NCBI RefSeq assembly: GCF_900129445.1
Contig: NZ_FQVT01000003.1
Span: 1-64,000 of the forward strand
DNA from: Salegentibacter echinorum
GTDB lineage: Bacteria; Bacteroidota; Bacteroidia; Flavobacteriales; Flavobacteriaceae
Length of the DNA stretch: 64,000 nucleotides
Direction of reading: 5' to 3'
The notes under the pieces are model-generated. The model saw only the letters and a list, made by a program, of their open reading frames with translations, ran no database searches and was not told the origin of the DNA. Of this stretch, positions 1 through 64,000 are shown in pieces (the stretch's first letter is position 1; each line of letters begins with the position of its first letter). Made by a program: the position numbers and the translations under genes.

Positions 1-359
1 TAAGACGGTTACAAATGGCCGCTTTTGATTTGTACCGTAAGTTTACGTCAATATTGCCGTTTTTCAAATTTTTTGTAGTGGGTCTCGCAATGACAGTAAC
101 AAACACCAAGCTCAAACTTTCAAAACGACTCTTCTGATTAGCCCAACTGATAACTGAAAACTCACAACCGATACCCAGTTTGCAGTCGCAGTGATCAGTA
201 GACAGTAACTTCAAACACCATAATCAGGCAAAGTCAAACTCCAAGCACCGAACAACAAACCTCAAACAACTAAAGATTGCCGCGCTTCTTCATCGCTCGC
301 AATGACAAATAATCAGTTAACAAACGGGGGAAACCACAATAGAGAATCGAGAACCGATA
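1..359. other. Non-coding mosaic spacer with repeat-like tracts
   Basis: No convincing gene is seen. The stretch is built of short CAA/CTGA-rich phrases (about 120-265) resembling text upstream of prmC (48478-48568) and inside pabB (58713-58817). A CGC-rich block at about 277-308, with an echo at 86-95 (both contain CTCGCAATGACA or a close form), looks like half of a dispersed palindromic repeat. Near 340-358 is a GAGAATCGAGAACC phrase of the AGAGAATAGA type seen elsewhere. Any gene to the left lies outside the window. Confidence 0.5.
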
Positions 360-794
360 TCATTCCTTTACTTCAGAAACTAATTTAAAACTTAGGCTAT
401 CCGTTTCGTTTAATTTATACTGAAAAATTGCCTGTCCGGCAACGTGGCCATCTTCATACCCGGCCCAAATAAAGCGATCGTTTAAAATTTCAGTATCTGT
501 GAAACGCATAGTTCCGCCCAGAACCGATGATTCAGGGATTAACTGCGGCTTACTTTTAAGCGATTCTACAATAAAAGTTTCTGGATTTTGAATGGTATCG
601 AATCTTTTTGGAAAAACTACCGGATTTCTACTTTTTAGCAGTTGTAATTCTTTTTCCAGTGAATCTTTTTCAACCTTTAATTCATCGAGATCGGCTTCAA
701 GATTGTCAATTTTTAATTGTGTTTTTTCTTTCACTGCTTCATTAGTACAGCTAAGTAAGAGACAAAGGGCGGGGACTAAAAATAAACTTTTCAT
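360..794 (-). CDS. Small coiled-coil lipoprotein of unknown function
   Basis: Function unknown. The 144-residue product starts with a basic and hydrophobic signal ending in the lipobox LLSC (Cys about residue 16), so it should be exported and lipidated. Residues about 20-55 are charged with leucines at heptad-like spacing (NLEADLDELKVEKDSLEKEL), which predicts a short coiled coil. The C-terminal half has a compact segment with FIWAGYEDGHVAGQAIF that suggests a small beta domain. It lies downstream of the M16 peptidase gene on the same strand, 147 bases away, so co-transcription is possible but not shown. That it is a real gene is likely; no family was recognised. Confidence 0.75.
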   Translation of the reverse strand: MKSLFLVPALCLLLSCTNEAVKEKTQLKIDNLEADLDELKVEKDSLEKELQLLKSRNPVVFPKRFDTIQNPETFIVESLKSKPQLIPESSVLGGTMRFTDTEILNDRFIWAGYEDGHVAGQAIFQYKLNETDSLSFKLVSEVKE

Positions 795-941
795 TTGGCT
801 AAAATAGCAGGGTGGCGACAGATTAAGCGAAAATATTTGCTAAAAATTCTTTAAAAGTTATACTGCCAAACGACAGGCGATGTACAAAAAAATGCAGGGT
901 TTAGCAATTCTGAAATGACCTTTCGACACAACAACAAATAC

Positions 942-3755
942 TTATTTTTCATTCAATAGAACCGGTTTACCAAGTCTTAGATCTTCCAGTTTTTCCATTT
1001 GAGTTTTGGCATCGCCTACAATTAGAAAGTACATTTTTTCAGGATCAATGTACTTCTCGGCGAGTTCCCTTATGTCCATAACATTAAGCTTCTTTACCAA
1101 TTCTTCGCGTTGTTTTATATAATTTTTATCGCGCCCATATGTGCTTATTTCGCTAAGCATATCCAGTTTGGCATTAAGGGTTTCAAACTTTCTGGCATTA
1201 CTTTTAATCATAAAGCCACGGGTAACCTCCATATCTTCTGCATTAAAACTATGGGGATAATTTTCAATAATTTCTTTGATCAGCTTTACGGCATCGTAGG
1301 TAATATTGCTGCGCACGCCACTGGAAATTAAAAAGGGCCCTTTATTTTTTCCGCCTTCAAATTTTGAGCGTATGCCATAGGTGTAACCTTTTCCTTCTCG
1401 TAATTCTTGCGTTAATTGAGAGGCAAATCCGCCACCGCCAAGCCTGTAATTCATTACCTGGGCGGCATAATATGCCGAGTCTTTTGCCGAGAGGGCAGGA
1501 GCACCAAATCTTATGATAGATTGCTTGGCACCCGGAACATCGTAAAAGTAGATTTGAGATTTCCCGGGAAGTTGCGCCTGTTTCAACTCGGGAATTTTTA
1601 CAGATTTTGGAGGCCAGGCTACCGAGAGCCCGCGAATTCCTTTTAAAGCCTCATCTTTTTCTATGGCGCCTACTACGTGAAAAACACTTCTTTTTGGAGA
1701 AAGGTTTTCTGAATAATATTTTTTTAAATCGGCTAAGGTGATACTGTTTACCGAAGCTTTAGTGCCCAGAATGTTTTGTCCTAAAATATGATTTTCGCCA
1801 TACATTAATTTTCTAAATTCGTTATTGCCAATGCTGTTAGGATCGGCTTTTTGTTGTTGAATTCTACTCAAGGCCTGTTGCTTTACCAATTTAAATTCGG
1901 TGTTGTCCCAACGTGGTTCCAGTAAGATTTCCTGCACCAAATCTATAGTTTTAGCATAATTTTTCGCAAGCGTACTTCCACTTAAAACTATTTTTTCTTT
2001 CCCCGCTTGAACCCGAATCTCGGCGCCCAGTAGTTGAATGGCTTCTTCCAATTCTTGCGGGGTTTTATTTTTCGTACCTTTGGTTATTAGGTTTGCCAGT
2101 AGATTGGAAACCCCAACTTTTCCGGGTTTTTCCAGGATTAAACCGCCCTGCATTTCCAGGCTAAATTTTACTAAAGGAACCTCATTATTGGTGATACCAT
2201 AAAGTTTTAAGCCAGAGGGTAAAATGCTTTCCCAAATATTGGGTGTTGTCAATTTTGGCGCTTTCCCATAAGGCGGTTCGTTGCTTCGGTCGAAACTTGA
2301 AGGTGTTTTTTTATAATTTGATGTGTTGGATTGCGTAATTTCTGCTTCAGCATTTTCTACAATTTTCTCCTCGATTATCTCGGCCGGTTTAGAACCTTCT
2401 AAGGCGAGCTCCGTCTTTCCTTTAGGGACAAAACTGGTCGCCACATAGTTTTTTGCTTTTATGTATTTTTCATAAACACGGCTAACATCTTCAGCGGTTA
2501 CCGCCAGGATTTTTGCCACATCTTTATTGATGTAATTGGGGTCATTGGCGAAAATTTGATATTGCGCTAGTTGAAAGCCTTTTCCTAAAACACTGGAAAG
2601 ACTGTTGTAAAAATCTGTTTCCTGCTGGGCTTTTATACGTTTTAAATCTTTTTGGGGAATCCCGTTTGCTTCAAACTCAGTTAAAGTTTCAAAAATTGCT
2701 TTTTCTACCGTATCCAGATCAATATCGTTATATGCGGTGACCTGAAGCATCAATTGACCGGCTAATTCAGATGTATAATTAAACATACTTACGCGATCGG
2801 TAAGTCCTTTTTTTGCAGCCAGGTTTTGGTACAACGGAGCATTCTTTCCTTCACTTAAATATTTTGCAAGCACTTCTAAGGCATAGGCATCTTTGTGATA
2901 AGAATATACCGATGGCCAGGCTAGGGTAAGTTGTGGCAACTGCGCAAAGTTATCTTCATAAAACAGTTTTTTGGTTTGGTTAAGGGCTACCATTTGTTTT
3001 TCCCTACGCTTAACTTCAGGACCACGCGGAATTTCATCAAAATATTTATGTACCCATTCTTTGGCCTGTTCTCTATCAAAATCTCCAGCAATACTTAAAG
3101 TCACATTATTAGGCACATACCAGCGATTATAAAATTCCTTTACATCGGCCAAACTTGCGTTTTGCAAATCTTCTAATGAGCCAATAACCTGCCAGTGATA
3201 TGGGTGGTCTTTTGGGTATAGGTTTTTATCTATCACATAATATGTGTGGCCGTATGGGCGGTTATCAACTCCCTGTCTTTTTTCATTCTTCACTACTTCT
3301 TTTTCTTTTGCCAGCACGGGTGCCGTTACAGTATTTATAAAATAACCAAGCTTATCTGCTTCGGCCCATATCATTTTTTCCAGGGCGTCTTTGGGAACCG
3401 TTTGAAAGTAATTGGTACGATCCCGGCTGGTAGAACCGTTAGCGCCAGAGCCACCAATTCGCGCACTCAATTTATCGAGCCCGCCTTTGCCAAGATTCTC
3501 CGATTCCAGGAATAATAAATGTTCGAATAGATGTGCAAATCCGGTGCGACCTTCTTTTTCCCGCGCCGATCCCACGTGAGCTGTTAAAGCTACAGCAACC
3601 ACCGGATCTGATTTATCGATATGCAAAATCACATTTAAACCATTTTCTAAGGTAAAAGTTTCAAAATCTACATTGAAGTCAGTGGCTTGTTGTGCCTGAA
3701 GGTTTGTAAAAAGAAAGCAGCAACAAAAAAGCAGAAAGATATTTTTGAAATTCAT
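942..3755 (-). CDS. Secreted M16 family zinc peptidase, two-half form
   Basis: Predicted periplasmic or envelope zinc peptidase of the pitrilysin/insulinase family M16. The start was placed at the ATG at 3755 because it opens a clean signal peptide (MNFKNIFLLFCCCFLF, cut near LQAQQ); the frame is open 14 codons further up but without a signal. The inverted zinc motif HLFEH is at residues 75-79, with the third ligand expected in the downstream KEKEVVKNEKRQ segment. The 937 residues hold an active N-terminal half and a C-terminal half (from about residue 500) that lacks HxxEH, as in other tandem M16 proteins. It probably cleaves exported peptides; the substrate is unknown. It is divergent from bshC across a 232-base gap. 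Confidence 0.93.
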   Translation of the reverse strand: MNFKNIFLLFCCCFLFTNLQAQQATDFNVDFETFTLENGLNVILHIDKSDPVVAVALTAHVGSAREKEGRTGFAHLFEHLLFLESENLGKGGLDKLSARIGGSGANGSTSRDRTNYFQTVPKDALEKMIWAEADKLGYFINTVTAPVLAKEKEVVKNEKRQGVDNRPYGHTYYVIDKNLYPKDHPYHWQVIGSLEDLQNASLADVKEFYNRWYVPNNVTLSIAGDFDREQAKEWVHKYFDEIPRGPEVKRREKQMVALNQTKKLFYEDNFAQLPQLTLAWPSVYSYHKDAYALEVLAKYLSEGKNAPLYQNLAAKKGLTDRVSMFNYTSELAGQLMLQVTAYNDIDLDTVEKAIFETLTEFEANGIPQKDLKRIKAQQETDFYNSLSSVLGKGFQLAQYQIFANDPNYINKDVAKILAVTAEDVSRVYEKYIKAKNYVATSFVPKGKTELALEGSKPAEIIEEKIVENAEAEITQSNTSNYKKTPSSFDRSNEPPYGKAPKLTTPNIWESILPSGLKLYGITNNEVPLVKFSLEMQGGLILEKPGKVGVSNLLANLITKGTKNKTPQELEEAIQLLGAEIRVQAGKEKIVLSGSTLAKNYAKTIDLVQEILLEPRWDNTEFKLVKQQALSRIQQQKADPNSIGNNEFRKLMYGENHILGQNILGTKASVNSITLADLKKYYSENLSPKRSVFHVVGAIEKDEALKGIRGLSVAWPPKSVKIPELKQAQLPGKSQIYFYDVPGAKQSIIRFGAPALSAKDSAYYAAQVMNYRLGGGGFASQLTQELREGKGYTYGIRSKFEGGKNKGPFLISSGVRSNITYDAVKLIKEIIENYPHSFNAEDMEVTRGFMIKSNARKFETLNAKLDMLSEISTYGRDKNYIKQREELVKKLNVMDIRELAEKYIDPEKMYFLIVGDAKTQMEKLEDLRLGKPVLLNEK

Positions 3756-3890
3756 AAGCTGAAGTTTAAATCTGGATAATTCGTGATCAACCCGCAAAAG
3801 ATATTCCTACTAAAGATAAATTATTCGGGCCAAGCTTTTCAAAATTAATATTTATTTCGTTTAATTCAGTAGAAAAAATAAGCTAATAAG

Positions 3891-3909
3891 TGCTTAGATA
3901 AGCTAAGCA
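3891..3909. promoter_or_regulatory. Palindrome between divergent M16 and bshC genes
   Basis: The arms TGCTTAG and CTAAGCA are perfect inverted repeats around a 5-base spacer, in the shared upstream region of two divergent genes. Placement and shape suit an operator for a dimeric regulator, but no regulator gene is adjacent and the match could be chance in AT-rich DNA. Confidence 0.25.
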
Positions 3910-3987
3910 TTTGCCCTGTTCAAATTAACTAAAATTTAGCGTAAAAAATTCTTAACTTCAATATCTTTACAATCCAAAAATTTGCCA

Positions 3988-5598
3988 ATGCCAACCGAGT
4001 GTATCCCGTATAGAGAAACCAATTATTTTACTACTTTAATCCTGGATTATCTCTCTGGAAAAGAGGAGTTGAAAGAGTTTTATAACCGCTTTCCCAAGCT
4101 GGAGAATTTTGAGGAGCAAATAAAAGAGAAATCTTCTTTCCCTGCAGAAAACAGAAAAATCCTGGCAGAAGTTCTGGAAAATCAATATGCCGAAGTAAAT
4201 ACTTCAGAAAAAACCCGACAGCATATTGAAGCGCTTAAAAGCGAAAACAGCTTTACCGTGGTTACCGGGCATCAATTAAACCTGTTTACCGGTCCGCTTT
4301 ACTTTTTATATAAAATTATTTCCACCATAAATCTCACGAAAGAATTAAAGGAGAAATACCCCGATTTTCATTTTGTACCGGTTTACTGGATGGCAACCGA
4401 AGACCACGATTTTGAGGAAATTAGTTTCTTTAATTTAAATGGGAAGAAATTTCAATGGGCTAAAACTCCAAAAAATGCCGGTCTCGATGCGGTAGGGCAG
4501 TTATCTACCGAGGGACTGGAAGATGTTTTTAAACTTTTTTCTGCTGAAATTGGTGGTGGTAAGAATGCTGAAACACTAAAAAACCTATTTGAAAAGGCTT
4601 ATTTAGAACATGAAAACCTTACCGATGCAACGCGCTATCTGGCAAACGAGCTTTTTAAAGAGCAGGGACTGGTAATTTTAGACGGACAGGATAAAGATTT
4701 AAAAAAGCTTTTTATTCCATTTGCGAAAAATGAACTTTTAGAACAAAAATCGCATCAAGCGACTAGCCCCACAGCAGAAAAACTGAATAAACTCGGTTAT
4801 AAGGTGCAGGTGAATCCCCGGGAGATTAATTTATTTTATCTGCATAATGGTTTACGGGAGCGTATTATAGAGCGTGAGGGCGAATATTTTGTGCACGAAA
4901 CAGAAATTAAATGGAGTAAAGACGAGATTCTCAAAGAACTCAATAACTATCCAGAACGTTTTAGTCCCAACGTGATGCTACGCCCATTGTACCAGGAGGT
5001 GGTTTTGCCCAACCTATGTTATATTGGCGGTGGTGGTGAGATCGCTTACTGGCTTGAATTAAAAGCTTATTTTGAAGCTGAAAATATAACTTTTCCTATC
5101 TTATTACTGCGGAATTCAGTTTTATTGCAGTCTGAAAAACTTGATAAAAAACGCCAAAAACTGAATATTTCGAACAAGGAATTATTCCTGAAACAGCACG
5201 AGCTTATTAATAGAAAAGTGAGACAAATTTCCAATATAGATATTGATTTTTCTGAACAGAAAGAACATTTGGTAAATCAATTTCAGGAAATGTACAGCCT
5301 GGCTAAGAAGACCGATAAATCTTTTCTCGGTGCGATAAAGGCGCAGGAAGTAAAACAATTAAAAGGTCTTGATAATTTAGAAAAACGACTGCTAAAAGCA
5401 CAGAAACGAAAATTAGAAGATGAGGTAAACCGAATTACCATCTTGCAAAATAAGCTTTTTCCGAATAAAAGTTTACAGGAAAGACAAACCAATTTTTCTG
5501 AAGTTTATGCTGAAATGGGACCAAAGCTTATTTCAGAATTATTAAAAAAGTTAGATCCGTTAGATCAAGAATTTAAAATTTTGACATTTGAAGAATAA
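3988..5598 (+). CDS. bshC: Bacillithiol biosynthesis cysteine-adding enzyme BshC
   Basis: BshC is assigned the last step of bacillithiol synthesis, joining cysteine to glucosaminyl-malate. Bacillithiol is the main low-molecular-weight thiol of many Bacteroidota and Firmicutes. The 536-residue length is typical. The Rossmann-like core shows the family segments TVVTGHQLNLFTGPLYFLYK near residue 90 and PVYWMATEDHDFEEI near residue 135, and GGGGEIAYWLELK near residue 350. The charged C-terminal quarter fits the family's coiled coil. ATG 3988 is preferred over the TTG two codons upstream. Only 4 bases separate its stop from the next gene's ATG, so the two are probably co-translated. BshA and BshB are not in the window. 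Confidence 0.95.
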   Translation: MPTECIPYRETNYFTTLILDYLSGKEELKEFYNRFPKLENFEEQIKEKSSFPAENRKILAEVLENQYAEVNTSEKTRQHIEALKSENSFTVVTGHQLNLFTGPLYFLYKIISTINLTKELKEKYPDFHFVPVYWMATEDHDFEEISFFNLNGKKFQWAKTPKNAGLDAVGQLSTEGLEDVFKLFSAEIGGGKNAETLKNLFEKAYLEHENLTDATRYLANELFKEQGLVILDGQDKDLKKLFIPFAKNELLEQKSHQATSPTAEKLNKLGYKVQVNPREINLFYLHNGLRERIIEREGEYFVHETEIKWSKDEILKELNNYPERFSPNVMLRPLYQEVVLPNLCYIGGGGEIAYWLELKAYFEAENITFPILLLRNSVLLQSEKLDKKRQKLNISNKELFLKQHELINRKVRQISNIDIDFSEQKEHLVNQFQEMYSLAKKTDKSFLGAIKAQEVKQLKGLDNLEKRLLKAQKRKLEDEVNRITILQNKLFPNKSLQERQTNFSEVYAEMGPKLISELLKKLDPLDQEFKILTFEE

Positions 5599-5602
5599 TA
5601 AA

Positions 5603-6967
5603 ATGCATACCATAGATATGGATTTGGTAGAAATGACGCTAGACGTTATGAAATATACCATAGACCGTATCTCCAATCTTACTCCCGAAATGGGAGCTCC
5701 CAAAAGTGAAGAAGAATTAATGCGAATTGTTGGTGAAACCGTCACTCCCGAAGGTATTGGAGGGGAGTCGGCATTTCAGTTGTTTAAAGATGTTTTGGTA
5801 AAGGCTACGGTGCCTATAGATCATCCGCGGCATCTGGCTTTTGTACCGGCAGCGCCAACCCGGGCAGCTATTATGTTCGATTTGGTGACCTCGGCCTCCA
5901 GTATTCACGGCGCATATTGGATGGAAGGCGCCGGTGGGATTTTCTGTGAAAACCAGGCGATGAAATGGCTGGTTTCACTTACCGGTCTCCCCAAAGGTGC
6001 TTTTGGGGTATTTACCAGTGGCGGTACGGCGGCAAATTTATCGGCCATGGTGGCCGCCAGGGAAGAATGGAGGTCCCGGAACACTCAAAACGTAGGAAAA
6101 AAAGCTTTGATGCTTACTTCACACGGTGCGCATAGTTCTATACAGGCAATGGCCAAAGTGATTGATGCCGATGTGGTGATGATAGATTGTGAAGAAGAAA
6201 ACCTAACAGGTAGAGAGCTGCAAAATGCCATTGACGAGCTGGAAGAAAAGGATAGAAACCGGCTTTTCGCAGTGGTTGCAACCGGTGGAACTACCAATGC
6301 CGGGATTGTTGACGATTTAGATACTATAGCCAATATATGTGAAAAGGAAAATGTTTGGTTTCACGTAGATTGTGCTTATGGCGGGGGTGCTTTGGCAGCA
6401 CCATCGGTTAGGCATTTGTTTAAAGGCGTGGAACGAGCCGATAGTATTACTATAGATCCTCATAAATGGCTGTTTTCCCCTTATGATTGCGGCGCGGTAA
6501 TTTATAAAGATTTGGAACTCGCTAAGAAAGCACATTCTCAAAAAGGTGCTTACCTGGAAATTTTTAAAGATGATGGGGCCAATGGCTTTAACCCTGCAGA
6601 TTATCAAATTCAGTTGACCAGAAGAGTTAGAGGAATGCCACTTTGGTTCTCTTTGGCCATGCATGGTACCAATAAATACCGGGAGGCTATTGAAACAGGA
6701 ATGGAGCTCGCGCAAATCGCTTCAAAAAAGATTGAGGAAAGAGAAAACCTGGAACTGGTTAGACCGGCGAGCTTATCGGTGGTGTTATTCCGAAGAAAAA
6801 ACTGGACTCCAGATGAGTACAGGCATTGGACTTATAAAAATCACCGGGAAGGTTTTGCCCTGGTTACACCAACCACCTGGAAAAAAGAAACCGTATTGCG
6901 GTTTTGCTTTATCAATCCCGATACTTCAAAAAAAGATATCGATATGATTTTGGATAGTTTGGAGTAG
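5603..6967 (+). CDS. PLP-dependent group II amino acid decarboxylase
   Basis: A pyridoxal-phosphate enzyme of the glutamate / aromatic amino acid / diaminobutyrate decarboxylase family. Diagnostic segments are FTSGGTAANLSAM (phosphate binding), HVDCAYGGGAL with the aspartate that contacts the pyridine ring, and TIDPHKWLF, whose lysine (about residue 288) should form the Schiff base. The 454-residue size is normal. The first ATG after the bshC stop was chosen; an upstream TTG would overlap bshC. The substrate cannot be read from sequence: aspartate, tyrosine/tryptophan or diaminobutyrate are all possible. Coupling to bshC invites a link to thiol or beta-alanine metabolism, but this is inference. 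A hairpin with a T-run at 7009-7060 ends the unit. Confidence 0.88.
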   Translation: MHTIDMDLVEMTLDVMKYTIDRISNLTPEMGAPKSEEELMRIVGETVTPEGIGGESAFQLFKDVLVKATVPIDHPRHLAFVPAAPTRAAIMFDLVTSASSIHGAYWMEGAGGIFCENQAMKWLVSLTGLPKGAFGVFTSGGTAANLSAMVAAREEWRSRNTQNVGKKALMLTSHGAHSSIQAMAKVIDADVVMIDCEEENLTGRELQNAIDELEEKDRNRLFAVVATGGTTNAGIVDDLDTIANICEKENVWFHVDCAYGGGALAAPSVRHLFKGVERADSITIDPHKWLFSPYDCGAVIYKDLELAKKAHSQKGAYLEIFKDDGANGFNPADYQIQLTRRVRGMPLWFSLAMHGTNKYREAIETGMELAQIASKKIEERENLELVRPASLSVVLFRRKNWTPDEYRHWTYKNHREGFALVTPTTWKKETVLRFCFINPDTSKKDIDMILDSLE

Positions 6968-7008
6968 AATACTTTATTTCGAATTAAAAATATACTGTAA
7001 AAAATTAT

Positions 7009-7060
7009 GCCACTACTTCACGAAATATTTAATCTATTTGTGAATTAGTGGCTTTTTTTT
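7009..7060 (+). terminator. Hairpin terminator of the bshC-decarboxylase unit, GCCAC repeat family
   Basis: The left arm 7009-7026 (GCCACTACTTCACGAAAT) pairs with 7036-7052 (ATTTGTGAATTAGTGGC) with two imperfections and is followed by eight Ts. It fits an intrinsic terminator. The arms resemble the GCCACGAATTCACGAAT repeats at 12748 and 13143, so it may be a repeat element recruited as terminator. Confidence 0.7.
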
Positions 7061-7322
7061 GATTAATTTAGTGTGTAAATTGCAATTAACTCTTCTCTTC
7101 TTTTAGGATGCAGTTTACCGTTAATTTAGATTTTTCAATATACTTAGTATTCTCAAGCAGTAATATCATTTAGAATACTGCTAATGTGGTTTTATAAATG
7201 AAAAACGCAAAAATTAATTATTAGATCAATATTTTTTGCAAAACATATCGGAAATTTGAGATTTTTTGAACCAGAGAACTTCAGTTTAAAATAACATTAG
7301 GATGTTATAATTAAGACATATT

Positions 7323-7541
7323 CTAGGCATTTTTCAATTTTACTTTTGGCTGTGGGATTTTTCTTCCTTTTAATTTAGCTGTTTCAATTTACTCTGCTAT
7401 AATAATCTCAACATTAGACAATGCTTTCTGGTAAGTTTCCCCATCTGCAAAACATCCTGCTAATTCTGGTACTTCAGCAATATAGGCTTCGTCTTCCTCA
7501 CTCCAAAAAATGATGATTTCATATTTATAGTCCTTATTCAT
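7323..7541 (-). pseudogene. HicB-like antitoxin gene broken by one in-frame stop
   Basis: From ATG 7541 the minus strand reads a HicB-type partial RNase H fold: the motif EDEAYIAEVPELAGCFADG, then YQKALSNVEIIIAE. Codon 51 is TAA (7389-7391). The same frame then continues with IETAKLKGRKIPQPK to a stop at 7323-7325. In HicB relatives the position after NVEVVIxE is normally tryptophan followed by IETAKELGRPIPxP, so the stop sits where Trp is expected and the rest of the domain is intact. Either the antitoxin is truncated to 50 residues or the gene is dead. No HicA-like partner was found on either side. The mutation looks recent, since nothing else has decayed. Confidence 0.7.
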
Positions 7542-7778
7542 CTTTGTTCAATTTTAATTGAAATAAGATAAGAAAATTCGAAGAAAACCTATTCAGAATT
7601 ACTTTAACTGAGTTATGCTTATAAAACCCTTGTAGAAGGGTCTTTTAACAGGACTTTTGAAAGAAAATATTGGAATTATAACGCATACTTCTTGGAAGTA
7701 TTACTCAATGATTGATGCTGTAGTCTCGATAGTTACCTTAGGTTTGCAATGATACTTTTACGGATAAAAAGTTATGTC

Positions 7779-7983
7779 GCTCCGCTGGAGCTCGCAGAAC
7801 ACAATACCCCCTCTATACTATAAATATGCCGCCTCTACGAGGCTTAGTGGGATTAAAAGACATTCGCAATAAAATATTACAGAAAGGAAAAGTGAAACTC
7901 AGCGAGCTTCAGAGAAGCGAAATATTTATAGTAAAAGATTTCAGAACCTGGCAAAAAGCTCCAGGGGAGCGGTATATTTATGA
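7779..7983. repeat. Cluster of four short hairpin repeats ending in ATATTTATA
   Basis: Four related units lie within about 205 bases. They are GCTCCGCTGGAGC at 7779-7791; an inverted unit at about 7817-7844 (reverse strand GCCTCGTAGAGGC then ATATTTATAG); GCTTCAGAGAAGCG with AATATTTATAG at 7905-7931; and GCTCCAGGGGAGCG with TATATTTATG at 7958-7982. The shared plan is a small GCTCC/GGAGC hairpin followed by (A/T)ATATTTATAG. Confidence 0.6.
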
Positions 7984-8119
7984 CAAATGGATAACCTGAT
8001 TATATTTGGGATTAAATACAGAATCTTGCAGTGGTCATTACAATTTAGAAAGACGGAAATTAAGTGCTTTAAATTTTAATTCTGAAAGCAGTGTTGAGTT
8101 CAACATTTTTTAAAACAAG

Positions 8120-8150
8120 AGACCTCACAATTTCATGTACTATGAGGTCT
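8120..8150. repeat. CCTCA palindrome, copy 1
   Basis: Arms AGACCTCA (8120-8127) and TGAGGTCT (8143-8150) are perfect inverted repeats around a 15-base loop. It is one of four dispersed palindromes with the arm (G)ACCTCACAG (others at 12548, 31406 and 41480). It lies just past the 3' end of the nucleoid-associated protein gene and may help end its transcript. Confidence 0.55.
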
Positions 8151-8200
8151 GCTACTATTTGATTGATATAATAAACAGTTTAAGGCTTTTTCTAATTACC

Positions 8201-9259
8201 TTAACTCTTTTCTTCTTTGTTAAAATAAACCAGGTAGTAATACATCTGTTTATCTTCGTCCCAGCCTTTTTCCACAAACTTATCTGCCGACTCGGCATTT
8301 ACAAAATCCATTTTAATCTGGATATTGGTGTCTAAGTTTATAACACTTTTTATTTTTTTACGGGCATCGGTCACTGCTTTATTGGCAATGGGGAAATTTG
8401 TGAGGTCTTCAACTTTATATTTAGGTGCTTTTTCTGTTTTATAATGCTGAAATTCGGGAAGTAGCTCGGGATTGTCTATCACCGAATTTAGGAAATTGCT
8501 TTCCTCAAAATCATCGTTTTTAGCGAAGTAATCCATACTGCGGTTCATAAACATCACTTCTTCCTTTTTGTCTTCAGCAGGTAAAACCACGTCTTTGGCA
8601 AAATTCTTACAGAAGTTAAGATAACTTTTAGTGTTGTAATTCTCATCGCGCATCACATCTACGCCCAAAAAGTTTTCCAGCCAGTACTTAGTATCGTATT
8701 TATTGGAATCTACCGATAAGATTTTATAACCTTCGGCTCTATTCTTGTTGAAAATAAGCGCACCTTTATCTAATTTATTCAGGTTTATTCCCTGCTGAAC
8801 AATCATTTCCAGAATGCTTCCATTTTCTTCAAATTGCAAAAAGTCGTGTTTTAATTCTGATTTAAATATACCTATACCAGAAACTTTTTCGTTGTCAATT
8901 TGCATATTTTCAAAATAAACCACATAAACTTCACCGCTTTTTATATGTGGATGGGAAGATTGTTCAAATAGTAAAGTGGTAATCTTTTTTGAGGCTTCGT
9001 GAATATCTTCAGGATTGTCGAAAATAGCGTTTGCTAAATTGTACAATTCATTAAATTCTATATCGGTATCGTGGGAAAACTGAAAATAGTTCTCTTCTTT
9101 TTCCCTAAATGGTTTTAGGAAATACTCTTTAATTAATGGAGTTATCTCATCATTGAGTTGATAAGGAGCCGCAGATAGGAAAATATTCTCATTTCGACTT
9201 TTGTTCCCTACTCTGTGAATAGAAAGGGATTCAATTTGTGCATTAAAAAGATTGATCAT
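8201..9259 (-). CDS. 37-kDa nucleoid-associated protein, NdpA/YejK family
   Basis: The 352-residue protein resembles the 37-kDa nucleoid-associated family (PF04245): MINLFNAQIESLSIHRVGNK at the start, the SGEVYVVYFENM strand near residue 108, and the IKMDFVNAESADKFVEKGWD segment near the C terminus. Family members bind DNA and associate with the nucleoid, but their physiological role is poorly known. The gene stands alone on the minus strand between a long repeat-rich spacer and a 179-base spacer that separates it from the pRiA4b-like gene. The internal start MINLFNAQ is the first ATG in the frame and fits family N termini. Confidence 0.85.
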   Translation of the reverse strand: MINLFNAQIESLSIHRVGNKSRNENIFLSAAPYQLNDEITPLIKEYFLKPFREKEENYFQFSHDTDIEFNELYNLANAIFDNPEDIHEASKKITTLLFEQSSHPHIKSGEVYVVYFENMQIDNEKVSGIGIFKSELKHDFLQFEENGSILEMIVQQGINLNKLDKGALIFNKNRAEGYKILSVDSNKYDTKYWLENFLGVDVMRDENYNTKSYLNFCKNFAKDVVLPAEDKKEEVMFMNRSMDYFAKNDDFEESNFLNSVIDNPELLPEFQHYKTEKAPKYKVEDLTNFPIANKAVTDARKKIKSVINLDTNIQIKMDFVNAESADKFVEKGWDEDKQMYYYLVYFNKEEKS

Positions 9260-9406
9260 TCAGTACAATGTTATTTTATGATCTCCGCATTTTTTGCCGA
9301 ACTCATCTCGGTAAAGCGGAAACCTATAGTTGTTTTAAATCTTTATTGAATTTTACGACAGCCTTTATACTATTAATAGATATTTAAAGCTATAAAAGTT
9401 GGAATT

Positions 9407-9440
9407 CCCGAAGCAGGTTCGGGATAATTGCTTAGCAATT
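9407..9440 (-). terminator. Two small palindromes downstream of the pRiA4b-like gene
   Basis: CCCGAA/TTCGGG (9407-9412 and 9418-9423) and AATTG/CAATT (9426-9440) are inverted repeats right at and beyond the stop of the minus-strand gene. There is no long T-run, so termination is only a suggestion. Confidence 0.35.
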
Positions 9441-9948
9441 AATTCCAATTTTCATCAAAGGAAAGGTCGTCATAATCGTTGGTATTGTAGCCCTGGTCGA
9501 AAATGTCCTGGGAACCTGCCTCATCATCGTCTTCGCCAACAAAATCTTTATCTGGTGCTTCATCTGGCAACTGCCCGTGCACATACATAAGATTTGGATA
9601 ATCGCGACCATCTTCAATTTCTCCTATTTGCGCCAATTCGATTAAAAAAGTCCACATTTTTAAAAAATCATAAACATAGATAATATTCCTGTTTTCTTCG
9701 TCTAAGATAGATTCCAGGCTGGTTTCGTTCATTAAACGAACCTCGCCACCCATATCAAATTGGGAAAATTCTTCGCCCTGCTCCCACTTTTCATCACTTA
9801 AATAAAACGAGGCCATTTCTGTACCATCAAACCCAAAGGACTGTAAAATAGTGTTATGCAGATCTTCCAGGCTGCTATCTTTCAAAACTTCTATATCTCT
9901 AAATACATCTTCTTCAGCATCTAGAATTACTCTAAATCTATAAACCAT
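9439..9948 (-). CDS. Plasmid pRiA4b ORF-3-like family protein
   Basis: A 169-residue acidic protein. The start MVYRFRVILDAEEDVFRDIEV followed by LEDLHNTILQSFGFDGTEMASFYLSDEKWEQG matches the ubiquitin-like fold of the pRiA4b ORF-3 / TnpR passenger family (PF07929), whose function is unknown. The last ~40 residues are very rich in Asp and Glu and are probably disordered. In Flavobacteriia this family is usually chromosomal and stable, so the plasmid name need not imply mobility here. It lies 50 bases downstream of ctaA in the same direction and may share its transcript. Confidence 0.8.
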   Translation of the reverse strand: MVYRFRVILDAEEDVFRDIEVLKDSSLEDLHNTILQSFGFDGTEMASFYLSDEKWEQGEEFSQFDMGGEVRLMNETSLESILDEENRNIIYVYDFLKMWTFLIELAQIGEIEDGRDYPNLMYVHGQLPDEAPDKDFVGEDDDEAGSQDIFDQGYNTNDYDDLSFDENWN

Positions 9949-9998
9949 AACATCAAATTTTAAAATGCAAAGCTACGTTTTTTAGATTAAAATAAAAG

Positions 9999-11012
9999 CT
10001 ATTTTGTAAACCTGTGCAGGGTATAAGTCATACCCGCAAGAAGGAAAAATGCACCCATTTGATGTGCGACTCCCAACCAAACCGGTACCTGCAGGAGCAA
10101 CGTGAATACACCAAGAATAAATTGAAATACAAGTAGCACTAACAAGGTGTTTATGACTTTCGGGTGACGGTGTTCTGGAGCTAATTTTCTAGATCTGTAC
10201 CAAATATAAAGGATTACAGCTACCACGACATAAGCCATATACCTGTGTACAAATTGCACCCCGCTTTTACCTTCAATAAAATTCATAATTAATGGTTCCT
10301 GCTCAATCCAAACGGTTTCGTGAATTAACTTTCCCTCTGCCATAAGTGGCCAGAAGTTATGTATAAGCCCTGCATCAAGTCCTGCCACAAAAGCACCCCA
10401 AATAATCTGGATAATGAGCACAAGCATACCAACTCGCAAAAGATTTCTAAAACTTTTATTGATACTGCTTCTGTATGGATAAATTAAATCCAGGGCGACC
10501 CAAAGTGTATAGGCGAAGGTTAAAAAAGCAGTTATAAGATGCGCTGCTAGCCTGTAGTGACTAACATCTGGCATATCTACCAGACCACTTTTTACCATAT
10601 ACCAGCCTAAAAAACCCTGAAACCCTCCAAGAAATAGTAGAAGAATCGCTTTTTTGATAGTCGGTTTTGTGAGTTGTTTGGTAATTAGGAAATATAAAAA
10701 TGGAATAATAAAAACCAGTCCAATTAATCTACCTAGAACACGGTGAAGCCACTCCCAGAAGTAAATATCTTTAAACTCTTCTAAGGTGAAATGAAAATTT
10801 TTCTTTTGATATTCCGGGAACTGTTTATAATGCTCGAAGGTCTCTGTCCATTCTTGTTCATTTAAGGGGGGGATTGTGCCCGTGACAAGTTTATAGTCGG
10901 ACATGGAAAGGCCAGAATGTGTAAGTCGCGTAATTCCTCCAACAATGACCATGATAAAAATAAGAATACATCCTGTAAACAACCAGTAAATTACTTTTTT
11001 ATTGTCTTTCAT
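9999..11012 (-). CDS. ctaA: Heme A synthase, COX15/CtaA family
   Basis: A membrane enzyme that oxidises the C8 methyl of heme O to give heme A for aa3-type cytochrome oxidases. The 337 residues form about eight hydrophobic helices in two similar halves. Family signatures are GGITRLTHSGLSM near residue 25, the paired heme-ligand histidines in WLHRVLGR (first half) and FVHRYMAYV and HQMGAFFLLAG (second half), and RLAAHLITAF. The long form with EWTETFEHYKQFPEYQ after the first helix is characteristic of the alpha-proteobacterial/mitochondrial and Bacteroidota type. It sits between the CCA-type enzyme gene (42-base gap) and the pRiA4b-like gene, all on the minus strand. Confidence 0.94.
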   Translation of the reverse strand: MKDNKKVIYWLFTGCILIFIMVIVGGITRLTHSGLSMSDYKLVTGTIPPLNEQEWTETFEHYKQFPEYQKKNFHFTLEEFKDIYFWEWLHRVLGRLIGLVFIIPFLYFLITKQLTKPTIKKAILLLFLGGFQGFLGWYMVKSGLVDMPDVSHYRLAAHLITAFLTFAYTLWVALDLIYPYRSSINKSFRNLLRVGMLVLIIQIIWGAFVAGLDAGLIHNFWPLMAEGKLIHETVWIEQEPLIMNFIEGKSGVQFVHRYMAYVVVAVILYIWYRSRKLAPEHRHPKVINTLLVLLVFQFILGVFTLLLQVPVWLGVAHQMGAFFLLAGMTYTLHRFTK

Positions 11013-11053
11013 CTGAATATATAATTGGCATATTAATCATTTCTAAAAAGACC

Positions 11054-12472
11054 TTAGTTAGCCATTAAACCAAGTTCCTTTCCTTTTTTAAGCATTAATT
11101 CCCTTGCCGCCTTGTGTTCATTGGGAATATCACCTTCTAAAATAGCTTCTTTAATAGTATCTTTTATAATCCCAATTTCACGTGAGGGTTTGATATTGAA
11201 GGTTTGCATGATCTCTTCTCCTGAAACCGGAGGTTGAAATTTTCTTACCTTATCGCGTTCTTCTACCTCCTTCATTTTTTTTCGCACCACTTTAAAGTTT
11301 TTGTGGTAACGCGCATAACGTTTCGGGTTTTTGGTGGTAATATCGGCTTCACAAAGCGTCATAAGGTCTTCAATATCATCTCCTGCATCAAAGATAAGTC
11401 GGCGCACGGCAGAGTCGGTCACGTCATTATCAACAATCGCAATGGGACGCGAACTCATCAATACCAGTTTCTGCACATATTTCATCTTATCGTTAAGCGG
11501 TAATCGCAAACGCTTAAAGAGTTTAAATACCATTTTAGCCCCAACAAACTCGTGCCCATGAAAAGTCCAACCTATTTTTTTATGAAACTTCTTGGTCGGC
11601 GCTTTGCCAATATCATGGAGCAAAGCAGCCCATCTCAACCAAAGGTTATCTGTGTTTTCTGAAATATTATCTACCACTTCCAGCGTATGCCAAAAATTGT
11701 CTTTATGTTTTTGTCCTTCAATTTCATCAATTCCCTCCAGGGCAGTTAATTCAGGCATAATGATAGCGAGCAAACCGGTTTTATGCAGTAACGCAAAACC
11801 TTTAGACGGTCTATTGGCTAGCATAATTTTATGTAACTCGGTAGTAATTCTTTCTTTTGAAATTATTTTGATGCGCTTTTTATTTCTGGTAATGGCATCC
11901 AAAGATTCTTTTTCTATCTTAAAATCCAATTGGGTTGCAAATCGAATGGCCCTAAGCATACGAAGTGGATCATCAGAATAAGTGACATCGGGATCCAGTG
12001 GAGTTTTTATAAGTTTAGCTTCCAGGTGTTTTATACCATTAAAAGGATCTAATAATTCACTAAAGTTTTTCTCGTTTAAACTTAGTGCGAGCGCATTAAT
12101 AGTGAAATCCCGTCTATTTTGATCGTCTTCCAGGGAACCGTTTTCTACAATAGGCTTTCTACTGTCTTTTTGATAGCTTTCTTTCCTGGCGCCAACAAAT
12201 TCGATCTCCATATCGAAGGCCTTTAGCATTGCGGTTCCATAATTTTTAAAAACCTGAACTTTAGGTTGGTGTGGTAAGATTTCGGCTACTTTTTTGGCAA
12301 GGGCTATTCCACTGCCTATGGCCACAATATCAATATCTTTGGGTGCTCCCCGCTTTAAAATATGATCCCGAACAAAACCACCAATTACATAACTTTCCAG
12401 CTGTAATTCTTCTGCTGCCTGGGTTATAACTCTAAATATATTATGATTTAACGCGCTTTGGTATTTTTTCAC
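11054..12472 (-). CDS. CCA-adding tRNA nucleotidyltransferase / poly(A) polymerase family with HD domain
   Basis: A 472-residue class II nucleotidyltransferase expected to build or repair the 3' CCA end of tRNA. The N-terminal head has GGFVRD (residues 31-36) and the metal-binding pair in KDIDIV (D46, D48). RRDFTINALALSL near residue 116 and DPLRMLRAIRFATQL near residue 165 are classic family segments. An HD phosphohydrolase domain follows (LLHDIGKAPTK, H286-D287), as in many bacterial versions. The frame starts with GTG at 12472, which is the only start that keeps the usual N terminus (KKYQSALNHNIFRVI). A poly(A) polymerase role cannot be excluded from sequence alone. Confidence 0.9.
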   Translation of the reverse strand: MKKYQSALNHNIFRVITQAAEELQLESYVIGGFVRDHILKRGAPKDIDIVAIGSGIALAKKVAEILPHQPKVQVFKNYGTAMLKAFDMEIEFVGARKESYQKDSRKPIVENGSLEDDQNRRDFTINALALSLNEKNFSELLDPFNGIKHLEAKLIKTPLDPDVTYSDDPLRMLRAIRFATQLDFKIEKESLDAITRNKKRIKIISKERITTELHKIMLANRPSKGFALLHKTGLLAIIMPELTALEGIDEIEGQKHKDNFWHTLEVVDNISENTDNLWLRWAALLHDIGKAPTKKFHKKIGWTFHGHEFVGAKMVFKLFKRLRLPLNDKMKYVQKLVLMSSRPIAIVDNDVTDSAVRRLIFDAGDDIEDLMTLCEADITTKNPKRYARYHKNFKVVRKKMKEVEERDKVRKFQPPVSGEEIMQTFNIKPSREIGIIKDTIKEAILEGDIPNEHKAARELMLKKGKELGLMAN

Positions 12473-12547
12473 AAGTATTTAAATTTTTGCTTTTAAAATC
12501 TGAAAATATAATCTAAAAGCTCTTGCTACCATGTGTATATCTGGAGA

Positions 12548-12580
12548 AAACCTCATAGGTTTCGAAAACCTGTGAGGTTT
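12548..12580. repeat. CCTCA palindrome, copy 2
   Basis: Arms AAACCTCATAGGTTT (12548-12562) and AAACCTGTGAGGTTT (12566-12580) pair with one mismatch around a 3-base loop. The sequence belongs to the ACCTCACAG family of palindromes found four times in the window. It lies between the copied tail of the YrdC gene and the CCA-type enzyme gene. Confidence 0.65.
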
Positions 12581-12589
12581 AACCCTCGA

Positions 12590-12691
12590 ATTCGTGGCAA
12601 CTTTATTTTCTAATCACTTTTACCTTTCCATCATTGCTTAATTTAATAATGGCAGAGGGTTTGGCCGATTTTTTTTCTTTTGCAAATTTAC
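12590..12691. repeat. Direct repeat, left copy: duplicated 3' end of the YrdC gene
   Basis: These 102 bases match 13151-13253 with no substitution and a single 1-base difference in a T-run (8 versus 9 Ts). The right copy is the real 3' end of the YrdC/Sua5 gene, its stop codon and 13 bases beyond; this left copy is a detached fragment of about 30 codons and cannot be expressed as part of the gene. The two copies bracket the GxxExxY gene. Both begin with ATTCGTGGC, part of the GCCACGAAT repeat. Confidence 0.92.
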
Positions 12692-12747
12692 CATTTAGAA
12701 TATAGTTCCTAAAGTTTTAATGACTTTTCATATACTGTTGTTTTAAA

Positions 12748-12764
12748 GCCACGAATTCACGAAT
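12748..12764 (+). repeat. Left inverted repeat of the GxxExxY unit
   Basis: GCCACGAATTCACGAAT lies just downstream of the GxxExxY stop. Its inverted partner at 13143-13159 matches at 16 of 17 positions. Together they enclose a 412-base unit that contains only the GxxExxY gene. Confidence 0.85.
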
Positions 12765-12766
12765 AT

Positions 12767-13141
12767 TTATAATACTATTCTTTTATGGTCTAGCAAATCT
12801 TTATGAAAGTTGGCTAAAATTGCCAATTTATTTTCTGAAACTTTTAAATAATTAATGCACTGAGCAATATGTTTATCATGAATATTTTCTATAGCTTTTA
12901 TTTCTAAAATTATTTTATCGAAAACCACAAAATCTGCATAAAATTTATGAGGTAGTATAGTGCCTTTATAGGAAACAGTATATTTTTTTTCTCTCTGAAA
13001 AGGAATATCACGAATTTTGAACTCCAGTTCAATTGCATCTTTATAGACAATTTCAGAAAATCCGCTTCCCAAATGATTATAAACATCAAATAAAGTACCT
13101 ACAATGGCATAACTTTCTTTTTTATGAATAATTTCCGCCAT
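12767..13141 (-). CDS. GxxExxY family protein, PD-(D/E)xK nuclease-like
   Basis: A 124-residue member of the GxxExxY family: the name motif is GFSEIVY near residue 27, and FYADFVVFDKIILEIKA (about residues 67-83) supplies the D...ExK pattern of the PD-(D/E)xK nuclease fold. Biochemical function is not established for the family. The context is striking: the gene starts 22 bases after the YrdC stop on the same strand, is enclosed by 17-base inverted repeats (12748-12764, 13143-13159), and beyond these a ~102-base copy of the YrdC 3' end is directly repeated. The arrangement suggests a small inserted unit that restored or copied the end of its host gene. A nuclease that targets the GCCACGAAT repeat is a hypothesis only. 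Confidence 0.88.
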   Translation of the reverse strand: MAEIIHKKESYAIVGTLFDVYNHLGSGFSEIVYKDAIELEFKIRDIPFQREKKYTVSYKGTILPHKFYADFVVFDKIILEIKAIENIHDKHIAQCINYLKVSENKLAILANFHKDLLDHKRIVL

Positions 13142-13142
13142 A

Positions 13143-13159
13143 ATTCGTGTATTCGTGGC
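13143..13159 (-). repeat. Right inverted repeat of the GxxExxY unit
   Basis: ATTCGTGTATTCGTGGC is the inverted partner of 12748-12764 with one mismatch. It lies in the 22-base gap between the GxxExxY start and the YrdC stop; its outer nine bases are also the first nine of the right direct repeat. Confidence 0.85.
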
Positions 13160-13253
13160 AACTTTATTTTCTAATCACTTTTACCTTTCCATCATTGCTT
13201 AATTTAATAATGGCAGAGGGTTTGGCCGATTTTTTTTTCTTTTGCAAATTTAC
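13151..13253. repeat. Direct repeat, right copy, within the YrdC 3' end
   Basis: The original-looking copy of the ~102-base duplication. It covers the last ~29 codons of the YrdC/Sua5 gene plus 13 bases past its stop, and its partner is 12590-12691. Near identity means the duplication is young or kept alike by recombination. Confidence 0.92.
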
Positions 13254-13733
13254 TACATAGTCCACACCTTCTAAAATTTCGGGGCTAATTTCAGCAAAAG
13301 ATTCTGGGGTTTTTTGCCCGCTAAGATTGGCAGAAGTAGAGACGATTGGTTTTCTAAATCTTTTTGCCAATTCATTGCTAAATTTATCCTTAGAAACTCT
13401 AATAGCCAGGGAATTATCTTCAGCGATTAAATTTTCGGCTACCCTAATGGGGTCGTCATAAATTACCGTAGTTGGTTTTTTGGTATATTTTAGAATATCG
13501 TAAGCTACCTCGGGCACATCCTCAATAAACTGATTGAGCATTTTATAATCTGAAACCAGGCAAATAAGTGCCATGCTTTCATTTCGCTTTTTTAAAGCAT
13601 AAACTTTATCTACAGCATCTGCATTGGTCGCATCACAGCCAATTCCCCAAACTGTATCGGTGGGGTAGAGAATGAGGCCGCCGCGTTTTAACGTGGCCAG
13701 GGCATTTTGTATTTCGGTTTTATGATCTTCCAT
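13164..13733 (-). CDS. L-threonylcarbamoyladenylate synthase family, YrdC/Sua5
   Basis: A 189-residue YrdC-fold protein. These enzymes use threonine, bicarbonate and ATP to make threonylcarbamoyl-AMP for the t6A37 modification of ANN-decoding tRNAs. The nucleotide-binding loop GGLILYPTDTVWGIGCDAT is at residues 18-36, followed by KKRNESMALICLVSD and IRVSKD; PIVSTSANLSGQKTPESF near residue 130 is characteristic. The last ~29 codons are duplicated downstream (12590-12691). The upstream GT4 gene overlaps this gene's start by 14 bases, so they are translationally coupled. A second YrdC paralogue lies at 30758-31378; which one carries out t6A synthesis is uncertain, but this one matches TsaC-type proteins well. 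Confidence 0.9.
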   Translation of the reverse strand: MEDHKTEIQNALATLKRGGLILYPTDTVWGIGCDATNADAVDKVYALKKRNESMALICLVSDYKMLNQFIEDVPEVAYDILKYTKKPTTVIYDDPIRVAENLIAEDNSLAIRVSKDKFSNELAKRFRKPIVSTSANLSGQKTPESFAEISPEILEGVDYVVNLQKKKKSAKPSAIIKLSNDGKVKVIRK

Positions 13734-14835
13734 TTAAAATATTTTTATAAACTTGAAAAGTTTCTTTTGCCATTCTTTTTGTTGTAAAATTTTCTAATAA
13801 TTTTTGATAGGATTTTTCGATATAATCCTGTTTTAACTCTGGGTTTCCTACCAGGTAAACAATATATTCGGCAAGCTTTTTTGCATCTTTTGCTTCAGCT
13901 AATAGTCCGTTTTCTAAATGAGCCACAATTTCGGGAATTCCCCCCACATTTGTAGCAATTACCGGAGTTTTATAATAAAAAGCTTCAAAAATCACATTAG
14001 GTAATCCTTCGGAATTTGAGGTAACCAGTAAATAATCTAATTGCGGAATAAAAGCAGCGGCATTGGGCATAAAACCTAAAATAGAGACATATTCTTTAAT
14101 TCCCTTTGCTTTTAACTGTTGTAGGAAGCGGGGAGTCTCGGCAGAGAATCGGCCAATTTGCACAAAATGAAATTTTAATCCTGAATTTTTCTTTACCAAT
14201 GCTTCAATCGTATTCGCCAGGGTAGTAAGGTCTTTGGCAGGAATGTGATTACCTATATGTCCCACTAGAATAACATCTCCAACTATTTCCAGTTTCTTCC
14301 GAAGTTGAATTTCAGAAGAAATACTTTTTTGCTTTTCAATGGAAAGCCCGTGGTAAAGCGTCTGTAATTTACTTTTATCTGTAATGTGTTTTGCAGCGAT
14401 TTCTTTCGTTTTTTCTGAAACACATAAAATGCGCTCAATTTTTGTGTAATTGTATTTTAAAAGTGTCGATTTTCGATTTTTTATGGGAAAGGAGGTTTTT
14501 TTACTAAAAACCATAGGAGGTAAATTAAAAAAATTATCGGCCAATACAGCAAGACTAAGTGCTTTGGTATCGTGAATATGAATAAGATCAATATGTTTTG
14601 TTTTGCAAATGCGTTTAATTTTTAGGCAATACCTAAGGTCTAAATTAAAACTCAGTTTAACGGTTTGGTAATTAAGTTTAGTGGTTTTTAAGTGTTTGTG
14701 AAAAAGCCCTTCTTCAACGCATAAAATAGTATTTTCTACTTGAGGAAAGTTTTTTTTAAACTCCTTACCCAGCAATTCAATTTGATTTTCCCCGCCGCCC
14801 CAATTATTAATTGCCGATAAATGAAGTATGTTCAT
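13720..14835 (-). CDS. Glycosyltransferase family 4 (GT-B), LPS core region
   Basis: A 371-residue GT-B glycosyltransferase. The start MNILHLSAINNWGGGENQIELL (ATG 14835) matches the acceptor-side glycine-rich loop of GT4 enzymes; the frame is open 16 codons further but without family similarity. The donor-binding half shows ILVGHIGNHIPAKDLTTLANTI near residue 190 and the GT4 signature SNSEGLPNVIFEAFYYKTPVIATNVGGIPEI near residue 290, whose acidic residues bind the nucleotide sugar. It probably adds a sugar to lipopolysaccharide core or another glycan, judging from the Kdo-kinase and GT genes that follow. The 3' end overlaps the YrdC gene by 14 bases. Confidence 0.9.
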   Translation of the reverse strand: MNILHLSAINNWGGGENQIELLGKEFKKNFPQVENTILCVEEGLFHKHLKTTKLNYQTVKLSFNLDLRYCLKIKRICKTKHIDLIHIHDTKALSLAVLADNFFNLPPMVFSKKTSFPIKNRKSTLLKYNYTKIERILCVSEKTKEIAAKHITDKSKLQTLYHGLSIEKQKSISSEIQLRKKLEIVGDVILVGHIGNHIPAKDLTTLANTIEALVKKNSGLKFHFVQIGRFSAETPRFLQQLKAKGIKEYVSILGFMPNAAAFIPQLDYLLVTSNSEGLPNVIFEAFYYKTPVIATNVGGIPEIVAHLENGLLAEAKDAKKLAEYIVYLVGNPELKQDYIEKSYQKLLENFTTKRMAKETFQVYKNILNGRS

Positions 14836-15377
14836 TAGTTTTTCTGTTAAATACTCTTTTAGGATATTTCTTGAAAAATTCAATTATCCGTGAATTTCTT
14901 TCGTTGCGAGGAAATAACAAGTCTCATCTTTAGTTTATTTACCTCTTATTCCTTACAAGGCTTTAGAGTTGCAAAAATAAAACAATTCTTAGCGATCTAA
15001 GTTTAATAGGAGATTTTAGATGAACCTCAAAAGAGTTTCTTAGCTTTATATTAATCGCAGGGCGATAGCCAAGGGGTTAAATTCCCGGGACTTGGCTCGA
15101 ATTAGTAATATTTTTTAGAAAGCTATCTCATATCTTTGGATTGCGGTTGGTGCCTGTCTATTTAGTTTAATAAATAGGAATTTTAAAGATTTTTTATAAT
15201 TTTAGCCCTTTATAGGGAAGTTAAGATTAATTTAAACTTTAAATATGCGCTCATAGGTTTGAGTTTCGTTGAAGAGAGAAACGTATGCTGCAAGACATTT
15301 TAAATTGTATATTGTTATAAGTAGCAAAGAAAGACTTCTGTTGAGGGTGAAAACAATAGGAGAAATTCACTGAATTT
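14836..15377. other. Spacer between divergent GT4 and Kdo-kinase-like genes
   Basis: About 540 bases with no open frame that looks real. It contains one member of the GATAGCC/CTCGAA dispersed repeat (15056-15131). Regulatory sites for the two divergent transcripts are expected here, but no strong promoter was identified. Confidence 0.4.
15056..15131 (+). repeat. CTCGAA dispersed repeat, copy a
   Basis: Starts CGCAGGGCGATAGCC, continues with AAGGGGTTAAATTCCCGGGA, then CTTGGCTCGAA and an AT-rich arm ending near CTATCTCATATC. It closely follows the plan of 52744-52830. Its segment 15065-15082 is identical over 18 bases to 24535-24552. Confidence 0.65.
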
Positions 15378-16112
15378 ATGAATATATACATTTCTAAATA
15401 TCATAAATTGCCTAAAAAAAGCATTGAAGAAATTCTATTGAATTTTAATGCTGTTGGTCATAGTTTTATTGAAGATAAAACAAAGCGTAGAAACCATGTT
15501 AAAGTGGTGGAGAAAGAAGGTCGCAGGGTAAATGTAAAATCTTTTCAACAACCTAATTGGCTAAATCGTTACGTGTACGCCCTATTTAGAAAATCTAAAG
15601 CCGAGCGGTCTTTTGAGTTTGCAAAAAGATTAATCGAAAAAGGAATTGGCACTCCAAAACCCATTGCTTACGCCGAAGAAATTGGCAAAGGTGCACTTAC
15701 CAAGAGCTTTTATATTAGTGAGCAATTAGATTACGATCTTAGTTTTGGTGATTTGGATCTTAAAAAAGCCGGTCACGAGGATATTCTACGAGCTTTTACA
15801 CATTTTACTTACACATTACACGAGCAAAAAATCGAATTTTTAGACCACAGTCCCGAAAATACTTTAATTGAATTAAACAATGGGAACTATCAATTTTATC
15901 TTGTAGATCTAAATCGCATGTATTTTCATTCCTTAAATTTTATTGAGAGAATGAAAAACTTCGCTCGTTTAACCACAGATATTGAGAAGGTGAAAATTAT
16001 GGCAGAAGAATATGCCGAACTCATTGAAAAATCTGAAGCTGAGGTTTTTGAAAAGATGTGGTTTTTCGTGAAGTCGCTTTCTAAAAATGAAAGTACAAGT
16101 ATAGAAACTTAA
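15378..16112 (+). CDS. Kdo kinase / lipopolysaccharide kinase-like protein (first copy)
   Basis: A 244-residue protein of the small protein-kinase-like family that includes Kdo kinase KdkA and InaA, which phosphorylate sugars of the lipopolysaccharide inner core. The catalytic loop is LDHSPENT (D156 and N161) and the metal-binding DFG equivalent is VDLNR (V176-R180). The KSFQQPNWLNRYVYALFRKSKAERSFEFAKRL region carries the ATP-lysine and family-typical R/K-rich helix. It is expected in the cytoplasm at the inner membrane. It is followed after 26 bases by the GT90-like gene, and a paralogue with the same motifs lies at 17181-17927. Two copies suggest two different phosphorylation sites or acceptors; this is inference. 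Confidence 0.85.
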   Translation: MNIYISKYHKLPKKSIEEILLNFNAVGHSFIEDKTKRRNHVKVVEKEGRRVNVKSFQQPNWLNRYVYALFRKSKAERSFEFAKRLIEKGIGTPKPIAYAEEIGKGALTKSFYISEQLDYDLSFGDLDLKKAGHEDILRAFTHFTYTLHEQKIEFLDHSPENTLIELNNGNYQFYLVDLNRMYFHSLNFIERMKNFARLTTDIEKVKIMAEEYAELIEKSEAEVFEKMWFFVKSLSKNESTSIET

Positions 16113-16138
16113 ATATTTTGTCAAACCAATAATTAGGA

Positions 16139-17110
16139 ATGACTTTAGACTATCTATTTAAATCTGGCAAAAACCCAAAAATAATCTATTATATTTTGGC
16201 TTATGCGCGGGTCGCGACTCCAGGAATAGTTTATAGAAGACGGTTAAAAAAAGCTTTAAAAAGTATTGAATCCCGGCCAGATGCGGCCTATATAAAAGAA
16301 CGAATAAATTATTACAATAAATTAGAGGAGACACAAGAGCTGCCAGAAGATGTGGAACGCCTGGGAGATCTAAAAAGGTCAAAGAAAGTAAAATCGGTTT
16401 ATTTTCTGGATGCCTATCAAATTACCTGCTGGTTTAATTTTCATTTTAAATGGAATTATGTGCCGGGTGATGTCACCCATATTCCCAAAATACCATCTAT
16501 TGTGAAAAGCCGGCCAATTGCGGGTGACAACCAAAACTCTATACTTCTAAAATTGGTGCAAGTGCGCCATTTTGTGTTTCTTAATGATAAGCTTTCTTTT
16601 AAAGAAAAAAAGAATAAAATTATTTTTAGAGGAAAAGCAGATCACCGGCCCAATAGAACGCAATTCATGAGTAAGTATTTTGATCACCCTATGTGTGATC
16701 TGGGTAATATTTCTAAGAAAAATATTTTACCGGAGCATTGGAAGGTTGAAAAATGTTCCCTGTACAATCATTTAAACTTTAAATTCATTTTGGCTTTAGA
16801 AGGAATAGATGTGGCCAGTAATTTAAAGTGGATTATGTCTTCAAACTCTATCGCGGTAATGCCAAAGCCAACTTACGAGACCTGGTTTATGGAAGGAAAA
16901 TTAGTTCCCAATGTGCATTATATTTTAATAAAAGATGATTTTTCCGATCTTGAAGAAAGACTTAATTATTATATAAAAAACGATGACGAAGCGCAAAAGA
17001 TTATAGACAATGCCAATGAATACGTATCCCAGTTTTTAGATAAAAAAAGAGAACAACTTATTGGCCTGGCGGTGATGAAAAAGTATTTGAAGAAGACAAA
17101 TCAGCTCTAA
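16139..17110 (+). CDS. Glycosyltransferase family 90 / LPS-modifying-like enzyme
   Basis: A 323-residue protein resembling glycosyltransferase family 90 (LpsA / CAP10 type). Supporting segments are IPSIVKSRPIAGDNQNSIL, where family members bear the P-x-x-x-K-x-R-x region, KNKIIFRGKADH near residue 160, and FKFILALEGIDVASNLKWIMSSNSIAVMP near residue 218 with the acidic ED/EG-V-A-SNLKW donor-binding pattern. Bacterial GT90 proteins transfer xylose or related sugars to lipopolysaccharide. It lies between two Kdo-kinase-like genes on the same strand, which strongly suggests a role in the inner core. No membrane helix or signal peptide is evident, so a cytoplasmic site is expected. Confidence 0.83.
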   Translation: MTLDYLFKSGKNPKIIYYILAYARVATPGIVYRRRLKKALKSIESRPDAAYIKERINYYNKLEETQELPEDVERLGDLKRSKKVKSVYFLDAYQITCWFNFHFKWNYVPGDVTHIPKIPSIVKSRPIAGDNQNSILLKLVQVRHFVFLNDKLSFKEKKNKIIFRGKADHRPNRTQFMSKYFDHPMCDLGNISKKNILPEHWKVEKCSLYNHLNFKFILALEGIDVASNLKWIMSSNSIAVMPKPTYETWFMEGKLVPNVHYILIKDDFSDLEERLNYYIKNDDEAQKIIDNANEYVSQFLDKKREQLIGLAVMKKYLKKTNQL

Positions 17111-17155
17111 TACAGTTTACATCATTTGTTGCTATAGTTTCTGAATTTATAATTT

Positions 17156-17163
17156 TAAATTTG
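17156..17163 (+). promoter_or_regulatory. Candidate -7 box for the second Kdo-kinase-like gene
   Basis: TAAATTTG fits the Bacteroidota -7 consensus TAnnTTTG and lies 17 bases upstream of the ATG at 17181, in the 70-base gap after the GT90-like gene. A TTTG/TTG at about 17125-17131 could serve as -33 but the spacing is a little long. Confidence 0.45.
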
Positions 17164-17180
17164 CAGCAAATATCTAACAT

Positions 17181-17927
17181 ATGAAATTGAGGCTAAATCC
17201 CGCATATCTTCAGAAGGAAAGTAAATTTGAAAAATTACTTTTGGACTTTCAGGATTCGGGAAAAGAGTTTGGAAATTCCCGGCGCAACGAGTTAAAAACC
17301 TTTAACCTCGATGGGGATAAACTGCTTATAAAGTCTTTTAAGGTGCCTAATTTCATCAATAAAATTGCTTATAAATATATAAGAAAATCTAAAGCGAGAC
17401 GCTCCTTTGAAAATGCCAATTATTTACAAAAGCATGACCTGGGAACCCCAACTCCTATGGCCTACGCCGAGCAAAAAGGTATTCTTTTTGGGAGGAGTTA
17501 TTATATCTGCGAAAAACTGGATTACGACTTAACCATAAGAGAACTTATTCACGATCCCAATTATCCAGATGGGGAAAACATTTTAAGGGCTTTTACCAGG
17601 TTTAGCTTTAACATGCATGAGAATCACGTAAATTTTTTAGACCATTCTCCCGGGAATTCCCTTATTGTTAAAACTAAAGAAGCTTATGAAATCTATTTGG
17701 TAGATCTTAACCGTATGGAATTTAAGGAGATGGATTTTGAGGCGCGTATGAAAAATTTTCATCGAATCACGCCTTTAAAAGAAATGGCTGCAATTATTGC
17801 CAATGAATATTCGAAATTGATTCCGCAGACAGAGACAGAGGTTTTTGAAAAATTATGGGGATATATTTGTGAATTTCAGGAAAAGGCGGCTAGAAAAAAA
17901 GAAATGAAAAAGCGTTTAGGACTTTAA
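17181..17927 (+). CDS. Kdo kinase / lipopolysaccharide kinase-like protein (second copy)
   Basis: A 248-residue paralogue of the protein at 15378-16112. The same active-site elements are present: LDHSPGNS (D154, N159) and VDLNRM (V174-M179), plus the basic KIAYKYIRKSKARRSFENA helix and the TPTPMAYAEQK segment. The catalytic loop has Gly where the first copy has Glu. It has its own candidate -7 box at 17156. It ends only 13 bases before the convergent GT2 gene. Function in phosphorylating an inner-core sugar is inferred from the family and from the surrounding glycosyltransferases. Confidence 0.85.
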   Translation: MKLRLNPAYLQKESKFEKLLLDFQDSGKEFGNSRRNELKTFNLDGDKLLIKSFKVPNFINKIAYKYIRKSKARRSFENANYLQKHDLGTPTPMAYAEQKGILFGRSYYICEKLDYDLTIRELIHDPNYPDGENILRAFTRFSFNMHENHVNFLDHSPGNSLIVKTKEAYEIYLVDLNRMEFKEMDFEARMKNFHRITPLKEMAAIIANEYSKLIPQTETEVFEKLWGYICEFQEKAARKKEMKKRLGL

Positions 17928-17940
17928 TATTATATTTTGT

Positions 17941-18954
17941 TTAATCTAGGTTTCTACGGCGCAGCCAACGATATAAAAGTTCATTGTACCTCTTGAAACT
18001 ATCGAGATAACTACGAATGTAGCCAGATTTTCCCTTACTAAAATTCCCTTTCAAAAAATATGATTTCAAAAAAGTGAGGAAAGGTTTACTTAAAAGCGCG
18101 GTTAGACTAACGGGTTTTTCAATGTCGTTCTTATAGGCTTCAGCCTTCGCTTCGTTCATTAATTTTTCAGTATAAACATCATAATCTGCGAGATTCTTGT
18201 CCTTAATTTTTTGTTTTAAAATAAGCAATCGCACATAGCGGCTTAGTACGCCGTAGCCATTCATTACGGTAGAGGTAAGGCCCGCCACACCATCCAGGAA
18301 ACCAAGCCTGAATAAATACTCGTTCAAAAACCTATAAAATGGTTTAAACATTAAAGTAAATAAACTTACTTTTTTATTTCGCTTAAATAATTGCTTCGAT
18401 TGCAAGCGGGAATATTGATTCTTCTTCTGAAAAAAATGCCACAGATTTCTGTAGGTATAATGTAGCATCTTGCCTTTAATCACTCCAATACTGCCATCAC
18501 AAACAAGCTCTTCATGAACCAGGCCTCTATATTCGCAATGTTTCCTGTTAAAAAGTCTTAGTTTTAATTTATTGCCGTTGCTGCCATAATGAATAAACCG
18601 GTTGATAAAATAATTCTTAAACAACATTTTATAAGCCTGGTGCCCCGGGTTCTTAACAGCTGCCAATATTTCATTTTTTAAGGTGTACGTAATAAACTCA
18701 TCGGCATCGAGCACTAAAATCCAATCGTGTTTTGCTTTTTCTATGGCATAATTCTTTTGGTTGGAGAAATTGTCGAATTTTCGCTGTAGGATATTACAGC
18801 CGTGTTTTTGAGCAATAGACACAGTAGCATCAGTGCTATAGGAATCTATAACCAGGATTTCATCGGCAAATTTAGAACAATGAATCGCCTGGGCTACCAG
18901 GGTTTCTTCATTATAGGTTGGGATTAAAACTGTAATGGGAGCAGCCATTCTCAT
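17941..18954 (-). CDS. Glycosyltransferase family 2, WaaE/KdtX-like
   Basis: A 337-residue GT-A glycosyltransferase. TVLIPTYNEETLVAQAI at the start and VIDSYSTDATVSIAQKHG follow the GT2 nucleotide-binding fold; WILVLDADEFIT near residue 80 carries the DxD-type metal site. The layout, with HYTYRNLWHFFQKKNQYSRLQ and a basic helical C terminus, resembles WaaE/KdtX lipopolysaccharide core transferases. Two ATGs, at 18954 and 18948, are possible starts. It is convergent with the second Kdo-kinase-like gene (13 bases) and divergent from the next GT2 across only 64 bases, where both promoters must lie. Confidence 0.9.
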   Translation of the reverse strand: MRMAAPITVLIPTYNEETLVAQAIHCSKFADEILVIDSYSTDATVSIAQKHGCNILQRKFDNFSNQKNYAIEKAKHDWILVLDADEFITYTLKNEILAAVKNPGHQAYKMLFKNYFINRFIHYGSNGNKLKLRLFNRKHCEYRGLVHEELVCDGSIGVIKGKMLHYTYRNLWHFFQKKNQYSRLQSKQLFKRNKKVSLFTLMFKPFYRFLNEYLFRLGFLDGVAGLTSTVMNGYGVLSRYVRLLILKQKIKDKNLADYDVYTEKLMNEAKAEAYKNDIEKPVSLTALLSKPFLTFLKSYFLKGNFSKGKSGYIRSYLDSFKRYNELLYRWLRRRNLD

Positions 18955-19012
18955 GTATAAAGAATTTCAAGTCGTTAAAATTAAGTATTTTTGGCTTAAA
19001 ACCAATTGATAC

Positions 19013-19840
19013 ATGGCTATTGATACTTCTGTTGTTTTGAGCACTTATAACGCTACAGAGTGGTTGGAGAAAGTGCTTTGGAGTTATACCATACAGTCTT
19101 ACAGGAACTTCGAGATTGTAATTGCAGACGATGGCTCTAAAGAACCGACCAAAAAGCTCATAGAAGATTTTAAAAAACTTACCGAAATTCCTATTCAGCA
19201 TATTTGGCATCCAGATCGCGGATTTCAGAAATCGGAAATTTTAAATAAAGCAGTAATGGCTTGTAAAAGCGACTATATTATTATGAGCGATGGCGATTGT
19301 ATAGCCCGGGAAGACTTCGTAGAAATGCACGTTAAATATCGGGAATTCGGCTATTTTTTAAGCGGCGGATATTATAAATTGCCTATGAAGCTTTCTAAAG
19401 AGATTTCTAAAGAAGATATCTTAACTGGTAAATGTTTTAACCTTAAATGGCTTAAAGAACGAGGTTTAAAATCGTCTTTTAAAAACAATAAAATTAGTGC
19501 AAAGGGTGCAAAGACCAATTTGTTGAATTTCCTTACTCCAACATCGGCCACCTGGAATGGACATAATGCTTCCGGATGGAAAAATGATATTGAAAAAGTA
19601 AATGGTTTCGATGAGCGTATGCAATATGGCGGACAGGACCGGGAGTTGGGAGAACGTTTAATGAATTTGGGAATAAAAGGAAAACAGATACGCTACACTG
19701 CCATCTGTTTGCACCTGGATCATAAAAGAGGTTATAAAAATGAAGAGTCCATTAATAAAAACAAAGCAATTAGAAAGAAAACTAAAGAAGAAAAATTGAC
19801 CAGCACCAAGTTTGGGATCAAAAAGAATTCGCCTGCATAA
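19013..19840 (+). CDS. Glycosyltransferase family 2 with GT7-like C-terminal part
   Basis: A 275-residue GT-A enzyme. SVVLSTYNATEWLEKVLWSY and EIVIADDGSKEPT form the nucleotide-sugar site; IIMSDGDCIAREDF near residue 90 gives the DxD motif. The segment GWKNDIEKVNGFDERMQYGGQDRELGERLMNLG resembles the galactosyltransferase C-terminal domain found in chondroitin-synthase-like GT2 proteins. It probably builds lipopolysaccharide or surface glycan. Its last 23 bases overlap the 3' end of the convergent GT9 gene, so the two stop codons lie inside one another's coding sequence. Confidence 0.9.
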   Translation: MAIDTSVVLSTYNATEWLEKVLWSYTIQSYRNFEIVIADDGSKEPTKKLIEDFKKLTEIPIQHIWHPDRGFQKSEILNKAVMACKSDYIIMSDGDCIAREDFVEMHVKYREFGYFLSGGYYKLPMKLSKEISKEDILTGKCFNLKWLKERGLKSSFKNNKISAKGAKTNLLNFLTPTSATWNGHNASGWKNDIEKVNGFDERMQYGGQDRELGERLMNLGIKGKQIRYTAICLHLDHKRGYKNEESINKNKAIRKKTKEEKLTSTKFGIKKNSPA

Positions 19841-20870
19841 AGGCTTGCAGCTCTTTGATAATATAAGCTGGTTTTAACTCCTGGTACAGGCTTTTACGCT
19901 CTAAATAAAGTTGTTTTTTGCTTTTCTCTATAAAAAGCTCTGGTTTAATGTCTTTTAGATGAATTGATTTATTTTGCGGTTCATTCTCAAAAGTACCCCA
20001 GGAAGACTTGGGGATAAAAGGAGAAAAAATAGTAAAAGTGGGTTTATTAAAGGCTTTAGCGATATGTACACTTCCACCTTCATTAGCGATTATTGCGTCA
20101 CAGTGATAAGCTAATTTTATAAAATTACGCAAATCTTCTTCAAATATGTGCGGGTAAATTTTATTTGAAGGAATTACACTTTTTAGGATCTCCTGCACTA
20201 ATTGACGTTGGGAGGGCAAATAGTTAAAAATAATATTTACATTGTAATTTTTGGTTAAAAAATTAATGACAGCTATCGTATAAGAAACTGGCATGGATTT
20301 ATTTAGTGTACTTCCCAGAATTCCAAACATGATTGTTTTCCTATTTGGATTCACAGAATTTAAAGATTCTTTACCCGCTTTAATTTCTTCGGAAGTAAGG
20401 TATAATTCGGGTTTTACTTCAAAATTAAAATTAGGCGCTAAAACTTTAAGTAGATTTAACCGCTCATCCAAAGCTTTTCCATAAACTGAAAGATCTTTCT
20501 TAGAAAATAAAACCTGATGGGTGTAGGCACCGGGAAGCGTATTTTTTTTATAGCTTATTCGTTGTTTTGCACCACTGCATAAACTTAAAAACTGGCTCCC
20601 AAGTTTTGCATAGGGATCAATAATTAGATCGAACTTTTGAACTTTTATAGAATAGGCAATTTTTAAAAGACTACCGGGATGCTGTAATTTTTTTTCTTCT
20701 ATAGCAATCAACTTGTCCACATGAGGGTTGTTTTTAAGCACAGGTGCCGCATGTTTATTACAGAGAAAAAATACAACTGAACTTGGATACAGCTTCTTAA
20801 GGTTTTTGGGAATTATTGAAGCCAGTAGTACATCCCCAATCATTTTTTGCTGTATTATGAGTATTTTCAT
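19818..20870 (-). CDS. Glycosyltransferase family 9, heptosyltransferase-like
   Basis: A 350-residue GT-B enzyme of the heptosyltransferase family. MKILIIQQKMIGDVLLASIIPKNLKKLYP is the typical N terminus (the family has RxxxIGDxxxxxP), and DAIIANEGGSVHIAKAFNKPTFTIFSPF near residue 265 is the donor-site signature NxGGxxHIA. Members add heptose or other sugars to the lipopolysaccharide inner core at the cytoplasmic face. The C terminus overlaps the convergent GT2 gene by 23 bases (stop at 19818-19820). Which sugar it uses is not known: many Flavobacteriia lack heptose in their core. Confidence 0.9.
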   Translation of the reverse strand: MKILIIQQKMIGDVLLASIIPKNLKKLYPSSVVFFLCNKHAAPVLKNNPHVDKLIAIEEKKLQHPGSLLKIAYSIKVQKFDLIIDPYAKLGSQFLSLCSGAKQRISYKKNTLPGAYTHQVLFSKKDLSVYGKALDERLNLLKVLAPNFNFEVKPELYLTSEEIKAGKESLNSVNPNRKTIMFGILGSTLNKSMPVSYTIAVINFLTKNYNVNIIFNYLPSQRQLVQEILKSVIPSNKIYPHIFEEDLRNFIKLAYHCDAIIANEGGSVHIAKAFNKPTFTIFSPFIPKSSWGTFENEPQNKSIHLKDIKPELFIEKSKKQLYLERKSLYQELKPAYIIKELQAFMQANSF

Positions 20871-21265
20871 AGGCTTCTCATGGTGGCTCTTAATAAGAGG
20901 GGATTATGAATTTGGTATTGGAAGGAACAGGAATCGTTCTTCTCACAGCGAATTTTTGAAACATAATTTTGTGGTTTGTTAGACATCTTGGCCAGAAATC
21001 TGCCAGAAAATGTTTTGAGTCTATATTTTGTTAAACTCCTATTTTCAGTTTTTCCAGAGGCTTCAAGTTTTATAAACTTTATTGTAATTTTCACACAATA
21101 ATTCTTATACTATTTTTTAATATAAGCTTTTGAACAGCTTTCTCAAATTTACATAATTATTATTTAAATAGACTTTTCTGCAGTTCTCTTGAAAATGGAA
21201 AGCGGATTTTGAAAAATAGCCGAATTAGTCTTTATCCTTTTAACTTAATCTATGTTAGGACATTA
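20871..21265. other. AT-rich spacer, no gene recognised
   Basis: About 400 bases upstream of the GT9 gene and downstream of dapD. A 75-codon minus-strand frame exists but has biased, repeat-free composition without any family resemblance, and it was not accepted as a gene. No clear regulatory element beyond the dapD terminator was found. Confidence 0.4.
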
Positions 21266-21304
21266 GAAAAAGAAAAAATGAAGGGAGAATTTATGTTCTC
21301 CCTT
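21266..21304 (-). terminator. Intrinsic terminator of dapD
   Basis: GAAGGGAGAA (21279-21288) and TTCTCCCTTC (21295-21304) form a perfect 10-base stem with a 6-base loop. Read on the minus strand it is followed by a run of Ts broken by single Cs, 39 bases past the dapD stop. Confidence 0.8.
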
Positions 21305-21342
21305 CGATATCTTTCCCCAATATGAATCGAGATACTACAGCG

Positions 21343-22158
21343 TTATACCGCTACATCATATTCCCTTAAAGCATCGTTTAGCGAGGTCTTTTTATTAGTA
21401 CTTTCTTTACGTTTACCAATAATTAATGCACAGGGTACATTATATTCGCCGGCTGGAAATTTCTTAGTGTAACTTCCTGGAATCACTACAGATCTGGAAG
21501 GTACAATGCCTTTCATTTCTTTGGGTTCATCTCCGGTTACATCTATAATTTTTGTAGAGGCAGTAAGTACTACGTTAGCGCCTAAAACTGCTTCTTTTTC
21601 AACTTTTACGCCTTCAACTACAATACTCCTGGAACCCAAAAATGCATTATCTTCAATAATCACGGGAGAAGCCTGTAATGGTTCTAGAACGCCACCAATA
21701 CCAACACCTCCGCTTAGGTGCACATTTTTACCTATTTGCGCGCAGCTACCAACGGTAGCCCAGGTATCTACCATTGTACCTTCTTCTACATAGGCCCCAA
21801 TGTTTACGTAACTAGGCATCATGATTACCCCGCTGGATATATAGGCGCCATGTCTTGCAACAGCACTGGGAACCACGCGAATTCCTTTTTCCTTATAACC
21901 TTTTTTCAACGGTATTTTATCGTGGTACTCAAAAATACCGGCTTCCAGGGTTTCCATTTGCTGAATGGGGAAATAAAGTACCACCCCTTTTTTAACCCAT
22001 TCGTTTACCTGCCAGCCGTTTTCGGTAGGCTCTGCCGTCCTTAGTTTTCCCTCGTCCAGAAGAGAAACAACCTCTCTAATGGCTTTGATGGTTTCTGTTT
22101 CTTTTAATAAATCCCGGTTTTCCCAGGCTTCATTGATCTTAGCTTCTAAATGGTCCAT
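21343..22158 (-). CDS. dapD: Tetrahydrodipicolinate N-succinyltransferase DapD
   Basis: The succinylase-route enzyme of lysine and meso-diaminopimelate synthesis, transferring succinyl from succinyl-CoA to tetrahydrodipicolinate in the cytoplasm. The 271-residue length is exact for the family. The N terminus (AKINEAWENRDLLK) is the helical domain; residues about 105-230 form a left-handed beta helix from imperfect hexapeptide repeats (GAYISSGVIMMPSYVNIGAY, VGSCAQIGKNVHLSGGVGIGG). The C terminus (PCALIIGKRKESTN) closes the CoA site. It is divergent from ruvX, has its own -7 box at 22175-22182 and a strong terminator. Confidence 0.97.
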   Translation of the reverse strand: MDHLEAKINEAWENRDLLKETETIKAIREVVSLLDEGKLRTAEPTENGWQVNEWVKKGVVLYFPIQQMETLEAGIFEYHDKIPLKKGYKEKGIRVVPSAVARHGAYISSGVIMMPSYVNIGAYVEEGTMVDTWATVGSCAQIGKNVHLSGGVGIGGVLEPLQASPVIIEDNAFLGSRSIVVEGVKVEKEAVLGANVVLTASTKIIDVTGDEPKEMKGIVPSRSVVIPGSYTKKFPAGEYNVPCALIIGKRKESTNKKTSLNDALREYDVAV

Positions 22159-22174
22159 TACTATCTGTTTTTAG

Positions 22175-22182
22175 CAAATATA
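22175..22182 (-). promoter_or_regulatory. Candidate -7 box of dapD
   Basis: Read on the minus strand, TATATTTG followed by C fits TAnnTTTG and lies 17 bases upstream of the dapD ATG. No good TTG -33 element was found at the usual distance. Confidence 0.5.
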
Positions 22183-22405
22183 ATAGCTTAGCACTACATG
22201 GCATCTGTAAATGCCGCTTCTTTTTGAGTGTTGAAATTAGCGGTTTTAAAAAAGTTAAACGCATTTTGAGATATTCATTTTTCTTTTTGCTTTTTGAAGC
22301 TGAAATTATAATTTTCTTCTCAGTTTTTAAGAAAATAGCATTCTAACCGGGGAAATTTACTTTTATGGTTTTTCCTGAATTTTAGTGATAAAGCAATATA
22401 AATCT

Positions 22406-22413
22406 TACCTTTG
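22406..22413 (+). promoter_or_regulatory. Candidate -7 box of ruvX
   Basis: TACCTTTG followed by C matches TAnnTTTG and lies 15 bases upstream of the ATG at 22428, giving a very short leader. An upstream TTTT at about 22380 is the only -33 candidate. Confidence 0.5.
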
Positions 22414-22427
22414 CAAAAATTTTGAAC

Positions 22428-22835
22428 ATGGCACGTATTATGGCATTAGATTTTGGTACTAAACGCACCGGAATTGCCATTACAGACGAACTCCAAATGA
22501 TTGCCTCGGGCCTTACTACCGTGAAAACTGCTGAATTAATGGATTTCTTGAAAAAGTATTTCCATGATGAAAATGTAGAACTCGTGGTAGTGGGAGAGCC
22601 GAAGCAAAAAGACGAATCGGCTTCCGAAAGCGAAGTGTATATTAAGGAGTTTTTAAAAGCTTTCGCTAAAAAATTTCCTGAAATGCCGGTGAAAAGAGAA
22701 GATGAAAGATTCACCTCCAAAATGGCTTTTCAGTCTATGATAGACAGTGGACTCAAAAAGAAGAAACGCAAAAACAAAGCGCTCGTAGATGAAATTAGCG
22801 CTACCCTTATTTTGCAATCTTATTTATATAAGTAA
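22428..22835 (+). CDS. ruvX: RuvX/YqgF family: Holliday junction resolvase-like, pre-16S rRNA nuclease
   Basis: A 135-residue RNase H-fold protein. In Escherichia coli the family member YqgF trims pre-16S rRNA, and Holliday junction resolution has been reported for other members. MALDFGTKRTGIAITDE carries the first catalytic aspartate, VVVGEPKQKDESASE the central strand with the glutamate region, and DERFTSKMAFQSM the third acidic site; ALVDEISATLILQSYL is the final helix. ATG 22428 is preferred over the TTG two codons upstream because relatives start MARI. A promoter box at 22406 supports this start. It lies 246 bases upstream of def; many Bacteroidota keep the two genes adjacent. Confidence 0.93.
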   Translation: MARIMALDFGTKRTGIAITDELQMIASGLTTVKTAELMDFLKKYFHDENVELVVVGEPKQKDESASESEVYIKEFLKAFAKKFPEMPVKREDERFTSKMAFQSMIDSGLKKKKRKNKALVDEISATLILQSYLYK

Positions 22836-23081
22836 GGTTTTGAATCTATAGTGTAGAATGAATAGTGAATAATGTATAGTGTATAATGAAGATGGTATAC
22901 TGTAAAATGTTTATTGAAAATTAAATGGTTGTGACTATAATTTTACATTCATTGAACGAAACCAGAAAGTTTATTTTATTGAATTTTTAAATATTCGAAG
23001 TATCAATGTTGAAACTTATTTTTTAAAAGTACATTATACAATATTTAAAATACAACATACAATTCAAATAGTCAATTAAAT

Positions 23082-23672
23082 ATGATATTACCCATTGTAG
23101 CTTACGGGGATCCAGTTTTACGAAAAAAATGTAAAGAGATTCCAGAGGATTATCCAAAATTAGATGAATTAATAGAAAACATGTGGGAAACCATGTACAA
23201 TGCTTTTGGAGTTGGTCTCGCCGCTCCGCAAGTAGGGCGCCCTATTCGTATGTTTCTTGTTGACTCGAGTCCGTTTGCTGAAGATGAAGAATTAGAATTA
23301 CAGGAAAGGGAAGAGCTTAAAAAATTAAAGAAGGTTTTTATCAATCCTACAATTGTTGAAGAAGAAGGTGATGAATGGGCTTTTAATGAAGGTTGTTTAA
23401 GTATTCCTGAAATTAGGGAAGATGTATTTAGAAAACCCAGCATTACTATAGAATATCAAGATGAGAATTTTGAGCATCACAGAGAGACTTATGCAGGTTT
23501 ATCTGCCAGGGTGATTCAACATGAATATGACCATATTGAAGGGGTCTTATTTACCGATAAACTTTCCAGTTTAAAAAAGCGTTTGCTTAAAGGAAAACTT
23601 GCCGGGATTTCTAAAGGAAAAATTAATATTGAATATAAAATGCGTTTTCCTGATATGAAAAAAGGACGTTAA
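23082..23672 (+). CDS. def: Peptide deformylase
   Basis: Removes the N-formyl group from nascent proteins at the ribosome exit, using a divalent metal. All three family motifs are present: GVGLAAPQVG near residue 43, EGCLSIP with the metal ligand C105, and QHEYDHIEG with H147, catalytic E148 and H151. The 196 residues fit the Bacteroidota type, with an insert rich in Glu and Leu between motifs 1 and 2 and a basic C-terminal tail. The 246-base spacer before it has TATAGTGTATAATG-like degenerate tandem text. A weak hairpin with eight Ts ends the gene at 23776-23800. Confidence 0.97.
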   Translation: MILPIVAYGDPVLRKKCKEIPEDYPKLDELIENMWETMYNAFGVGLAAPQVGRPIRMFLVDSSPFAEDEELELQEREELKKLKKVFINPTIVEEEGDEWAFNEGCLSIPEIREDVFRKPSITIEYQDENFEHHRETYAGLSARVIQHEYDHIEGVLFTDKLSSLKKRLLKGKLAGISKGKINIEYKMRFPDMKKGR

Positions 23673-23775
23673 TCACTTTGATATTTAATTCTCACAGTTG
23701 ATATTTGTCAGCCAAATAAAATAGCGCGGCCAGAACGCAAAAACATTCAGAAAACATATAAAACTTGCAAAGAAG

Positions 23776-23800
23776 CCTAAAGGAAGATTAGGTTTTTTTT
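23776..23800 (+). terminator. Weak hairpin with T-run after def
   Basis: CCTAA (23776-23780) and TTAGG (23788-23792) pair around a 7-base loop and are followed directly by eight Ts. The stem is short, but position and T-run fit an intrinsic terminator of def. Confidence 0.5.
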
Positions 23801-23837
23801 AAACAGGAAAACCTTACTAAGGATTTAAAGAAAAATT

Positions 23838-24272
23838 ATGGGATTAGATAAAATATTGGCAATTTCGGGAAAACCCGGACTTTATGAATTAGCGGCGCAA
23901 AGTCGCGGGGGATTTATTGTAAAATCCATTCCAGATGGGAAGAAAATGGCAGTAAATATTCGTCATAACGTAAGTTTATTGAGCGAAATTGCGATCTATA
24001 CTTATACCGAAGAAGTGCCACTTGCCGAAATATTCGAAAAAATTAAAGAAAAAGAAGATGGCGGCGAAGCCATAAATCATAAATCTTCTAAAGCAGAATT
24101 GGAAAAATATTTTGCTGAAATTCTTCCAGATTATGACGAAGACCGGGTTTATGCCAGTGATTTGAAGAAAATATTTCAATGGTATAACTTATTGATAAAA
24201 AACGGAATCACAGACTTCGCAATCAATGACGAAGAAAAAGATACTGAAGATAAAACGGGCGAGGAAGAATAG
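23838..24272 (+). CDS. DUF5606 family protein
   Basis: Function unknown. The 144-residue protein starts MGLDKILAISGKPGLYELAAQSRGGFIVKSIPDGKKM, the hallmark of the DUF5606 family found widely in Bacteroidota next to def and ruvX. The first ~60 residues look like a small beta barrel; the rest is an acidic helical region ending in EEKDTEDKTGEEE. No signal or membrane segment is present, so it is cytoplasmic. Its constant neighbourhood with the deformylase gene suggests a role near translation or nascent-chain handling, but this is inference. It ends just before the bidirectional hairpin at 24303-24343. Confidence 0.85.
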   Translation: MGLDKILAISGKPGLYELAAQSRGGFIVKSIPDGKKMAVNIRHNVSLLSEIAIYTYTEEVPLAEIFEKIKEKEDGGEAINHKSSKAELEKYFAEILPDYDEDRVYASDLKKIFQWYNLLIKNGITDFAINDEEKDTEDKTGEEE

Positions 24273-24302
24273 CTTATTTAGACCGCTGCATTAGAAAGAA
24301 AT

Positions 24303-24343
24303 AAAAAAAGCCACGAATACTAATAGTGTTCGTGGCTTTTTTT
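24303..24343. terminator. Bidirectional hairpin terminator built from a GCCACGAA palindrome
   Basis: Seven As, the arm GCCACGAATAC (24310-24320), a 5-base loop, the arm GTGTTCGTGGC (24326-24336, one mismatch) and seven Ts. It can end transcripts from both sides: the DUF5606 gene (+) and the FMN/DUF7935 unit (-). The arm is the same GCCACGAAT sequence that encloses the GxxExxY gene at 12.7-13.2 kb. Confidence 0.8.
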
Positions 24344-24534
24344 ATCGGTAAAATAGGATTATCTAAAATAAACTACCCGTTAGGTAAAATTAATTTTTAA
24401 TTGAAGATAAGAGTTGTAGTTTAATCAAGTTATTACTGCTGGAATGAGCTGTTCATTTCGACGTAAGAGGAATCTATTTTGTTTTTTTATTCCGTAAGGC
24501 TTATGATGAAAGATTCTGTATGACAAACTAAGAT

Positions 24535-24552
24535 ATAGCCAAGGGGTTAAAT
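24535..24552 (+). repeat. Fragment of the CTCGAA dispersed repeat family
   Basis: ATAGCCAAGGGGTTAAAT is identical over 18 bases to 15065-15082 in repeat copy a. Here it overlaps the stop codon region of the minus-strand gene at 24547, so the end of that protein may have been set by the repeat. Confidence 0.55.
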
Positions 24553-25068
24553 AAACTGCTTTACTTCGGTTTTTAGATAAGCAATAGCGACATCAGTAGG
24601 AGATTCTTTCTCTACCAATTTTTTTAAAATTACTTCCCTTAATTTATCGGCAGTATCAATCTCTTCTTGCTGGTTGGTTTTTCTAATGAGTGCTATAGTT
24701 GCATTTTTAGATGTTTTTATATAATTCCACGATTCAGGAGAGAGATATATTTGTTGCGCTAAATTATGCTCAAACTCCTGTTCAATAGCATAAATTAAAG
24801 CGCGTTCATAAGCTTCCTTATCTTCAGAATTTGGCTTAATCCTAAATAATAGTTTTCCCGGGGAAATACGCTCCAAAAAAAGGGTTAAACGCTCATAGGC
24901 CTGCAGCTTCAATGGAAGTGCGGTATTTTGGTTTTCCTTATGTAATAAAAATCGTCTTCGCGCTTCTTCGTTTTTATGAAATGATCTAAAAAAATAAAAA
25001 GCAACTCCGCCAACTATTAGTGCCGGCAGAACAGCCAATAAAATTTGTGAAAGCTCTATTTGATTCAT
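24547..25068 (-). CDS. Membrane-anchored protein of unknown function, DUF7935-like
   Basis: Function unknown. The 173-residue product has one N-terminal membrane segment (ILLAVLPALIVGGVAFYFF, about residues 9-27) and a long charged helical domain facing the cytoplasm or periplasm. From memory it resembles the DUF7935 family of Flavobacteriia; this is a tentative name. Its start overlaps the stop of the FMN-binding glutamate-synthase-like gene by four bases (ATGA), so the two are co-translated and probably work together at the membrane, since the partner also begins with a membrane helix. The 3' end abuts a dispersed repeat fragment. Confidence 0.7.
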   Translation of the reverse strand: MNQIELSQILLAVLPALIVGGVAFYFFRSFHKNEEARRRFLLHKENQNTALPLKLQAYERLTLFLERISPGKLLFRIKPNSEDKEAYERALIYAIEQEFEHNLAQQIYLSPESWNYIKTSKNATIALIRKTNQQEEIDTADKLREVILKKLVEKESPTDVAIAYLKTEVKQFI

Positions 25069-26687
25069 TCTTCTTTATTATGCGGCGTGGTTTCTTCGGT
25101 TTCCGCCTCTTTAGTGGTGACTTTTGTTCTTTTATAGGCTGCTCCCAAATTGGGATCATCTAATTGTTGTTGCACACCTTCGAAAGGTACTTTTTCTTTA
25201 TGGTATCCAAAAGTGCCGGCCAGGCTTTTTGCAAGGTTTTTGTCACTAAGATTTATTTCTACATCATCCATAGTGAATTGGCAGGGATGCTCATACCCAC
25301 AGGCATGAGTCATTTCCAATAATTCTTTCCTAAATTTTGTAAAATAAAAATTAACCCGGCGGGATTTATCCTTTATATTAATACCGGCCTGTAACCATTT
25401 GTTTTGAGTAGCAACGCCGGTAGGACAGGTGTTATTGTGACAGGATTGCGCTTGTATGCACCCAATACTCATCATGGCCTCACGGGCAACATTTATACAA
25501 TCTGCACCAAGGGCAAAGGCCATTGCGGCATTTGCCGGAAAACCAAGTTTTCCACTGGCAACAAAAACAATTCTATTGGTAATGCCTTCCCGCAAAAAGA
25601 TATCATATACATCGGTAAAAGCGTAGATCCAGGGTTGGGAAACATGGTCTGCAAAACTGGGAGGTGCCGCGCCAGTACCGCCTTCACCACCATCTATAGT
25701 TATAAAATCTGGCCCTCTTTCGGTCTTAGACATAATCGAGGCGAGCTCTTTCCATTGGTCTAATTTCCCAACTGCCGATTTGATCCCTACCGGAAGCCCG
25801 GTAGCTTCAGCAATATCTTCAATAAAATCTACGAGTTCTTCCATATTATTAAATGCCGAATGACTTGGCGGGGACAACACATCTTTGCCAATAGGTACAT
25901 GTCTAATTTCCGAGATTTCTTTAGTGATCTTTGAAGCCGGTAGCACCCCGCCTTTTCCTGGCTTAGCTCCCTGGGAAAGTTTTATTTCAATGGCTCTAAC
26001 CTCAGGATTTTGTTCTACCAGTTCTATTATTTTTTCCATAGAGAAATTACCTTCATCGTCCCTAACTCCAAAATAACCGGTGCCAAAATGAAAGACAACA
26101 TCTGCACCTTTTCTATGATAGGGTGAAAGTCCGCCTTCTCCAGTGTTGTGATAAGCGCCTGCTTCCTTGCAACCCTCGTTTAGAGATTCTATGGCTTTTG
26201 CAGAAAGAGAACCAAAGCTCATGGCCGATACATTAATAATAGAGGCCGGTCTAAAAGGTCTTTTTCTTTTATTAAAAGCTCCCATAGTTTTTGCACAGGC
26301 GATAAAGCCCGAATCTGATTGGTTAGGATGGTCTTCTTTCAATTTATAGGGCAGCATGGCATTATTGATGAAGATATAATGGGTTGAAAAAATATCCTGA
26401 TCGGTACCAAAACCTTCGTAATTGTTTCCATTTTTGGCCGATGCATATATCCACCCTCGTTCACTACGGTTAAAAGGTAATTCTTCACGATTATTGGCTA
26501 CGATATACTGCCGTAATTCGGGACCAATTCCTTCTAATAAATATCTAAAATGACCTATAATGGGGAAGTTGTGTTTTATAGTGTGCTCGCGATTAAAGAA
26601 TATGTCTTTAATAGCGATTAAGGCTAAGGCGATAAGGATCCAGCCCCACCAGGGGATAGCACCTAAAAAGTTCCAAATATTTTCCAT
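25065..26687 (-). CDS. FMN-binding glutamate synthase-like protein
   Basis: A 540-residue homologue of the glutamate synthase central plus FMN domain (PF01645) without amidotransferase domain. An N-terminal membrane helix (about residues 9-26, WWGWILIALALIAIKD) anchors it. NVSAMSFGSLSAKAIESLN, NTGEGGLSPYH, TIDGGEGGTGAAPPSFADH and VFVASGKLGFPANAAMAFALGAD are the FMN barrel segments; AQSCHNNTCPTGVATQ keeps the cysteine pattern of the family's iron-sulfur region. Reaction and electron donor are unproven: such stand-alone proteins may or may not make glutamate. It is coupled to the membrane protein gene downstream. No gene lies within 524 bases upstream. Confidence 0.88.
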   Translation of the reverse strand: MENIWNFLGAIPWWGWILIALALIAIKDIFFNREHTIKHNFPIIGHFRYLLEGIGPELRQYIVANNREELPFNRSERGWIYASAKNGNNYEGFGTDQDIFSTHYIFINNAMLPYKLKEDHPNQSDSGFIACAKTMGAFNKRKRPFRPASIINVSAMSFGSLSAKAIESLNEGCKEAGAYHNTGEGGLSPYHRKGADVVFHFGTGYFGVRDDEGNFSMEKIIELVEQNPEVRAIEIKLSQGAKPGKGGVLPASKITKEISEIRHVPIGKDVLSPPSHSAFNNMEELVDFIEDIAEATGLPVGIKSAVGKLDQWKELASIMSKTERGPDFITIDGGEGGTGAAPPSFADHVSQPWIYAFTDVYDIFLREGITNRIVFVASGKLGFPANAAMAFALGADCINVAREAMMSIGCIQAQSCHNNTCPTGVATQNKWLQAGINIKDKSRRVNFYFTKFRKELLEMTHACGYEHPCQFTMDDVEINLSDKNLAKSLAGTFGYHKEKVPFEGVQQQLDDPNLGAAYKRTKVTTKEAETEETTPHNKEE

Positions 26688-27211
26688 AGTAGTTTTTTTA
26701 CTCGATCATTGAGGTTTAAATTCTTGAGATTGACCTCAAAATTATTTTTTCTTTTTTTCATACACAAGCCCAGCTTAAGTTCGCAATTAAACGAAGGTTA
26801 TTCCGGTCGCTTTATGAGCATACGGATACAAATAAAACTTTTAACCTTTCTAGTTTTAGTCTAAACACGAAACTGGATCGAGAATATAATAATTCTTTGT
26901 CGTTATTAAAACAGAAATTATGTTTTATAATTTTAGGCTTGTCTTTCGGTAATTTTAAATATACTTAAAAAGTTTAGCCTTAGTTCTTTATATTCTTGTA
27001 AAATTATGGTAAAAATTTTTGGACACTCAAATTGTTAAATTGTTTCGCGTATTATTTCTGAAAACAAGACGTAGCTTATTGTGGAAACTATTAAATTCCT
27101 GAAACTCTCCAAACGAAAGCAACCTGAGTAGGTTTGTTTATAAAAAAGGTCTTTGAAGTTTATAATTTGTTTCATTTTGGTTAATTTCACGCACTTAAAA
27201 ACCTGAAGAGA
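26688..27211. other. Spacer between divergent FMN protein and helicase genes
   Basis: About 520 bases of AT-rich DNA with no convincing frame, hairpin or repeat copy. The promoters of both flanking genes must lie here. Just upstream of the helicase start, TTAATTTCAC near 27180 is only a poor -7 candidate. Confidence 0.4.
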
Positions 27212-29533
27212 TTGGAAGCTTATTTAGCCGAATTAAATGACGCACAGCGCGCGCCTGTTCTACAAAAAGATGGCGCCATGATTGTAATTGCCGGAGCAGG
27301 ATCTGGTAAAACCAGGGTGCTTACCTATCGCATTGCCTACCTAATGAGCCAGGGTGTAGATCCTTTTAATATATTATCGCTCACTTTTACCAATAAGGCC
27401 GCAAGGGAGATGAAAAGCCGTATTTCAAAAATTGTAGGTAGTAGCGAAGCAAAAAACCTCTGGATGGGGACTTTTCACTCTATTTTTGCTAAAATATTAC
27501 GTTTTGAAGCCGATAAACTAGGTTATCCTTCAAATTTCACCATTTATGATACGCAGGATTCACAAAGTGTAATCAGGGCGATTATTAAAGATATGCGCCT
27601 GGATAAGGATGTGTATAAGTACAAGCAGGTTTATAGTCGTATATCTTCTTTCAAAAACAGTCTAATTACGGTTAAAGCCTATTTTCAAAATCCTGAATTA
27701 AAGGAAGCCGACGCGATGTCTAAAAAACCGCGAATGGGAGAAATTTATCAGGAATATGTGGAGCGTTGTTTTAAAGCCGGTGCGATGGATTTTGACGATT
27801 TATTGCTTAAAACCAACGAGCTTTTAAATAGGTTTCCAGAAGTGCTTCAGAAATACCAAAATAGGTTTAGGTATATTTTAGTAGATGAGTATCAGGATAC
27901 AAATCACTCGCAATATTTAATTGTGAGGGCACTTTCAGATAAATTTCAGAATATATGTGTGGTAGGGGACGATGCCCAGAGTATTTACGCCTTCCGCGGT
28001 GCAAACATTAATAATATCCTTAATTTCCAAAAAGATTATGACGATGTACAAATGTATCGCCTGGAGCAAAATTATCGCTCTAGTAAGAATATAGTAAATG
28101 CGGCCAACTCCATTATCGATAAAAACCAAACCAAATTGGAGAAAGTGGTTTGGACAAATAATGATGATGGCCCCAAAACGGTGGTTAATCGCCTACTTAC
28201 CGATGGGGAAGAAGGTAGGTTTGTTGCCGGTTCTATTTTTGAAAATAAGATGCAAAATCAATTAAGCAATGGTGATTTTGCGATTTTATACCGAACAAAT
28301 GCCCAAAGTAGGGCGATGGAGGATGCGCTGCGGAAAAAAGAAATTCCGTATCGAATCTACGGCGGACTTTCATTTTACCAGCGAAAGGAGATTAAAGATG
28401 TACTTTCTTATTTGAGATTATTAATTAATCCTAAAGATGAAGAAGCTTTAAAACGAGTAATAAATTATCCTGCCCGAGGGATAGGTCAAACCACTATGGA
28501 TAAGCTAAGTGTAGCTGCTAATCAATATGGGAAGTCTATTTTTGAGGTGATTGAAAATATTGATCACGTAGATATACGTATTAATAAAAGTACACGAACC
28601 AAGCTGGATAATTTCGTGAATATGATAAAAAGTTTCACGATTTTATCTGAAAATGCCGATGCTTATACAGTGGCCGATACTGTAGCTAAGAAGACAGGAT
28701 TACTTCAGGAATTGAAAAAAGACGGCACTCCGGAAGGGATTGCCAGAATAGAAAATATCGAAGAATTACTCAACGGAATTAAAGATTTTGTTGAAGGCCA
28801 AAAAGAACTTGCCGATGCCAACGGGTCCCTCGCTGAATTTTTAGAAGACGTTGCCCTGGCTACAGATATGGATAAGGATACCGGCGATGAAGACAAAGTG
28901 GCCTTAATGACCATTCACCTCGCAAAAGGCCTGGAATTCCCTTATGTTTATATTGTGGGGCTGGAAGAAGATCTTTTTCCTTCTGCCATGAGTATGAACA
29001 CCCGTAGTGAACTGGAAGAAGAAAGACGCTTATTTTACGTGGCCCTAACACGGGCCGAAAAACAGGCTTATTTAACTTATACCCAATCCAGATATCGGTG
29101 GGGAAAACTTATAGATGCCGAACCCAGTAGATTTATTGAAGAAATAGACGAGCAGTTTATGGATTATATGGTTCCGCAAGATGATTATAAATACAAACCG
29201 CTTATCGACACCGATATTTTTGGTGATGAGGTAGATAAAAGCAAACTACGCCAAACAAAACCTAAGAAAGGCACTCCGCCGCCGGCTCATAAACCCAGTG
29301 AAGCACAGCTTAGAAAACTGAGAAAATTAAAACCGGCCGGCCAGGAACCAGAAAAGGCTAAAAATACTATTAAGCTGGAGGTGGGGAATGAGGTAGAACA
29401 CTTGCGCTTTGGTAAAGGTAAAGTGCTCGCCATAGAAGGTGTTGGTCAAAATAAAAAAGCCGAAATAGATTTCGAAAACGGCGGGATTAAAAACTTACTA
29501 TTGCGTTTTGCTAAATTAAAAATGCTAAGTTAG
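27212..29533 (+). CDS. uvrD: UvrD/PcrA-type superfamily 1 DNA helicase
   Basis: A 773-residue 3'-5' DNA helicase of the UvrD/PcrA/Rep group, acting in repair, replication restart and removal of recombinase. Motif I is AGAGSGKTRVLTYR near residue 27, motif II is VDEYQDTN near residue 223, then VVGDDAQSIYAFRGA (motif III), YRIYGGLSFYQRKEIKDVLSYLRL (motif IV), and VALMTIHLAKGLEFPYVYIVGLEE with EEERRLFYVALTRA (motifs V and VI). The C terminus has a Tudor-like region (VGNEVEHLRFGKGKVLAIEG) typical of PcrA, which binds RNA polymerase. It starts with TTG; relatives begin MEKYLxxLNxAQ, so this start is well supported. The ion-channel gene follows after 3 bases. Confidence 0.94.
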   Translation: MEAYLAELNDAQRAPVLQKDGAMIVIAGAGSGKTRVLTYRIAYLMSQGVDPFNILSLTFTNKAAREMKSRISKIVGSSEAKNLWMGTFHSIFAKILRFEADKLGYPSNFTIYDTQDSQSVIRAIIKDMRLDKDVYKYKQVYSRISSFKNSLITVKAYFQNPELKEADAMSKKPRMGEIYQEYVERCFKAGAMDFDDLLLKTNELLNRFPEVLQKYQNRFRYILVDEYQDTNHSQYLIVRALSDKFQNICVVGDDAQSIYAFRGANINNILNFQKDYDDVQMYRLEQNYRSSKNIVNAANSIIDKNQTKLEKVVWTNNDDGPKTVVNRLLTDGEEGRFVAGSIFENKMQNQLSNGDFAILYRTNAQSRAMEDALRKKEIPYRIYGGLSFYQRKEIKDVLSYLRLLINPKDEEALKRVINYPARGIGQTTMDKLSVAANQYGKSIFEVIENIDHVDIRINKSTRTKLDNFVNMIKSFTILSENADAYTVADTVAKKTGLLQELKKDGTPEGIARIENIEELLNGIKDFVEGQKELADANGSLAEFLEDVALATDMDKDTGDEDKVALMTIHLAKGLEFPYVYIVGLEEDLFPSAMSMNTRSELEEERRLFYVALTRAEKQAYLTYTQSRYRWGKLIDAEPSRFIEEIDEQFMDYMVPQDDYKYKPLIDTDIFGDEVDKSKLRQTKPKKGTPPPAHKPSEAQLRKLRKLKPAGQEPEKAKNTIKLEVGNEVEHLRFGKGKVLAIEGVGQNKKAEIDFENGGIKNLLLRFAKLKMLS

Positions 29534-29536
29534 GGT

Positions 29537-30160
29537 ATGAGTGTCTCGAACATCATAATAAGTTTACTTTCCCTGTTTAGCATTTTTTTGTTAACGCTTA
29601 CTTTTTTTATTCCACATGATTCCGAGATCTATCAATTGCTAAGTTATTTTGATTTTATCCTGTGTTTTGTGTTTATATTAGATTTTTTTACCCAGCTCTC
29701 AAAAGCAGAGAATAAGTGGAAATATTTCTATACCATAGGTTGGCTAGACTTGCTGTCTTCTATCCCGGTGATATATGAGTTTAGATTTATTAGGATCTTT
29801 AGGGTTTTTAGAGTGCTTAGAATTATTAAATCTACCCGCTTGCTTATCGCTTTTATAAAGAGGAATAAGGCTACCTCACTTTATGGATTTATTGTTTTTA
29901 CGGCTTTTATAACTTTAGTATTCACTACAACGGCAGTTTTATATTTAGAGCAGGATGTTGGGAATATAAAAACTGCCGAAGACGCACTATGGTGGAGTTT
30001 TGTGACGATAACTACTGTGGGTTATGGCGATTATTACCCTGTGACGGGTAGCGGTAAGTTGCTGGCTTCCCTGCTTATTTTTTGCGGAATTGCCTCTTTT
30101 GGCGCTGTTATTTCTTATGTGAATAGATTGGCGGTTTCTTTTAAAGATAAAGGCTTTTAA
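29537..30160 (+). CDS. Voltage-sensor type potassium channel
   Basis: A 207-residue six-helix ion channel in the inner membrane. S1-S3 are the hydrophobic stretches from residue 4 to 90. S4 is the arginine-repeat helix RFIRIFRVFRVLRIIKSTR (about residues 82-100), with Arg at about every third position. The pore carries the potassium filter TTVGYGD (T159-D165) after the pore helix ALWWSFVTI, then S6. The small size means there is no C-terminal nucleotide or RCK domain. Its role may be membrane-potential or osmotic control; this is inference. It starts three bases after the helicase stop and is very probably co-transcribed with it, though no functional link is known. Confidence 0.92.
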   Translation: MSVSNIIISLLSLFSIFLLTLTFFIPHDSEIYQLLSYFDFILCFVFILDFFTQLSKAENKWKYFYTIGWLDLLSSIPVIYEFRFIRIFRVFRVLRIIKSTRLLIAFIKRNKATSLYGFIVFTAFITLVFTTTAVLYLEQDVGNIKTAEDALWWSFVTITTVGYGDYYPVTGSGKLLASLLIFCGIASFGAVISYVNRLAVSFKDKGF

Positions 30161-30311
30161 ATTTTTAGCTGAAAAAAATGCTTATTATTTAAATTAATTC
30201 CAGCAACTTTTTCGCATTCATTTCAGGTAAAACCTGGCTGTATCACTCGTTAAACTTCTGTTATTTCTACAGGGTAAAAGCATCTTTATTTTTATCTTCA
30301 GAAACAAAAAG

Positions 30312-30524
30312 ATGATAAAAGAAGGGAGCAAAGTAAGCTGGAAATGGGGAAATGGTACAGCAACCGGAAAAGTAAGTTCAACCTACACTAAAGAAGTTAC
30401 TAAAACAATTGATGGGAGCCAAATCACCCGCAAAGGGGAACAGGGCAACAAAGCATTGTTTATTGAGCAGGAAGACGGGAGTAAAGTTTTAAAACTGGAG
30501 AGCGAAGTGAGAAAAGCAGATTAA
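30312..30524 (+). CDS. DUF2945 / HVA1 family small protein
   Basis: A 70-residue basic protein, beginning MIKEGSKVSWKWGNGTATGKV and containing GSQITRKGEQGNKALFIEQEDGS, which is the conserved layout of the DUF2945 (HVA1, hypervirulence-associated TUDOR) family. The fold is a small beta barrel; the function is not known. It stands alone on the plus strand, 151 bases after the channel gene. No signal peptide is present. Recognition rests on the whole short sequence, which fits the family well over its length. Confidence 0.85.
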   Translation: MIKEGSKVSWKWGNGTATGKVSSTYTKEVTKTIDGSQITRKGEQGNKALFIEQEDGSKVLKLESEVRKAD

Positions 30525-30669
30525 TTTGCATAATTCACTTCAATGATTTGAAGGGGTTCCCGAGGTGTGTTAACCCGGACTTAGTTCTACCCTTTTTTCG
30601 AGGATCGAAAATTTAGGTGAAACTTAGTCGCAATAAAGCAGGGAGGTCATTTTAGTGAATATTCCGGGT

Positions 30670-30677
30670 TAAATTTG
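30670..30677 (+). promoter_or_regulatory. Candidate -7 box upstream of the second YrdC gene
   Basis: TAAATTTG fits TAnnTTTG and lies 81 bases before the ATG at 30758. A GTTAACCCGGA / TCCGGGTTAA inverted pair (about 30576 and 30662) overlaps it and could be regulatory. Confidence 0.35.
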
Positions 30678-30757
30678 TATTTTACAATTTCAGAAAGTTT
30701 AAAAGCTCTTTTGTTGCAGCTTGAAATTAGAATTTTACGAACACTAAAAATATAAAT

Positions 30758-31378
30758 ATGGCCGAATTACTTAAAATTTACGATGAAAATCCGAGTCAAA
30801 AGCACATTAATAAAGTGGTGGAAACAATGCGCAACGGCGGATTGGTAATTTATCCCACAGATACTGTTTATGGCTTAGGTTGCGATATTACCAATACTTC
30901 AGCTTTAGAAAAAATAGCGCAAATAAAAGGAGTGAAATTAGAAAAAGCCAATTTTTCGTTTATTTGTGAAGACCTAAGCAATCTTTCAGATTATGTAAAG
31001 CAAATTGATTCTGCCACCTTTAAAATTTTAAAACGCAACCTGCCGGGACCTTATACCTTTATTCTTCCTGGGAATAATAATTTGCCCAATGTTTTTAAAA
31101 AGAAAAAAACGGTGGGAATAAGGGTGCCAGATAATAATATATGCAGAAGTATTGTTTCAAATTTGGGTAATCCTATTGTTTCAACTTCTATTTATGACGA
31201 TGATGAGGTAATAGAATACACTACAGACCCTGAACTTATTAAAGAAAAGTGGGATAATCTGGTGGATATCGTGATAGACGGTGGATATGGCGACAATTCA
31301 CCTTCTACAGTTATCGACTTAACCAAAGCAGAACCCGAAGTAATAAGAGAAGGAAAAGGTAGTATTGAAATTATGTAA
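30758..31378 (+). CDS. YciO/YrdC/Sua5 family protein (second paralogue)
   Basis: A 206-residue YrdC-fold protein. NGGLVIYPTDTVYGLGCDITN at about residues 28-48 is the nucleotide-binding loop; GVKLEKANFSFICEDLSNLSDYV and VGIRVPDNNICRSIVSNLGNPIVSTS follow the family order. The mid-segment KLEKANFSF in place of the KxRxxxxPL pattern, and the ending DIVIDGGYGDNSPSTVIDL, point to the YciO subgroup, whose activity is less certain than that of the t6A enzyme TsaC. The other YrdC protein of the window (13164-13733) is the likelier t6A synthase. It is a single-gene unit ended by the hairpins at 31406 and 31538. Confidence 0.9.
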   Translation: MAELLKIYDENPSQKHINKVVETMRNGGLVIYPTDTVYGLGCDITNTSALEKIAQIKGVKLEKANFSFICEDLSNLSDYVKQIDSATFKILKRNLPGPYTFILPGNNNLPNVFKKKKTVGIRVPDNNICRSIVSNLGNPIVSTSIYDDDEVIEYTTDPELIKEKWDNLVDIVIDGGYGDNSPSTVIDLTKAEPEVIREGKGSIEIM

Positions 31379-31405
31379 TTATACTTAAATTATTAAAGAT
31401 TTAGA

Positions 31406-31430
31406 CCTCACAGTTTTTAAAATTGTGAGG
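31406..31430. repeat. CCTCA palindrome, copy 3
   Basis: Arms CCTCACAGTTTT (31406-31417) and AAAATTGTGAGG (31419-31430) pair with one G-T. It is 28 bases past the YciO stop and belongs to the ACCTCACAG palindrome family of the window. Confidence 0.6.
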
Positions 31431-31537
31431 GCTTCTTGTTTTAATATTTATGAAATTTTGATAAAGCCATTATAAAACAATAAAATCTATAAATCCACAA
31501 TTGTTATTTGCCTGCCAAGAATTTATTATAAGTCGTT

Positions 31538-31566
31538 AAAAGCCTGCTAAATACAGGCTTTTCTTT
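31538..31566 (+). terminator. Intrinsic terminator after the YciO-like gene
   Basis: AAAAGCCTG (31538-31546) and CAGGCTTTT (31554-31562) form a perfect 9-base stem with a 7-base loop, followed by CTTTTG. It lies 43 bases before the alpha/beta hydrolase ATG and separates the two genes. Confidence 0.7.
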
Positions 31567-31608
31567 TGTGTTTGCCTGTGTAATTTCTAACTTAATAAAA
31601 AAATCACG

Positions 31609-32445
31609 ATGAATTATATAGAGACAACAAAAGAAGAGAAAGGGAAAAAAATAAAATTATTCTATGAAGATTATGGCGAAGGGCAGCCGGTAATACTTAT
31701 TCATGGTTGGCCATTAAGTCATAAAATGTGGGAATATCAGGTTGAGAAAATTGTAGATGCGGGGTTTAGATGTATCACTTATGACCGTCGAGGATTTGGC
31801 GCCAGTGATAAACCCTGGGAAGGTTATAATTATGACGCTTTGGCTTCAGATTTAAATGATGTTATTAATACCCTGGATCTTTCTAACGTAACTATCGTTG
31901 GATTTTCTATGGGTGGTGGTGAAGTAGCCCGCTACATTGGAGACTATGGAACCAAAAAGTTAAGTAAAGCAGCATTAATTTCAGCAGTTCCTCCTTTTAT
32001 GCTGAAAACAGAAAACAATCCAGATGGTCTTGATAAAGATGTTTTCGAAGGGTTTAAGAAAAAAATTAGAAAAGACAGAGCTGGTTTTTTAAAAGGATTC
32101 GGCGATAATTTTTACAATTATGATAAAAATAAAGACCGAATAAGTGATGCGCAAAAGCATTTAGATTGGAGTATCGCCTGTTCAGCTTCGGCAAAAGCTA
32201 CTATAGACTGCGTAGATGCCTTTGGACTTACCGATTTTAGGGAAGACCTAAAAAAGTTTGATGTACCCACCCTGGTGGTACACGGTGATGCCGATGAGGT
32301 TGTACCCATGAATATTTCCGGCAGGAAAAGTAAAGAGCTAATAGAAAATGCTACTTTTAAAGTTATTGAAGGCGCACCTCACGGTTTAATTGTTACCCAT
32401 AAAGATCAACTAAATGATATTTTGTTGCAATTTTTAAAGAAATAG
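31609..32445 (+). CDS. Alpha/beta hydrolase, chloroperoxidase/esterase-like
   Basis: A 278-residue alpha/beta hydrolase. The oxyanion region VILIHGWPLSHKMWEYQ and the strand ITYDRRGFGASDKPWEGYNYDALASDL are typical of the non-haem chloroperoxidase and arylesterase group. The nucleophile elbow is GFSMGGGEV (Ser about residue 103), with HGDADEVVP near residue 225 for the acid and GAPHGLIVTH for the catalytic histidine. The substrate is unknown. No signal peptide is present, so it is cytoplasmic. It is a single gene, followed by the hairpin at 32701 shared with the convergent OmpA-family gene. Confidence 0.92.
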   Translation: MNYIETTKEEKGKKIKLFYEDYGEGQPVILIHGWPLSHKMWEYQVEKIVDAGFRCITYDRRGFGASDKPWEGYNYDALASDLNDVINTLDLSNVTIVGFSMGGGEVARYIGDYGTKKLSKAALISAVPPFMLKTENNPDGLDKDVFEGFKKKIRKDRAGFLKGFGDNFYNYDKNKDRISDAQKHLDWSIACSASAKATIDCVDAFGLTDFREDLKKFDVPTLVVHGDADEVVPMNISGRKSKELIENATFKVIEGAPHGLIVTHKDQLNDILLQFLKK

Positions 32446-32700
32446 TTCTTTAAAAATAAATAGAAACACTATTGTCCGGTAAAGAAACAAGATCGCTTCG
32501 CTGCAAGAAAAAAGAGAAAAGACTAAACTTTAACTAACTGAGCATCCTGCTTTTTCATAGGTAATATTCTACAATTAAATGTTCTTCGTGAAGATTTCAC
32601 ATAGCATGGAGGATAATTATGAAATCGCTTTTAGGCCTTGTTATAAAAAAGAACATGCAAAATTGTTATATTTTTATAGGACATCAATAAAATAGAAATA

Positions 32701-32724
32701 AAAAACCCCGCTTTTGCGGGGTTT
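32701..32724. terminator. Bidirectional terminator between hydrolase and OmpA-family genes
   Basis: AAAACCCCGC and GCGGGGTTTT form a perfect 10-base stem with a TTTT loop, flanked by A and T runs, so it can work on both strands. It lies 24 bases past the OmpA-family stop. Confidence 0.9.
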
Positions 32725-32748
32725 TATTATATAAGAGGATTTATCAAC

Positions 32749-33582
32749 TTATTTTGCGTCTTTCATTCCTTCTTCGATCATTCCGTAGAATTGGTCTAAT
32801 TTTGGAAGCACAACAATTCTTGTTCTTCTGTTTTTAGCACGTCCTTCTGCAGTTTCATTAGTAGCAACTGGTACATAGTAACTTCTACCGGCGGCAGTCA
32901 TTCTCTTAGGCTCCACACCAAATTCATCCTGTAAGATTCTTACAACAGAAGTGGCACGTTTTACACTAAGGTCCCAATTATCTTGAAACATAGAAGTTTT
33001 TATAGATTGAGAATCGGTATGACCTTCAACCATAAACTCGATGTCTGGCTTGTTTTTAACTACAGTAGCAACTTTACCAAGTACTTCTTTAGCACGGTTA
33101 GTTACATTATATCTACCGCTGTCAAATAATAATTTATCTGAAATAGAAACGTAAACTACACCTTTTTCAACATTAATTTCAATATCCTCATCAGACATGT
33201 TTCCTAAAGCACCTTTCAAACTGGTTACGAGAGCTAAAGTTACAGAGTCTTTTTTGCTAATAGCATCACGCATAGATTGTATAGCAAGGTCTTTCTCTTT
33301 AATGCTTTCTAAAGAACGTTCCAGGTTTTGGGCTTCCTTTTTAGAAAGCGTAGCCAGGTCACCAACATTGTTAAGCAACGCCGCATTGGTATTGTTAAGT
33401 CTGGTAATTTGTTGATTTAAATTTTGTTTGTCTTCTAAACAGGCGTTTAATTTCACAGTAGCAGTGTTTAGCTCATCCTGTGTTTGTTGTTGTTTCTTTT
33501 CTAACTCTGCGTATTTCTTGTTAGATACGCAAGAGGAGAACAAAAGAACGGCAGTTGCCGACAAAAGCATAATTCGTTTCAT
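32749..33582 (-). CDS. OmpA family peptidoglycan-associated lipoprotein
   Basis: A 277-residue outer-membrane lipoprotein. The signal MKRIMLLSATAVLLFSSC ends in a lipobox with Cys at about residue 18. A long coiled coil (about residues 25-130, ELEKKQQQTQDELNTATVKL and following heptads) spans the periplasm. The C-terminal OmpA domain binds peptidoglycan: FMVEGHTDSQSI carries the conserved GHTD, and RPxx-like AEGRAKNRRTRIVVLPK the conserved N-R-R-R-I pattern. It should tether the outer membrane to the cell wall. A promoter box at 33615 and the terminator at 32701 make it a single-gene unit. Confidence 0.94.
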   Translation of the reverse strand: MKRIMLLSATAVLLFSSCVSNKKYAELEKKQQQTQDELNTATVKLNACLEDKQNLNQQITRLNNTNAALLNNVGDLATLSKKEAQNLERSLESIKEKDLAIQSMRDAISKKDSVTLALVTSLKGALGNMSDEDIEINVEKGVVYVSISDKLLFDSGRYNVTNRAKEVLGKVATVVKNKPDIEFMVEGHTDSQSIKTSMFQDNWDLSVKRATSVVRILQDEFGVEPKRMTAAGRSYYVPVATNETAEGRAKNRRTRIVVLPKLDQFYGMIEEGMKDAK

Positions 33583-33614
33583 AATCTTGTTATTAATATT
33601 AATGTTAGATAATC

Positions 33615-33622
33615 CAAAAGTA
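33615..33622 (-). promoter_or_regulatory. Candidate -7 box of the OmpA-family gene
   Basis: On the minus strand TACTTTTG fits TAnnTTTG and lies 33 bases upstream of the ATG. A T-rich stretch (CTTTTTAAG) about 20 bases further up could serve as -33. Confidence 0.5.
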
Positions 33623-33672
33623 TCAAAAAAATATAAGCTTAAAAAGTAAGCTTATATAATAGTTTAAAACCT

Positions 33673-34668
33673 TTATTTTAGTTTAGAAAATTTCTTGATG
33701 TTCAAGCAAAAATAAGACCAAATTATTGATTTTGTTAGGAAATAAGCTTTATTTTTTTTTAGCCCTTTTCGCTTCCCATTTATTTTTCTAATATTACCAT
33801 AAAACGCCGAGTGTGCCTGTAAAATTGCATAGAAATGAGAAAATTTTCCCTCGGTTAAAAATTTTAATCCGGCGACTCCATCCAAAATCATTCTTGCAAA
33901 GATGATATAATAAACATTGGGAGTCGGGACATTTTTAAGAAGCGTGTAGAGACTGTTTCTAAAATTGAAAAATGTTTTCCTGGGGTTCATACTGTCTAAA
34001 GTGGCGCCTCCAACATGAAAAACCCTGGAATTTGCACAAAATTTCACCTGGTATCCCAAATTATGAATTCGCCAGCAAAGATCAATCTCTTCCTGGTGAG
34101 CAAAAAAATCTTCATCCAAAAGCCCCGCTTCTTTAAAAACCTCATTTCTAATCGCCAGGCAAGCTCCACTAGCCCAAAAAATCGCAGCATCATCATTGTA
34201 TTGCCCAAAATCTTCTTCTAAAGTGTCAAAAATTCTTCCGCGGCAAAAAGGATATCCATATTTATCGACATAACCCCCGGCGGCACCGGCATATTCAAAA
34301 TAATCCTTTCTTTTGTAATCGAGGATTTTTGGTTGTACCACGGCAGTATTAGGTTCCTGTCTAAAAATCTCCTGAATGGGGGATAACCAATTTTCGGTAA
34401 CCTCTACATCACTATTTAAAAGGATAAATATATCCTCACTTAATCCTGAAAGTGCATCGTTATAACCTTTTGCGAATCCGCCGTTTGTTTTATTCTGAAT
34501 GATTTTCACCTGCGGAAAATCCTTTTTTAGCATAGCGACAGAATCATCGGTAGAGGCATTATCTGCCACGTAAACCCTTGCTTCTGCCGAAAACTGAAGT
34601 ACCGATGGAAGAAATTGCGATAAAAGTTCGCGTCCGTTCCAATTTAAGATTACTACTGCGGTGGTCAT
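33673..34668 (-). CDS. Glycosyltransferase family 2, rhamnosyltransferase-like
   Basis: A 331-residue GT-A enzyme. AVVILNWNGRELLSQFLPSVL and VYVADNASTDDSVAML form the donor site, IFILLNSDVEVTENWL near residue 83 is the DxD-like motif, and FWASGACLAIRNEVFKEAGLLDEDFFAHQEEIDLCWRIHNLG is the acceptor-side segment shared with WbbL-type rhamnosyltransferases. A C-terminal basic and hydrophobic part probably associates with the membrane. The sugar and acceptor are unknown. It is 14 bases from the HSDR_N-type gene upstream on the same strand. Confidence 0.9.
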   Translation of the reverse strand: MTTAVVILNWNGRELLSQFLPSVLQFSAEARVYVADNASTDDSVAMLKKDFPQVKIIQNKTNGGFAKGYNDALSGLSEDIFILLNSDVEVTENWLSPIQEIFRQEPNTAVVQPKILDYKRKDYFEYAGAAGGYVDKYGYPFCRGRIFDTLEEDFGQYNDDAAIFWASGACLAIRNEVFKEAGLLDEDFFAHQEEIDLCWRIHNLGYQVKFCANSRVFHVGGATLDSMNPRKTFFNFRNSLYTLLKNVPTPNVYYIIFARMILDGVAGLKFLTEGKFSHFYAILQAHSAFYGNIRKINGKRKGLKKNKAYFLTKSIIWSYFCLNIKKFSKLK

Positions 34669-34682
34669 GCCATTAATTGGGA

Positions 34683-35132
34683 TTAAGAAATTTTATAAGC
34701 AGGTAGTTCTCTAAGGAATTCATATTTTTCTGCTTTATAATCCAATTTGCAATAATAATGATTTATGCCGTTAGTGAGCATTAAATAATCTGCTTTTAAA
34801 CTTAGGTTATATCGTGCAACCTGGTCAAAAACCTCCTGGGTAATCTTAATATGTGGCGCTTTACACTCAACGACTACTTTTATTTCACCATTGGGTTTAA
34901 AGACTACAGCATCATATCTCTTGGTAAGCTTTCCCAGTTTTAATTGCTTTTCAACATTAATATGGTTCTTCGGATAGTTTTTGTCTAAAATTAGGAATTG
35001 AACTACATGCTGTCTTACCCATTCTTCGGGGGTTAGAACAACAAACTTTTTCCGAAGTTCATCAAAAACAGCTATTTTATTTTCACTATTTTTGAACCGA
35101 AACGAATATTTGGGAAAATTAAGCGCTACCAT
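34683..35132 (-). CDS. Stand-alone type I restriction R-protein N-terminal (HSDR_N) domain protein
   Basis: A 149-residue protein made only of the nuclease-like domain found at the start of type I restriction HsdR subunits (PF13588). LTPEEWVRQHVVQFLI near residue 35, YDAVVFKPNGEIKVVVECKAPHIKI near residue 70 (D...ExK pattern with VVECKAP) and LMLTNGINHYYCKLDY define it. There is no helicase part, no HsdM or HsdS nearby, and the length is typical for this orphan family in Bacteroidota, so it is not a truncated hsdR. Its role is unknown. ATG 35132 is preferred over the TTG at 35153. It precedes the GT2 gene by 14 bases and is divergent from holA. Confidence 0.88.
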   Translation of the reverse strand: MVALNFPKYSFRFKNSENKIAVFDELRKKFVVLTPEEWVRQHVVQFLILDKNYPKNHINVEKQLKLGKLTKRYDAVVFKPNGEIKVVVECKAPHIKITQEVFDQVARYNLSLKADYLMLTNGINHYYCKLDYKAEKYEFLRELPAYKIS

Positions 35133-35160
35133 AGAATTATTGCTGAGATTCAAAATTTAA

Positions 35161-35219
35161 CTAGCTTGGGGCAAGCCCAAGTGGTGCATAATAAGAAAAT
35201 TATTTTGATTTCGAGGCAT
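35161..35219 (-). repeat. CTCGAA dispersed repeat, copy c (inverted)
   Basis: Read on the minus strand: GATGCCTCGAAATC, an AT-rich middle, then CACTTGGGCTTGCCCCAAG. Same plan as the copies at 45906, 57964 and 61120. It lies between divergent genes. Confidence 0.7.
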
Positions 35220-35330
35220 CATGATAGCTATTGGTACAGAGTATTTAATCTCGATTATCGAGTAAAAGAAATTTAGAGCGGGTAGAACTTTTACTTAATT
35301 AAAAATAGAAGTTATAGAAATAGCTGATAA

Positions 35331-36332
35331 ATGGAAGAGGCAAAAGCAATAGTAAATAATATTCAAAACGGTAGTATCTACCCCCTTTATTTTTTGATGG
35401 GAGAGGAACCTTACTATATAGACAGGATTTCCGATTTTATTTCAGAAAATGTGCTGGCCGAAGAAGAAAAAGGCTTTAACCAAATTGTGATGTACGGTCG
35501 TGATACCAGTATAGATGAGATTGTGAGTAATGCCAAGCGCTATCCTATGATGGCAGAGCGGCAGGTAATTATTGTAAAAGAAGCGCAGGATTTATCGCGA
35601 ACTATAGAAAAACTGGTGAGTTATGCTGAGAATATGCAACCTACCACCACCCTGGTTTTTTGCTATAAATACAAAACCCTGGATAAACGTAAAAAGCTCT
35701 CGAAGCTACTTAAGAAAAACGGTATTTTATTTGAAAGTAAACGCCTATACGAGAACCAGGTAGCAGATTGGATTATGACCACCATGAAATCGCGTAATTA
35801 TACCATATCGCCTAAAGCCGCGCAAATGTTGGTGGAATTTTTGGGGATAGACCTGGGGAAAATAGATAACGAGTTAACTAAATTGCAGTTAATAAGCCCT
35901 GAAGGTACTCAAATTACCCCAGAGCTTATTGAAGAAAATATAGGAATAAGTAAAGACTTTAATAATTTTGAGTTAAGAAAGGCTATTGGCTTACGAGAGT
36001 CTTTTAAAGCGCATCGCATCATCAATTATTTTGCGCAAAACCCTAAAGACAACCCAATGGTGGTTACCATATCACTTTTGTTCTCTTATTTTTCACAAAT
36101 TATGCAATACCATGGGCTTGCCGATAAATCTAAAGCCAATGTCGCGAAAAAATTACGTGTGCATCCTTATTTTGTAAATGACTATGTAGTAGCAGCTCGT
36201 AATTTTCCCATGAAAAAAGTAAGTGAAGTGATTAGCCTGTTGCACGAAGCCGATGTTAAAGGAAAAGGAGTAGGGGCTAATGTATCTCAGGGGGATTTGT
36301 TGAAGGAATTGATCGTGAAAATATTGAATTAA
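35331..36332 (+). CDS. holA: DNA polymerase III delta subunit
   Basis: The delta subunit of the clamp loader, which opens the beta clamp. The 333-residue length is normal. YPLYFLMGEEPYYIDRISDFI near residue 14 is the conserved start of the first domain; ERQVIIVKEAQDL and TTLVFCYKYKTLDKRKKLSKLLKKNG near residues 75-125 are typical, and FLGIDLGKIDNELTKLQL near residue 172 begins the second domain. It lacks a functional ATP site, as expected for delta. The gene is followed after 83 bases by menA. Confidence 0.93.
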   Translation: MEEAKAIVNNIQNGSIYPLYFLMGEEPYYIDRISDFISENVLAEEEKGFNQIVMYGRDTSIDEIVSNAKRYPMMAERQVIIVKEAQDLSRTIEKLVSYAENMQPTTTLVFCYKYKTLDKRKKLSKLLKKNGILFESKRLYENQVADWIMTTMKSRNYTISPKAAQMLVEFLGIDLGKIDNELTKLQLISPEGTQITPELIEENIGISKDFNNFELRKAIGLRESFKAHRIINYFAQNPKDNPMVVTISLLFSYFSQIMQYHGLADKSKANVAKKLRVHPYFVNDYVVAARNFPMKKVSEVISLLHEADVKGKGVGANVSQGDLLKELIVKILN

Positions 36333-36337
36333 TAATA

Positions 36338-36385
36338 TAGACATAGGAAAAAAGAATATAGAGAATAGAACAGAGAAGGCTTCTT
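36338..36385. repeat. AGAGAATAGA-type degenerate spacer tract
   Basis: A purine-rich stretch (ATAGGAAAAAAGAATATAGAGAATAGAACAGAGAAGG, given here as its key pieces AATATAGAG, AATAGAACAGAG) between holA and menA. A similar tract is at 41307-41350. It has no coding potential and looks like a degenerate simple repeat. Confidence 0.4.
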
Positions 36386-36415
36386 ATGATTATTTACCCT
36401 TTATAGTAATTAGAA

Positions 36416-37318
36416 ATGATTAAAGTTAAATCCTGGATAAGCGCTGCCCGGTTACGTACCTTGCCTTTATCTGTTTCGGGCATTATCGTTGGTACAAGTA
36501 TCGCTGTAAAACAAGGCGTTTTCGACATTAGTATTTTTAGCCTGGCCCTGGCGACTACGTTGGGACTTCAAATTTTATCGAATTTTGCCAACGATTATGG
36601 CGATGGTGTAAAAGGGACCGATAATGAAGAACGGGTTGGACCGCAAAGAGCTTTGCAAAGCGGATTAATTACTCACAAAGAAATGTTGGGTGGGATAATA
36701 ATAACCGCTGCAATAACATTACTCCTGGCAGTATTATTGATTTATGCCGCTTTTGGTAAAGAGAATTTAGTTCATACCTTATTGTTTTTCTTTTTGGGAA
36801 TTGGTGCAATAGCTGCTGCCATAAAATATACCGTAGGAAAATTTGCTTATGGTTATCGTGGACTGGGGGATTTATTCGTATTTATTTTCTTTGGACTGGT
36901 TGCTGTTTACGGTTCCTATTTTTTATATGCACACGAGTGGAGTTGGAGTATTCTTTTGCCATCTATTAGTATTGGATTGCTTAGCATTGGAGTACTTAAT
37001 CTCAATAATATGCGGGACCAAATCCCCGATAAAAAAGCCGGTAAAAATACGCTGGTAGTTAAATTGGGAGCTAAAAAGGCTAAAAATTATCACTATTCGC
37101 TAATTTTAGGAGCAATGTTGTGCCTGGTGCTGTTCACTGTTATTACTTTAGAAAATATGTTTGAGTTCTTGTATGTTCCATTTTTAATTTTTCTTATTCT
37201 TCACTTGAAACGAGTAGTAGAGAATGAAAATCCTATTTTATTAGATCCTGAATTAAAAGTTTTAGCGCTTTCTACCTTTGCCGTTTCAGTATTTTTTGCA
37301 CTGGGGCAGTTATTGTAG
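36416..37318 (+). CDS. menA: 1,4-dihydroxy-2-naphthoate polyprenyltransferase MenA
   Basis: A UbiA-family membrane enzyme that prenylates 1,4-dihydroxy-2-naphthoate to demethylmenaquinone. The 300-residue product has about eight hydrophobic helices. The first aspartate-rich motif is NFANDYGDGVKGTDN near residue 60, the second is NNMRDQIPDKKAGKNTLVVKLG near residue 195; both bind the magnesium-diphosphate. The start MIKVKSWISAARLRTLPLSVSGIIVGTSIA is characteristic of MenA. menC and menE follow at 38.2 and 40.2 kb, so this is a menaquinone group. Confidence 0.95.
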   Translation: MIKVKSWISAARLRTLPLSVSGIIVGTSIAVKQGVFDISIFSLALATTLGLQILSNFANDYGDGVKGTDNEERVGPQRALQSGLITHKEMLGGIIITAAITLLLAVLLIYAAFGKENLVHTLLFFFLGIGAIAAAIKYTVGKFAYGYRGLGDLFVFIFFGLVAVYGSYFLYAHEWSWSILLPSISIGLLSIGVLNLNNMRDQIPDKKAGKNTLVVKLGAKKAKNYHYSLILGAMLCLVLFTVITLENMFEFLYVPFLIFLILHLKRVVENENPILLDPELKVLALSTFAVSVFFALGQLL

Positions 37319-37441
37319 TTCAATTTTTAAGAAAAACGCTTAGATTTAACAAAATTATATAGGCTATTAACCCATTGTTTTTTTCTGAAATATCTAATTT
37401 CAGCTATCTTTAAATCTATCTGAATTCTAAATTTTATAATT

Positions 37442-38122
37442 ATGAAAATCACCTATTACGGGCAAAGTTGCTTCGGAATTAAAATTGGAAAGTTCAATCT
37501 ATTGGTAGATCCTTTTATAACCGGGAATGACCTCGCAAAAGATAAGATTAATATAGACAAGCTTAAGGCAGATTTTATCTTGCTCACACACGCTCACCAG
37601 GATCACACTTTAGATGCTGAAGCAGTTGCCAAAAACACAGGGGCGGTAATTGTGAGTAATTTTGAAATTGCCAATCATTATGAGGAAAAAGGTATAGAAG
37701 TACATCCTATGAATCACGGCGGAAGCTGGGATTTTGAATTTGGCCGGCTCAAATATGTAAACGCAGTACACAGCAGCTCGTTTGCAGATGGGAAGTATGG
37801 GGGGCAGCCTGGAGGTTTTGTGATAGAAGGAGAGCATAAAAACATTTACCTGGCAGGGGATACCGCACTTACTATGGATATGAAATTGATTGCGCAACAA
37901 ACCAACTTAGACCTGGCGATCCTGCCTATTGGCGATAATTTCACCATGGGAATAGAAGATGCGATTATTGCCAGTGACTTTGTAGAATGTGATAAGGTTT
38001 TAGGTTGCCATTATGATACCTTTGGTTATATTGAGATAGACCATGAGCAGGCCAAACGTAGATTTTATGAAGAAGGAAAAGATCTTATGCTTCTGGAAAT
38101 AGGAGAACCATTGGAGGTATAA
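37442..38122 (+). CDS. UPF0173 metal-dependent hydrolase
   Basis: A 226-residue beta-lactamase-fold hydrolase of the UPF0173 (YtkL-like) family. MKITYYGQSCFGIKIGKFNLLVDPF is the family start; LLTHAHQDHTLDAE (HxHxDH type) supplies the metal ligands, with VHSSSFADG and IYLAGDTALTMDM providing further His/Asp positions. No substrate is established. It lies between menA and menC, with a 123-base gap before it and 44 bases after it, in the same direction, so a connection to menaquinone synthesis is possible but not shown. Confidence 0.93.
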   Translation: MKITYYGQSCFGIKIGKFNLLVDPFITGNDLAKDKINIDKLKADFILLTHAHQDHTLDAEAVAKNTGAVIVSNFEIANHYEEKGIEVHPMNHGGSWDFEFGRLKYVNAVHSSSFADGKYGGQPGGFVIEGEHKNIYLAGDTALTMDMKLIAQQTNLDLAILPIGDNFTMGIEDAIIASDFVECDKVLGCHYDTFGYIEIDHEQAKRRFYEEGKDLMLLEIGEPLEV

Positions 38123-38166
38123 TATTAGAAATAGAATTACATCTTTAGAAAAAGCAAGAGTTGTTT

Positions 38167-39201
38167 ATGCAGGCAGAATATAAAAAGTACGTCTTAAAAT
38201 TTAAACGCCCCAGCGGAACTTCGCGGGGCGTTCTTACTACTAAAGAAACCTGGTTTCTCAAAATTACCAATGCAGGGAAAATTGGAATTGGCGAATGTGG
38301 CATCTTAAGAGGATTAAGTATAGACGATAGGCCAGATTATAAAGAGAAATTGCAATGGGTATGCGATAATATAAATATGGGAGAGACGATGTTATGGGAG
38401 GAGTTAAAAGAATTTCCCAGCATCCAGATTGGAGTGGAAATGGCCTTTAAATCTTTACATGCAGACCATCCCTTTAAACTTTTTCCTTCTGCATTTACCA
38501 ATGAAAAAGCTGCAATTCCCATAAACGGACTCATCTGGATGGGCGAAAAAGCTTTTATGAAATCCCAGATTCAGGAGAAAATAGCGCAGGGTTTCAGTTG
38601 TATAAAGATGAAAATTGGGGCGATAGATTTTGAAACAGAACTGGAACTCTTAAGATATATTCGAAGCGAGTTTTCTTCCAAAGAAATAGAACTAAGGGTA
38701 GATGCCAATGGAGCTTTTAAACCGGAAGATGCCTTAGAGAAATTAAAACGCTTAAGTGAATTTAAGTTACATAGTATAGAACAACCTATAAAACAGGGTA
38801 AATGGGAAGCTATGGCAAACTTATGCCAGGAAACACCGCTGCCTATAGCATTAGATGAAGAACTTATAGGGATATTTAATGTAACAAAAAAGCAGGAATT
38901 GCTACAAACAGTTCAGCCGCAATATATCATTTTAAAGCCGAGTTTAATAGGTGGTTTTAAAGGTGCACAAGAGTGGATAGATTTAGCTGAAAAAAATAAT
39001 ATTGGTTGGTGGATTACCAGTGCTTTAGAGAGTAATGTTGGCTTAAATGCGATTTCGCAATTTACATACACAAAAAGAAGTAAAATGCCACAGGGACTGG
39101 GTACAGGAAGCCTTTATACCAATAATGTAGAAAGCCCCCTGGAAGTAGAGCGCGGAGAAATTCTATATAACCCAAATAAAAGCTGGGACTTTAATTTTTA
39201 A
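38167..39201 (+). CDS. menC: o-Succinylbenzoate synthase MenC
   Basis: An enolase-superfamily dehydratase making o-succinylbenzoate from SHCHC in menaquinone synthesis. The 344-residue enzyme shows IKMKIGAIDFETELELL (catalytic KxK), LRVDANGAFKPEDAL (first Mg ligand Asp), HSIEQPIKQGKW (second ligand Glu), and PIALDEELIG (third ligand); IILKPSLIGGF carries the second catalytic lysine. ATG 38167 replaces an earlier TTG. The CPBP protease gene follows after 3 bases, so these two are surely co-transcribed. Confidence 0.95.
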   Translation: MQAEYKKYVLKFKRPSGTSRGVLTTKETWFLKITNAGKIGIGECGILRGLSIDDRPDYKEKLQWVCDNINMGETMLWEELKEFPSIQIGVEMAFKSLHADHPFKLFPSAFTNEKAAIPINGLIWMGEKAFMKSQIQEKIAQGFSCIKMKIGAIDFETELELLRYIRSEFSSKEIELRVDANGAFKPEDALEKLKRLSEFKLHSIEQPIKQGKWEAMANLCQETPLPIALDEELIGIFNVTKKQELLQTVQPQYIILKPSLIGGFKGAQEWIDLAEKNNIGWWITSALESNVGLNAISQFTYTKRSKMPQGLGTGSLYTNNVESPLEVERGEILYNPNKSWDFNF

Positions 39202-39204
39202 CAA

Positions 39205-40146
39205 ATGTACATAACACAAGTTTTTAAATACCAATATGGTTTCTGGAGGTATATTGTAGGAACAATCATTGTTTTAGCCGGAATTTTTATTGGTCAAATT
39301 CCTTTATTGGCAGCGGTGGTCCTGGAACGTGGTTACGACGTTATGACAATGCCGCAGGAAGAAGTTTTAAAGGTTCTGGATTCTAACTTTACGTTTTTCC
39401 TAATGCTCTTAAGCTTCGCCGTAGGTCTATTAGCCCTATTATATGTGGTGAAGTTTTTACACGATCAACCAATACGGTCATTAACAACCAGTAGGAAAAA
39501 AGTGGACTGGGGAAGAATTTGGTTTGGTTTTGGGCTTGTAGCAGCTTTTACCATAATTGTAACGATAGCCGAGTATTTGGTGAACCCGCAGGACTTTTTA
39601 ATCAACTTTCAACCGGTTCCATTTGCAATTTTACTGGTTATAGCCATAGTGATGATTCCGTTACAGACTAGTTTTGAGGAGTATCTCTTTCGGGGGTATT
39701 TTATGCAGGGCCTGGGAACTTTATTCAAAAATCGGTGGGTACCATTAATTGTCACTTCGGTTTGCTTTGGAGGTTTACATTTTGCCAATCCTGAAGTAAC
39801 CCAAATGGGAAATCTTATTATGATTTATTATATAGGCACAGGGTTTATGTTGGGAATCATGACCTTAATGGACGAGGGAATGGAGCTGGCGCTGGGGTTT
39901 CACGCCGGTAATAATTTAATTGGTGCTTTATTAATTACTGCTGACTGGACGGCGTTTCAAACCGAATCTATTTTTAAGGATATTTCTAATCCTACTGCCG
40001 GTTTTGATGTGGTTATACCCATTCTAATAATCTATCCTTTATTCCTCTATATCATGGCTAAAAAATATGGCTGGAAGGACTGGAGAAATAAGCTTTTCGG
40101 AAAAGTGGAAAAGCCTGAAAACATAAAGTTTTCAGAAGAAGCCTAA
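39205..40146 (+). CDS. CPBP family intramembrane glutamic metalloprotease
   Basis: A 313-residue multi-helix inner-membrane protein of the CPBP (CAAX protease/bacteriocin-processing, Abi) family. The active-site motifs are FEEYLFRGYFMQG (EExxxR) near residue 157, GLHFANPE (FxxxH-like) near residue 192 and FHAGNN near residue 232. The physiological substrate is unknown: family members include Rce1-like prenyl protease relatives and bacteriocin immunity proteins. It begins three bases after menC and is followed after 62 bases by menE, so it lies inside the menaquinone group; this position is shared by many Flavobacteriia genomes as far as can be recalled. Confidence 0.92.
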   Translation: MYITQVFKYQYGFWRYIVGTIIVLAGIFIGQIPLLAAVVLERGYDVMTMPQEEVLKVLDSNFTFFLMLLSFAVGLLALLYVVKFLHDQPIRSLTTSRKKVDWGRIWFGFGLVAAFTIIVTIAEYLVNPQDFLINFQPVPFAILLVIAIVMIPLQTSFEEYLFRGYFMQGLGTLFKNRWVPLIVTSVCFGGLHFANPEVTQMGNLIMIYYIGTGFMLGIMTLMDEGMELALGFHAGNNLIGALLITADWTAFQTESIFKDISNPTAGFDVVIPILIIYPLFLYIMAKKYGWKDWRNKLFGKVEKPENIKFSEEA

Positions 40147-40208
40147 ATCTATTCGGTACAAATTGTTAACTTCGGATATATAGTTTGTTAACCTATTGGT
40201 TTGAAGAT

Positions 40209-41306
40209 ATGGCAAATAAATACAAAGTTCCTGAAACACATCCCGATTTTAAACTAAACAAAACGCATTTTTCTAATGCGGAGCTGCACCAGGTGGCTTA
40301 TAGTTTTATAAAGGAAGGGGAAGCTTATGAAGAAAAAATTGGTGCTTTTCTATTAGATTGGTTAAAACCCTCTGCTTATGTGGAAGTAAAAACTTCAGGA
40401 TCCACCGGGGAGCCTAAAATTATAAAAATCAAGAAAGAGTATATGGTGAACTCGGCAATGGCGACCTCCAGGTTTTTCGATTTGCCGGCAAACACTACCG
40501 CTTTACTTTGTTTACCCGCAACCTATATTGCCGGAAAAATGATGTTGGTGCGGGCCATGGTTTTGGGTTGGCATTTGGATATCGTGCCACCTTCTTCCAC
40601 GCCTTTAGACCAGGTTTTTAAACGTTATGATTTCTGCGCGGTGACACCATTTCAATTAGATAATTCTATTGGGCGTATGCACCTCATTGGGAAACTAATC
40701 GTTGGCGGCGGGGCGGTTTCTCCAAAGTTGCAAAAAATGGTGAAGGAGCTTGATACCAGGGTGTATGAAACCTATGGAATGACCGAAACTGTTACCCACA
40801 TTGCCGCAAAACTCTTAAATCCAAAAGTGGATAAAGAGAAAGTGCGACCTTTTAAAGTCCTGCCCGATATCCAGATTTCGCAGGATGATAGAGATTGTTT
40901 AGTAATAAAGGCACCACAACTTTCAGAAGAAATAATAACTACAAACGATGTTGTTGAAATCCTAACCTACAAAAAGTTTGTTTGGAAAGGCAGGATAGAT
41001 CACGTAATCAATTCTGGCGGAATAAAATTACACCCCGAGCAAATAGAGAAAAAGCTTTCTAAAATTATAGATCAGCGTTTATTTGTTACCGGCATGGAAG
41101 ATGATGCTTTGGGTGAGATGCTGGTTTTGTTTGTGGAAAATGAATTTTCTGAAGACTTGCTTCAGCAATTAAAAAGTGAAATTAAAACCCTTAAAAGTTT
41201 AGATAAATTCGAGCAGCCAAAGAAGATTTATTTCATCGAAAAGTTTGAAGAAACGCATACCGGAAAAATTCACCGCGCAAATACGATAAAAAGTAAGGTA
41301 GATTGA
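40209..41306 (+). CDS. menE: o-Succinylbenzoyl-CoA ligase-like protein MenE
   Basis: An AMP-forming acyl-CoA synthetase that activates o-succinylbenzoate with CoA. It is a compact 365-residue form typical of Bacteroidota. The P-loop is VKTSGSTGEPKIIKI near residue 65; VYETYGMTETVTHIA near residue 195 is the adenine-binding motif; VWKGRIDHVINSGGIKLHPEQIE near residue 260 is the hinge and second-domain motif; THTGKIHRA at the end holds the catalytic lysine. ATG 40209 is preferred over the TTG eight codons upstream. It closes the men group; a CCTCA palindrome (41480-41513) lies between it and the convergent peptidase gene. Confidence 0.93.
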   Translation: MANKYKVPETHPDFKLNKTHFSNAELHQVAYSFIKEGEAYEEKIGAFLLDWLKPSAYVEVKTSGSTGEPKIIKIKKEYMVNSAMATSRFFDLPANTTALLCLPATYIAGKMMLVRAMVLGWHLDIVPPSSTPLDQVFKRYDFCAVTPFQLDNSIGRMHLIGKLIVGGGAVSPKLQKMVKELDTRVYETYGMTETVTHIAAKLLNPKVDKEKVRPFKVLPDIQISQDDRDCLVIKAPQLSEEIITTNDVVEILTYKKFVWKGRIDHVINSGGIKLHPEQIEKKLSKIIDQRLFVTGMEDDALGEMLVLFVENEFSEDLLQQLKSEIKTLKSLDKFEQPKKIYFIEKFEETHTGKIHRANTIKSKVD

Positions 41307-41479
41307 TAATGGATTATAGAGCATAGAGAAAAGAGACAAGAAAGGGGGATATTTTCCTGTTTCAGGGAGCAGCAATTTTCTTAGTATCTAGAGCTTTGCG
41401 GTTTGTTGTATTAGATTGTAAAGACGATTATTTTAGATTTTCGTTTTTATTTATAAAGTCGTAAAATTCCATCAAATTA

Positions 41480-41513
41480 GATCTCACAGTCCAGCTATCT
41501 AAACTGTGAGATC
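41480..41513. repeat. CCTCA-type palindrome, copy 4
   Basis: GATCTCACAGT (41480-41490) and ACTGTGAGATC (41503-41513) are a perfect 11-base inverted repeat around a 12-base loop. It lies between convergent menE and the M1 peptidase gene and can act as a terminator for both, although no T-run is present. It shares the CTCACAG arm with the copies at 8120, 12548 and 31406. Confidence 0.65.
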
Positions 41514-41541
41514 TCATATCATCTGCGGCTTTACAGTAGGA

Positions 41542-43179
41542 TTATTTTCCTAAATTACTGTCAATATAAAACTTCAGTTCATTAATTTTTATATCATTTA
41601 AATCTGGATTACCATCTAAAGTTTGCCAATTTTTGCTGGGATAGATTCTTTTTTCCACACCCTTAATAAAAATATCCACCGGCATTTTAAAATTTTCTAC
41701 ATCGGCTACCCATCTGGCCTGGGTTTTTCCGTCTTTTTTCCTGAATTCGAGTTTTGGTAAATCGGTATGCCTTAAATACTGGTCAAAAACCGGTTGTAAA
41801 TCTACTTTTGTAGCATGGTTAAAAAAATCCTCAACTTGTTGGGTGTTCACTAATTGATGTTTAAAAGTCGCTGTATAATCCCTTAGCGTGTTCCACCATA
41901 ACCCGTCATCATTATAAATACTCCGAATGGTGTTTAAAAGATTAGAACCTTTATAATACATATCTCCCGACCCTTCGGCATTAACACCATAATCTCCAAT
42001 AACAGTCTCCTTATTTTCAATATTATCACGCAATCCTTTCAGGTATTCCAGCGCATCGTCTTTTCCCCAGCGGCATTCAATATAAATTGATTCGGTATAA
42101 CTGGTGAATCCCTCGTGCACCCACATATCGGCAATATCTTTTGCGGTAATGCTATTGCCATACCATTCGTGACCAGATTCGTGGATAATAATAAAATCCC
42201 ATTTTAAACCAATCCCGGTACCCGATAAATCGGTGCCTTTATAGCCCATCATATACTCATTTCCATAAGCTACGGCACTTTGGTGTTCCATACCCAAATA
42301 AGGCGTTTCTACTAATTTAAAGCCGTCTTCCTCAAAAGGATAAGGCCCCATTTTTTCATAAAAACAAGCCATAATATCCTTAACCTCTGCAAATTGTTTT
42401 TTAGCTTTTTCCAGATTGTAGGGAAGCACATAATAATCGAGGTCCAAATTTTTATAAGTGTCATGAAAATGCTCATAATTAGCAATATTGATCATAACGT
42501 TATAATTATTAATGGGGTTTACGGTTTTCCAGCTCCACTCGGTAAAGCCGTTACCTAAATCTTTTTCTCCTAAAAACTGTCCGTTAGATACATTCATCAA
42601 TCCGTTGGGAACAGCGATATCCAGCTGAACTTCTTCGGGCTCATCACTTTGGTGGTCTTTATTGGGATACCATAAGCTAGCACCGGTACCCTGAACGGCT
42701 ACACCAACCCATGGATCGCCATTTTTATCTTTATCCCAAACAAAACCGCCGTCCCAGGGTGCGTTTTTAGCAACAATTGGATTCCCGGAATAATAAAATT
42801 GAATTTCTCCTTTTTCATCGGTTTCAATTTTCTCTTTTAAATCGATAAAAACCGCATTGTGCTTTCTGTTATAATCCAGTTTTTTTCCCTGCTGAAGAAT
42901 AGAATCGACTTTCATATTTTCAAAAAGATCAATTTGAATTGTTTTTAGATTTTCTTCAGCAATAAAACTAATGCTATTTGAACCTGAAATAAATTGTTTT
43001 TCAGGTTCAACCTTAAGTTTTAAATGATATTTCTGAACATCGAAAGCACGCTCTGGTCTTAACGAACCCCGCAGGGAATCGGCTTCGGTATATTTTCCAT
43101 CTTTATCGCTTAAAACCTGGGCACAGGATATGTTAGTAGCTGTTGTAAATATGGCAAGAATTAATACTATATTTCTCAT
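41542..43179 (-). CDS. Exported M1 family metallopeptidase
   Basis: A 545-residue aminopeptidase of family M1 with a signal peptide (MRNIVLILAIFTTATNISCAQ). Zinc ligands are in HESGHEW (H333, E334 catalytic, H337) and E356 of WVHEGFTSYTE, 19 residues after the second histidine, as the family demands. The exopeptidase GxMEN-type motif is replaced by YLGMEHQSAVAYG near residue 294. There is no C-terminal ERAP-like domain; the length matches the short form common in Flavobacteriia. It should trim peptides in the periplasm. It is 22 bases downstream of the unknown secreted protein gene on the same strand. Confidence 0.93.
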   Translation of the reverse strand: MRNIVLILAIFTTATNISCAQVLSDKDGKYTEADSLRGSLRPERAFDVQKYHLKLKVEPEKQFISGSNSISFIAEENLKTIQIDLFENMKVDSILQQGKKLDYNRKHNAVFIDLKEKIETDEKGEIQFYYSGNPIVAKNAPWDGGFVWDKDKNGDPWVGVAVQGTGASLWYPNKDHQSDEPEEVQLDIAVPNGLMNVSNGQFLGEKDLGNGFTEWSWKTVNPINNYNVMINIANYEHFHDTYKNLDLDYYVLPYNLEKAKKQFAEVKDIMACFYEKMGPYPFEEDGFKLVETPYLGMEHQSAVAYGNEYMMGYKGTDLSGTGIGLKWDFIIIHESGHEWYGNSITAKDIADMWVHEGFTSYTESIYIECRWGKDDALEYLKGLRDNIENKETVIGDYGVNAEGSGDMYYKGSNLLNTIRSIYNDDGLWWNTLRDYTATFKHQLVNTQQVEDFFNHATKVDLQPVFDQYLRHTDLPKLEFRKKDGKTQARWVADVENFKMPVDIFIKGVEKRIYPSKNWQTLDGNPDLNDIKINELKFYIDSNLGK

Positions 43180-43201
43180 ATTTTATCACAAAATTAATTG
43201 G

Positions 43202-44086
43202 TTAGTTTGAATGAACAACTTCTAAAATAACATTTTCATGCTTTTTCCTGAGCTTGCTAAATTTGTTGTGAAGTTCTTCGAAATCCTCAAGATTAACACC
43301 TTTGCATACTCCGTAAGAATAATGATATTTGAGTAATTCCAGATCAATATCGGTTAATTGCCTTGGTACTCTACAAGCCGACAAATAACTTCTACAATCT
43401 AATTTTTTGGAACTACGAAAATAGCCTAAAGATCGGAAAAATTGAAATTTTAATAATTCAAAGATATAGTTGTCATTATCGGTTTGACTGGTATTAATTT
43501 TTAAATCGGTTTTATAAATTTGATTTTTACCATTCCAATGCACATAGTAGCCACTTTTATTTACGATTCTTGGTTCAAAATCAGTATTATATTCAGAATT
43601 TAGATAATAAATTCTATAATTTGAGTCATCGATAGTAAACACTCTTTTTATATTTAAAGAGTCGATATTTTTTGAAATCTTATTTCCAAACTCCATAAGT
43701 TCATTAGCCTGGCTACCGGGAACACTGGGTTCAAAATATACTTTCACTGAATCTTTCCAATATCTCATAAACATTGGGTCTTTTGGAGATTGGTCGGTAC
43801 CATAAACTACATTCTTATAAAGTTCCAAAAAGGTACTATCCTTTTCCTCATAGGGAACTTTAACTTTATTCTTACCTTGAGGGATTTCAAAATCGGCTGA
43901 AACCGGAACTAAAGTATCGCCATTATGATAGCGAAAATTGGCACTGTCTTTTTGAGTTATGGGTTTGCCCGATTTTTTATAATAAGATAATGAAATATAA
44001 CGCTTTACAATAGTATCCTGAGAATACGCGAGGCTTATGGTAAAAAAGATTACCAGGTATATACCATATTTTAAAGTTTTTTTCAT
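43202..44086 (-). CDS. Exported protein of unknown function
   Basis: Function unknown. The 294-residue product has a signal peptide (MKKTLKYGIYLVIFFTISLAYS, cut near QD). The middle (RYWKDSVKVYFEPSVPGSQANELMEF) and the later LLKFQFFRSLGYFRSSKK and LTDIDLELLKYHYSYGV are arranged like the DUF2927 peptidase-like family, but the HExxH-like motif is not visible, so this is only a weak resemblance. The start overlaps the carboxylase stop by four bases (ATGA), which predicts translational coupling, and the M1 peptidase gene follows after 22 bases; the three form one minus-strand unit. Confidence 0.75.
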   Translation of the reverse strand: MKKTLKYGIYLVIFFTISLAYSQDTIVKRYISLSYYKKSGKPITQKDSANFRYHNGDTLVPVSADFEIPQGKNKVKVPYEEKDSTFLELYKNVVYGTDQSPKDPMFMRYWKDSVKVYFEPSVPGSQANELMEFGNKISKNIDSLNIKRVFTIDDSNYRIYYLNSEYNTDFEPRIVNKSGYYVHWNGKNQIYKTDLKINTSQTDNDNYIFELLKFQFFRSLGYFRSSKKLDCRSYLSACRVPRQLTDIDLELLKYHYSYGVCKGVNLEDFEELHNKFSKLRKKHENVILEVVHSN

Positions 44087-45726
44087 GTTTGAATTACCCC
44101 TAGATTAAAATCTTTTTCAATAGGTGCATGGTTCGCAGCTTCAATTCCCATAGAAATCCATTTTCTGGTATCTAAAGGATCTATCACTGCATCTGTCCAC
44201 AATCGGGCAGCAGCGTAGTATGGTGAGGTTTGCTCATCATAACGGGATTTTATAGCTTCAAAAACCTCTTTTTCTTTCTTTTCATCTACTTCTTCGCCTT
44301 TCTTCTCCATGGCCGCAGTTTCAATTTGCGCTAAAACTTTGGCGGCCTGTGTTCCGCCCATAACTGCGAGCTCGGCACTAGGCCAGGCTGCGATTAGTCT
44401 GGGGTCGTAAGCTTTTCCGCACATGGCATAATTCCCCGCACCATAAGAATTTCCCATAATAATCGTGAATTTTGGCACTACCGAATTACTTACCGCACTA
44501 ACCATTTTTGCACCATCTTTAATAATGCCACCGTGTTCACTTTTGCTGCCTACCATAAATCCGGTAACATCCTGAAGGAAAACCAACGGAATTTTTTTCT
44601 GGTTACAGTTTGCGATAAACCGGGTAGCTTTATCGGCGGAATCAGAATAGATCACCCCGCCAAACTGCATTTCGGTAGGTTTAGTTTTCGAAGCCGTAGT
44701 TTTTACAATTTTACGCTGATTGGCAACAATGCCCACGGCCCAGCCATCTATCCTGGCATAACCGGTAATAATGGTTTGCCCGTATCCTTTCTTATATTCT
44801 TCAAATTCCGATGCATCTACCAGGCGGGCAATAATCTCCCTAACATCGTACTGGTCGCTGCGTTTCTTTGGTAAAATCCCGTAAATATCTTCCTGTTTTT
44901 CTTTAGGCTTTACGGCTTTTTTATGGCTAAACCCGGCTTTATCGAAATCACCCATTTTATCCATTATATTTTTAATCCGGGTAAGCGCGTCTTTATCATC
45001 TTTAGCTTTATAATCGGTCACCCCGCTAATTTCAGAATGTGTGGTTGCGCCCCCAAGAGTTTCATTATCTATAGATTCACCAATGGCAGCTTTTACGAGA
45101 TAACTTCCCGCCAGGAAAATACTTCCGGTTTTTTCAACAATAAGTGCTTCATCGCTCATAATAGGAAGATATGCACCACCGGCTACGCAACTGCCCATCA
45201 CCGCCGCAATTTGGGTAATCCCCATACTACTCATCACGGCGTTATTTCTAAAAATTCTTCCAAAATGTTCTTTATCAGGGAAAATTTCGTCTTGCATAGG
45301 AAGATAAACCCCCGCACTATCTACCAGATAAATAATAGGTAACCTGTTTTCTATAGCTATTTCCTGGGCGCGTAAATTCTTTTTCCCGGTAATAGGAAAC
45401 CAGGCTCCGGCTTTTACGGTAGCATCATTGGCTACTACGATACACTGCTTTCCCGAGACATAGCCAATTTTAACCACAACTCCGCCAGAGGGGCAACCGC
45501 CGTGTTCCTCATACATACCTTCCCCGGCAAAAGCGCCAATTTCTATGGCTTTAGTCTTATCATCCAATAGGAATTCTATACGCTCACGAGCGGTCATTTT
45601 TCCTTTGGCGTGGTGTTTTTCGATACGCTTCTCACCACCACCTAACTTTACACGTTTTAATTTATGATTTAAGGAAGAAACCAAAAGTTTATTATGGTCT
45701 TCGTTTTTATTGAACTTGATATTCAT
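44083..45726 (-). CDS. Acyl-CoA carboxylase beta (carboxyltransferase) subunit
   Basis: A 547-residue carboxyltransferase of the propionyl-CoA / methylcrotonyl-CoA carboxylase type. It transfers carboxyl from a biotin carrier to an acyl-CoA. Crotonase-like halves are evident: IYLVDSAGVYLPMQDEIFPDKEHFGRIF in the N half and ITGYARIDGWAVGIVANQRKI and PLVFLQDVTGFMVGSKSEHGGIIKDGAKMV in the C half; GGAYLPIMSDEALIVE and MGNSYGAGNYAMCGKAYDPRL bind the acyl-CoA and the biotin. The QDVTGFMVG with EHGGII pattern is nearest to methylcrotonyl-CoA carboxylase, but the substrate is uncertain. No alpha subunit is nearby. Confidence 0.93.
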   Translation of the reverse strand: MNIKFNKNEDHNKLLVSSLNHKLKRVKLGGGEKRIEKHHAKGKMTARERIEFLLDDKTKAIEIGAFAGEGMYEEHGGCPSGGVVVKIGYVSGKQCIVVANDATVKAGAWFPITGKKNLRAQEIAIENRLPIIYLVDSAGVYLPMQDEIFPDKEHFGRIFRNNAVMSSMGITQIAAVMGSCVAGGAYLPIMSDEALIVEKTGSIFLAGSYLVKAAIGESIDNETLGGATTHSEISGVTDYKAKDDKDALTRIKNIMDKMGDFDKAGFSHKKAVKPKEKQEDIYGILPKKRSDQYDVREIIARLVDASEFEEYKKGYGQTIITGYARIDGWAVGIVANQRKIVKTTASKTKPTEMQFGGVIYSDSADKATRFIANCNQKKIPLVFLQDVTGFMVGSKSEHGGIIKDGAKMVSAVSNSVVPKFTIIMGNSYGAGNYAMCGKAYDPRLIAAWPSAELAVMGGTQAAKVLAQIETAAMEKKGEEVDEKKEKEVFEAIKSRYDEQTSPYYAAARLWTDAVIDPLDTRKWISMGIEAANHAPIEKDFNLGVIQT

Positions 45727-45875
45727 ATATTGTAAGTTTAAAACTTTATTTTTGAAGATAATCTCTGCTGATCTAATCTTTTAACGAAAATTGAAAATTT
45801 TGAGCTATATTTTGCTAAAATACAAAATAGGTGCTATTATTAAAGTGGAAGTTTCTCTTTAATTAACCATTAATT

Positions 45876-45966
45876 ACTCGATACTTGTCGGGAGCTCGAG
45901 GTTTACCTCGACATCAAAATATCATTCTATAAACTTCCTCGTGGGCTTGCTCAAGATAGTTTGTTA
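45876..45966 (+). repeat. CTCGAA dispersed repeat, copy d
   Basis: ACTCGATACTTGTCGGGAGCTCGAGG leads (given by parts) into TTTACCTCGACATCAAAAT, an AT-rich middle, and TCCTCGTGGGCTTGCTCAAGA followed by TAGTTTGTTA. It ends 16 bases before the small membrane protein gene and may contribute to its leader. Confidence 0.65.
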
Positions 45967-45981
45967 TAAAAATTATTAAAT

Positions 45982-46161
45982 ATGGGAATGAATAAGAATA
46001 CCGTTTTTGCCTGGGCCTCCTTTGTCATGTTTATTATTGGCATTGCAATTATTTTATTAGGTGTTTTAAAATACATCAATTATGCTATTGGATTTTCGGT
46101 AGTGGGGATTGGGTTTTTTGCTATTTCCTGGGCGTTCAACGCATTAAAAGGTAGGGTCTAA
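45982..46161 (+). CDS. Small two-helix membrane protein, CAL67264-like
   Basis: A 59-residue protein with two hydrophobic helices: about residues 8-29 (VFAWASFVMFIIGIAIILLG) and residues 35-53 (AIGFSVVGIGFFAISWAFN), with a short KYINY turn and a basic tail (ALKGRV). It resembles a small Flavobacteriia membrane protein family named after Gramella forsetii CAL67264 (from memory). The function is unknown. Stop codon and next ATG are only 14 bases apart, so it is probably co-transcribed with the DinB gene. Confidence 0.75.
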   Translation: MGMNKNTVFAWASFVMFIIGIAIILLGVLKYINYAIGFSVVGIGFFAISWAFNALKGRV

Positions 46162-46175
46162 ATAACAAATTATCT

Positions 46176-46649
46176 ATGTCTGTAAATAAAGAAAAGGAAC
46201 AACTCGTAGCCCATTTAAAAGGCGGGGAGGCCTTTGCATCTTTAGAAGATTTTATTGATAAAATTCCTTTTGAAAAATTGGGGGAGCGTCCGCACAACCT
46301 GCCTTATTCTTTTTACGAACTATTTTATCATATAGCTTTTGCTCAAAAAGATATATTAGAATATGTTACTTCTCAAAATTATAAGACGTCCAAATGGCCT
46401 GATGATTATTGGCCGGCCAAAACTTCTCCTAAATCTGTCGAAGATTGGGAGAAACTGAAAAACGAATATTTTGAAGATCGGGGAAAATTCGAAAGCTTTT
46501 TATTAGATCCTAAGACCGATTTAAATCTACCGGTCAAAAATTCTGAAAATCATAGCTTGTTACGGGAAATTTTATTGGTGATAGAGCATACTGCATATCA
46601 CACCGGCCAAATGCTAATTATCTTACGCCTATTAGGGCTTTATAAGTAA
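46176..46649 (+). CDS. DinB family protein
   Basis: A 157-residue four-helix-bundle protein of the DinB/YfiT family. LPYSFYELFYHIAFAQKDILEYV near residue 41 and LVIEHTAYHTGQMLIILRLLG at the end hold the three histidines (H52, and H130/H134 region) that usually bind metal. Family members include thiol-dependent S-transferases that can use bacillithiol (BstA), which is of interest since bshC is in the window; but the substrate here is unknown. No regulatory box was noticed immediately upstream. It is followed after 71 bases by ettA. Confidence 0.85.
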   Translation: MSVNKEKEQLVAHLKGGEAFASLEDFIDKIPFEKLGERPHNLPYSFYELFYHIAFAQKDILEYVTSQNYKTSKWPDDYWPAKTSPKSVEDWEKLKNEYFEDRGKFESFLLDPKTDLNLPVKNSENHSLLREILLVIEHTAYHTGQMLIILRLLGLYK

Positions 46650-46720
46650 TAGAATGGCTTATCTGACTTAAATTTCGGATATTTGCAAATCTAAAAAAAC
46701 AATAAAAAAAATTCATAAAT

Positions 46721-48412
46721 ATGGCAGACGATAAAAAAGTGATTTTTTCAATGTCTGGGGTGACCAAGACTTTTAAAAATGCGAATACCCCGGTTTTGAA
46801 GAACATTTATCTCAGTTTCTTCTATGGGGCAAAGATTGGTATCCTGGGACTTAATGGTTCGGGGAAATCTACTTTACTTCGAATTATTGCGGGAGAAGAT
46901 AAAAATTACCAGGGTGATGTGGTTTTTTCGCAAGGTTACTCAGTAGGCTTTCTGGAACAGGAACCTAAATTGGATGAAGAGAAAACCGTATTAGAAGTTG
47001 TAAAAGAAGGAGTGGCCAAAACGGTTGAAATTTTAGATGAATATAACAAAATAAACGATCAGTTTGGTTTGCCCGAAGTTTATGAAGATGCCGAAAAAAT
47101 GCAGAAGCTAATGGATAAGCAAGCGGCACTTCAGGATAAAATTGATGCTGAAAATGCCTGGGAACTGGATACCAAGCTTGAAATTGCCATGGATGCCCTG
47201 CGTACCCCAGAGTCTGATAAAAAGATTTCGGTACTTTCGGGAGGAGAACGAAGAAGAGTGGCGCTTTGTCGCTTGTTACTGCAGGAGCCAGATATTTTAC
47301 TTTTAGATGAGCCTACTAACCACCTTGATGCCGAGTCTGTACATTGGTTAGAGCATCATTTGGCACAATATAAGGGAACGGTGATCGCTGTAACGCACGA
47401 TCGTTATTTTCTTGATAACGTGGCCGGTTGGATATTGGAATTAGACAGGGGAGAAGGAATTCCGTGGAAAGGAAATTATTCTTCCTGGCTGGACCAAAAA
47501 TCTAAGCGTTTGGCGCAGGAGCAAAAACAGGCCAGTAAACGTCAAAAAACCTTAGAACGGGAATTGGAATGGTCTAAAATGAACCCAAAAGGCCGACAAG
47601 CCAAACAAAAAGCCAGGCTTAATAATTACGATAAACTCTTAAGTCAGGATGAAAAACAAATGGACGAGAAGTTGGAGATTTATATTCCAAATGGTCCAAG
47701 ACTGGGGAACAATGTAATAGACGCCAATGGGGTGAGTAAAGCTTTTGGCGATAAATTGCTTTACGAAGACCTCAATTTTAAACTTCCACAAGCGGGAATT
47801 GTTGGGATTATTGGACCAAACGGTGCCGGTAAGACCACTATTTTTAAGATGATCATGGGAGAAGAAAAACCCGATAAAGGTAGTTTTGAAGTCGGGGAAA
47901 CCGCCAAGATCGCCTATGTAGATCAGGCGCATTCTAATATTGATCCAGAAAAGACGATTTGGCAGAATTTTAGCGATGAACAGGAATTAGTAATGATGGG
48001 CGGCCGCCAGGTTAATTCCCGGGCCTATTTGAGTCGCTTTAACTTTAGCGGAAGCGAACAAAACAAGAAAGTAAATATGCTTTCGGGTGGAGAGCGAAAC
48101 CGTCTGCATTTAGCGATGACTTTAAAAGAAGAAGGAAACGTGTTGTTACTGGATGAGCCTACCAACGACCTTGATGTGAATACTTTACGTGCCCTGGAAG
48201 ACGGACTGGAGAATTTTGCCGGTTGTGCAGTGGTTATTTCCCACGACCGTTGGTTCCTGGATAGAATTTGTACACATATTCTTGCTTTTGAAGGAGATTC
48301 CCAGGTTTATTTCTTCGAAGGTAGTTTCTCAGATTATGAAGAGAACAAGAAGAAACGTTTGGGTGGCGATGTGATGCCAAAACGAATTAAGTACAAAAAA
48401 TTGGTACGATAA
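46721..48412 (+). CDS. ettA: ABC-F protein EttA, energy-dependent translational throttle
   Basis: A 563-residue ABC-F ATPase without membrane part, expected to bind the ribosomal E site and gate the first elongation steps according to energy state. Both nucleotide-binding domains are complete: Walker A GLNGSGKST and signature LSGGERRR with LLDEPTNHLD in the first, and GPNGAGKTT, LSGGERNR and LLDEPTNDLD in the second. The arm and the P-site tRNA interaction motif lie between them (ASKRQKTLERELEWSKMNPKGRQAKQKARLNNYDKL, about residues 267-302). The end GDVMPKRIKYKKLVR is EttA-like. It is terminated by the hairpin at 48438. Confidence 0.96.
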   Translation: MADDKKVIFSMSGVTKTFKNANTPVLKNIYLSFFYGAKIGILGLNGSGKSTLLRIIAGEDKNYQGDVVFSQGYSVGFLEQEPKLDEEKTVLEVVKEGVAKTVEILDEYNKINDQFGLPEVYEDAEKMQKLMDKQAALQDKIDAENAWELDTKLEIAMDALRTPESDKKISVLSGGERRRVALCRLLLQEPDILLLDEPTNHLDAESVHWLEHHLAQYKGTVIAVTHDRYFLDNVAGWILELDRGEGIPWKGNYSSWLDQKSKRLAQEQKQASKRQKTLERELEWSKMNPKGRQAKQKARLNNYDKLLSQDEKQMDEKLEIYIPNGPRLGNNVIDANGVSKAFGDKLLYEDLNFKLPQAGIVGIIGPNGAGKTTIFKMIMGEEKPDKGSFEVGETAKIAYVDQAHSNIDPEKTIWQNFSDEQELVMMGGRQVNSRAYLSRFNFSGSEQNKKVNMLSGGERNRLHLAMTLKEEGNVLLLDEPTNDLDVNTLRALEDGLENFAGCAVVISHDRWFLDRICTHILAFEGDSQVYFFEGSFSDYEENKKKRLGGDVMPKRIKYKKLVR

Positions 48413-48437
48413 CAACTTTGTTGATTACGTATAGTAC

Positions 48438-48475
48438 ACCCTCCCAGGTTTTGATAACTTGCGGAGGGTTTTTAA
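48438..48475 (+). terminator. Terminator after ettA
   Basis: ACCCTCC (48438-48444) and GGAGGGT (48463-48469) form a 7-base stem with an 18-base loop and are followed by a run of Ts. It is placed 25 bases after the ettA stop. Confidence 0.65.
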
Positions 48476-48477
48476 AT

Positions 48478-48568
48478 TCAAGGTTCAAGGTTCAAGTTTG
48501 AGTCAAACATTCAAAATCGACAACCGAAAACTGTTTTTTAACAACAAACGACAAACCTCAAACTACAG
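48478..48568. repeat. CAA/CTGA-rich spacer tract before prmC
   Basis: A degenerate run with CAAGGTTCAAGGTTCAAG, ACAACCGAAAACTG and ACAAACCTCAAAC. The last phrase recurs exactly in the spacer at about 245-260, and the general style recurs inside pabB. It is open in the prmC frame but was not included in the gene. Confidence 0.5.
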
Positions 48569-48578
48569 ACATTTTCCA

Positions 48579-49427
48579 ATGAAATTAAATATATTAAAAG
48601 AAGAATTTTGTACTGCGCTTTTATCTGATTATCCTGCGGAAGAAGCGCATTCTTTTTTCTTTATGCTTACCCAGGCCTATTTTAAGGTAAGTCGGCTGGA
48701 CCTGGCTTTAAATCCTAATATAGAAATTGATGCTACTGAAGCTGATAAACTGGAACAGGCAAAATTGCGTTTGTTGCAGCACGAACCCATTCAGCATATT
48801 TTAGGGACTACAGAATTCTTTTCACTTAATTTTCAGGTTAGTAAAGACGTTCTTATTCCAAGGCCGGAAACCGAAGAATTGGTGCAATGGATTTTAGATG
48901 ATGTTTCAGCTAACGATTCCACTATAAAATTAACCGAACTGGGAACCGGTAGTGGCTGTATTGCTATTAGTTTGGCAAAAAGCCTTTCTGGATCAAAAAT
49001 TTCAGCAGTAGATATTTCAGAAAAAGCATTAAAGATTGCCAAATTGAATGCGAATAAAAATGAAGTTTTCATTGACTTCTCTTTGCAGGATATTTTAGAA
49101 TTAGAACAATTACCGGAAAATCAGGATGTGATTGTTTCAAATCCGCCTTATGTGCGAGAACTGGAAAAGAAAGCTATGCAGCGCAATGTTCTTGATTATG
49201 AACCGGAACAGGCGCTGTATGTAGCAGATCACGATCCTTTGATTTTCTATAAACAGATCGCAAATCTAGCTAAAAAATCCCTTATTCCTGACGGAAAATT
49301 GTATTTTGAAATCAATCAATACCTTGCTGCTGAAACTGAAAAACTCTTGCAAGACCAAGGGTTTACAACAGAATTACGTAAAGATATTTTTGGAAATTAC
49401 CGAATGCTTAAGGGGATTAAGCAATAA
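48579..49427 (+). CDS. prmC: Peptide chain release factor N(5)-glutamine methyltransferase
   Basis: Methylates the GGQ glutamine of release factors RF1 and RF2 using S-adenosylmethionine. The 282-residue length is normal. Motif I is LTELGTGSGCIAISLAK near residue 120, and the active-site NPPY is at residues 188-191 (IVSNPPYVREL); IPRPETEELVQ near residue 94 is also characteristic. ATG 48579 was chosen: the frame extends 40 codons upstream but that part is spacer repeat text. It starts an array of genes on the plus strand: LOG protein, VOC protein and ligA. Confidence 0.94.
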   Translation: MKLNILKEEFCTALLSDYPAEEAHSFFFMLTQAYFKVSRLDLALNPNIEIDATEADKLEQAKLRLLQHEPIQHILGTTEFFSLNFQVSKDVLIPRPETEELVQWILDDVSANDSTIKLTELGTGSGCIAISLAKSLSGSKISAVDISEKALKIAKLNANKNEVFIDFSLQDILELEQLPENQDVIVSNPPYVRELEKKAMQRNVLDYEPEQALYVADHDPLIFYKQIANLAKKSLIPDGKLYFEINQYLAAETEKLLQDQGFTTELRKDIFGNYRMLKGIKQ

Positions 49428-49465
49428 AATATCTAAGAAGCCAGGGTTTATAAAACTTAAAGATT

Positions 49466-50065
49466 TTGGAGAAAAATAATAAATTAGAAAGCATTGCCGT
49501 GTTTTGCGCCAGTAGCCCGGGCAATGATGAGCAAATTTATCACGAAGCTTATCGCCTGGGAGAGATTTTAGCAAAAAGAAATATTCAATTAATTTTTGGC
49601 GGCAGTAAACTGGGTCTAATGGGACAGGTTGCCGCAGGGACTCTTGAAAATGGCGGACGTGCAATTGGGGTGATTCCAGAGTTTCTAAAAACTAAAGAAG
49701 TAGTGCATACCGGTTTGACTCAACTTATTACCACCAGGAATATGCACGAGCGCAAACTTAAAATGCACGAATTAAGCAATGGTTTTATCGCGCTTCCCGG
49801 TGGCTTTGGAACTTTGGAGGAGCTTTTTGAAATTGTAACCTGGGGCCAGTTGGGCTTGCACAGGAATCCTATTGGATTGTTGAATATCAACAGATTTTAC
49901 GACGATTTAATAGCCTTGTTAAAATCAATGGTTAGGAAAGAAGTACTTAGAAAAGAAAATTTTGATCTACTTCTTATTGGTGAAAATATTGAGGAGCTAT
50001 TAGAAAAAATGCATAATTTTAAACCTTTGCCCATACCAAAATGGATGAATAAGAACCAAACTTAA
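49466..50065 (+). CDS. LOG family protein (TIGR00730), cytokinin riboside phosphoribohydrolase-like
   Basis: A 199-residue Rossmann-fold protein of the LOG / lysine-decarboxylase-like family. The active-site motif PGGFGTLEE is at residues 111-119, and the family segment TRNMHERKLKMHELSNGFIAL lies before it. Members hydrolyse nucleotide 5'-monophosphates to base plus ribose phosphate; some make cytokinins. The name lysine decarboxylase seen in databases for this family is misleading. It starts with TTG at 49466, as no ATG fits the SIAVFCASSPGNDEQ N terminus. It is 38 bases after prmC and 8 bases before the VOC gene. Confidence 0.92.
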   Translation: MEKNNKLESIAVFCASSPGNDEQIYHEAYRLGEILAKRNIQLIFGGSKLGLMGQVAAGTLENGGRAIGVIPEFLKTKEVVHTGLTQLITTRNMHERKLKMHELSNGFIALPGGFGTLEELFEIVTWGQLGLHRNPIGLLNINRFYDDLIALLKSMVRKEVLRKENFDLLLIGENIEELLEKMHNFKPLPIPKWMNKNQT

Positions 50066-50073
50066 TCTGCTTT

Positions 50074-50745
50074 ATGAAAATTAAAAAACTTCAGTTATAC
50101 ACAAGTGAATTACAGGAGCAGCTTCGGTTTTACCGGGATACGCTAAATCTTGAAGTACTTGAGTCAACCGGGGATTATTTTGAAGTTTTAACTGGTTATA
50201 CGCAACTTAGATTTCAGAAAAAAACAAACGCGACGCCTTATCATTTTGCGTTTCATATCCCGGGAGAACAAGAAGAGATTGCCTTAGAGTGGTTAAAAGA
50301 AAGGGTAGCGATTTTGCATGGTAACGGGCAGGAGATTGTAGATTTTCCAGCCTGGAATGCAAAGTCGATTTACTTTTACGATGTAGATGATAATATCGTG
50401 GAGTTTATCTCCCGCACCAATCTTCACAAACCAAAATCGGCTTTATTTTCTGAAAAAAGTATCCTGGGAATTAGTGAAATAGGTTTGGTGACATCCAATA
50501 TTAAAGAGCAACTGGAGTTTTTGAATTCAGAAGCTAACCTTGAAAAATATGATGGGAATTTAGAGAATTTTTGTGCCATTGGAGATGACCACGGACTTCT
50601 TATTACCATCAATAAAGAATTGAAAGATTGGTATCCTACCGGTGATAAAGCACATAGTTCAGCATTTAAAATTGAATTTAAGCATAAGGAAAAAAACTAT
50701 TCCCTTATTTTTGAAAAAAACACCCTTAGAAAGTTTATTGGTTAA
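50074..50745 (+). CDS. VOC family protein, glyoxalase/dioxygenase-like
   Basis: A 223-residue vicinal-oxygen-chelate protein with the typical start KIKKLQLYTSELQEQLRFYRDTLNLEVLESTGDYFEVLTG and TYxxDxxGNxxEF-like sequence FYDVDDNIVEFISR near residue 108. The second half (residues about 130-223) is a degenerate second VOC module. Metal ligands cannot be placed with certainty and no substrate is known. It has 8 bases to the LOG gene and 6 bases to ligA, so it is part of the same transcript. Confidence 0.85.
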   Translation: MKIKKLQLYTSELQEQLRFYRDTLNLEVLESTGDYFEVLTGYTQLRFQKKTNATPYHFAFHIPGEQEEIALEWLKERVAILHGNGQEIVDFPAWNAKSIYFYDVDDNIVEFISRTNLHKPKSALFSEKSILGISEIGLVTSNIKEQLEFLNSEANLEKYDGNLENFCAIGDDHGLLITINKELKDWYPTGDKAHSSAFKIEFKHKEKNYSLIFEKNTLRKFIG

Positions 50746-52743
<1,998 letters not shown>

Positions 52744-52830
52744 TCGCGGGGCGATAGCCAGAGATTTAGTTCCCCCGGGGCTTGCCTCGAAAATTTTTTT
52801 TCGGAAGCATACCTCGTACGTACCTTTTGG
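52744..52830 (+). repeat. CTCGAA dispersed repeat, copy e
   Basis: Begins CGCGGGGCGATAGCC right after the ligA stop, then a CCCCCGGGGCTTGCCTCGAA core and an AT arm with CATACCTCGTACG. It has the same two-part plan as copy a (15056-15131). Confidence 0.7.
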
Positions 52831-53028
52831 TTGAGGTTGTTGATTCTAAATTTTAATAGCTGAAAAGTTTTAAAGGTCTGGTTTTTCGACTAATTTTTAT
52901 TCCGAAAAAACACATACTTATTGACGATAGTTCCCAGAGGTTTTTAAAGCCTTTTTCACAATTTTTTTATGGCTTTTTCAAAAAGTCTGAATCTGTTGTT
53001 TGTCAATTGTTCATTGCGATAATAATCG
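52831..53028. other. Leader region upstream of lpdA
   Basis: About 200 AT-rich bases without a gene. No hairpin or repeat unit was recognised between the repeat copy and the lpdA promoter box. Confidence 0.35.
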
Positions 53029-53036
53029 TATTTTTG
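53029..53036 (+). promoter_or_regulatory. Candidate promoter of lpdA
   Basis: TATTTTTG fits TAnnTTTG; TTG at 53007-53009 lies 19 bases upstream as a -33 element, which is the usual Bacteroidota spacing. The ATG is 39 bases downstream, at 53075. Confidence 0.6.
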
Positions 53037-53074
53037 TGTACAATTTCTTAAAAAATAATACAAAATATAGACTT

Positions 53075-54481
53075 ATGAGTAAATATGATGTTGCAGTTAT
53101 AGGATCTGGCCCCGGTGGATATGTGGCTGCCATACGCTGCGCGCAATTGGGAATGAAAACTGCAATCATAGAAAAATATTCAACTTTGGGAGGAACCTGT
53201 CTAAATGTGGGATGTATTCCCAGTAAGGCCTTATTAGATTCCTCTCACCATTATGAAGATGCTGTAAAACATTTTGAAGAACACGGTATTGAACTTCCGG
53301 GAGAGGTGAAAGTGAACCTGGAGAAAATGATGGAAAGAAAATCTTCAGTAGTAAGTCAAACTTGCGATGGCGTTAAATTTTTAATGGACAAAAATAAGAT
53401 TGATGTTTTAGAAGGAGTAGGTTCATTTAAAGATAAAACCCATATTAATATTAAGAACAGTGATGGGGAAACTGAAACCATCGAGGCCAAAAAAAGTATT
53501 ATAGCGACAGGTTCTAAACCTGCAAACCTTCCGTTTATCGATCTCGATAAAGAAAGAATCATCACATCTACAGAAGCTTTAAAATTAAAGGAAATCCCCA
53601 AACATATGATCGTGATTGGCGGTGGGGTGATTGGTCTTGAGCTTGGTCAGGTTTACCGTCGTTTAGGTGCCGAGGTGTCTGTGATAGAATTTATGGATAG
53701 AATTATTCCAACGATGGATAGTGCCCTGTCTAAAGAATTACGTAAGGTTTTAAAGAAGCAAGGTGTTAAGTTTTATACCAAAACCAAGGTGAAATCTGTA
53801 TCCCGCGAGGGCGATGAGATTATCGTAAAAGCAGATGATAAAAAGGATAAAGAAGTCGAGTTTAAAGGAGATTACTGCCTGGTTTCAGTAGGACGCAAAC
53901 CTTTTACAGATGGTTTAAATGCCGATGCCGCCGGGGTTAAAGTAGATGATAAAGGGAGAATTGAAGTTAATGAGCAGCTGCAAACCAGTGTTGATAATAT
54001 TTATGCCATTGGCGATGTGGTAAAAGGCGCAATGTTAGCACATAAGGCCGAAGAAGAAGGAAGCTTTGTTGCTGAAATTATGGCTGGACAAAAACCGCAT
54101 ATTAATTATAACTTAATTCCGAGCGTAGTTTATACCTGGCCGGAAGTTGCCGGAGTTGGTAAAACTGAAGAGCAACTTAAGGAAGAAGGCGTGAAATATA
54201 AAGAAGGGAAATTCCCAATGCGTGCCCTGGGTCGTTCAAGAGCCAGTGGTGATATAGATGGAATGGTGAAAATCCTTGCCGATGAAGAAACCGATGAGAT
54301 TTTAGGCGTTCACATGATTGGAGCCAGAACTGCCGATCTTATTGCAGAAGCAGTAACTGCTATGGAGTTTAGAGCTTCTGCCGAAGATATCGCAAGAATA
54401 AGCCACGCACACCCAACTTATGCCGAAGCCGTTAAAGAAGCTGCTCTAGCCGCAACCGATAATAGAGCGCTTCACGTTTAA
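53075..54481 (+). CDS. lpdA: Dihydrolipoyl dehydrogenase
   Basis: The E3 flavoprotein of 2-oxoacid dehydrogenase and glycine cleavage complexes, reoxidising dihydrolipoamide with NAD. The 468 residues are typical. FAD-binding GSGPGGYVAAIRCAQLG near residue 9; redox-active disulfide C42/C47 in GGTCLNVGCIPS; NAD-binding GGGVIGLELGQVYRRLGAEV near residue 182; IGDVVKGAMLAHKAEEEG near residue 312; and the C-terminal catalytic His-Glu pair in HAHPTYAEAVKEAA. ATG 53075 was chosen over an upstream frame extension, which lies within the promoter. A strong hairpin at 54527 terminates it. Confidence 0.97.
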   Translation: MSKYDVAVIGSGPGGYVAAIRCAQLGMKTAIIEKYSTLGGTCLNVGCIPSKALLDSSHHYEDAVKHFEEHGIELPGEVKVNLEKMMERKSSVVSQTCDGVKFLMDKNKIDVLEGVGSFKDKTHINIKNSDGETETIEAKKSIIATGSKPANLPFIDLDKERIITSTEALKLKEIPKHMIVIGGGVIGLELGQVYRRLGAEVSVIEFMDRIIPTMDSALSKELRKVLKKQGVKFYTKTKVKSVSREGDEIIVKADDKKDKEVEFKGDYCLVSVGRKPFTDGLNADAAGVKVDDKGRIEVNEQLQTSVDNIYAIGDVVKGAMLAHKAEEEGSFVAEIMAGQKPHINYNLIPSVVYTWPEVAGVGKTEEQLKEEGVKYKEGKFPMRALGRSRASGDIDGMVKILADEETDEILGVHMIGARTADLIAEAVTAMEFRASAEDIARISHAHPTYAEAVKEAALAATDNRALHV

Positions 54482-54526
54482 GTATTTTAAAGTAAGTTGA
54501 AGCCACAGTAAAAACTGGAAAAATAG

Positions 54527-54575
54527 AAAGGCTGTCTTAAAAGTTTACATTTTACTTTTAAGACAGCCTTTTTAG
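54527..54575. terminator. Bidirectional terminator after lpdA
   Basis: Perfect 17-base arms AAAGGCTGTCTTAAAAG (54527-54543) and CTTTTAAGACAGCCTTT (54555-54571) with an 11-base loop, between convergent lpdA and the aldose-epimerase-like gene. A/T-rich ends allow it to act both ways. Confidence 0.85.
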
Positions 54576-54595
54576 CTAAGAATTTTCGTAAAATT

Positions 54596-55471
54596 TTAGG
54601 TGTTTATAGTGATGGTATAAGTTGCTGTGAAATCTTTATTGCTTTCTAATTTTTCTATACCTTCCTTGGTTTTAAACTCCTTATTGGTATCTGCCAGATC
54701 GGCGATGCCCAACCAGGGTTCAATGCAAACGTAAGGCGCGCCTGGTTTTGCCCAAATCCCTAAATTTTTAAAATCGGAATATTCCACATTTAAAATTTCA
54801 CCGGAATTTTGACTTTTTAAACTCACTTTTTTAGCCTGAATATTCTTAAAAATAAGTGCATCATTGTCAAATAGGTTTTTATGAAGTCTTATTTTGTCCT
54901 CGTTATCTAAAATTCCTTCTGTATTAGCACTTACCAAACCGTTTTGATCTAACAGGTGGGTGCTAAGGTCTAATTTTTGGTCAAACTCCAGGTAGTAATC
55001 TTCGTAAGCTTCGTTGTTACTAATTGGTGCATTAAAAGCCGGGTGACCTCCCAACGAGAAATAAAGTGCTTTATCGTCTATATTAATCACCTTGTGCGCT
55101 ACCTCTAGTTTATCCTGGTTTAAGGTATATGAAATTTGAAACTTGAATTTAAAAGGATAGATTTTTAAAGTTTCTTCGGAAAATTCCAATTCAAAAACCA
55201 GTTTATGATCTGTTTTTTCTTTTAGCTTAATATTTTCATTATGTCTCACAAAGCCGTGTTTTGGCATCTGGTACGTTTTACCCTCGTAGGTAAACTCTCC
55301 ATCCTTTAACAACCCAATGACCGGAAACAAATTTGGCGCCCGTCCTGTCCAAAATTCAGAATTTCCCTGCCATAAATGTTCAATTCCTGTGTTTAAATTT
55401 TTAAGGCTGGATAATTCGGCCCCAGTAGGTTTTACTGCGATACTTAAAATGTCATTATTTATTTTATGCAT
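54596..55471 (-). CDS. Aldose 1-epimerase family protein, LacX-like
   Basis: A 291-residue beta-sandwich protein of the galactose mutarotase superfamily (LacX/YeaD-like). LSIAVKPTGAELSSLKNLNTG and HLWQGNSEFWTGRAPNLFPVIGLLKDG open the family layout; PKHGFVRHNEN near residue 75 and LGGHPAFNAPI near residue 142 carry active-site histidines, and CIEPWLGIAD near residue 245 is the typical glutamate segment. The sugar substrate is unknown (hexose-6-phosphate epimerases belong to the wider family). It lies 8 bases downstream of the DEAD-box helicase gene, probably in its transcript. Confidence 0.92.
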   Translation of the reverse strand: MHKINNDILSIAVKPTGAELSSLKNLNTGIEHLWQGNSEFWTGRAPNLFPVIGLLKDGEFTYEGKTYQMPKHGFVRHNENIKLKEKTDHKLVFELEFSEETLKIYPFKFKFQISYTLNQDKLEVAHKVINIDDKALYFSLGGHPAFNAPISNNEAYEDYYLEFDQKLDLSTHLLDQNGLVSANTEGILDNEDKIRLHKNLFDNDALIFKNIQAKKVSLKSQNSGEILNVEYSDFKNLGIWAKPGAPYVCIEPWLGIADLADTNKEFKTKEGIEKLESNKDFTATYTITINT

Positions 55472-55479
55472 GCTTATAA

Positions 55480-56829
55480 TTATTTTTTCTTTCTCCGGTT
55501 GGCGTTCTTATCGCCCCGGGTTTTTGGCTTTTTGTATTTTTTGGCGATTTCGCGTTTATAGGAACCGCCTAAATTCACTTTTTTGTTTTTGTCTTTCTTT
55601 TCGTGAAAAGCAGGTCCCGGCGCATCCATATCTTTATTTTTAGACGGATTATTGATTTCAAAAACCCTGGGCTTTTCTTCGGGAATTAATTCAGAACTTA
55701 CTGTTACTTCTTTGGGTAAGTCGACCTGTGGCACCGGCATTTTCATTAATGCTTCAATCTTCTGCAAGCTTTCTTTTTCAGCCTCTGTAGTCAATAGAAT
55801 TGAATTTCCCTGTTTTTCTGCCCGGCCGGTCCTTCCAATGCGGTGCATATAATTTTCAGGATATTTTGGGGTGTCAAAATTAATCACGTGGCTTACAGAT
55901 TCGATATCCAGGCCTCGTGCCATGACATCTGTTGCTACCAAAATTCTACAAAAACCACTGCCAAACTGCTTTATACTCCTTAAGCGGTAATTTTGGGTTT
56001 TGTTAGAATGAATTACCGTACATTCGTCTTGAAAATATTCCTCTAATTCAGCATAAAGCTTGTCGGCCATACGCTTGTAAGCAACAAAGATGAGTACTTT
56101 GCTAAAACGCTCCTTATCTTTAAGAAGGTATTTTAAAAAATTTACTTTGGTGTAAAAATTTGGAATACGGTAACCGGTTTGTTTAATATTATCCAGCGGA
56201 GTTCCACTTGCCGCTACCGAAATAGTTGTGGGGCTTTTAAAATTACTTTCAATCAATTTCTCCACATTTTCGGTAATAGTGGCCGAAAACATAATATTTT
56301 GTCGGTTGTTTGGTAGTAATTCGAGAATATTATTAATCTGAAATTTAAATCCCAGGTCCAGCATAACATCTACCTCATCGATTACTAGTTTTTGGATAGA
56401 TTTAAGCTGAATCGCCCTTCTAAGCACAAGATCGTAAAGACGGCCCGGTGTGGCAACTAAAATATCCTGTCCCTGTAACAAAGCCTGGTGCTGCGTGTTG
56501 ATATTTACCCCGCCATAGATACCAGAAATGCGAACATTCATATAAGCGGTTAACTTCTCGATCTCTTCCACCACTTGAACTACCAATTCCCGTGTAGGCA
56601 CCAGGACCAAAACACGCGGATTTTTTTGTTTAGAATACTTAAGCATTCTAAGAATAGGCAACATATAGGCAAAAGTTTTTCCCGTTCCTGTTTGTGCGAT
56701 TCCCACCATATCCTTACCAGACATTATAGTAGAAAATGATTGTTCCTGGATAGGAGTGGGGCTGGTAATCGCGATATCCTCCAACGCATTTCGCAAAGGA
56801 GTAGTAATATTTAAGTCTTGAAAAGTCAC
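55480..56829 (-). CDS. DEAD-box family RNA helicase
   Basis: A 449-residue ATP-dependent RNA helicase, as used in ribosome assembly or mRNA turnover and often cold-induced. Motifs in order: Q motif region PTPIQEQSF, AQTGTGKT (I), PTRELV (Ia), TPGRLYDL (Ib), VIDEVDVML (II, with DEVD instead of DEAD), FSATI (III), ATDVMARGLDI (V), and HRIGRTGRA (VI). The C-terminal ~80 residues are basic and probably bind RNA, ending NANRRKKK. The leader contains a strong stem-loop (56866-56900). The aldose-epimerase-like gene follows after 8 bases. Confidence 0.95.
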   Translation of the reverse strand: MTFQDLNITTPLRNALEDIAITSPTPIQEQSFSTIMSGKDMVGIAQTGTGKTFAYMLPILRMLKYSKQKNPRVLVLVPTRELVVQVVEEIEKLTAYMNVRISGIYGGVNINTQHQALLQGQDILVATPGRLYDLVLRRAIQLKSIQKLVIDEVDVMLDLGFKFQINNILELLPNNRQNIMFSATITENVEKLIESNFKSPTTISVAASGTPLDNIKQTGYRIPNFYTKVNFLKYLLKDKERFSKVLIFVAYKRMADKLYAELEEYFQDECTVIHSNKTQNYRLRSIKQFGSGFCRILVATDVMARGLDIESVSHVINFDTPKYPENYMHRIGRTGRAEKQGNSILLTTEAEKESLQKIEALMKMPVPQVDLPKEVTVSSELIPEEKPRVFEINNPSKNKDMDAPGPAFHEKKDKNKKVNLGGSYKREIAKKYKKPKTRGDKNANRRKKK

Positions 56830-57143
56830 TAAATGTTTTTTTGAGCCTGTAAAGTTAGTGAAACTCTACTTTAAAATCGCTTTTCGCGGTTTTAAAGTAG
56901 TTAGTTGAACTAATCCCGACGCAGGAGGGATCTCAACCTATCCGCGATTTAAAGTAATTAGTTGAACCTGACCGCTCAATTAGTGACCTGGAGTAGGAGG
57001 CTTAATCCCGATATACGCAGGTACAAACTACATACATTTTTTTAATCTATTTATATTCCAGATTCCTTGTGTGCTGTTTATTTTGGACTTCAGCCTCATG
57101 CTGCTTCCAATTATTTCTATATTTTTGAAAGAAACGATTCTAA
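56830..57143. other. Spacer upstream of the DEAD-box helicase with structured repeats
   Basis: No gene is seen. It holds a strong stem-loop at 56866-56900 and a direct repeat of about 24 bases (about 56886-56910 and 56942-56967, core TTTAAAGTA(G/A)TTAGTTGAAC). The first direct repeat shares its beginning with the right stem arm. The rest up to 57143 is plain. Confidence 0.5.
56866..56900 (-). promoter_or_regulatory. Strong stem-loop in the DEAD-box helicase leader
   Basis: Arms CTACTTTAAAATCGC (56866-56880) and GCGGTTTTAAAGTAG (56886-56900) pair over 15 positions with one G-T-type mismatch and a 5-base loop. It lies 37 bases upstream of the helicase ATG, so if transcribed it forms in the 5' leader. 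Cold-shock helicase leaders are often structured, so temperature-linked control is a fair guess; a partial repeat element is the alternative. Confidence 0.45.
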
Positions 57144-57698
57144 ATGAAAAAGATTCTAGCCTTTGCCGGCTCCAACAGTAGTAAATCTATAAATTTCAAA
57201 CTTTTAAATTATGTTGCTAATCGCATTAGCGGGCATGAAGTTAAAATACAACAGTTTCAGCAATATGAGTTGCCTATCTACAGCGCCGATTGGGAAATTG
57301 AAAAAGGAATTCCGGTAAATGTAAAGATTATTCATAGTATTATTAAAGATCACGATGCTATAGTGCTGGCGGTGAATGAGCATAACGGTAATGTTTCAGC
57401 TTATTTTAAAAACCTACTCGATTGGTTATCCAGGTTAGATCGTAAGTTTCTGGATAGAAAAAAGATTTTACTAATTAGTACATCCCCCGGAAAACGGGGA
57501 GCGGCTTCGGCGTTGGAATATACCAAAAACGTACTGCATAGATTTGGCGGGCAGGTGATAGAAAGTTTCAGTTTACCGTTATTTAATGATAATTTTAAAG
57601 ATGGAAAAGTACAAGATGAAATATTAGCCCTGGGAATTGATGACGTTTTAACTACTTTTTCGCACGAACTGGATCAAATTGAAGCAAATGAATCCTAA
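57144..57698 (+). CDS. NADPH-dependent FMN reductase family protein
   Basis: A 184-residue flavodoxin-fold reductase. ILAFAGSNSSKSINFKLLNYV is the FMN phosphate loop; DHDAIVLAVNEHNGNVSAYFKNLLDWLSR near residue 72 is the classic E-x-N-G-S-x-x-x-L-K-N-x-x-D-W pattern (with HNGNVS here); LLISTSPGKRGAASALEYTK near residue 110 and a conserved SFSLPLFNDNF close the domain. It reduces FMN, quinones or azo compounds at the expense of NADPH; the true substrate is not known. It is a single gene flanked by non-coding DNA on both sides. Confidence 0.92.
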   Translation: MKKILAFAGSNSSKSINFKLLNYVANRISGHEVKIQQFQQYELPIYSADWEIEKGIPVNVKIIHSIIKDHDAIVLAVNEHNGNVSAYFKNLLDWLSRLDRKFLDRKKILLISTSPGKRGAASALEYTKNVLHRFGGQVIESFSLPLFNDNFKDGKVQDEILALGIDDVLTTFSHELDQIEANES

Positions 57699-57762
57699 AT
57701 TAATGGCATTAGTTTCTTATGCTACGGGATAGATAAAATCTGGTCTTAGAAAAACAATGTGG

Positions 57763-57873
57763 TTAATTACTCGAACTCCCCAAGTAATTGGCTTTTTTAA
57801 CTTCTGGAGTAAATTCCTCATTGGTCCGGCCTATATTTTTTAAATCTGCTGCAGTTTTACCGGCAACCTCCAT
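57763..57873 (-). pseudogene. Unidentified coding-like fragment
   Basis: A 36-codon minus-strand frame from ATG 57873 reads MEVAGKTAADLKNIGRTNEE then FTPEVKKANYLGSSSN and stops at 57763. The composition is protein-like (regular charge pattern, no low complexity), and in the codons before the ATG it continues as SWED before an upstream stop. It may be the C-terminal remnant of a lost gene or a tiny real gene. No family could be named. Confidence 0.3.
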
Positions 57874-57963
57874 ATCTTCCCAACTTCAATTCACCCGTGA
57901 AAAACGAGAAAAAAGGATTAAAGGAGTTTACTTGATAACCGAAATTTATCGCGAAACGTATCT

Positions 57964-58042
57964 GGAGCACCGAGACTTGCCTCGAAATTAAATTATTACT
58001 CATTTATAATACCTCATGGGCTTACCCCGGGGTAGTTTGTTG
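57964..58042 (+). repeat. CTCGAA dispersed repeat, copy f
   Basis: GGAGCACCGAGACTTGCC, then CTCGAAATTAAATTATT, an AT middle, ATACCTCATGGGCTTACC and CCGGGGTAGTTTGTTGG. It is the most complete copy of the TCGAAAT...TGGGCTTGCCCC-TAGTTTGTT plan in the window. Confidence 0.7.
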
Positions 58043-58210
58043 GTTTGGTAAAACCATAACCGGGTTTAGCAATGCAAAAAAGAATAAATCATTTTAGAAA
58101 GTTTAAAGATAAATTCTGTTCTAAAATTAAATAGGATAATACTGATCTTTTTCTTAGAAAATCAAACAAAATACAGAAGCTTTAAAATAGTGGCTACATT
58201 AAATTGTTTT

Positions 58211-58218
58211 TATCTTTG
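58211..58218 (+). promoter_or_regulatory. Candidate -7 box of pabB
   Basis: TATCTTTG followed by C matches TAnnTTTG and lies 21 bases upstream of the GTG start at 58239. No convincing -33 element was found. Confidence 0.5.
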
Positions 58219-58238
58219 CTTACCAAATTCACAATCGA

Positions 58239-59630
58239 GTGCGTACTACTAAAACCTTTATTTTAGAGAATCCGTTATTATTCAAGCAGCAATTACTGGA
58301 ATGGAGCTTACAGTTTGAAGAGATTGCCTGGTTGGATAGCAATAATCACGCAGAAAACTATGGTGAATTTGATGCGGTTATGGCAGCAGGAGCTTTTACT
58401 GCTTTAAAAACTGATGCTGTGCAAGGCTTCGATAAACTCAGGGAATATCAGGAGACCACAAAAGACTGGATTTTTGGTTATTTATCTTATGACTTAAAAA
58501 ATGACGTGGAGCAACTGACTTCCAAAAATTTTGATGGTCTCGATTTTCCAGATCTTTATTTTTTTCAACCTCAAAAGTTATTTCTGCTGAAGGGGAACCA
58601 GTTAGAAATGCAGTATTTGCGAATGGTAGATGATGAAATTGAAGAAGATTTTACTAAAATATGTTCTCCGAGCTCGCAAAAGGAGAGTAGCGAGAGTATC
58701 AATGAATGTGAAAACGATAATAAGAAAGTCGATAACCAAAACCCGATATCTGATAACTCACAACAGACAACTAATAACCGCAGATCTTCAACCGGCAACC
58801 TGCAAACAAGCATGAATTCTCGAATTTCAAAAAAAACCTACCTTAAAAAGGTGGAGACAATGCTTTCACATATTCAACGCGGCGATATTTATGAAGCTAA
58901 TTTTTGTCAGGAGTTTTTTGCTGAAAACAGGGAAATTGAACCTGTTTCAGTTTTTAGGGAACTTAATGACATTTCAAGTCCGCCCTTCGCCACTTTTTTA
59001 AAATTAGAAGAACATTATTTACTCTCTGCTTCTCCAGAGCGGTATTTAAAAAAGTTTGGAGAGAACTTAATTTCCCAACCTATTAAAGGTACTGCCAGGC
59101 GTGCCGATAATGCTTCTGAAGACCGGGAACTCGCTCAAAAGCTTTCTAAAGACCCTAAGGAACAATCGGAGAACGTGATGATTGTAGATTTGGTGCGAAA
59201 TGACCTTTCAAAGATTGCAGCGAAGGGCAGTGTGCGGGTGGAAGAATTGTGTAAAGTTTATACCTTTAAACAAGTACATCAAATGGTCTCGACGATTTCA
59301 GCAAAAATAGCCGAGGGAATTCCGCCGGTAGAAGCATTACGGGTTACATTCCCAATGGGGAGTATGACCGGAGCCCCAAAAGTTTCAGCAATGAAAATTA
59401 TTGAAGATCTGGAGGAAACAAAACGCGGACTTTATAGCGGGGCTGTGGGATATTTCACTCCTTCTGGTGATTTCGATTTTAATGTTGTAATACGCAGTAT
59501 TCTTTATAATGCTGTGAAAAAATATGTGTCTTTCTCTGTAGGAGGTGCGATTACCGCTGCTTCGGTGCCAGAGAAAGAATATGAGGAATGCCTGATAAAA
59601 GCTGCCGCTATGCAACGGGTTTTGAATTAA
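58239..59630 (+). CDS. pabB: Aminodeoxychorismate synthase component I PabB with an in-frame linker insertion
   Basis: Makes 4-amino-4-deoxychorismate from chorismate for folate synthesis. The chorismate-binding domain begins near residue 196: SRISKKTYLKKVETMLSHIQ, then GDIYEANFCQEF. QPIKGTARR has the PabB-type lysine K283 in PIKGT (TrpE has PIAGT), followed by NVMIVDLVRNDLSKIA, GSMTGAPKV and SVGGAITAASVPEKEYEE. GTG start; relatives also begin with the RTTKTFxxxNP segment. Residues about 143-194 form an Asn/Ser/Gln-rich stretch absent from the usual layout; residues 159-193 (nucleotides 58713-58817) resemble spacer repeat text, as discussed. It lies 111 bases before tilS. Confidence 0.9.
   Translation: MRTTKTFILENPLLFKQQLLEWSLQFEEIAWLDSNNHAENYGEFDAVMAAGAFTALKTDAVQGFDKLREYQETTKDWIFGYLSYDLKNDVEQLTSKNFDGLDFPDLYFFQPQKLFLLKGNQLEMQYLRMVDDEIEEDFTKICSPSSQKESSESINECENDNKKVDNQNPISDNSQQTTNNRRSSTGNLQTSMNSRISKKTYLKKVETMLSHIQRGDIYEANFCQEFFAENREIEPVSVFRELNDISSPPFATFLKLEEHYLLSASPERYLKKFGENLISQPIKGTARRADNASEDRELAQKLSKDPKEQSENVMIVDLVRNDLSKIAAKGSVRVEELCKVYTFKQVHQMVSTISAKIAEGIPPVEALRVTFPMGSMTGAPKVSAMKIIEDLEETKRGLYSGAVGYFTPSGDFDFNVVIRSILYNAVKKYVSFSVGGAITAASVPEKEYEECLIKAAAMQRVLN
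58713..58817 (+). repeat. Spacer-type repeat text inside the pabB frame
   Basis: The DNA here contains ATCTGATAACTCACAACAG, ACAACTAATAACCGC and CAACCGGCAACCTGCAAAC, which matches the style of the 1-359 spacer (for example AACTGATAACTGAAAACTCACAACCG, in two pieces). It has no stop codon in the pabB frame and encodes an Asn/Gln/Thr/Ser-rich linker. Confidence 0.55.
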
Positions 59631-59727
59631 AAAGCCCATCTCCAACCCTTTCCAAAGGGAAGGGAAAAAACGCGAATATATCAATGTTTGCTATTTACTG
59701 GAAAGGATTTAGGTAAGGCTTATTTTG

Positions 59728-59735
59728 TATATTTG
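59728..59735 (+). promoter_or_regulatory. Candidate -7 box of tilS, nearly leaderless
   Basis: TATATTTG fits TAnnTTTG and ends six bases before the ATG at 59741. The transcription start would fall at or next to the ATG, giving a leaderless or near-leaderless mRNA. Confidence 0.4.
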
Positions 59736-59740
59736 ATTTT

Positions 59741-61051
59741 ATGGAAAAAGCCTTTAAAAACCTGCTGAAATCAAAGCTTGCATATCTTACCAACCACAAA
59801 TTATTATTGGCGGTAAGTGGTGGTGTAGATAGCGTAGTGCTTACCTATTTATGTCACGCAGCAAAATTGGATTTTAGTATTGCGCATTGTAATTTTCATC
59901 TTAGAGAAGGAGCTTGTGATGAAGATGAGACTTTTGTGAAAAATTTGGCTGAAAAATTAAATGTAGATTTTTATGTAGAGCAATTCAATACCAATAAATA
60001 TGCAGAAGAGCAGGGGGTATCTACCCAAATGGCTGCTCGTGATTTGCGTTATAATTGGTTTAATGAATTAAGATTTCGCAATCAGTTTGAGTATATCCTT
60101 ACCGCACATCACGCCAATGACGATTTAGAAACTTTTTTCATTAATTTAATTCGAGGTACCGGTTTAGAAGGCCTTAGCGGCATAAAAGAAGTGAATAATG
60201 CTATAGTTAGACCTTTACTTGGTTTTTCCAGGAGCCGGATAGAGGTCTATGCCGAAGCAAATAACATTGAGTGGCGGGAAGACTATACCAATGCAGAAAC
60301 CAAATATATTCGGAATAAAATAAGGCATCATCTTGTACCAATGCTCGAGGAAATGAATCCCAAATTTTTGGAGAGTTTTTTAAAAACCCAGTCTCATCTA
60401 AGAGAAAATGAGGCTTTGGTGGAAGATTATTTAAGTTTATTGTATCCTAAAATAATAAGTAAATCGGCTTATGGTTATAATTTGGATATAAATTATCTTA
60501 AAAAGATTCCAAATACACCGGCAGTGCTCTATCAATTGCTCAAAACTTTTGATTTTACCGAGTGGGATGATGTGTATAACTTGTTAAATGCACAACCTGG
60601 TAAAGTGCTTTTCTCTAAAACCCATCGTTTGGTAAAAGATAGAGAATACCTTATTCTTACAGAACGGAACCAGATAGAAGATAAGGTTTATAAAATCACA
60701 AAAAATGATGAATTCGCTATGTTGCCAATGGGAACTTTTTCTTTTAATAAAGTTGAAGAGATCGTAGAAAAAAATAAAAATTGCATTTATGTAAACCCCG
60801 ATAAATTAAATTATCCATTAACGGTAAGAAAATGGCAAAATGGTGATTACTTTTATCCTTTTGGTATGAAAGGTAAAAAGAAGATAAGTGATTACTTTAA
60901 AGATAAAAAGCTATCCTTACCGGAAAAAGAAAATACCTGGCTACTCTGCTCTGGGAATGAAATTGTTTGGGTTATAAATATGCGGGCAGACAGGCGTTTC
61001 GCTATTACTTCTCCCCGGCAGGAAATAGTGAAAATCACGTGTAACCCATAA
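59741..61051 (+). CDS. tilS: tRNA(Ile)-lysidine synthase TilS
   Basis: Converts C34 of the tRNA-Ile CAU anticodon to lysidine with lysine and ATP, an essential step for reading AUA. The PP-loop is AVSGGVDS (S26-S31). TAHHANDDLETFFINLIRGTGLEGLSG and RPLLGFSRSRIEVYAEANNIEWREDYTNAETKYIRNKIRHHLVP follow the TilS order. The C-terminal part (YPLTVRKWQNGDYFYPFGMKGKKKISDYFKDKKL) is the TilS C-terminal domain that binds tRNA. The 436-residue length is normal. It has a -7 box at 59728 but could also be read from pabB, 111 bases upstream. Confidence 0.96.
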   Translation: MEKAFKNLLKSKLAYLTNHKLLLAVSGGVDSVVLTYLCHAAKLDFSIAHCNFHLREGACDEDETFVKNLAEKLNVDFYVEQFNTNKYAEEQGVSTQMAARDLRYNWFNELRFRNQFEYILTAHHANDDLETFFINLIRGTGLEGLSGIKEVNNAIVRPLLGFSRSRIEVYAEANNIEWREDYTNAETKYIRNKIRHHLVPMLEEMNPKFLESFLKTQSHLRENEALVEDYLSLLYPKIISKSAYGYNLDINYLKKIPNTPAVLYQLLKTFDFTEWDDVYNLLNAQPGKVLFSKTHRLVKDREYLILTERNQIEDKVYKITKNDEFAMLPMGTFSFNKVEEIVEKNKNCIYVNPDKLNYPLTVRKWQNGDYFYPFGMKGKKKISDYFKDKKLSLPEKENTWLLCSGNEIVWVINMRADRRFAITSPRQEIVKITCNP

Positions 61052-61119
61052 AGTTGTAGCCATTTTTCTATCGCTTTTTTGTGGAACATACCGGGGTAGA
61101 AGATTTTGATCGATAATCT

Positions 61120-61190
61120 ATTCGTCTCGAAATTAAAATAATATTTCTGTCTCATACATATCCCTCCAACTCGTTCCGGAATAGTTTTTT
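61120..61190 (+). repeat. CTCGAA dispersed repeat, copy g
   Basis: TTCGTCTCGAAATTAAAAT, an AT middle, TCATACATATCCCTCCAAC, TCGTTCCGGAATAGTTTTTT. The order of CTCGAAAT and TAGTTT blocks matches copies d and f, with more divergence. It lies 137 bases before the S15-like gene. Confidence 0.55.
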
Positions 61191-61285
61191 TAGAAAAACT
61201 TGAATATCTAAGCAGCTTAAGGTTTTCCTAAATTAGAAAATCCGCGGAAAATTTAATTTTTCTTTAGGTTTATCGGTGTAATTTC

Positions 61286-61293
61286 TATCTTTA
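61286..61293 (+). promoter_or_regulatory. Candidate promoter of the S15-like gene
   Basis: TATCTTTA is close to TAnnTTTG with A in the last position; TTTA at about 61263-61266 lies 19 bases upstream as possible -33. The ATG is at 61318. Confidence 0.4.
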
Positions 61294-61317
61294 GGCACTT
61301 TAAAAGTATGCAATACT

Positions 61318-63165
61318 ATGAAATTACTTCAATTATCCCTCCTGGTCTTTTTTCTGAACTTTCTTCCATTTTCATCGATAAGTCAAGAGAAATATAATGT
61401 AAAAGAAAATTATAATAAGATGGAGGTAGATATTCCAATGCGGGATGGCACCTTGCTTCATACCACCATTTATAGTCCCAAAGATACCTCGCAGGAATAT
61501 CCAATTATTATGCAGCGAACGCCATATAGTTCCAGGCCTTACGGGAAAGATCAATTTAGGTCTAGAATTGGCCCCAATAAATATTTGATGCAAGAAGGAA
61601 ATATTATCGTGTATCAGGATGTTCGCGGGCGTTGGATGAGCGAAGGGAGTTACGATAATATGCGTGCCATTATTCCGAAGAAAACTAAAAAAGAGTTCGA
61701 TGAATCTACCGATACTTATGATACCATAGAATGGCTTGTCAATAATGTAGAAAACAATAACGGAAGGGTAGGCACCTGGGGGATTTCATACCCCGGGCAT
61801 TATAGCGTGGTTTCCCTGGTAGATTCCCACCCCGCTCTAAAAGCGGCATCTCCACAAGCCGGAATTGGTGATTTCTTTTTCGACGATTTTCATCATAACG
61901 GGGCTTATTTGCTTAGCTACTGGCGTGCGACCGCACTTTTTGGTTACGAAAAAGACGGCCCAACTACCAAAGCCTGGTATGATTTACCAGATTTGGGCAC
62001 ACAAGATCAATATCAATTCTTTTTGGATATTGGACCTTTAACTAATTTAGATAAATATTACGGTGAGGATAATATTTTCTGGCAGCAGTTAAAAGACCAT
62101 CCCAATTATGATGAATTTTGGCAGAGCAGGGATATTATACAACATTTAAACGATGTAAAACCGGCAGTAATGGTTGTGGGCGGATTATTTGATGCTGAAG
62201 ATTTATACGGCCCATTCAATACTTATAAAAAGATTGAAAAAACCAGTGATAATTTTAATATGATGGTTTTTGGCCCCTGGAGCCACGGCGATTGGGCAAG
62301 ACAATCTAAGAGACAGGCTGTGGGTAATGTATATTTTGGCAATGATATTTCCAAACATTATCAAAAAGATATTGAAACGAAATTTTTTAATCACTTTTTA
62401 AAAGGTGATGGCAGCAAAGATGTAGATCTGCCCGAAGCTTATGTTTATGATACCGGGGCAAGAAAATGGAATGCTTATGCCCAGTGGCCTCCAAAAAATG
62501 TCCAGGCTAAGGTTTTTTATCTAGGCGATGAACAAAAACTGACTAACGAGCCCGATGATAATAAAGAAAGCTTTGTTAGTGATCCCAAGAAACCGGTTTC
62601 TTACAACAATGAAATTAAAGCAGTTTTTACACCCAGGGAATACATGACCGGAGATCAACGTTTTGCTGGCAGAAGACCAGATGTGCTAACTTTTGAAACC
62701 GATGTTTTGGAAGAAGATATGAAATTGGCAGGTGAGATAGAGGCCCGTTTACAGGTAGCGACCACGGGTAGCGCTGCAGACTGGATTGTAAAGGTAATAG
62801 ATGTTTATCCAGCAGATGCCGAGGATTATGAAGAAACCATGGAACATTTAGATATGGATAATTATCATATGATGGTGCGAAGTGAGGTAATGCGCGGCAG
62901 ATTTAGAAATAGCTTTGAGCAACCCGAGCCTTTTGAACCCAATAAGAAAACTGCCGTGAATATCACACTGCAGGATATTAACCATACTTTTAAAAAAGGT
63001 CATAAATTGCAAATACAGGTGCAAAGTACCTGGTTTCCGCTTATCGATTTGAATCCGCAAACTTATGTGCCCAATATTTTTAAAGCTGAAGAAGATGATT
63101 TTCAAAAACAAACCCACAGTGTTTATGGAGATTCGGCTATAGAATTTTCAGTTTTAAAAGAGTAG
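61318..63165 (+). CDS. CocE/NonD family exported hydrolase, S15-like
   Basis: A 615-residue alpha/beta hydrolase of the X-Pro dipeptidyl-peptidase (S15) / CocE family, including glutaryl acylases. It carries a signal peptide (MKLLQLSLLVFFLNFLPF, cut near SISQ), so it acts in the periplasm or outside. MRDGTLLHTTIYSP near residue 41 and QDVRGRWMSEG near residue 100 form the oxyanion region; the nucleophile is S157 in WGISYPGHYS; YGPFNTYKKIEK with PAVMVVGGLFDAEDLYG carries the acid, and FGPWSHGDW the catalytic histidine (about residue 325). The C-terminal jelly-roll domain starts near residue 430. The substrate is unknown. The stop codon abuts the DUF885-like remnant. Confidence 0.92.
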   Translation: MKLLQLSLLVFFLNFLPFSSISQEKYNVKENYNKMEVDIPMRDGTLLHTTIYSPKDTSQEYPIIMQRTPYSSRPYGKDQFRSRIGPNKYLMQEGNIIVYQDVRGRWMSEGSYDNMRAIIPKKTKKEFDESTDTYDTIEWLVNNVENNNGRVGTWGISYPGHYSVVSLVDSHPALKAASPQAGIGDFFFDDFHHNGAYLLSYWRATALFGYEKDGPTTKAWYDLPDLGTQDQYQFFLDIGPLTNLDKYYGEDNIFWQQLKDHPNYDEFWQSRDIIQHLNDVKPAVMVVGGLFDAEDLYGPFNTYKKIEKTSDNFNMMVFGPWSHGDWARQSKRQAVGNVYFGNDISKHYQKDIETKFFNHFLKGDGSKDVDLPEAYVYDTGARKWNAYAQWPPKNVQAKVFYLGDEQKLTNEPDDNKESFVSDPKKPVSYNNEIKAVFTPREYMTGDQRFAGRRPDVLTFETDVLEEDMKLAGEIEARLQVATTGSAADWIVKVIDVYPADAEDYEETMEHLDMDNYHMMVRSEVMRGRFRNSFEQPEPFEPNKKTAVNITLQDINHTFKKGHKLQIQVQSTWFPLIDLNPQTYVPNIFKAEEDDFQKQTHSVYGDSAIEFSVLKE

Positions 63166-63323
63166 CATATAAAATTAAGGTTCATAAAATATTGGAACTG
63201 CGAAAAACTGCAAAGAAAAAAATAAAAGATTTTAAAATTAAGCAGTTTCATGAGGTGATTCTTGTGCGTGGAACCTTACCTTTGAGCATTCTGGAAGAAA
63301 AAGTTAATGACTGGATTGTCGAA
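63165..63323 (+). pseudogene. C-terminal remnant of a DUF885 family gene, open into galM
   Basis: From codon 63165 the reading frame (in another phase than the S15-like gene) encodes AYKIKVHKILELRKTAKKK followed by FHEVILVRGTLPLSILEEKV and NDWI. This is the C-terminal end of DUF885 proteins, which end like ALxYKIGxLKIxELRxxAxxxLGxxFDxxxFHDxVLxxGxLPLxxLExxVxxWI. The remaining ~550 residues of that family are missing. It begins exactly where the S15-like gene stops and has no ATG. The same frame continues without a stop into galM, so it may serve as an N-terminal extension or only as a relic. Confidence 0.7.
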
Positions 63324-64000
63324 AAAACAACTAAAGAATATATTTTGGATAAAACAGAAGAAAAAGCGCTAAAAGTTATCACTTTAAATAATGAAGCTGG
63401 TAATTCGTTGGAAATTTTGAATTTTGGAGCGGCTATTTTAGGCTTTAAGATGAATGATAAAAGAGGAGAAGAGGTAAATGTAATTGTCTCCCCGCATTCA
63501 AAAGAATATTTAAGCCCGGTTTACAAAGAGCACAATAAGTGTTTTGGCGCTTCGGTGGGACGTTATGCAGGTAGAATAGCTAACGGCACTTTTACATTGG
63601 ATGATAAGGAATATAAACTTAGTACAAAAAACGGTGTTCACCTGCACGGTGGAGAATCTGGTTTTCAATATAAGTTTTGGGAAGTTGGCGAAGAGAAATC
63701 GGCACCTAACCCATCGGTAAAGCTTAGCTATACCAGTGAAGATGGTGAAGAGAATTATCCCGGTAAGCTTGAGGTAAGTGTACTATATACCCTAACCGAG
63801 AATAATGAGATCCTCATTGAATATTCAGCAAAAACCGATAAGAAAACAGTGGTGAATATCACTAATCACGCTTATTTCAACTTAAATGGAAAAGGTAGTG
63901 TTAGCGATCATTTTCTACAAATTGAAGCTGAAAAAATACTGGAAGTAAATGAAGAGCTACTGCCTTCTGGAAATTTGACCAAATTGAAAAAACATCCTAA
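63192..64000 (+). CDS. galM: Aldose 1-epimerase GalM, 3' end beyond the window
   Basis: A mutarotase that interconverts alpha and beta anomers of hexoses. GGAILGFK-like ALKVITLNNEAGNSLEILNFG near the start of the domain, VGRYAGRIANGTFTLDDKEYKL, NGVHLHGGESGFQYKFW (catalytic/active-site His region) and VVNITNHAYFNLNGKG (second His) are all classic. The first in-frame ATG is at 63450, after the domain has begun, so the start must be a non-ATG codon such as TTG 63192, GTG 63255 or 63264, or TTG 63345; the given start is a guess. Upstream codons are a DUF885 remnant. The gene continues past the right edge. Confidence 0.85.
   Translation, partial: MELRKTAKKKIKDFKIKQFHEVILVRGTLPLSILEEKVNDWIVEKTTKEYILDKTEEKALKVITLNNEAGNSLEILNFGAAILGFKMNDKRGEEVNVIVSPHSKEYLSPVYKEHNKCFGASVGRYAGRIANGTFTLDDKEYKLSTKNGVHLHGGESGFQYKFWEVGEEKSAPNPSVKLSYTSEDGEENYPGKLEVSVLYTLTENNEILIEYSAKTDKKTVVNITNHAYFNLNGKGSVSDHFLQIEAEKILEVNEELLPSGNLTKLKKHP

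Follow-up and report, generated by a model that had tools for sequence, protein, structure and literature searches.

The locus studied here raises the question of whether a small gene, the inverted repeats that enclose it and a nearby copy of the end of its neighbour all arrived together, as parts of a single insertion. It lies in a stretch of 64,000 nucleotides from Salegentibacter echinorum (the window, meaning the whole stretch that was analysed), in which a gene of the GxxExxY family, enclosed by inverted ends of GCCACGAAT, stands between yrdC and a cca-like gene. To the sequence-only reading this arrangement looked like an inserted unit that retains its host gene's end or makes a copy of it. 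Our analysis suggests that the gene, which codes for a little-studied nuclease, and its mirror-image repeats form one unit; the duplication and the inverted ends are separate features, the former looking like a later local accident in this genome.

The locus between yrdC and cca

The gene (12767..13141, reverse strand) encodes a protein of 124 amino acids, of subfamily GFSEIVYKDA within the PD-(D/E)xK nuclease family PDDEXK_3. The protein scores 126.7 bits against TIGR04256 (cut-off 35), and thus belongs to the GxxExxY family, and 117.7 bits against PF13366 (cut-off 22), its sole Pfam match; no transposase domain was found in it. Its upstream neighbour is an intact yrdC/tsaC-type gene for L-threonylcarbamoyladenylate synthase (TIGR00057; 13164..13733, reverse strand) and its downstream neighbour a gene resembling that of the CCA tRNA nucleotidyltransferase (11054..12472, reverse strand), whose profile match to TIGR02692 reaches 343.8 bits, below the cut-off of 438.8; both run in the same direction as the gene. 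Alignment confirmed the inverted 17-base ends that had been described: the upstream arm, GCCACGAATACACGAAT in the gene's orientation (13143..13159, reverse strand; ATTCGTGTATTCGTGGC on the forward strand), and its inverted partner downstream, GCCACGAATTCACGAAT (12748..12764, forward strand), carry two CACGAAT units each, match at 16 of 17 positions and are 378 nt apart, with the left arm four bases away from the end of yrdC (13164).

The copy of about 102 bases of the yrdC 3' end was likewise found as described, with yrdC intact. The 103 nt of the true copy (13151..13253, reverse strand), made of the yrdC 3' end and the first CACGAAT arm unit, recur with that unit as 102 nt at 12590..12691 on the same strand; a T-run is one T shorter there, there are zero mismatches, and such a duplication is far beyond chance. 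A spacer (12692..12747) separates it from the downstream arm, and for the main part of this spacer (12693-12747) no second copy was found in the 424 kb and the loci searched. Just past the duplicated copy, at 12548-12580, we observed a second dispersed palindrome, AAACCTCATAGGTTT..AAACCTGTGAGGTTT, which recurs at about seven further places in 424 kb of the window contig.

The inverted ends need a different kind of support. With a score of 14.5, the 17-nt repeat of the window ties for the top with two others in 424 kb of the same contig, where 13 inverted pairs score at least 13 and a box scan at score 15 returned none; being only tied for best among 13 pairs, it is not beyond chance when taken alone, and the case for the ends rests on their recurrence elsewhere and not on the score of a single locus. 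With up to two mismatches allowed, the genome contains 55 sites of the end motif, whereas the reversed control gives 9; 29 copies, among them the two window arms, yield the consensus AAAANTTGCCACGAATNCACGAATATTT, and some copies are compact hairpins. This over-representation, the conservation of the motif at orthologous loci and the presence of the same unit around other members of the subfamily make the ends non-random. The members that keep the unit, which are most of the subfamily, share 50-66% protein identity with the window protein, and we infer that this is more persistence than unselected intergenic DNA should display.

The yrdC junction was compared in 13 congeners with a yrdC orthologue, one genome per species. 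In two of them (G005 and G007) an orthologous GxxExxY gene occupies the yrdC-cca junction, where the upstream arms are GCCACGAATACAC[GT]AAT and the duplication is absent; a third (G008) lacks the gene and shows, by eye, fragments of both ends, and 10/13 have neither gene nor ends. The 102-nt copy was not seen at this junction in any of the 13, so that the ten relatives without gene and ends offer none of the counterevidence that a duplication there would have been. Elsewhere, a genome of another genus (G216) presents yrdC, a GxxExxY gene of the same subfamily and cca in that order, with arms TTACCGCAAATTCGCAAATTA on both sides, and two more genomes (G220 and G184) have a gene of the window's subfamily before cca. 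Judging by these gene orders, which place the window-type cassette at the yrdC-cca junction in two genera, it may have settled there long ago and been lost or exchanged repeatedly.

Direct repeats scoring at least 30 around the gene were counted at 182 GxxExxY loci and occur at 28 of them, but a clear copy of the end of a host gene is found at the window locus only. Five others overlap an open frame: at L195 and L335 this frame extends across repeat arrays, and at L381, L368 and L101 the downstream copy stops before the first ATG or at most 2 bases from it. The copies at the remaining loci are repeat arrays or non-coding DNA. No consistent target-site duplication was found across the 182 loci, the direct repeats being mostly those of repeat arrays. 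The idea of an inserted unit that retains or copies its host gene's end is therefore not supported, since two congeners have the gene and its ends without the copy and the window stands alone among the 182 loci, and on the same grounds a part for the duplication in the insertion mechanism was rejected. It is considerably more probable that a simple tandem duplication, partly lost later, or a template switch took place in this genome separately from the insertion of the cassette. Beyond the two observations just given, such a local event agrees with the whole-cassette tandem duplications that exist in two other genomes (G106 and G212), and the single-base difference between the copies marks it as recent. 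What sits less easily with it is that one end of the copy falls inside the arm, after its first unit, which could mean an arm break caused by the cassette, although this position may be a coincidence. The copy may be what is left of a tandem duplication that started inside the arm, after the first unit, and by comparison of the junctions the gene-plus-arms unit seems to predate it.

Inverted arms around GxxExxY genes

Matches to the GxxExxY family were present in 152 of 296 sampled Bacteroidota genomes, 149 of them over the cut-off. The loci with G handles are the best-scoring matches per genome, and the 80 named loci are the best 80 of 582 matches to one consensus. The inverted-repeat (IR) score is a local alignment of the 200 nt before a gene with the reverse complement of the 200 nt after it. 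After removal of 8 loci without a usable open reading frame, 14 duplicates and 3 with short flanks, 186 of 211 loci were left, and 121 of these non-redundant loci score at least 14; GxxExxY genes are thus often enclosed by inverted repeats, so that the sequence-only reading is spared the refutation it would have suffered had other loci shown neither inverted ends nor duplications. The remaining 65, among them three of the four in the window genome, have no strong inverted repeat.

The same threshold is reached by 78/122 loci versus 1/231 windows 900 nt away, by 77/118 loci versus 10/174 neighbouring genes (Fisher p 6e-29) and, in ten genomes reached via named records, by 20/25 loci versus 0/45 controls; these three sets and that of 186 overlap one another. 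Loci with in-frame stops (L086, L171, L205, L210, L226 and L230) were retained in the sets of 122 and 118, loci with short flanks were dropped from the set of 122 (L185, L192, L224) and from the named-record set (L328), and L151-L153, remote matches on viral contigs, were left out of the neighbour and orientation tests. Six of the 25 named-record loci come from an Ignavibacteria genome identical to G277 of the Bacteroidota draw (3/6 scoring), and without it 17/19 reach the threshold. These 19 are from records of Planctomycetota, Stieleria, Spartobacteria, Opitutaceae, Pyrinomonadaceae, Acidobacteria, Anabaena catenula and Anaerolinea; the Stieleria record belongs to Planctomycetota, the Anaerolinea locus is below score 14, and for most records the phylum is presumed from the record title. 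Boxed GxxExxY loci are therefore present in at least five phyla, Bacteroidota included. A fresh set of loci fetched afterwards (39 of 40, one having been included earlier) gave 25/39. Within a locus, the two arms are also much more alike (mean 16.7) than arms paired across loci (permutation mean 9.9, maximum 10.9). With these controls, we regard the boxing of GxxExxY genes by inverted repeats as almost certainly real.

At 128 loci scoring at least 13, the median arm is 35 nt long, and the arms lie close to the gene, with a median distance of 28.5 nt from the start codon on the upstream side and of 12 nt from the stop codon on the downstream side. They are arrays of a unit of about 7 nt repeated every 8-11 nt. 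In the largest subfamily the spacing is mostly 9-11 nt, with 21 to the next-but-one unit, and TTAAC often precedes the outermost unit (46/166 arms); the window's subfamily has 8-10 and 18-19, and subfamily FQEVIYQR 8-9 and 17. A universal phasing of the units with the 10.5-bp helix was rejected, because it fits the largest subfamily only. The arms have a polarity, with the unit forward upstream and reverse downstream in 69/108 and the opposite in 5/108. Both neighbours run in the gene's direction at 85/122 loci and both against it at 6/122, a count based on open reading frames and with no baseline.

Some arms depart from these dimensions. The Anabaena catenula locus L336 has unusually long ones (86 nt, IR score 67), L095 carries long tandem arrays of CATCTGTG / AAATCTGTG units on both flanks, and L150, from a contig of a viral collection, has CACAAAG-type arms with an IR score of 22.

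The nuclease and its repeat unit

The predicted structure of the window protein has a pLDDT of 91, and no solved structure for it was found by sequence. It has the D-ExK catalytic core in the restriction-nuclease fold by which the PD-(D/E)xK superfamily is recognised, and a VIA re-alignment of 998 chains gave the PD-(D/E)xK fold. Cas4 has four conserved cysteines that bind an Fe-S cluster. By contrast, no cysteine falls in an invariant or nearly invariant column among 40 GxxExxY sequences, and one is nearly invariant in two narrower alignments; although it resembles Cas4 and RecB-type PD-(D/E)xK nucleases, the protein of about 124 amino acids is without the conserved cysteines of Cas4 and does not qualify as one. 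From the model, GxxExxY is predicted to be a small PD-(D/E)xK nuclease of the Cas4/RecB-like kind.

Subfamilies were set by protein motifs, and each unit was searched for in both 110-nt flanks, with patterns defined after the arms of the first set had been inspected. CACNAAT is present in both flanks of 15/19 loci of the window's subfamily (window included), the kind of recurrence that the sequence-only reading had proposed looking for, versus 0/108 and 0/34 in two other large subfamilies and 2/167 of all others. These two have units of their own, CRCARAG (subfamily LLESAYEE, 77/108) and CAG[AG]ATT (12/34), neither of which occurs in both flanks of any locus of the other two subfamilies. In the fresh set the own-unit matches are lower (4/9, 8/16 and 1/10 for the three subfamilies) and cross-matches are zero; among the misses, several have a unit of a related kind, CGCAGATT or CACAGATT for example. 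The unit classes blur, because three fresh loci of subfamily LLESAYEE (L444, L446 and L459) carry CRCAGATT-like units that are also present in the window's subfamily. At four loci (L395, L396, L404, L407) the arms are little like the window's.

Protein identity and arm similarity are correlated over the 128 loci (Mantel r 0.41, against a maximum of 0.12 in 2000 permutations), for pairs below 75% identity and with host kinship left uncorrected. Several subfamilies with different units coexist inside single genomes, for example those of Anabaena catenula and of one Ignavibacteria. We consider it very probable that the gene and its arms are one inherited unit. From the pairing of unit and subfamily, it also seems reasonably likely that the GxxExxY protein recognises its own arms. 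The link between unit and subfamily turns a family for which no described function was found into a case of protein-DNA specificity that can be tested.

Turnover, known systems and rival explanations

Copies of the gene were compared in 17 genomes (nine, then eight more, three of the latter chosen because their lists of copies looked suspicious), with some of the copies taken per genome (e.g., 6/11 in G250 and 4/12 in G069). Most paralogue pairs are 34-80% identical. In G106 (L471, 99% alike) and G212 (L472, 97%) the cassette is repeated head to tail, its tandem copies being separated by repeat arrays, so that tandem duplication of GxxExxY cassettes does happen; such copies neither show nor exclude transposition. 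A pair with 100% identity in G205, alike over 2.4 kb, is placed near the two ends of a single 3.75-Mb contig, at distances of 15 kb and 9 kb, and could be an overlap left by the assembly. Apart from these three pairs, the most similar paralogues sampled in the 17 genomes are about 80% identical; copies alike enough to point to recent dispersed transposition were not established there. Carriage by phages or plasmids was set aside, as one query found the gene in 0/50,697 phage records and 8/72,556 plasmid records. The divergence of the paralogues, the near-absence from plasmids and phages and the long residence between yrdC and cca count against active mobility.

The cysD-cysN junction illustrates how occupancy varies. 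Among 15 congener loci, four hold GxxExxY, three (L243, L245 and L247) a gene of the 23S_rRNA_IVP four-helix bundle (PF05635) and eight are gene-free, with other palindromes or short spacers in the gap. At three gene-free gaps (L238, L242 and L244) we noticed a palindrome of CCCCTAACCCCCGAAGGGG-like and GGGAGG stretches, and other gaps have CTGAACTTGTTTCAGG repeats. Occupancy changes label six times on each of the cysN and cysD trees, about as often as shuffled labels do (mean 6.3). PF05635 genes, present in 90/118 Bacteroidota genomes, are boxed as well (IR score of at least 14 in 14/30 versus 0/60 controls; L249-L278), with arm periods of 7, 14 and 21. The dispersed CACGAAT motif, in turn, is abundant in congeners without the window's gene (30 matches in G001, for example), and gene presence was rejected as an explanation for the number of solo repeats, which does not track it in 15 congeners (3 to 48 matches; genes in 6).

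Known systems resemble this arrangement, and GxxExxY boxes have the defining enzyme or location of neither of the closest two. In REPtrons and TIRtrons, repeats go together with a small transposase, repeat groups are associated with particular RAYTs, and the likeness to REPtrons, REPINs with RAYT (TnpA-REP) and TIRtrons lies in a small DNA-processing gene between inverted repeats that are also dispersed as solo palindromes (PMC3116915; PMC3733652). RAYT, however, is an HUH tyrosine transposase, which the Cas4-like PD-(D/E)xK protein GxxExxY is not; moreover, the GxxExxY arms are arrays of short units, and solo-copy number does not follow the gene. The intervening sequences (IVS) of 23S rRNA with the S23/IVP protein (PF05635) resemble GxxExxY boxes in having a short open reading frame between inverted repeats; they are sporadic and were proposed to have a mobile origin (PMC4990558). 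PF05635 genes in Bacteroidota share with GxxExxY both the boxing and the cysD-cysN junction. Those elements sit in an rRNA helix, whereas the three GxxExxY junctions studied lie between protein genes, the window's between yrdC and cca; GxxExxY is also a different protein family and shows no sign of RNA-pairing selection. Insertion sequences and MITEs have terminal inverted repeats around one gene and gene-less derivatives, but for GxxExxY no transposase domain, consistent target-site duplication or dispersed recent copies were established. We found no account of GxxExxY together with repeats in the open literature searched. Next to RAYT/REPIN, the boxes would be the second system to combine a gene with palindromes, with a nuclease of another fold. 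A wider class is suggested, to which boxed four-helix-bundle genes would belong and perhaps the rRNA intervening sequences as well.

Any explanation has to account for the boxing of about two thirds of the loci, the match of unit to subfamily and of arm to arm, the polarity, the usual co-direction with the neighbours and the patchy occupancy, all of which were observed. We incline modestly to the reading that the GxxExxY gene and its cognate arms are a widespread cassette whose nuclease probably recognises its own arms. Two inverted arrays, whose unit sequence and spacing vary with the nuclease subfamily, enclose the gene, and the nuclease would bind them, which would maintain or move the gene together with its arms. 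Nicks or cuts at the arms would allow host repair to spread the cassette to further sites, to produce tandem duplicates, to copy the sequence of one arm onto the other, or to lose the cassette so that solo palindromes stay behind. That the nuclease drives the mobility of the cassette is a tentative proposal, and we would sooner doubt it than rely on it. Equally speculative is the broader conjecture of an undescribed class of minimal selfish DNA, in which a mini-Cas4-like nuclease recognises a subfamily-specific unit in its own arms and drives their matched evolution and their spread between operon junctions across phyla, the PF05635 family doing the same with a 7-nt period. The cassette could, at any rate, account for part of the periodic inverted repeats that intergenic DNA of Bacteroidota contains.

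Three other explanations appear improbable. The inverted arrays might be host repeats or insertion hot spots that catch small genes, the nuclease being unrelated to them, as could be argued from congeners that lack the gene but have solo palindromes of its end motif, and from a cysD-cysN junction that holds GxxExxY, four-helix-bundle genes or non-coding palindromes depending on the species. We find this unlikely, because the unit sequence follows the protein subfamily across genera and families, single genomes (Anabaena catenula, Ignavibacteria) surround different subfamilies with different units, and the four-helix-bundle genes show another period, 7. Slightly less credible is that the arms are operators, bound by the protein itself or by a regulator to control gene and operon, without mobility. 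Their nearness to both gene ends, their strong polarity and the regular spacing of units would suit operators, yet an equal array after the stop codon is left unexplained, and so are the solo palindromes elsewhere and the patchy occupancy of junctions. We give the least credit to arms that pair in the operon transcript, where RNase III would excise the small open reading frame as in 23S rRNA intervening sequences. The frequent co-direction of both neighbours (85 of the 122 loci, with both opposite in only 6) fits it, as does the description of the 23S element as stem-bordered and with a small open reading frame (PMC4990558). Still, the association of unit and subfamily is something that pairing alone does not require, and selection for an RNA stem found no support, since arm mismatches at 105 loci have no excess of the G-U-compatible over the A-C type (151 vs 179, p 0.14), in a test of uncertain power.

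Besides the cassette at yrdC, the window genome has three more GxxExxY genes, four in total; by NCBIfam names, L001 has cysD and cysN as its neighbours and L003 is flanked by rfbB and rfbA. By eye, all four are flanked by short periodic repeats of differing units; with strict IR scores of 11.0 for L001, 11.5 for L002 and 7.5 for L003, compared with 14.5 for the window locus, score and eye disagree on these three. At L003 (about 1400-1480 and 1840-1870), the GxxExxY unit begins within the rfbB frame, and the C-terminus of rfbB appears to have been rewritten by the repeat.
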